Shown: positions 1-17,993 of the stretch, in pieces
How positions within the stretch are numbered: position 1 is the first letter of the stretch
Layout: each line of letters opens with the position of its first letter
Source of the DNA: an uncultured Porphyromonadaceae bacterium
Lineage (GTDB): Bacteria; Bacteroidota; Bacteroidia; Bacteroidales; Muribaculaceae
Direction of reading: 5' to 3'
Length of the DNA stretch: 17,993 bases
NCBI GenBank assembly: GCA_900550025.1
Contig: URQP01000050.1
Coordinates: 1-17,993, forward strand
Notes under the pieces: model-generated
The model's database searches: none
The model's input: only the letters and a program-made list of their open reading frames with translations
Told to the model about the DNA's origin: nothing
Program-made: the position numbers and the translations under genes

Positions 1-35
1 GGGATGCGTCGCCGCTGATTTGTCAATGCAGCAAC

Positions 36-86
36 TATAACCTGACACCGCCACGCTGGGGGACAGCGTGGCGGTGTCAGGTTATA
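36..86. repeat. Perfect 23-bp inverted repeat (strong hairpin)
   Basis: Positions 36-58 and 64-86 are exact reverse complements, separated by a 5-nt loop (GGGGA). The core is GC-rich (gacaccgccacgctg) and the ends are AT-rich. It begins 56 nt beyond the stop of the leftmost minus-strand gene, so it could end that operon. Neither side carries a clear T-run, so it is not a textbook intrinsic terminator. A dispersed palindromic intergenic element is an equal possibility. Apart from this hairpin I see nothing convincing in 1-141. Confidence 0.75.
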
Positions 87-141
87 AATATAAAGGCGTT
101 TAGTACCCCATCCGCAACGCCTGCACTGTTTCCCGCGGAGG

Positions 142-285
142 CTAGTTTATTTCTAAATATAAGTCTAATATGTTTTCACATTCTTCGTAGAATCGTATTG
201 CATGTTCACGGTTTTTGAAATTCTTTATCATCTCTTCTTTCACGGCTTTCTTGAACTCTTCTAAACTCATCTGTTTGTTATCCAT
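142..285 (-). CDS. Small soluble protein, 47 aa, unknown function
   Basis: The reading frame runs from ATG at 283-285 to TAG at 142-144 and gives a 47-residue product. It is highly charged, with many Lys and Glu, and is predicted helical (it begins MDNKQMSLEEFKKAVKEE). It has no membrane segment and no signal peptide. It sits 13 nt after the stop of the 58-aa membrane protein gene and is the last member of the minus-strand operon. An A-rich stretch without a Shine-Dalgarno sequence precedes the ATG, as is usual in Bacteroidota. The coding composition (few rare residues, balanced charge) and tight operon spacing argue for a real gene. I recognise no family. In the same frame after the amber stop, 13 more codons run to TAA at about 100; I take this as chance. 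Confidence 0.6.
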   Translation of the reverse strand: MDNKQMSLEEFKKAVKEEMIKNFKNREHAIRFYEECENILDLYLEIN

Positions 286-298
286 TGCTGTATTTTTA

Positions 299-475
299 TT
301 ATTTAAAATTATCTATGTACTTATTATATTTGCCTCGTCTATATACTATTGATATTATTGAAGGGAAAAATATCAAACAGCAAATTATGTCTATTATCCA
401 ACTGCCAGTGCTACGATTGTATTCAACCTTTTCGTTATGTTTGCGGATTTTTTTATTAAGTTCTTCTTGGTCCAT
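299..475 (-). CDS. Small membrane protein, 58 aa, unknown function
   Basis: The frame runs from ATG at 473-475 to TAA at 299-301 and gives 58 residues. Residues 1-24 are hydrophilic and charged (starting MDQEELNKKIRKHNEKVEYN). Residues 26-45 form one hydrophobic helix (WIIDIICCLIFFPSIISIVY), and a basic tail (RRGKYNKYIDNFK) follows. By the positive-inside rule the basic tail is probably cytoplasmic, but the basic N-terminus makes the topology uncertain. The gene lies 11 nt after the 68-aa membrane protein gene and 13 nt before the 47-aa gene, all on the minus strand, which supports a single transcript. No family is recognised. Confidence 0.6.
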   Translation of the reverse strand: MDQEELNKKIRKHNEKVEYNRSTGSWIIDIICCLIFFPSIISIVYRRGKYNKYIDNFK

Positions 476-486
476 AATTTAAATCT

Positions 487-693
487 TTAATTGGTTTCTG
501 AATTACTTGGTTTATTTGTTTTCATATCTACATAGTCTATCCTTTTTGAAGAGCAAAGAGTAATTATGAGCCCTAAAGGAAAAAAGATTATAGATAGAAT
601 AAAGGCTCCTCCGAATCCTATTTTCCTATTTCGCCCGATGCATCCTATTCCGTATGCAATAGCTACAATGATTATCAGAAAAAATATTTGCAT
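487..693 (-). CDS. Small two-helix membrane protein, 68 aa
   Basis: There are two hydrophobic segments, residues 2-18 and about 28-48, joined by a short basic loop (GRNRKIGFGG) and followed by a hydrophilic tail. The layout of helix, G-R-N-R-K-I-G loop, helix ending in FPLGLII, then a short polar tail matches a type of small inner-membrane protein common in Bacteroidota and their phages. That match comes from memory of the pattern, not a search. The gene begins 3 nt after the stop of the J-domain gene, so the two are very likely translated from one message. The function is unknown. It could help anchor or position the J-domain protein encoded just before it, but this is inference only. Confidence 0.75.
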   Translation of the reverse strand: MQIFFLIIIVAIAYGIGCIGRNRKIGFGGAFILSIIFFPLGLIITLCSSKRIDYVDMKTNKPSNSETN

Positions 694-696
694 AGT

Positions 697-1119
697 TTAT
701 TTGTTTTTAAAAGTTATATTCAATTCTTTTTCTGCGCGTTCTTTCAAGGCGAGGAGTGCGGTATAATTACGTTTGTTCGCCACCAAGAGCCCGAAAATTT
801 CGGTAGCTTTGTCATTTAGTTCCTTATCGGTGAACCGGTCGGGATGGCATTCTTTTTTCAAACTGTCAAAAAGAGCTTTTGATTTGAAAGAACTATTGAT
901 GACATTATTGAAATCAATATCGCCCTCGTGCATTATTTTTTCTTTTGTACTGTTTCTTGCCGCTTGTTTCCGTTTGTGAAATAGTGCAGTACCTAATATT
1001 AGAATTATTGCAAACTCAGCTATTGCCGCATACATCCAGAAATCAGGTATGTTGTATCCTGATGCGGCAGTATGTCTTACAATTGATTGAATGGAATCCA
1101 TATAGTTACTTGTTTTCAA
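697..1119 (-). CDS. Membrane-anchored J-domain-like protein, 140 aa
   Basis: Residues 29-47 form a single transmembrane helix near the N-terminus, followed by a basic stretch (HKRKQAARNSTKEK), so the C-terminal part is predicted cytoplasmic. Residues about 68-137 resemble the helix II-HPD-helix III core of a J domain. HPD is at 92-94 inside KKECHPDRF, followed by a helical segment (ATEIFGLLVANKRNYTALLALKERA). J domains stimulate ATP hydrolysis by DnaK-type Hsp70 chaperones through HPD, so this protein may recruit DnaK to the membrane. It lacks the Gly/Phe and zinc-finger regions of DnaJ. The ATG at 1119 overlaps the upstream gene by 14 nt. An internal ATG at 1101 (residue 7) would remove the overlap, so the start is not certain. 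The client is unknown. Confidence 0.8.
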   Translation of the reverse strand: MKTSNYMDSIQSIVRHTAASGYNIPDFWMYAAIAEFAIILILGTALFHKRKQAARNSTKEKIMHEGDIDFNNVINSSFKSKALFDSLKKECHPDRFTDKELNDKATEIFGLLVANKRNYTALLALKERAEKELNITFKNK

Positions 1120-1513
1120 TAAATTTTCCTATGTTGGCATAATCTATCAAAGACCAACGGCATCCGTAGCGTCCGTGGTCGCTGCAAACTTCTAATGTGT
1201 CCCATCCCAAAACGACCAGACGGCGTACTAATATCTCGTCGGAAAGCACAACTTCGCCTATCACTACAGTTTCTTCTTTTGTCAGTTGCCTTCCTGCTAA
1301 TGCCTGAATGCGGAATCCTGTATTAAGCAATGCGGAAAATTCGTGCCGGTAGGAGGACTCTCCGCGGGAGAAACTTGCTTTCAACGCTGTTGGTGCATCA
1401 CCAGTGATGAATGCTGCCCGTGCTGTTTCGTTGAAACTTCGAATCAGTTTGTTGCGTTCGCTGCGGTCTCTGAACCATTCTGCTATTCTATTCCAAGAAT
1501 TTGCTATATTCAT
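1106..1513 (-). CDS. Conserved-looking hypothetical protein, 135 aa
   Basis: This is a soluble protein with no signal peptide or membrane helix. The N-terminal half is helical and basic (RNKLIRSFNETARAAFITGD, residues 21-40). The middle has an alternating hydrophobic segment (VVIGEVVLSDEILVRRLVVLGWDTLEV, residues 83-109), and the C-terminus carries two cysteines near Trp (SDHGRYGCRWSL). I recall similar hypothetical proteins beside J-domain genes in Bacteroides, but can name no domain. It follows the 357-aa gene by 47 nt and overlaps the J-domain gene by 14 nt, so it belongs to the same unit. Its strong co-localisation suggests it works with the J-domain protein, possibly as a client or adaptor. 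This is inference. Confidence 0.75.
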   Translation of the reverse strand: MNIANSWNRIAEWFRDRSERNKLIRSFNETARAAFITGDAPTALKASFSRGESSYRHEFSALLNTGFRIQALAGRQLTKEETVVIGEVVLSDEILVRRLVVLGWDTLEVCSDHGRYGCRWSLIDYANIGKFIENK

Positions 1514-1560
1514 AATTGTATGAAATTCAATACAAGAGAATCTGTTTATTGATAGTTGTA

Positions 1561-2634
1561 TTACCGTTTCTCATAATTATTTCGCCAATCTATCAGGTGG
1601 TGGGGGAGTTTGACTGATTTAGCTGTCGCCCGGTTGCCTGTGACATAGTAATATCGTGCAAGGCTGTCGTCGAATTCCCTGATGAACGCCTCTCTTATCC
1701 GGGCGCATTTTTCGTTGATTGAGTTGCTGCAAGGATTTGTCAGGTCGTCAATGCTTTGTCTTATGGCTTCGTCAGAACTGCGTCCGCTCAATTTCGAATA
1801 TATGTCGGAGAGTTCTTCCTTATAATCCGGCAGTGTCTTGAAAAGTATCCCTTCCGGATGGCGCAGGAACAAGAAATATACGGCTTTGACAAGTGGTGTC
1901 ATTTTAATTTCTTTGTAGTCGTAGTCTGGCAGGAATATGTGCCCTGTTTCCGTTATCTGCATACGGCTTAACTTGATTTGTGGCTTTAATAATGATTTCA
2001 ATACCATCTCGCTTATGCCATATTGCCGCAGTTGCTCTATTTTTTCACGGACATCTTGCATTATGTTTGTCACTTCCGCGTCGAAATGCAGGTCAGCGTA
2101 GTTGACATCATGTTCCTGAGAGTCATAAAAGTCTTCCAAATCGGCTGTCCGTGCATCCATAAAAGGGATACGTCCGTTTTCCTGCTCGCATTTGAACGTA
2201 TCAAGCATAGCCGACGCTATGGAGTATAGCGATTGTCCTCCGTCTGGTAATGTTATCGATTTGAATGTGTAAAAATTAGAGCCTGAATTCTCATCGTCAT
2301 AGATTATCAATGACGGTTCTGGTAGGTGGTATCCGTTTTCTTTATAGATGCCGTTCAAGAAAGTGCTGTCGGGAAGTATTCCGTCAGCTTTTTTGATATA
2401 AGGTGTGTAATATCTGATAAAATCTTCGTTGCTGATTTCTTCGGCAATGCGCGGAATGTAGCAAAACCGATGCCTTGATTCTTGGAATGCCGATGCCAAT
2501 TGGCTGTAATTGTTCTGAATGAATTGATTTATGGCAGGGTTGTATGTCCCTTCTGCATATATTACTTCCGCATCCTTCGGGCAAAAAGGCAAAGGATGAC
2601 GGAACCGTAGTATGTCAGTTTTTAGTGTTGTCAT
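1561..2634 (-). CDS. Hypothetical two-part protein, 357 aa, first gene of the J-domain operon
   Basis: This is a soluble protein with no signal peptide. Residues 1-200 are an unrecognised N-terminal region rich in aromatic and acidic residues. Residues about 222-351 form a separate C-terminal module. Its landmarks are MTPLVKAVYFLFLRHPEGI (245-263), DYKEELSDIY (270-279), SINEKCARIREAF (305-317), DDSLARYYYVTGN (322-334) and LPHHLIDW (343-350). The module's spaced hydrophobic helices and terminal beta-like segment suggest a winged-helix-like fold, but this is not proven. I recall the same C-terminal pattern in several Bacteroides hypothetical proteins. A promoter lies just upstream at 2655-2686. 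The start ATG at 2634 sits about 15 nt past the expected transcription start, which supports it. The function is unknown; a sensor or regulator for the operon is one guess. Confidence 0.8.
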   Translation of the reverse strand: MTTLKTDILRFRHPLPFCPKDAEVIYAEGTYNPAINQFIQNNYSQLASAFQESRHRFCYIPRIAEEISNEDFIRYYTPYIKKADGILPDSTFLNGIYKENGYHLPEPSLIIYDDENSGSNFYTFKSITLPDGGQSLYSIASAMLDTFKCEQENGRIPFMDARTADLEDFYDSQEHDVNYADLHFDAEVTNIMQDVREKIEQLRQYGISEMVLKSLLKPQIKLSRMQITETGHIFLPDYDYKEIKMTPLVKAVYFLFLRHPEGILFKTLPDYKEELSDIYSKLSGRSSDEAIRQSIDDLTNPCSNSINEKCARIREAFIREFDDSLARYYYVTGNRATAKSVKLPHHLIDWRNNYEKR

Positions 2635-2654
2635 ATTATTTGTTCTTTCGTTTG

Positions 2655-2686
2655 CGAAATTATGTTGTTATTATTTCTTTGACAAA
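2655..2686 (-). promoter_or_regulatory. Bacteroidota-type promoter for the six-gene minus operon
   Basis: On the minus strand, TTTG (2683-2686) is followed after exactly 20 nt by TAATTTCG (2655-2662). That is seven of eight matches to the -7 consensus TAnnTTTG, at the correct spacing. Transcription would start near 2648-2651, about 15 nt before the ATG at 2634. Confidence 0.65.
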
Positions 2687-2775
2687 AAATTGCAAGGCTT
2701 GCAGGTGCTGTTTGACAGTAGTAGGCAGATTGTTTTATTGATTGTTGTGGCGGGAAATGATTTGGCGTGAAACAG

Positions 2776-2809
2776 ACAAGGGCCGGGGATTAAGTTCCCT
2801 GACCCTTGT
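2776..2809 (-). terminator. Hairpin after the EF-G2 gene, likely terminator
   Basis: The 7-bp outer stem ACAAGGG/CCCTTGT extends through a G-U pair and a C-G pair. After one mismatch, a 3-bp GGG/CCC stem closes an 8-nt loop. It begins 23 nt after the EF-G2 stop codon and before the promoter of the next minus-strand operon. The T-run after it is weak (CTGTTTC), so termination strength is uncertain. Confidence 0.5.
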
Positions 2810-2832
2810 GCAAACGTATGTCTTAGAAAGTG

Positions 2833-4989
2833 CTATTCGTCCTTGTTTTCCTCTTGGTATGCCTTCAGGAGCTTCTCTTGAACGTCTGACGGAACAAGCT
2901 CGTAAGAAGCGAACTTCATGGAGAATGACGAGCGTCCGCCGGTAATCGAACTGAGGGCGGTGGAGTAGGTCGACATTTCTTTCAACGGAACGCGAGCGGT
3001 GATTTTCTCGAATCCCTTTTCGCTTTCCATGCCCATGATTATTGCGCGGCGGCCTTGCAAGTCGCTCATCACGTCGCCCATCTTGTCGCTCGGCACAAGT
3101 ACTTCCACATCGTATACCGGCTCAAGGATTTTCGGGTTGGCGTTGCGGAACGCTTCGCTGAACGCGTTACGTCCGGCAAGGCGGAACGAGATTTCGTTGG
3201 AGTCAACTGGGTGCATCTTGCCGTCGTAGATGCATACTCTCACGTCGCGTGCATAAGAGCCGGTAAGCGGGCCTTGCTCCATACGGTCCATCAATCCTTT
3301 TACGATTGCCGGGATGAAACGAGCGTCGATTGCGCCGCCTACGATACAGTTGTAGACCACGAGCTTGCCGCCCCATTCGAGCGGGATTTCCTGCTTGTCG
3401 CGCACGCTCATACGGTATTCCTGATTGTTGAAACGGTAAGTGTCGGGTTCCGGCATTCCTTCTGTGTACGGCTCGATAATCAAGTGTACTTCGCCGAATT
3501 GTCCTGCGCCTCCTGATTGCTTCTTGTGGCGGTAGTCGGCACGTGCGGCTTTCGTTATCGTCTCGCGGTACGGTATGCGCGGCTCAAAGAAGTTGACAGG
3601 CAGTTTCTCGTTATTCTCGATACGCCATTTCAAGGTGCGCAGGTGGAATTCTCCCTGACCTGAAACGATGGTCTGTTTCAGTTCTTTCGATTGTTCTACC
3701 AGCCATGTCGGGTCTTCCTGGTGCATGCGGTTGAGTATCTCGCTCAGTTTCTCGGCATCAGCCTCGTTGACCGGCTTGACTGCGCGTTGATATTTCGGAG
3801 CCGGATACTTGATGAAATCAAATACGTTTTCACAACCTTTTTCGTTCAGCGTGTCACCGGTGCTGACATCTTTCATTTTGACGGTAGCACCAATATCTCC
3901 GGCTTTTATTTCATCGACAGCGGTACGTATCTGTCCGCATACGCAGAAAATTTGTGCGATACGTTCTTTGTTGCCGGTACGCATATTAGTAAGGTCGCTT
4001 CCTGCTTTCAATGTTCCTGACATCACTTTGAAGTACGACACCTCGCCGATATGCGGCTCTACTGAAGTCTTGAACACAAACAGGCTTACAGGACCTTCCG
4101 GGTCGGCTGCCACTTCTTCGCCTTTTGTGTTGACGGGCTTAGGCATTTCATTGACAAACGGCACTACGTTGCCGAGGAATTCCATCATACGGCGCACGCC
4201 CATATCTTTCAATGCGCTTACGCAGAATACCGGCAGGATGCTGCGGTCTGCCAATCCTTTACGGATTCCCTCGCGCATCTCGTCTTCCGTAAGTATGCCT
4301 TGGTCGAAGAATTTCTCCATCAGGTTCTCGTCGTTCTCGGCAGCGGCTTCGACAAGCAGCTTGTTGAGTTCCTGTGCTTTTCCCATCTGGTCAGCCGGAA
4401 TTTCGGAAATGGTAGGAACGCCTCCTTCCGGTCCCCAGCTGTACATTTTCATCAGTAGCACGTCAATCATGGCATTGTATCCGTTGCCCGGATTGATAGG
4501 ATATTGTACGAGGACAATCTTGTTGCCGAACACTTCTTTCATCTGATGTACTACATTCTCGAAATCTACGTTGTCGGCATCAAGTTGATTTATTGCGAAA
4601 ATGACAGGTTTCTTGACATTCTCCGTAACACGGAATATGTTCTGTGTGCCTACTTCCACGCCGTATTGCGCGTCGATTAACAGTACACCTGTGTCTGTGA
4701 CATTAAGGGCTGTGATGGCGTTGCCTACAAAGTCGTCGCTGCCCGGGCAATCTATTACATTCAGCTTCTTATTAAGAAACTCGGCGTAGCACACCGTTGA
4801 GAATACAGTATAGCCATACTCTTTTTCTACAGGGAAGTAATCGCACACTGTATTGCCGTTTTCTACAGTCCCTCTGCGTTTTATAACTCCACACTCGTAG
4901 AGCATTGCTTCAGCGAGTGTGGTTTTACCTGAGCCTTTACTGCCTATTAAGGCGATGTTTTTAATTTCGTTAGTTCCGTAAACTTTCAT
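2833..4989 (-). CDS. fusA2: EF-G paralog of the EF-G2 type (translation GTPase-like factor), 718 aa
   Basis: This is a full-length five-domain EF-G homologue. The P-loop is GSKGSGKT (16-23). Switch I is E-Y-G-Y-T-V (57-62) where canonical EF-G has E-R-G-I-T-I. G3 is DCPGS (80-84) in place of DTPGH, so the catalytic His is Ser. G4 is NQLD (134-137) in place of NKxD. Domain III has the SGQGEFHL segment, and domains IV-V are present (RADYRHKKQSGGAGQFGEV, GMESEKGFEKITARVPLKEM). From memory it closely resembles EF-G2 of Bacteroides thetaiotaomicron. That factor is reported to lack GTPase activity, to support translation during carbon starvation under control of the regulator Cur, and to be needed for gut colonisation. 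Ribosome protection (TetQ-like) is less likely given this match. The gene stands alone, divergent from hemW. The functional transfer to this organism is inference. Confidence 0.9.
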   Translation of the reverse strand: MKVYGTNEIKNIALIGSKGSGKTTLAEAMLYECGVIKRRGTVENGNTVCDYFPVEKEYGYTVFSTVCYAEFLNKKLNVIDCPGSDDFVGNAITALNVTDTGVLLIDAQYGVEVGTQNIFRVTENVKKPVIFAINQLDADNVDFENVVHQMKEVFGNKIVLVQYPINPGNGYNAMIDVLLMKMYSWGPEGGVPTISEIPADQMGKAQELNKLLVEAAAENDENLMEKFFDQGILTEDEMREGIRKGLADRSILPVFCVSALKDMGVRRMMEFLGNVVPFVNEMPKPVNTKGEEVAADPEGPVSLFVFKTSVEPHIGEVSYFKVMSGTLKAGSDLTNMRTGNKERIAQIFCVCGQIRTAVDEIKAGDIGATVKMKDVSTGDTLNEKGCENVFDFIKYPAPKYQRAVKPVNEADAEKLSEILNRMHQEDPTWLVEQSKELKQTIVSGQGEFHLRTLKWRIENNEKLPVNFFEPRIPYRETITKAARADYRHKKQSGGAGQFGEVHLIIEPYTEGMPEPDTYRFNNQEYRMSVRDKQEIPLEWGGKLVVYNCIVGGAIDARFIPAIVKGLMDRMEQGPLTGSYARDVRVCIYDGKMHPVDSNEISFRLAGRNAFSEAFRNANPKILEPVYDVEVLVPSDKMGDVMSDLQGRRAIIMGMESEKGFEKITARVPLKEMSTYSTALSSITGGRSSFSMKFASYELVPSDVQEKLLKAYQEENKDE

Positions 4990-5042
4990 GTATTATGGAT
5001 TATTAAAAAGTTAGTAAAATGTTAGTTCGTTTTTTCAGGGTC

Positions 5043-5073
5043 GAAAAGTAGTTATTATTATAGAATTAGCAAA
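5043..5073 (-). promoter_or_regulatory. Candidate promoter for the EF-G2 gene
   Basis: On the minus strand, TTTG (5070-5073) is followed after 19 nt by TACTTTTC (5043-5050), seven of eight matches to TAnnTTTG. Transcription would start near 5037, leaving a leader of about 47 nt before the ATG at 4989. Confidence 0.5.
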
Positions 5074-5082
5074 GTATATTCT

Positions 5083-5098
5083 TATGTTTGAAAACATA
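5083..5098. promoter_or_regulatory. 16-bp palindrome, candidate operator between fusA2 and hemW
   Basis: TATGTTT-GA-AAACATA is a perfect palindrome with 7-bp arms around a 2-bp centre. Its centre lies about 53 bp upstream of the inferred EF-G2 transcription start, just beyond the -33 element, which is where an activator would bind. It is also about 48 bp upstream of the hemW start. The regulator is not identified. Cur is a natural candidate because it activates fusA2 in Bacteroides, but I cannot confirm a motif match. Confidence 0.4.
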
Positions 5099-5124
5099 TT
5101 TACCGTTAATTGGCATAAATTTGT

Positions 5125-5132
5125 TAATTTTG
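5125..5132 (+). promoter_or_regulatory. -7 element of hemW, placing transcription start at the ATG
   Basis: TAATTTTG matches TAnnTTTG exactly. The upstream -33 region is weak: TTTA at 5099-5102 with 22-nt spacing is the nearest candidate. Transcription should begin at about 5136-5140, on or within a few nucleotides of the hemW ATG at 5139. The mRNA would then be nearly leaderless. Confidence 0.55.
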
Positions 5133-5138
5133 CAGCTA

Positions 5139-6257
5139 ATGGCGGGTCTTTATATACATATTCCTTTTTGTAAGCGTAAGTGCATTTACTGCGATTTCTA
5201 TTCCATAGCCGGTCCGCCTGATTTAATGGGCGGCTATGCAGGGGCGTTGATTGATGAGTTTGATAATCGTAAGGATGAGCTGGGAGGCGAGCGTATCAGC
5301 ACCGTTTATTTGGGTGGCGGGACTCCTTCTTTAATGCCTGCCGGTTTGTTGTACAAGATAGTTTCACATATAGGGTTGGACGGTGTGGAAGAAGCTACTA
5401 TTGAAGTGAATCCTGACGATGTAGCTATGGAATACGTCAAGGAACTTGCGGATATGGGTTTCAATCGTGTGAGTATGGGTGTTCAAAGTTTTATCGATTC
5501 TGAACTGCGGCTGCTCAATCGCCGGCATGATGCCAAAGGTGCAAGAAACGCTGTGGATATATTAAAGCGGTGTGGCATCCATAACATAAGCATTGACCTC
5601 ATTTATGGCATACCCGGCCAGACGCTCCAATCGTGGCGTGAGTCGATAGATGCGGCTTTATCATTGGATGTCCCGCATATATCGGCTTATAATTTGACAT
5701 ACGAGGAGGGCACACGGCTTACGATGATGCGTGACAAGGGCAGGATAAAAGATGTGGGCGATGAATTGTGTGTCGGTATGTTTGATGCACTTTCCGGTTT
5801 GTTGTCAGATGCCGGTTATGAACAGTATGAAATTTCCAATTTCTCCAAGCCGGGAATGTATTCGAGGCATAATTCCTCATACTGGAATTTTACGCCATAT
5901 TTGGGACTCGGGGCATCTGCCCATAGTTTCGACGGACGAAAGAGGCGCTATAACCCTTCCAATTTGCGTGAATATGTTAAACTCATAAAAGAAAAAGGAT
6001 ATGCATACAGAGTGGAGGAAGAGACGGAGAACCAGTTATATAACGAATGGGTAATGACTCGGTTGAGAACGAAATGGGGGCTTGATATAAATGATTTGGG
6101 AACGCGTTTTGCCCGGCATTATGAAAAGACGGCGGCAGAAATACTTGAAAAATATTCTGGAGATGGCGATATTCATATCGAGAATGGGATAGCGCGGCTT
6201 ACAAAAAAAGGGATAATGATTTCCGATATGATTTTCCGCGATTTGTTCGTAGTGTGA
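5139..6257 (+). CDS. hemW: Radical SAM heme chaperone HemW, 372 aa
   Basis: HemW is a radical SAM protein that binds heme and is proposed to deliver it to apoproteins such as respiratory enzymes. It was formerly annotated as an oxygen-independent coproporphyrinogen III oxidase. The Fe-S motif CxxxCxxC is at C11, C15 and C18 (FCKRKCIYCDF). GGGTPS, IEVNPDD, a GVQSF segment, DLIYGIPGQT and the C-terminal HNSSYW segment with GLGASAHSF follow in family order. HemW lacks the extra N-terminal cysteine of HemN and is shorter, as here. The frame is open to a TTG at 5088, but that start would precede the -7 element. The ATG at 5139 gives the conserved beginning MAGLYIHIPFC and the family's usual length, so I chose it. 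It is divergently transcribed from the EF-G2 gene. Confidence 0.93.
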   Translation: MAGLYIHIPFCKRKCIYCDFYSIAGPPDLMGGYAGALIDEFDNRKDELGGERISTVYLGGGTPSLMPAGLLYKIVSHIGLDGVEEATIEVNPDDVAMEYVKELADMGFNRVSMGVQSFIDSELRLLNRRHDAKGARNAVDILKRCGIHNISIDLIYGIPGQTLQSWRESIDAALSLDVPHISAYNLTYEEGTRLTMMRDKGRIKDVGDELCVGMFDALSGLLSDAGYEQYEISNFSKPGMYSRHNSSYWNFTPYLGLGASAHSFDGRKRRYNPSNLREYVKLIKEKGYAYRVEEETENQLYNEWVMTRLRTKWGLDINDLGTRFARHYEKTAAEILEKYSGDGDIHIENGIARLTKKGIMISDMIFRDLFVV

Positions 6258-6285
6258 AAAAAGTTATGCCAGAGGATATTTTTTC
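6256..6285 (+). terminator. Weak terminator-like A/T stem after hemW
   Basis: GAAAAAA (6256-6262) pairs with TTTTTTC (6279-6285) across a 16-nt loop, overlapping the hemW stop codon. The stem has only one GC pair, so it is weak. It also occupies the place where a -33 element for the next operon would be expected. Confidence 0.25.
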
Positions 6286-6297
6286 AAGCTAACTTCG

Positions 6298-6305
6298 TAC
6301 CTTTG
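6298..6305 (+). promoter_or_regulatory. -7 promoter element of the sugar-nucleotide operon
   Basis: TACCTTTG is an exact TAnnTTTG match 20 nt before the ATG of the aminotransferase gene at 6326, giving a leader of roughly 15 nt. No TTTG is found at the -33 position, so the promoter may be weak or need an activator. Confidence 0.6.
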
Positions 6306-6325
6306 CAGCAAAATAACAGATAAGA

Positions 6326-7459
6326 ATGAAACCGCGTATCTTTCTATCTTATGTCGATATGGGCGGCACGGAAAAGCAATGGGTGGACGAGGCGTTCCGC
6401 TCGGAGTGGATTGTCCCGCTCGGTCCTAATGTCGATGAATTCGAACACCGTTTGGAAAAATATTTAGGCGCGCCGTATGTGGTGGCTTTGAGTGCGGGTA
6501 CGGCCGCAATACATCTGGGTTTGGTGGCTGCCGGTGTTGAGACCGGCGATGAGGTGATTTGCCAGTCATTTACATTTGCAGCAAGCGCAAATCCTATAAT
6601 ATACCAAGGTGCAAAGCCCGTTTTTGTTGACAGTGAACCTGACTCGTGGAATATGTCTCCTGAATTGCTTGAAGAAGCCATAATCGACCGTAAGCGTCAG
6701 ACAGGACGCTATCCTAAGGCTATTATTCCTGTGCATCTTTATGGTATGCCTGCAAAAATGGATGAGATAATGGCTATAGCTGATAAATACGGCATTGCTG
6801 TTGTGGAAGATGCTGCGGAAGCTCTTGGCTCGGAATACAAGGGAAAGAAATGCGGATTGTTCGGACGGTTCGGATGTCTTAGTTTCAATGGCAACAAGAT
6901 AATAACGACTTCGGGGGGCGGAGCTTTGATTTGTCATAGCGAGGAAGAGGCTGTGCGTGTTAAATTCTATGCAACACAGGCGAGGGAGCCGCGTCCATAC
7001 TACTATCACGAGGTAATCGGCTTCAATTACCGTTTGAGCAATGTCTGTGCAGGTATAGGGTGCGGGCAGATGGATGTGCTTGCCGAACATGTCGAGCGCC
7101 GTAAGGCTAATCATAAATTTTATACGGAGGCGTTTTCCGGTATCGAAGGATTGACCGTCCAGCAAAATCCGGGTGAAGAATTCGATTCTAATTTTTGGTT
7201 GTCTACGGTATTGATAGACCCTTCTACAGGAAAAGACCCGGAGACGGCACGGCAACTGATGGCAGATGCGCTGATTGAGACACGCCGTCTGTGGCGGCCC
7301 ATGCACATGCAGCCGATATATAAGGATGCACCTTATTATGGCAGCGATTGTTGCGAGTCATTATTCGACCGTGGACTTTGTCTGCCAAGCGGTTCTAATT
7401 TGTCGGAAGACGATTTGCAATGTGTCGCTGATGTATTGATTTCTTATATGAAGAAATAA
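6326..7459 (+). CDS. DegT/DnrJ/EryC1/StrS-family PLP-dependent sugar aminotransferase, 377 aa
   Basis: This is a PLP enzyme that transfers an amino group to a keto-sugar nucleotide, acting in the cytoplasm. The fold-type I aminotransferase motifs are in order: SAGTAAIHL (56-64), a cofactor-contacting VVEDAAEALGS (159-169) with D162, and the Schiff-base lysine K191 in SFNGNKIITTSGGG. The SFNGNK-TSGGG form resembles the PglE/LegC-like branch (4-amino sugar formation) more than ArnB or PseC; this comparison is from memory. The length is normal for the family. The gene opens the operon, and its TAA overlaps the ATG of the HAD gene by one base (TAATG). Because gmd follows, GDP-4-keto-6-deoxymannose is a possible substrate (perosamine-type product), but a UDP-sugar is at least as likely. 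The substrate is undetermined. Confidence 0.88.
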   Translation: MKPRIFLSYVDMGGTEKQWVDEAFRSEWIVPLGPNVDEFEHRLEKYLGAPYVVALSAGTAAIHLGLVAAGVETGDEVICQSFTFAASANPIIYQGAKPVFVDSEPDSWNMSPELLEEAIIDRKRQTGRYPKAIIPVHLYGMPAKMDEIMAIADKYGIAVVEDAAEALGSEYKGKKCGLFGRFGCLSFNGNKIITTSGGGALICHSEEEAVRVKFYATQAREPRPYYYHEVIGFNYRLSNVCAGIGCGQMDVLAEHVERRKANHKFYTEAFSGIEGLTVQQNPGEEFDSNFWLSTVLIDPSTGKDPETARQLMADALIETRRLWRPMHMQPIYKDAPYYGSDCCESLFDRGLCLPSGSNLSEDDLQCVADVLISYMKK

Positions 7460-8139
7460 TGGAAGCTGTTGTCGCCTTCGATTTGGATGATACTTTATAC
7501 AAGGAAGTTGATTTCGTGCATTCCGCTTTTGCCGCTATTGCAGGTGAATTGGAATGTTGCGGATGCGACAGGAATGAGGTTTACGAAACAATGCGGACGG
7601 CTTTTGACGAGGGTGACAATCCTATAAATGCCGTGATTGAAAAATTCAACCAGCCTTTTACGGAAAAAGAGTTGGTTGAAATCTATCGCACTCATAAACC
7701 GGAAATTTCTTTGAGTGCCGGCGTACCGGAAATGTTAAGCGTTTTAAAGTCGTCAGGCTGTGATTTGGCCTTGATTACCGACGGTAGGCTAATCACTCAA
7801 AACAACAAAATAGAAGCATTAGGATTGGCTGACTATTTTCCTAAGCGGGCGGTTGTGATTTCTGAAACCACAGGTTGCGACAAGACAGCTCCTGACAATT
7901 TCATTATGGTTCAGAATACGTATGGCAATGCCGGTATTTTCTTTTATGTGGGCGATAATCCCGCAAAAGATTTTCTCCAGCCTAACAGGTTAGGTTGGAA
8001 CACCATCTGTTTGAAAGATGACGGAAGGAATATCCATCCTCAGGATATTGCAGCCGATAAGGAGGCGTTGCCGCATTATACGGTTAAAAATGTTTCGGAT
8101 ATAACTCAATTGATAATTAATTTGATAAAGCATAATTGA
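7459..8139 (+). CDS. HAD-superfamily hydrolase (phosphatase-like), 226 aa
   Basis: All four HAD motifs are present. Motif I is FDLDDT with nucleophile D8 and acid/base D10. Motif II is T108 in LITDGR. Motif III is K142. Motif IV is VGDNPAKD with D166 and D171. A helical insert between motif I and II (about residues 16-85) corresponds to a C1 cap, so it belongs to the HAD-IA-like group acting on small phosphorylated substrates. It is translationally coupled on both sides, with one-base overlaps with the aminotransferase (TAATG) and gmd (TGATG). In a sugar-nucleotide operon a sugar-phosphate phosphatase is the natural guess. The substrate cannot be read from sequence. No signal peptide is present, so it is cytoplasmic. 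Confidence 0.85.
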
Positions 8140-9233
8140 TGATGGCGGAGATTAAGAAAGTGGCTCTGATAACCGGTATTACCGGACAGGACGGTTCGTT
8201 TTTAGCGGAATTCCTGTTAGACAAAGGGTACGAAGTGCATGGTATAATCCGTAGGAGCTCCTCATTCAATACAGGCCGTATCGAGCATCTTTATTTTGAC
8301 GAATGGGTGCGTGATATGAAACGTAAGCGGTTGATAAACTTGCATTACGGCGATATGACCGATTCCAGTTCATTGATACGTATCATACAAGAGATACAAC
8401 CGGATGAGATTTATAATCTTGCGGCACAAAGCCATGTGAAAGTGTCGTTTGAAGTACCGGAGTATACGGCAGATACTGATGCTCTTGGCACGTTACGTCT
8501 TTTAGAAGCCGTACGGATGCTTGGGCTTGAAAAGAAAACACGTATATATCAGGCAAGTACTTCTGAATTGTTTGGCAAAGTGCAAGAAATCCCCCAACGG
8601 GAGACAACTCCGTTCTATCCGCGCAGTCCTTATGCTTGTGCAAAAATCTATGGTTTCTGGATAACGAAGAATTATCGCGAGAGCTATGGTATGTATGCCG
8701 TTAACGGAATATTGTTTAACCATGAGAGCGAGCGTCGGGGCGAGACGTTTGTCACACGTAAGATTACGCTTGCTGTCGCGCGTATTGTCAACGGCTTGCA
8801 GGATAAATTATATCTTGGCAATCTCAATGCCCGCAGGGATTGGGGGTATGCCCGCGATTATGTGGAATGTATGTGGCTGATAATGCAGCAACCCGAACCC
8901 GACGATTTTGTGATTGCCACGGGTGAGTATCATTCAGTAAGGGAATTTACGGAATGCGCATTCCGCCGCGCTGGCATTGAATTGAGATGGGAAGGCGAAG
9001 GTGTTGACGAAAAAGGAATAGATGTCGCAACCGGGAAGGTGCTGGTCGAGGTTGACCCGAAGTATTTCCGTCCGTGTGAGGTGGAGCAATTACTTGGCGA
9101 CCCTACGAAAGCCCGTACTGAATTGGGGTGGAATCCGCGTAAGACTTCCTTTGAGGAGCTTGTCAATATCATGACAGACCATGATATTGAGATGATACGG
9201 AAACACCGTCACGACTCGGACCGTATTATTTAA
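8139..9233 (+). CDS. gmd: GDP-mannose 4,6-dehydratase, 364 aa
   Basis: Gmd converts GDP-D-mannose to GDP-4-keto-6-deoxy-D-mannose using bound NADP. This is the first step to GDP-L-fucose and to other 6-deoxyhexoses. The NADP-binding GITGQDG motif is at 13-19, followed by the [11 protein letters not shown] segment typical of Gmd. The catalytic set is T141, E143 (STSELFG), Y165 and K169 (YACAK). [18 protein letters not shown] supplies the substrate-binding loop. The ATG at 8139 overlaps the HAD stop by one base; a second ATG at 8142 and a TTG at 8136 are alternatives. The length is in the family range. The next gene encodes the enzyme that uses its product. Confidence 0.96.
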
Positions 9234-9244
9234 CCGTGAAAGTT

Positions 9245-10318
9245 ATGGAAAAAGACGCAAAAATATATGTGGCAGGACATCGTGGACTTGTCGGTTCGGC
9301 AATTTGGAGGAATTTGGAATCGAAAGGATATACGAATCTTGTAGGCAGGACTCATAATGAGCTTGATTTGATGGACGGTGTTGCCGTTAAAAAATTTTTT
9401 GACGAGCAACAGCCGGAATATGTAATACTTGCAGCTGCATTTGTCGGAGGGATAATGGCAAATAGCATCTATCGCGCCGATTTCATTTATCGGAATTTGC
9501 AGATACAGCAGAACGTGATAGGCGAAAGTTTCCGCCATGGGGTAAAGAAATTGCTCTTCCTTGGCAGTACTTGCATTTATCCGCGCGAGGCGCCACAGCC
9601 GATTCCGGAATCGGCGTTGCTTACTTCTCCGCTTGAATACACCAACGAGCCGTATGCGATTGCAAAGATTGCGGGTTTGAAAATGTGTGAAAGCTTCAAT
9701 CTTCAGTATGGCACGAATTATATAGCAGTTATGCCTACCAATCTTTATGGTCCTAATGACAATTTTGATTTGGTAACGAGCCATGTGCTTCCGGCGATGA
9801 TACGTAAGATGCATCTTGCAAAGATGCTTATGGAGAATGATTGGGATGGATTGCGTCAGGATTTTGACCGTCGTCCTGTCGGAGAAATTAATGGTAGTTC
9901 TTCAGAGTCGGATATCATTGCTATGCTTGCCGGATATGGAATTGGCTCTAATAGCTTGAAGCTATGGGGTACGGGAAAACCGGTTCGCGAATTTTTATGG
10001 AGTGAGGATATGGCAGACGCGTCTGTCTATGTGATGGAACACGTGGATTTTAAAGACACTTATGAAGAAGGCGAGCGTGAAATACGCAATTGCCATATCA
10101 ATATAGGAAGTGGCAAGGAGGTGACCATAGCCCGGCTTGCGGATTTGATTAAGCATACAGTCGGATATGAAGGCGAAATCCTTTGGGATTCTTCAAAGCC
10201 TGATGGTACGATGCGTAAATTGACGGATGTCAGTAAATTGCATGCTTTAGGATGGCATCATAGAATGGAAATTGAAGATGGGGTAAAAGCCCTTTATGAA
10301 TGGTATAAGAAAAATTAA
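9245..10318 (+). CDS. fcl: GDP-L-fucose synthase (epimerase/reductase), 357 aa
   Basis: Fcl epimerises and reduces GDP-4-keto-6-deoxymannose to GDP-L-fucose with NADPH, directly after Gmd. The Rossmann motif is GHRGLVG (11-17). The catalytic residues are S108 and C110 in GSTCIYP with Y137 and K141 in YAIAK, in register with S107, C109, Y136 and K140 of the E. coli enzyme. The protein is about 35 residues longer than the E. coli one. The extra part lies after the NDNFD segment (around MENDWDGLRQDFDRRPVGEI to IIAML), a form I associate with Bacteroidota. A GTG at 9236 is possible, but the ATG at 9245 gives the better start, 11 nt after gmd. GDP-fucose would feed capsule, LPS or protein O-glycan synthesis. 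Confidence 0.95.
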   Translation: MEKDAKIYVAGHRGLVGSAIWRNLESKGYTNLVGRTHNELDLMDGVAVKKFFDEQQPEYVILAAAFVGGIMANSIYRADFIYRNLQIQQNVIGESFRHGVKKLLFLGSTCIYPREAPQPIPESALLTSPLEYTNEPYAIAKIAGLKMCESFNLQYGTNYIAVMPTNLYGPNDNFDLVTSHVLPAMIRKMHLAKMLMENDWDGLRQDFDRRPVGEINGSSSESDIIAMLAGYGIGSNSLKLWGTGKPVREFLWSEDMADASVYVMEHVDFKDTYEEGEREIRNCHINIGSGKEVTIARLADLIKHTVGYEGEILWDSSKPDGTMRKLTDVSKLHALGWHHRMEIEDGVKALYEWYKKN

Positions 10319-10327
10319 TAAATAAGA

Positions 10328-11611
10328 ATGGGTAAAAAATTATCACCTGCAACAATATGCGTACAAGGTGGGTGGCAGCCAAAAAATGGCGAACCCCGGA
10401 TTTTGCCGATATTTCAGTCGACTACTTTTAAATATGATACTACGGAACAGATGGCGCGTCTGTTCGACCTTGAGGAATCAGGCTATTTTTATACACGTTT
10501 GCAAAATCCTACAAATGATGCTGTGGCATCGAAGATAGCGGCTCTTGAAGGGGGAGTGGGAGCAATGCTCACATCATCCGGGCAGGCTGCTAATTTTTAT
10601 GCGGTCTTTAATATTTGCGAGGCAGGTGATCATTTTGTATCATCGTCTGCGATTTATGGCGGGACATTCAACTTGTTTGGTGTGACATTAAAAAAACTTG
10701 GAATTGAATGTACGTTTGTTGACCCTGACGCTTCCGAAGAAGAATTGTCCAAGGCTTTCCGTCCTAACACTAAATTGTTGTTTGGTGAAACGATTGCCAA
10801 TCCGGGGATGAATGTTCTCGATATTGAGAAGTTTGCACGTGTGGCTCATGCCCATGGTGTGCCTTTAGTTGTGGACAATACGTTTGCCACGCCTGTAAAT
10901 TGCCGTCCGTTGGAGTGGGGAGCCGACATTGTGACGCATTCTACCACTAAATATATGGACGGACATGCCACGAGTGTGGGCGGAGTCCTTGTCGACGGCG
11001 GGAAATTCGATTGGGATGCACATGCTGATAAGTTTCCCGGATTGACTACTCCGGATGCCTCTTATCATGGGTTGACATATACTGATAGATTCGGAAATGC
11101 CGCATATCTTACAAAGGCTACCGCGCAGTTGATGCGTGATTTGGGTTCTATACAATCTCCGTTCAATGCTTTTCTCGTCAATTTAGGGCTGGAGACATTG
11201 CATCTGCGCATGCAGCGTCATTGTGAAAATGCCCAGAAGGTGGCGGAGTACTTACAGGCTCATCCGAAAGTGGCGTGGGTGAGATATTGTGGTCTGGAAG
11301 GCGACAAATATTATGAGCTTGGAGAAAAATATTTGAAAAACGGTTCATGTGGCGTACTTTCTTTTGGAGTGAAAGGCACTCGTGAAGATGCCGCCCGCCT
11401 TATGGATAATTTCAAATTCATAGCTATTGTGACACATGTTGCTGATGTTCGTACATGTGTGCTTCATCCGGCGAGTCATACCCACCGCCAGCTTTCCGAC
11501 GAGCAATTGGTAGAAGCCGGAGTCGCTCCGGATCTTATACGTCTTTCGGTCGGTATTGAGGATGTTGACGACATAATAGCCGACCTTGATCAGGCTCTTG
11601 CTTCTTTGTAA
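10328..11611 (+). CDS. metY: O-acetylhomoserine aminocarboxypropyltransferase (O-acetylhomoserine sulfhydrylase), 427 aa
   Basis: MetY uses PLP to replace the acetyl group of O-acetyl-L-homoserine with sulfide, giving homocysteine for methionine synthesis by direct sulfhydrylation. It belongs to the Cys/Met metabolism PLP family. The family signature holds the Schiff-base lysine K208 (HSTTKYMDGH), with Y110 in SSAIYGGT stacking on the cofactor and D183 in VVDNTFATP. The length (about 430) and the long segment between 220 and 290 are typical of MetY rather than MetB/MetC (about 385). C-terminal HPASHTHRQL and RLSVGIED are as expected. It begins 9 nt after fcl with no visible terminator or promoter between, so it may be read from the sugar operon although the pathways are unrelated. 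Confidence 0.95.
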   Translation: MGKKLSPATICVQGGWQPKNGEPRILPIFQSTTFKYDTTEQMARLFDLEESGYFYTRLQNPTNDAVASKIAALEGGVGAMLTSSGQAANFYAVFNICEAGDHFVSSSAIYGGTFNLFGVTLKKLGIECTFVDPDASEEELSKAFRPNTKLLFGETIANPGMNVLDIEKFARVAHAHGVPLVVDNTFATPVNCRPLEWGADIVTHSTTKYMDGHATSVGGVLVDGGKFDWDAHADKFPGLTTPDASYHGLTYTDRFGNAAYLTKATAQLMRDLGSIQSPFNAFLVNLGLETLHLRMQRHCENAQKVAEYLQAHPKVAWVRYCGLEGDKYYELGEKYLKNGSCGVLSFGVKGTREDAARLMDNFKFIAIVTHVADVRTCVLHPASHTHRQLSDEQLVEAGVAPDLIRLSVGIEDVDDIIADLDQALASL

Positions 11612-11656
11612 GTATATTTTCATAGTATTTTAGTATAAACTCTCATAGAAATTTTT

Positions 11657-12307
11657 ATGAAAAAAAATTCATTTTTCAATCGGTTTACTCCGAAAGAACC
11701 GAAATTTTTTCCGTTACTTAAGCAGATGTCGGAAGTATTGCTTATCGCTTCTGATATGTTGATTGATTGTGTTCAGCGGTCAAATCCGCAAGAAAGGGTT
11801 GATTTGTACAAGCAAATCAAGGAGCAGGAACGCTTGGGGGATAAATTGTTCCAGCAGATTTTCAATGAGTTGGGAAATACTTTTATCACACCGTTCGACC
11901 GCGAGGACATACATCATCTTGCCGGTTATATAGATGATGTCACAGATGGTATAAACAGTTCCGCAAAGCGGATTGCAATCTATAATCCGAAAGAAATTTC
12001 AAAGATAGCTTTTGATTTGGCATTGCTTATCAAGCAAGCCGCTGAGTGCATCCATAATGTGATAGACCAGCTCGAGGTATTGCGCCGCCGTCCGGAACAA
12101 ATTATGGAACGTTGTTCTGAATTGCATGATATAGAGAACAAGGCTGATGACGTGTATGAGACATACATTACTAAACTTTTTGCCGAAGAGAAAGACCCGA
12201 TTGAGCTAATCAAGGCAAAAGAGATAATGTACGAGCTCGAAAAGACAACCGATGCCGCCGAGCATGTCGGCAAGTTGATACGGACTATTATCGTAAAATA
12301 CGCATAG
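11657..12307 (+). CDS. DUF47/PhoU-like protein, partner of the Pit transporter, 216 aa
   Basis: This is an all-helical cytoplasmic protein of the DUF47 (TIGR00153, PhoU-like) family, usually encoded next to Pit phosphate transporters and thought to modulate them. The metal-binding-type acidic motifs of this fold are visible: KEQERLGDKL (about 55-64), TPFDREDIHHL (around 78-88) and ELEKTTDAAEHVGKL near the C-terminus. The length is typical. It lies 45 nt after metY. That gap shows no clear terminator or promoter, so transcription could start inside or before metY. It ends 3 nt before the transporter gene, which strongly supports joint function. The biochemical role (gating, sensing or polyphosphate-linked control) is not established by the sequence. 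Confidence 0.92.
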   Translation: MKKNSFFNRFTPKEPKFFPLLKQMSEVLLIASDMLIDCVQRSNPQERVDLYKQIKEQERLGDKLFQQIFNELGNTFITPFDREDIHHLAGYIDDVTDGINSSAKRIAIYNPKEISKIAFDLALLIKQAAECIHNVIDQLEVLRRRPEQIMERCSELHDIENKADDVYETYITKLFAEEKDPIELIKAKEIMYELEKTTDAAEHVGKLIRTIIVKYA

Positions 12308-12310
12308 TCT

Positions 12311-13336
12311 ATGGAATTGCTTGTGACGATAATCATCCTGTCGTTGATATTCGATTATATCAACGGTTTCCATGATGCGGCCAACTCCATTGCCACTATT
12401 GTCTCGACTAAGGTGCTTACTCCGTTGCAGGCGGTACTTTGGGCTGCGTGTTTCAATTTTGTGGCTTTTTTTATTGCAAAATATATAATCGGTGATTTTG
12501 GTATTGCCGATACGGTATCAAAGACTGTCATTAAAGATTTCATTACCCTTGAAGTGATTCTTTCCGGTGTGATTGCCGCAATAATTTGGAATCTGTTTAC
12601 GTGGTGGCAAGGCATACCGTCTTCCTCATCGCATACTCTTATTGGAGGTTTCGCCGGGTCGGCGATTGCAGCGAGCGGATTCGGTGCAATACACTCTGCT
12701 GTGATACTCAAAATTATCGCGTTCATATTCTTGGCTCCGATTATAGGTATGATACTTGCTTTCTTCCTTACATTAGGTGTTCTTTATTTGTGCCGTCGCG
12801 CGAATCCTCATCGTGCGGAATATTGGTTTAAGCATTTGCAATTGGTGTCTTCAGCATTATTCAGCATAGGACATGGTTTGAACGACTCTCAGAAAGTGCT
12901 GGGAATAATTGCGGCTGCTTTTATTGCGGCACATACGCAGGGCATTAATGCCGGACTGGGGATGGAAAGCGTGAAGGACATACCTGACTGGGTGGCGTTT
13001 TCTTGCTTTACGGTAATCTCTCTCGGTACAATCTCGGGCGGTTGGAAAATAGTGAAGACGATGGGTACGAAGATCACTAAAGTGACGCCTTTGGAAGGTA
13101 TGGTCGCTGAGACGGCTGGTGCGTTGACGCTGTATCTGACAGAAATATTCAAAATACCGGTTAGCACCACCCATACGATTACAGGCGCAATTATCGGAGT
13201 AGGTGCCACTAAGCGTCTTTCAGCGGTGCGTTGGGGCGTTACAAAGAATTTGATGGTGGCATGGGTGCTTACTATCCCGGTGAGTGCCTTGCTTGCTGCC
13301 GGGATATTTTATATCGTTTCATTGATTGGTAATTAA
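12311..13336 (+). CDS. pit: Inorganic phosphate transporter, Pit family, 341 aa
   Basis: This is an inner-membrane secondary transporter of phosphate (family PiT, SLC20-like), likely importing metal-phosphate with a proton or sodium ion. The two inverted-repeat signatures are visible: NGFHDAANSIATIVST (18-33) and GLNDSQKVLGI (189-199). Each is followed by a Ser/Thr-His loop (IPSSSSHTLIGG at 102-113 and IPVSTTHTITGA at 282-293). About eight to nine hydrophobic segments span the protein. It is shorter than E. coli PitA (about 500 aa) because the large central loop is missing, as in many bacterial Pit proteins. Translation follows the DUF47 gene by 3 nt. A hairpin terminator lies 30 nt after the stop. 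Ion coupling cannot be read from the sequence. Confidence 0.94.
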   Translation: MELLVTIIILSLIFDYINGFHDAANSIATIVSTKVLTPLQAVLWAACFNFVAFFIAKYIIGDFGIADTVSKTVIKDFITLEVILSGVIAAIIWNLFTWWQGIPSSSSHTLIGGFAGSAIAASGFGAIHSAVILKIIAFIFLAPIIGMILAFFLTLGVLYLCRRANPHRAEYWFKHLQLVSSALFSIGHGLNDSQKVLGIIAAAFIAAHTQGINAGLGMESVKDIPDWVAFSCFTVISLGTISGGWKIVKTMGTKITKVTPLEGMVAETAGALTLYLTEIFKIPVSTTHTITGAIIGVGATKRLSAVRWGVTKNLMVAWVLTIPVSALLAAGIFYIVSLIGN

Positions 13337-13366
13337 AAATGCTCTAAAAGGCATAAATCGTAACTG

Positions 13367-13398
13367 TCGGCAGGGATTTATATTGTTATCTCTGCCGA
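13367..13398 (+). terminator. Intrinsic terminator of the DUF47-pit operon
   Basis: TCGGCAGGGAT (13367-13377) pairs with ATCTCTGCCGA (13388-13398). This gives 11 bp including one G-U, around a 10-nt loop, followed by the T-rich TATTTGTAATTTTG. It starts 30 nt after the pit stop. Its 3' arm and T-tract overlap the next promoter. Confidence 0.75.
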
Positions 13399-13412
13399 TA
13401 TTTGTAATTTTG
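13382..13412 (+). promoter_or_regulatory. Promoter of the outer-membrane protein cluster
   Basis: ATTG (13382-13385, three of four) and TAATTTTG (13405-13412, exact TAnnTTTG) are separated by 19 nt. The ATG of the first gene follows at 13434, leaving a leader of about 15 nt. The -33 element lies in the loop of the preceding terminator. Confidence 0.65.
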
Positions 13413-13433
13413 TAGGGCTGGATAATTTTTGTA

Positions 13434-14096
13434 ATGGTCAGGAAGTCTTTAATATTGCTTTTAATGTTGGTGGTATCTGTTTGCGCAGTTTCCGCAAATG
13501 ATTCAACGGCGGTAAGGAAGCCATATATTTTACGATTTTCCTGCGGGTTTAAGGCGGAAGCTAATGTAATGAGCTTGATACATTGGGGTGATGAGCCTGT
13601 TACGACGAGAATGCGTGCCGGAACGTCATTAGGCGCATTCATAAACTTCAGGCTTAGCCGTTTGTTTTCAATTCAAGCTGATGCTTTTTTACATTATAAA
13701 AATTCTTGTATTCTGAAAGAAGGGACAACCGGACATCATCAATACTTTGGCGACGAATTGGCTGTATATTTCATATACAATCAACCATTAAAAAAGGCTA
13801 AGGGTGTATTTAATTTTGGCATAGGGCCGTTTACTGAATTCGGATTTAAATCAACTATAAGATATAATGGTAAGAAATTGGATGTTTACGAAATAAATCC
13901 GGAAACCGGATTTTCGACAATGCGCGACTCCAATGTCGGTTTTGCATTTATGGTGGGATATGAATTCCCTTGCGGCTTGCAGATAAATTCTTCTTATAAA
14001 ATCAGTGCCTCTAATTTGTTGGATGTGGATGATAACAGATACGCTTTGCGTCCTCAGACGCTGAGTATAGGTGTGGCTTATAGATTCGGTAAATGA
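13434..14096 (+). CDS. Outer-membrane beta-barrel protein, 220 aa
   Basis: An N-terminal signal peptide is clear: basic start MVRK, hydrophobic core LILLLMLVVSVC, and cleavage expected after AVSA (residue 21). The mature part consists of alternating hydrophobic and polar strands separated by turns, for example TSLGAFINFRL, FSIQADAFLHY, GVFNFGIGPFTEFGF, VGFAFMVGYEF and the closing strand LSIGVAYRFGK. That fits a small barrel of eight or so strands, like the PorT/OMP_b-brl type common in Bacteroidota. The role is unknown (structural porin-like or assembly factor). The stop overlaps the ATG of the Omp85-like gene by 4 nt (ATGA), so the two proteins are translationally coupled and may act together in the outer membrane. 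Confidence 0.8.
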   Translation: MVRKSLILLLMLVVSVCAVSANDSTAVRKPYILRFSCGFKAEANVMSLIHWGDEPVTTRMRAGTSLGAFINFRLSRLFSIQADAFLHYKNSCILKEGTTGHHQYFGDELAVYFIYNQPLKKAKGVFNFGIGPFTEFGFKSTIRYNGKKLDVYEINPETGFSTMRDSNVGFAFMVGYEFPCGLQINSSYKISASNLLDVDDNRYALRPQTLSIGVAYRFGK

Positions 14097-15334
14097 AATT
14101 AAGAAAAGCGGCACTCATATTATTAATTGCATTATTTGTTTTTGTTCCGGTTTCTGTCGATGCGGAGAATCTGGAAGCCGATTCATTGCAGTGTATTGGT
14201 ACTGTCATAGTTGATACAACAGCAATCAAGCCTGAAAAAAAACAGGAGCTTGGACCTTTTTCTTTGGTATTCAATAGGCAGAATAAGTTTCTTAGCTATC
14301 TCGACAGATTAGTTATGGGAAACGTTGACCGCACATTTGAAAAGAAATTGGATGTAAGCTATATTGTAATGCCTTCCTACACTCGTGAAGGGAGTTTTGG
14401 AATAGGAGGAGGTGCAACGGGGCTATACCGCTTGGACAAGACAGACTCCATAATGTCGCCTTCGGATGTGACATTGATAGGCAATGCTACGATTAATGGC
14501 GTGTTCTCGTTGACAGCCAATGGTAATAACTTATTTCCCGGCAGGAAATTGCGTCTGTCCTACAAGACGGAACTCACATATTCACCTCTCAATTTTTGGG
14601 GAATATCCTCTAACGCTTGTGCGGAAAATGCGACAATCACATATACCAGACTTCAACTTAAATCGAATTTCGATTTGGTTTACCGTATCAAAGGGCCTTT
14701 TTACGCTGGGACTAATTTAGACATACTTTATAGCAAAGTATTGGAAATGGGCGATTGGTCGTATCTTGAAGGACAACGTACCCATTATTATTTTACTGGA
14801 TTAGGACTTACATTTCAATATGATACACGCGATTTCATCCCGCAGCCGCACAGCGGAATGAATTTAGTGTTGAAAGGGTCGGTGCGTCCGCAGTTTATGG
14901 GAAGTTTTGACAGAACATTGTTTTATGCGTCAATGACTTATAACGCATATTTTCCGGTATGGAAAGGCGGACTTGTGGCACTCGATGCATACGCAAGCTA
15001 TAACAGCGAGGAATCGCCGTGGCCTTTGCGTGAATCGCTCGGAAGCGGAGGTGTCAGAATGCGAGGATATTATGGGGGGCGTTACATCGACAATAATATG
15101 GTTTCGGCCCAAATGGAATTGCGCCAGCACATATTCGACCGTATAGGATGCGCAGTATGGGCAGGCGGAGGCGGTGTCTTTTCATCATACGGTAATTTGC
15201 GGTGGAAAAACATTTTGCCGAATTATGGCATAGGCTTGCGTATCGAGATAAAGCATAACGTTAACGCTCGTATCGATTATGGTTTCGGCAAAGGAACCGG
15301 CGGTTTCGTGTTCGCCATAGGCGAGGCTTTCTAA
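14093..15334 (+). CDS. Omp85-like (BamA/TamA family) outer-membrane barrel without POTRA domains, 413 aa
   Basis: There is a signal peptide at 1-24 (core ILLIALFVFVPV, cleavage after VDA). About 60 residues of linker follow, with no room for POTRA repeats. From about residue 85 the sequence is barrel-like and matches the bacterial surface antigen domain. FQYDTRDFIPQPHSG (241-255) corresponds to the DTRD-P--G motif. RMRGYYGG (322-329) corresponds to the loop-6 VRGF/Y motif. The protein ends in an aromatic beta-signal (FAIGEAF, terminal Phe). Full Omp85 proteins insert or translocate outer-membrane proteins using periplasmic POTRA domains. POTRA-less members of this size occur in Bacteroidota and their job is not settled. 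It is coupled to the preceding barrel gene by a 4-nt overlap. Confidence 0.88.
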   Translation: MKLRKAALILLIALFVFVPVSVDAENLEADSLQCIGTVIVDTTAIKPEKKQELGPFSLVFNRQNKFLSYLDRLVMGNVDRTFEKKLDVSYIVMPSYTREGSFGIGGGATGLYRLDKTDSIMSPSDVTLIGNATINGVFSLTANGNNLFPGRKLRLSYKTELTYSPLNFWGISSNACAENATITYTRLQLKSNFDLVYRIKGPFYAGTNLDILYSKVLEMGDWSYLEGQRTHYYFTGLGLTFQYDTRDFIPQPHSGMNLVLKGSVRPQFMGSFDRTLFYASMTYNAYFPVWKGGLVALDAYASYNSEESPWPLRESLGSGGVRMRGYYGGRYIDNNMVSAQMELRQHIFDRIGCAVWAGGGGVFSSYGNLRWKNILPNYGIGLRIEIKHNVNARIDYGFGKGTGGFVFAIGEAF

Positions 15335-15368
15335 ATTTATTTCTACCGATTCAGGCAGACTTGTTTCT

Positions 15369-15830
15369 ATGAAGTATTGGATAGTGGTTAATGGTTCAAG
15401 AATTTTGGTTCTTGAAAGCCGGGGCTTTTCCTATACTTCGGATTTGCATTTTAAGGATATTGTGGATATTCCAAGAAGCGAATATATATGGATAGATATG
15501 CGGCGTGACTTGCATATTGACTCCGAAAAATTGATGATGCTTCGGAATGAAACTCCGGAAAATGCCGCACAGCGCATATTGTCGGCTGTCTTTAGTGGTG
15601 ATGTAGAAAGTGTCAGGGAAGCAATGTTTCTATACGAACCCTCTTTAATGAATTATCTGCGGGATTATGAATTTGTGAGATGTAAGGACGTGATACATCC
15701 CGGCGGCTTGCCTGACCGGACTTTTGTCGTGGCGGATGTTAGGACACCACAAGGCGGAAATACGGAGTTGGTGCTTTCCATACGTAAAGATATAGCCGGA
15801 GGATTCTGGATAGTAAATGGCGGGTTATGA
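15369..15830 (+). CDS. Hypothetical protein, 153 aa
   Basis: There is no signal peptide or membrane helix, so the product is probably cytoplasmic. The sequence starts with beta-like segments (YWIVVNGSRILVLESRGF) and has a helical middle (PENAAQRILSAVFSGDVESVREAMF, residues about 63-87). It closes with alternating strands (FVVADVRTP, TELVLSIRKDIAGGFWIVNGG). The order of helix with a GDVES-type turn followed by curved strands ending in FWIVNGGL vaguely recalls NTF2-like or DUF4878-type folds, but I would not assign it. It lies 34 nt after the Omp85-like gene on the same strand, with no visible promoter or terminator between, and so is probably in that operon. The function is unknown. Confidence 0.65.
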   Translation: MKYWIVVNGSRILVLESRGFSYTSDLHFKDIVDIPRSEYIWIDMRRDLHIDSEKLMMLRNETPENAAQRILSAVFSGDVESVREAMFLYEPSLMNYLRDYEFVRCKDVIHPGGLPDRTFVVADVRTPQGGNTELVLSIRKDIAGGFWIVNGGL

Positions 15831-15867
15831 TTTTGCATGGTATGTAACAGAAATAATGTAACTTTTT

Positions 15868-16122
15868 ATGAAACACTTATTTGCATTGGTCGTATGGCTA
15901 TTGCCATGCACATTGTGTTCCTATACTTTCAGAGATACTGTTGTTTCAGAGGATGGCAGAGGGTTGGAATTTACCAATATTGCCGTGTCGAATTCAGCAG
16001 ACAGTACGTTTTTTACAGGTGTAGTGACCGACAGTGTAGGGCATTTTGAGTTTGATTTGCCAGCAGGAAGCTATATGGTCAGATTCATGCGTTTGGGTTA
16101 TGCCGCAGAAACCTTTTGTATG
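15868..16122 (+). pseudogene. 3'-truncated carboxypeptidase-regulatory-like domain protein (remnant)
   Basis: The ATG at 15868 begins a signal peptide (MKHLFALVVWLLPCTLCS) followed by one CarboxypepD_reg-like beta-sandwich domain, residues about 20-80. Its landmarks are VVSEDGRGLEFTNIAV, TGVVTDSVGHFEFDLPAGSYMVRF and a closing LGYAA. In Bacteroidota this domain normally opens a large TonB-dependent or outer-membrane-barrel protein of several hundred residues. Here the homology stops at about residue 82. The frame then runs through the bidirectional terminator at 16125-16159 and antisense through the 3' end of the mutase gene, ending only at 16308 (146 residues in all). The last 60 residues are therefore not meaningful. 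I read it as the surviving 5' end of a deleted gene. A weak promoter-like TAACTTTT precedes it. Confidence 0.7.
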
Positions 16123-16124
16123 AT

Positions 16125-16159
16125 AAAAAAGAGGACCTCGTTAAGAAGCCCTCTTTTTT
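16125..16159. terminator. Bidirectional intrinsic terminator
   Basis: AAAAAAGAGG (16125-16134) pairs perfectly with CCTCTTTTTT (16150-16159) around a 15-nt loop. T-runs lie on the 3' side on both strands. On the minus strand it begins 17 nt after the mutase stop and surely ends that gene. On the plus strand it lies inside the open frame of the truncated protein. Confidence 0.85.
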
Positions 16160-16176
16160 GTGTTGTCAGAAATATG

Positions 16177-17922
16177 TTAGATTCCGAGTTCTTTTTTGAT
16201 TGTTTCGATTTTTTCATCAGCCTTGCGGTTGGCATCATCATAGTCGGCCGCACTCTTCATCTCTCCGTGAACTTCGATGTAGAACTTTATTTTCGGCTCT
16301 GTACCTGAAGGACGGATGGAAACCTTTGTCCTGTCCTCGGTGAAATATTGCAGCACGTTGGAAGTAACTGGCATTTCCAAATCGGATGTTTCACCGGTCA
16401 ATGCGTTGGTCTGCTTCAATGTCTGATAGTCTTTGATAATCGAGACTTTAGAACCTGCAAGCTCTTTTGGCGGATTCTCGCGGAATTGCTTCATTATTGC
16501 GGCGATTTCTTCCGCGCCTGATTTGCCTTTACGTACCAACGAAATTCCTTTCTCGCGTGAGAATCCGTATTTCAGGTAGATGTCCTGAAGCATTTCAATC
16601 ATATTCAAGCCTTTTTCCTTTGCCCATGCTGCAATTTCTGCCATGATTGATATTGCGGAAACAGAATCCTTGTCGCGTACGAAGTCTTCTACAAGGAATC
16701 CGTAGCTTTCCTCGCCGCCTCCAAGGTATCTTGCCTTACCTTCGTTTTCACGCATTATGTTGGCAATCCATTTGAAGCCGGTATAGCAGTCGTACATCTT
16801 GATGTGCTGGGCATCGGCTATCGACTTGATTGTTTCAGTAGTAACGATTGTCTTTACAATGTATTCCTTCCCTGTAAGTTTTCCTAATTCAGCATTTCTG
16901 GTCATAAGATAGTTGAGGAATATCAGGGCAATCTGGTTACCGTTGATAAGGACATATTCGCCGTTGTTGTCGCGGATAACGACACCGATTCGGTCTGCGT
17001 CAGGGTCGGATGCCATGACTATTTCCGCTCCGGTTTCCTTGGCCTTGGCGATACCCATAGCCATGGCTGACGGCTCCTCAGGATTGGGCGACGCTACTGT
17101 CGGGAAATCACCGCTTTCCACCTCCTGCTCTGGTACGCCGATGATGTTTGTGAAGCCGAAATTGCGCAAAGAGCGCGGTATCAGTTTCATACCGGTGCCA
17201 TGTATCGGTGTATAGACAATCTTCATATCGTGGTGCTTCTGTATTGCTTCCGGACTCAATGAGAGTGTCTTTATCTTGTCAAGATATACTTTGTCGATGT
17301 TTTCGCCGATTATTTCGATTTTCGATTTGTCACCTTGGAATTTGATGTCTTTAACATCGGTTACTTCGTTGACATATTTGATTGTATTAACGTCGTGCGG
17401 GGCAATCATCTGTGCGCCGTCGTTCCAATATGCCTTATAGCCGTTGTATTCTTTAGGATTGTGCGAGGCTGTTATTATCACGCCGCTTTGGCATCCGAGG
17501 TGGCGTATGGCAAATGATATTTCCGGAGTAGGGCGGCAGGAGTCGAACAGATATACCTTTATTCCGTTGGCAGAGAAAATGTCTGCTACTATTTCAGCAA
17601 ATTTACGGCTGTTGTTGCGCACATCGTGTCCTACGACAACCTTGATTTCCGGAAGGTCGGCAAATGCTACTTTCAGATAGTTTGACAACCCTTGCGTCGC
17701 AGCCCCTACGGTGTAGATGTTCATACGGTTGCTGCCGGCTCCCATTATGCCGCGCAATCCGCCTGTGCCGAATTCCAAATCTTTATAGAAAGATTCGATA
17801 AGCTCGGTTTTGTCATCGTTCTCAAGCATAGCTTTTACAGCGGCTCTTGTCTCTTCGTCGTATTCAGCACCAAGCCATTTGTTGGCTTTTTCTGTTACTT
17901 GTGCTAGAAGTTTGTCATCCAT
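16177..17922 (-). CDS. Phosphoglucomutase/phosphomannomutase family protein (phospho-sugar mutase), 581 aa
   Basis: This alpha-D-phosphohexomutase interconverts sugar 1- and 6-phosphates (glucose or mannose), feeding glycogen, cell-envelope and nucleotide-sugar synthesis in the cytoplasm. Four family motifs are intact. They are the phosphoserine loop TASHNPKEYNG with S153, the Mg-binding DPDADRIGV with D306, D308 and D310, the sugar-binding GEESYG (403-408), and the phosphate-binding RPSGTEPKIKFY (537-548). The length near 580 matches the PgcA-like subgroup (phosphoglucomutase of Firmicutes and Bacteroidota) rather than the 450-residue ManB/GlmM group. This favours glucose phosphate as substrate, though mannose 1-phosphate for the GDP-fucose route cannot be excluded. 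It is a single-gene unit with its own promoter at 17954-17985 and terminator at 16125-16159. Confidence 0.93.
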   Translation of the reverse strand: MDDKLLAQVTEKANKWLGAEYDEETRAAVKAMLENDDKTELIESFYKDLEFGTGGLRGIMGAGSNRMNIYTVGAATQGLSNYLKVAFADLPEIKVVVGHDVRNNSRKFAEIVADIFSANGIKVYLFDSCRPTPEISFAIRHLGCQSGVIITASHNPKEYNGYKAYWNDGAQMIAPHDVNTIKYVNEVTDVKDIKFQGDKSKIEIIGENIDKVYLDKIKTLSLSPEAIQKHHDMKIVYTPIHGTGMKLIPRSLRNFGFTNIIGVPEQEVESGDFPTVASPNPEEPSAMAMGIAKAKETGAEIVMASDPDADRIGVVIRDNNGEYVLINGNQIALIFLNYLMTRNAELGKLTGKEYIVKTIVTTETIKSIADAQHIKMYDCYTGFKWIANIMRENEGKARYLGGGEESYGFLVEDFVRDKDSVSAISIMAEIAAWAKEKGLNMIEMLQDIYLKYGFSREKGISLVRKGKSGAEEIAAIMKQFRENPPKELAGSKVSIIKDYQTLKQTNALTGETSDLEMPVTSNVLQYFTEDRTKVSIRPSGTEPKIKFYIEVHGEMKSAADYDDANRKADEKIETIKKELGI

Positions 17923-17953
17923 ATATTAAGATTTTAAAATAATATTCTGCAAA

Positions 17954-17985
17954 CAAAAATAATAACTAATTGTATTTGTTACAAT
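17954..17985 (-). promoter_or_regulatory. Promoter of the phospho-sugar mutase gene
   Basis: On the minus strand, ATTG (17982-17985, three of four to TTTG) is followed after 20 nt by TATTTTTG (17954-17961), an exact TAnnTTTG. The ATG at 17922 lies about 25 nt beyond the expected transcription start. Confidence 0.65.
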
Positions 17986-17993
17986 AGAATAAG

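Follow-up and report, generated by a model that had tools for sequence, protein, structure and literature searches.

Genes and features of the locus

The window, by which we mean the whole stretch of DNA analysed (17,993 nt), has near its beginning six frames on the minus strand. In their order on this strand they code for a 357-aa protein (1561–2634), a 135-aa protein which we will call c1 (1106–1513), a protein with an HPD motif (697–1119, 140 aa from a TTG start, or 697–1101, 134 aa from an ATG), a 68-aa protein c2 (487–693) and two frames of 58 aa (299–475) and 47 aa (142–285). The sequence-only reading had described them as a six-gene operon built around a membrane J-domain protein. The gaps it gave, 47, −14, 3, 11 and 13 nt, are all borne out, and hydropathy agrees with its sorting of the proteins: the 357-, 135- and 47-aa proteins are soluble, with no membrane segment, the HPD protein and the 58-aa frame have one predicted segment each and c2 has two. 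The ATG at position 1101 is the start of the HPD protein in P0121, a database copy of 134 aa which is 99% identical. This start turns the overlap of 14 nt with c1 into a gap of 4 nt, in line with the median of 3 nt between the two genes in their relatives (35 loci, longest-frame starts).

Sequence conservation backs the first four frames. Among the 6,306 ORFs of the loci collected at that stage, the 58- and 47-aa frames gave no match other than themselves, so that what speaks for them is the open frame itself; the 47-aa frame is so far specific to the window. The 58-aa frame sits where the relatives have a fourth conserved gene, c3, which is absent from the window; it does not match the c3 profile.

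Ahead of the first gene there is a promoter-like box of the Bacteroides type (2655–2686, minus strand), formed by TTTG, 20 nt and TAATTTCG. It has one mismatch to the Bacteroides promoter consensus, but such boxes are about as frequent in the window as chance would give (5 matches vs 2.9 ± 1.6 expected). Beyond the last gene we find a perfect hairpin (36–86, minus strand) with arms of 23 nt (36–58 and 64–86), a loop of 5 nt and a folding z of −6.7. It may mark the end of the transcript; as it has no U-run, its role as a terminator is putative.

The conserved unit

We have found 47 loci, 37 of them through the HPD protein and 10 more through c1. The core is c1 followed by a membrane-anchored HPD protein, and two small membrane proteins, c2 and c3, usually go with it. 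Of the 37 loci to which the HPD protein led, the window among them, 35 have c1 immediately 5' of the HPD gene and 26 have c2 directly 3' of it. The two loci which lack c1 (L010 and L020) are both at contig starts. L010 retains nothing of c1 but a stretch of about 13 residues which, by eye, resembles its C-terminal end, and the 142 bases upstream in L020 contain no c1; in both the missing c1 is more than a simple contig-end cut. From the c1 side, 8 of the 10 new loci have the HPD gene next door, cut by the contig end in one case. L058 has c1 and no J-like gene. The order c1-J-c2(-c3) recurs across the phylum Bacteroidota, in records labelled Bacteroidales, Flavobacteriaceae, Sphingobacteriaceae and Saprospiraceae, and is thus not limited to close relatives.

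The two genes also travel together. Among 299 genomes of one family c1 and the HPD protein are present in an identical set of 8, which has a probability of 7e-16 by chance; when the two already known genomes are removed, the pair is newly found in 6 of 297 (chance 1e-12). The HPD protein standing alone had been named beforehand as one of the cases against a system; it is never found without c1 in these 299 genomes. The distances of the two proteins are correlated (Mantel r 0.73, with 0 of 2000 permutations as high), as calculated from 33 of the 35 loci, leaving out L031 and L036.

The earlier proposal is therefore right in part: an operon-like core around the J protein recurs, but its extent to six genes fails. 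The 357-aa protein is found beside the pair in only 2 of the 47 loci, the two smallest frames (58 and 47 aa) have no relative in the loci checked and c3 is missing from the window. On the other hand no library that we searched names any of the six proteins, in agreement with the statement that no named system of this composition is known. The literature, searched by title and abstract with the subscription journals mostly uncovered, gave no description of the c1-HPD pair. The module is real and apparently undescribed.

Other loci have additional partners. A protein with J-like repeats devoid of HPD is added in 16 of the 47 loci, though not in the window; it is tail-anchored in 16 of the 18 cases examined and often has two J-like repeats. 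Zinc-ribbon membrane proteins, lipoprotein-like proteins and PsbP-like secreted proteins are also found; the latter correspond to PF18933 at about 1e-4, below the cut-off, in 2 of the 10 scanned.

Features of the proteins

The HPD motif is present in all 39 relatives, window included, at a mean identity of about 41%. A membrane segment is predicted in 31 of them; among the 8 which show none, L031 lacks it because an in-frame stop splits its J frame. The protein has an N-terminal membrane segment followed by a region resembling helix II-HPD-helix III. Over this region hhalign aligns it with canonical DnaJ in 30 columns with a probability of 93.9; two control families score 0.2 and 0.1. DnaJ chains, in register, occur among its PDB profile matches, which are weak (E of 0.24 or above); PF00226 is not matched at E≤1. 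By the placement of the motif and the profile homology it is a J-like protein at the sequence level.

Predicted structures were made for c1 and for the 357-aa protein. The fold predicted for c1 is helix-strand-strand-two helices-strand-strand (AlphaFold2 model, pLDDT 88.3, pTM 0.83), with no match in the PDB at E≤0.001. It has 1673 database relatives at E≤0.001; none of the 120 listed carries a Pfam domain or a functional name.

The 357-aa protein has a C-terminal winged-helix domain of the OmpR/PhoB type (222–346), while its 200 N-terminal residues match no Pfam family, be it a receiver or another known sensor domain. The C-terminal domain takes up the list of its fold matches. Its profile matches 24 of 345 genomes and c1 is present in 3: the family is mostly located away from the pair. 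It is probably a regulator and an occasional add-on.

Distribution and neighbourhood

The distribution of the pair is patchy, about 1–3% of the sampled genomes. It is found in 2 of 344 genomes drawn from the class, not counting the centre genome, and the 15 carrier genomes have one copy each. Of 23 genomes, 5 have an integrase at a distance of up to 8 kb, against 0.80 or fewer expected (Poisson P 0.0014), an excess which consists of five loci and was measured with PF00589, a family that also takes in housekeeping recombinases. In its recombinase excess and patchy presence the pair has the distribution of mobile or phage cargo.

The pair is also met inside mobile elements. In L057 c1 comes after a phage tape measure gene; in L001, L036/L056 and L060/L090 it lies in stretches with integrases, and in L056 and L088 near endolysin-like genes. 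Restriction-enzyme-like genes adjoin the module in L088, and L092 has PsyrT-like and PDC-S01 matches beside it. In L087 the neighbours match PDC-S01, caspase and, weakly, LmuA; the ten proteins examined for these matches were picked by hand. In a wider scan no known-defence family appeared in more than 2 of 134 neighbours, a figure which has no control set beside it. These 134 come from 150 listed neighbours, of 323 candidate proteins; the 16 left out were five of the module's own genes and eleven removed by hand. Pfam shows many housekeeping genes among the neighbours, and close relatives share one chromosomal site (L002/L005 and L030/L033). Pattern scans of IMG/VR gave 1 J locus and 3 c1 loci, and c1 was absent from the phage records searched. 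PHROG gave no match for four proteins of L058 and for one of L057, so that the phage label of L058 comes from IMG/VR. In the 2023 copy of PADLOC the HPD protein matches SAVED_TM weakly (E 0.013); the other five proteins of the window have no match up to E 1.

Possible function

We would give about even chances to a transferable module of Bacteroidota in which c1 is an adaptor and the membrane J-like protein docks DnaK, likely for protection of the envelope. The N-terminal helix would hold the J-like protein in the inner membrane, where its HPD loop would dock and fire the DnaK of the cell. At the cytoplasmic face c1 might pick the client or gate the J-protein. A membrane platform would be formed or tuned by c2 and c3, a role which HPD-less J-like, zinc-ribbon membrane or PsbP-like secreted proteins may take in other loci. 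In the window the upstream winged-helix protein probably governs expression. The benefit would most likely be to shield the envelope from phage or damage.

A rival possibility, in our view less likely than not, is that the module is cargo of prophages or integrative elements for anti-phage defence or superinfection exclusion, sensing or blocking a phage at the inner membrane and recruiting DnaK, which is a host factor needed by many phages. The single copies, the patchy presence, the integrase excess, the tape measure and endolysin-like genes, the hand-picked defence matches of L087, L088 and L092 and the variation of membrane and lipoprotein-like partners between loci are all consistent with it. 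However, known-defence families are rare in the neighbour scan without control set, viral collections hold few copies, close relatives keep stable chromosomal sites and PADLOC is reached through SAVED_TM only.

Ordinary envelope quality control, unrelated to phages, is an alternative to which we give about the same weight: a membrane J-protein would deliver DnaK to membrane proteins and lipoproteins which are nascent or damaged, and be of use in certain habitats only. The module consists of membrane or chaperone-like components, proteins resembling lipoproteins or PsbP go with it in several loci and housekeeping neighbours are many. But such a function predicts a wider and more vertical spread than the one observed, and integrases lie near the pair in excess of expectation.

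It is rather improbable that the HPD is a fossil, in a protein which no longer works with DnaK and whose J-like fold offers c1 a docking site or a scaffold. The failure to match PF00226 would fit, and the HPD-less repeat proteins show that the J-like fold is used without HPD in the loci where they adjoin. Yet all 39 relatives retain the motif at a mean identity of about 41%, whereas neighbouring relatives of the domain are without it, a sign of selection on the HPD.

As a long shot, by analogy with mitochondrial Pam18/Pam16, the module could be a bacterial Hsp70 platform at the membrane, turned into a mobile anti-phage shield. The HPD J-protein, often with an HPD-less tail-anchored J-like regulator, would act as the gate for DnaK at the inner membrane. 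Recognition of a membrane-stage protein of the intruder would fall to c1, and exchangeable outer parts, such as lipoproteins and zinc-ribbon membrane proteins, would set specificity.

Finally, a chance run of six unrelated small genes behind one promoter is hardly credible: although the unconserved small frames and the scattered 357-aa family agree with it, and it may hold for the outer genes of the window, the recurring pair and gene order refute it for the core.

Comparison with known systems

The near-perfect co-occurrence ties the c1 family to a chaperone helper, and makes one testable unit of two unknowns. Recruitment of DnaK to the membrane would make it a mobile Hsp70 module of Bacteroidota with a dedicated task; if it is protective, it would be a defence or stress system absent from the 2023 copy of PADLOC.

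A DnaJ domain is also found in a predicted conflict system, the Hsp70/DnaJ-containing GAP1-N2 systems (PMC7159879). In the available part of that description they are centred on a GTPase with FNIII-repeat proteins, unlike our module, and neither a gene like c1 nor a pair with a membrane J protein is named there. In mitochondria Pam18/Tim14 and Pam16/Tim16 combine, at the membrane, a J-protein which has the HPD with a J-like partner devoid of it (PMC3806816). The likeness would be functional only, for the 16 loci which have both kinds of protein and thus not for the window; the HPD-less partner of the module is mostly tail-anchored, often with two repeats, it is optional and no translocase is linked to it.

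The winged-helix factors of the OmpR/PhoB type (BaeR, SaeR, CadC, ToxR) share the C-terminal domain of the 357-aa protein and differ from it in the N-terminal region, which in our protein has no Pfam family.

Class C (type III) J-domain proteins may have an N-terminal membrane anchor, as does DjlA of E. coli. The HPD protein is like them in being small and membrane-anchored, with an HPD loop and without the zinc-finger/substrate domain of DnaJ. It differs by a J region which has diverged past Pfam recognition, and by the dedicated partner c1 and the patchy, accessory distribution of the module.

Genes in the conserved unit

The six frames on the minus strand proposed by the sequence-only reading, with their strands and gaps, were reproduced in the window: a 357-residue protein (1561–2634), a soluble protein of 135 residues which we call c1 (1106–1513), a membrane-anchored protein with an HPD motif (697–1101) and three small frames of 68, 58 and 47 residues (487–693, 299–475 and 142–285). 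The HPD protein likely starts at the ATG in position 1101, which gives 134 residues and replaces a 14 nt overlap by a 4 nt gap.

These genes had been taken as one operon around a membrane J-domain protein. The cluster is real, but its boundary was too wide: what is conserved is the pair of c1 and the HPD gene, commonly accompanied by two small membrane proteins, c2 (the 68-residue frame) and c3. With a profile of the HPD protein we collected 37 loci: 34 from the genome collection, one plasmid, one viral contig and the window. In 35 of them c1 is immediately upstream of the HPD gene. The two exceptions, L010 and L020, begin only 131 and 142 nt ahead of the HPD frame. L010 retains about 13 residues of a c1-like tail; L020 shows no c1 in the 142 nt upstream, and its HPD frame is also short. 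The gene for c2, which has two membrane segments, follows the HPD gene in 26 of the 37 loci and c3 is found in 25, with the same order and strand; c3 is absent from the window. No relatives of the 58- and 47-residue frames were found when the ORFs of the loci collected at that stage were compared. The conserved genes are a J-protein module whose partner family is unnamed.

The linkage also holds when c1 is used as the starting point. Its search gave ten new loci: two in viral contigs (L057, L058), two in the class sample (L059, L060) and six in the family sample (L079, L080, L081, L082, L083 and L084/L085, a single split gene). The HPD gene comes next in eight of the ten, the L079 copy being cut by the contig end. 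The L057 contig stops just past c1, and in L058 c1 is accompanied by a zinc-ribbon/RDD membrane protein and the HPD gene is absent. Overall 45 of 47 loci have the HPD gene. Separate searches for both proteins in 299 family genomes found the identical eight genomes; two of them were known beforehand, so that the cleaner figure is 6/297. The distance matrices of both proteins agree (Mantel r 0.73).

In the contigs classed as viral by IMG/VR, c1 is an apparent cargo gene (L057, 7995–8384; L058, 4713–5123). In one genome, G362 (L084/L085/L092), c1 is split across two reading frames, while the genes for the HPD protein, c2 and c3 remain open.

Features of the two proteins

The HPD motif is present in all 39 HPD-protein frames and a membrane segment in 31 of them; in L031 the segment is missing, as the gene is interrupted by an in-frame stop. 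This copy and the split c1 of G362 are either decaying or mis-sequenced. The Pfam J-domain model does not match the HPD protein. Compared by profile with 13 canonical J domains, drawn from six of these genomes, it aligned with a probability of 93.9 over 30 columns, which span helix II, HPD and helix III; two control families gave 0.2 and 0.1. From these 30 columns we call it a divergent J-like protein.

The c1 protein is well conserved (mean pairwise identity 57%); it has tryptophans and glycines that are invariant, and an LG-x-DTLE motif. No obvious catalytic set is apparent. Structure prediction gives a confident fold (pLDDT 88.3), which has no clear relative in the PDB. Together these features would fit a binding or adaptor protein.

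Surroundings and distribution

The sequence-only reading placed the operon behind one good promoter; a promoter-like box is found at 2655–2686, but this pattern is near chance level within the window. Beyond the last gene there is a perfect hairpin (36–86) with 23 nt arms, a 5 nt loop and no U-run (folding z −6.7). The neighbours are ordinary chromosomal genes: upstream a 718-residue frame, by eye similar to elongation factor G, then a HemN-like radical SAM protein, nucleotide-sugar genes and a phosphate transporter.

Members of the 357-residue family lie close to the pair in just two loci, the window and L011, in the latter 475 nt upstream. Its profile matches 24 of 345 class genomes, often by the C-terminal part alone, so the family is mostly located elsewhere. 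The C-terminal domain is a winged helix of OmpR/PhoB type, which makes a regulatory role plausible. A viral contig (L038, 5974–7029) has a member near genes that by eye resemble Ro60/TROVE and RtcB, related to RNA repair. Longer members (P0047, P0056 and P0111, 455–474 residues) have an N-terminal extension, hydrophobic-looking by eye, which suggests membrane-bound winged-helix proteins.

The pair is rare: c1 is present in two of 344 class genomes, the centre genome aside, and newly found carriers of the pair are 6 of 297 family genomes. The records are spread over Bacteroidota orders; one bin (L007) is labelled Chlorobiota, but its c1 is almost identical to one from a Sphingobacteriaceae bin. 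Of 23 genomes, 5 have an integrase no further than 8 kb from c1, versus at most 0.80 expected from their own density. Individual copies of c1 occur together with integrases in L001, L036/L056 and L060/L090. Endolysin-like genes are found near c1 in L056 and L088, and the copy in L057 follows a phage tape measure gene. Restriction-like genes adjoin the L088 copy, and PsyrT-like and PDC-S01 matches the L092 copy. Few branches of the c1 tree are well supported (13 of 41 carry a star), and the tree is therefore no proof of transfer.

A divergent form occurs in L081, L082 and L083 (L086–L088 when extended), where c1 and a short J-like protein are followed by a zinc-ribbon membrane protein. Genes close by, in at least one of the three, encode a metallo-beta-lactamase-fold protein (complete in L087), an AAA ATPase and, adjoining a sigma-factor-like gene, a caspase-domain protein. 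Pfam was applied to the L087 copies; those of L086 and L088 and the sigma-like gene were judged by eye. This divergent pair and its neighbours are possibly a distinct conflict system.

Possible role

In the model with the best support, the HPD protein forms a docking unit for DnaK at the inner membrane, with c1 as its dedicated adaptor. The loci show that the two genes are paired and that this pairing is conserved. Docking would follow from the invariant HPD and the established biology of J proteins; we infer the adaptor role and a protective benefit of the pair. The unit would sit among exchangeable membrane parts and be retained as an accessory trait. It may serve envelope quality control or anti-phage defence, both compatible with the present data. 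Several results speak against defence: no known defence family is matched by more than two of the 134 neighbours scanned, the module stays at one chromosomal site in pairs of close relatives, and copies in viral collections are few.

Among the variable parts, a lipoprotein-like gene upstream is common to five loci, and two others have PsbP-like domains below the cut-off. An extra protein with J-like repeats, often two, is found in 16 of 47 loci (L024, L028, L027, L031, L033 and others), with HPD replaced by other residues, such as NPK, APE or DFT. It has a C-terminal membrane segment in 16 of 18 examined; that of L024 has no Pfam match and that of L017 is fused to a PsbP-like domain (below the cut-off). 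The presence of J proteins with and without HPD resembles mitochondrial Pam18/Pam16, a similarity in arrangement only.
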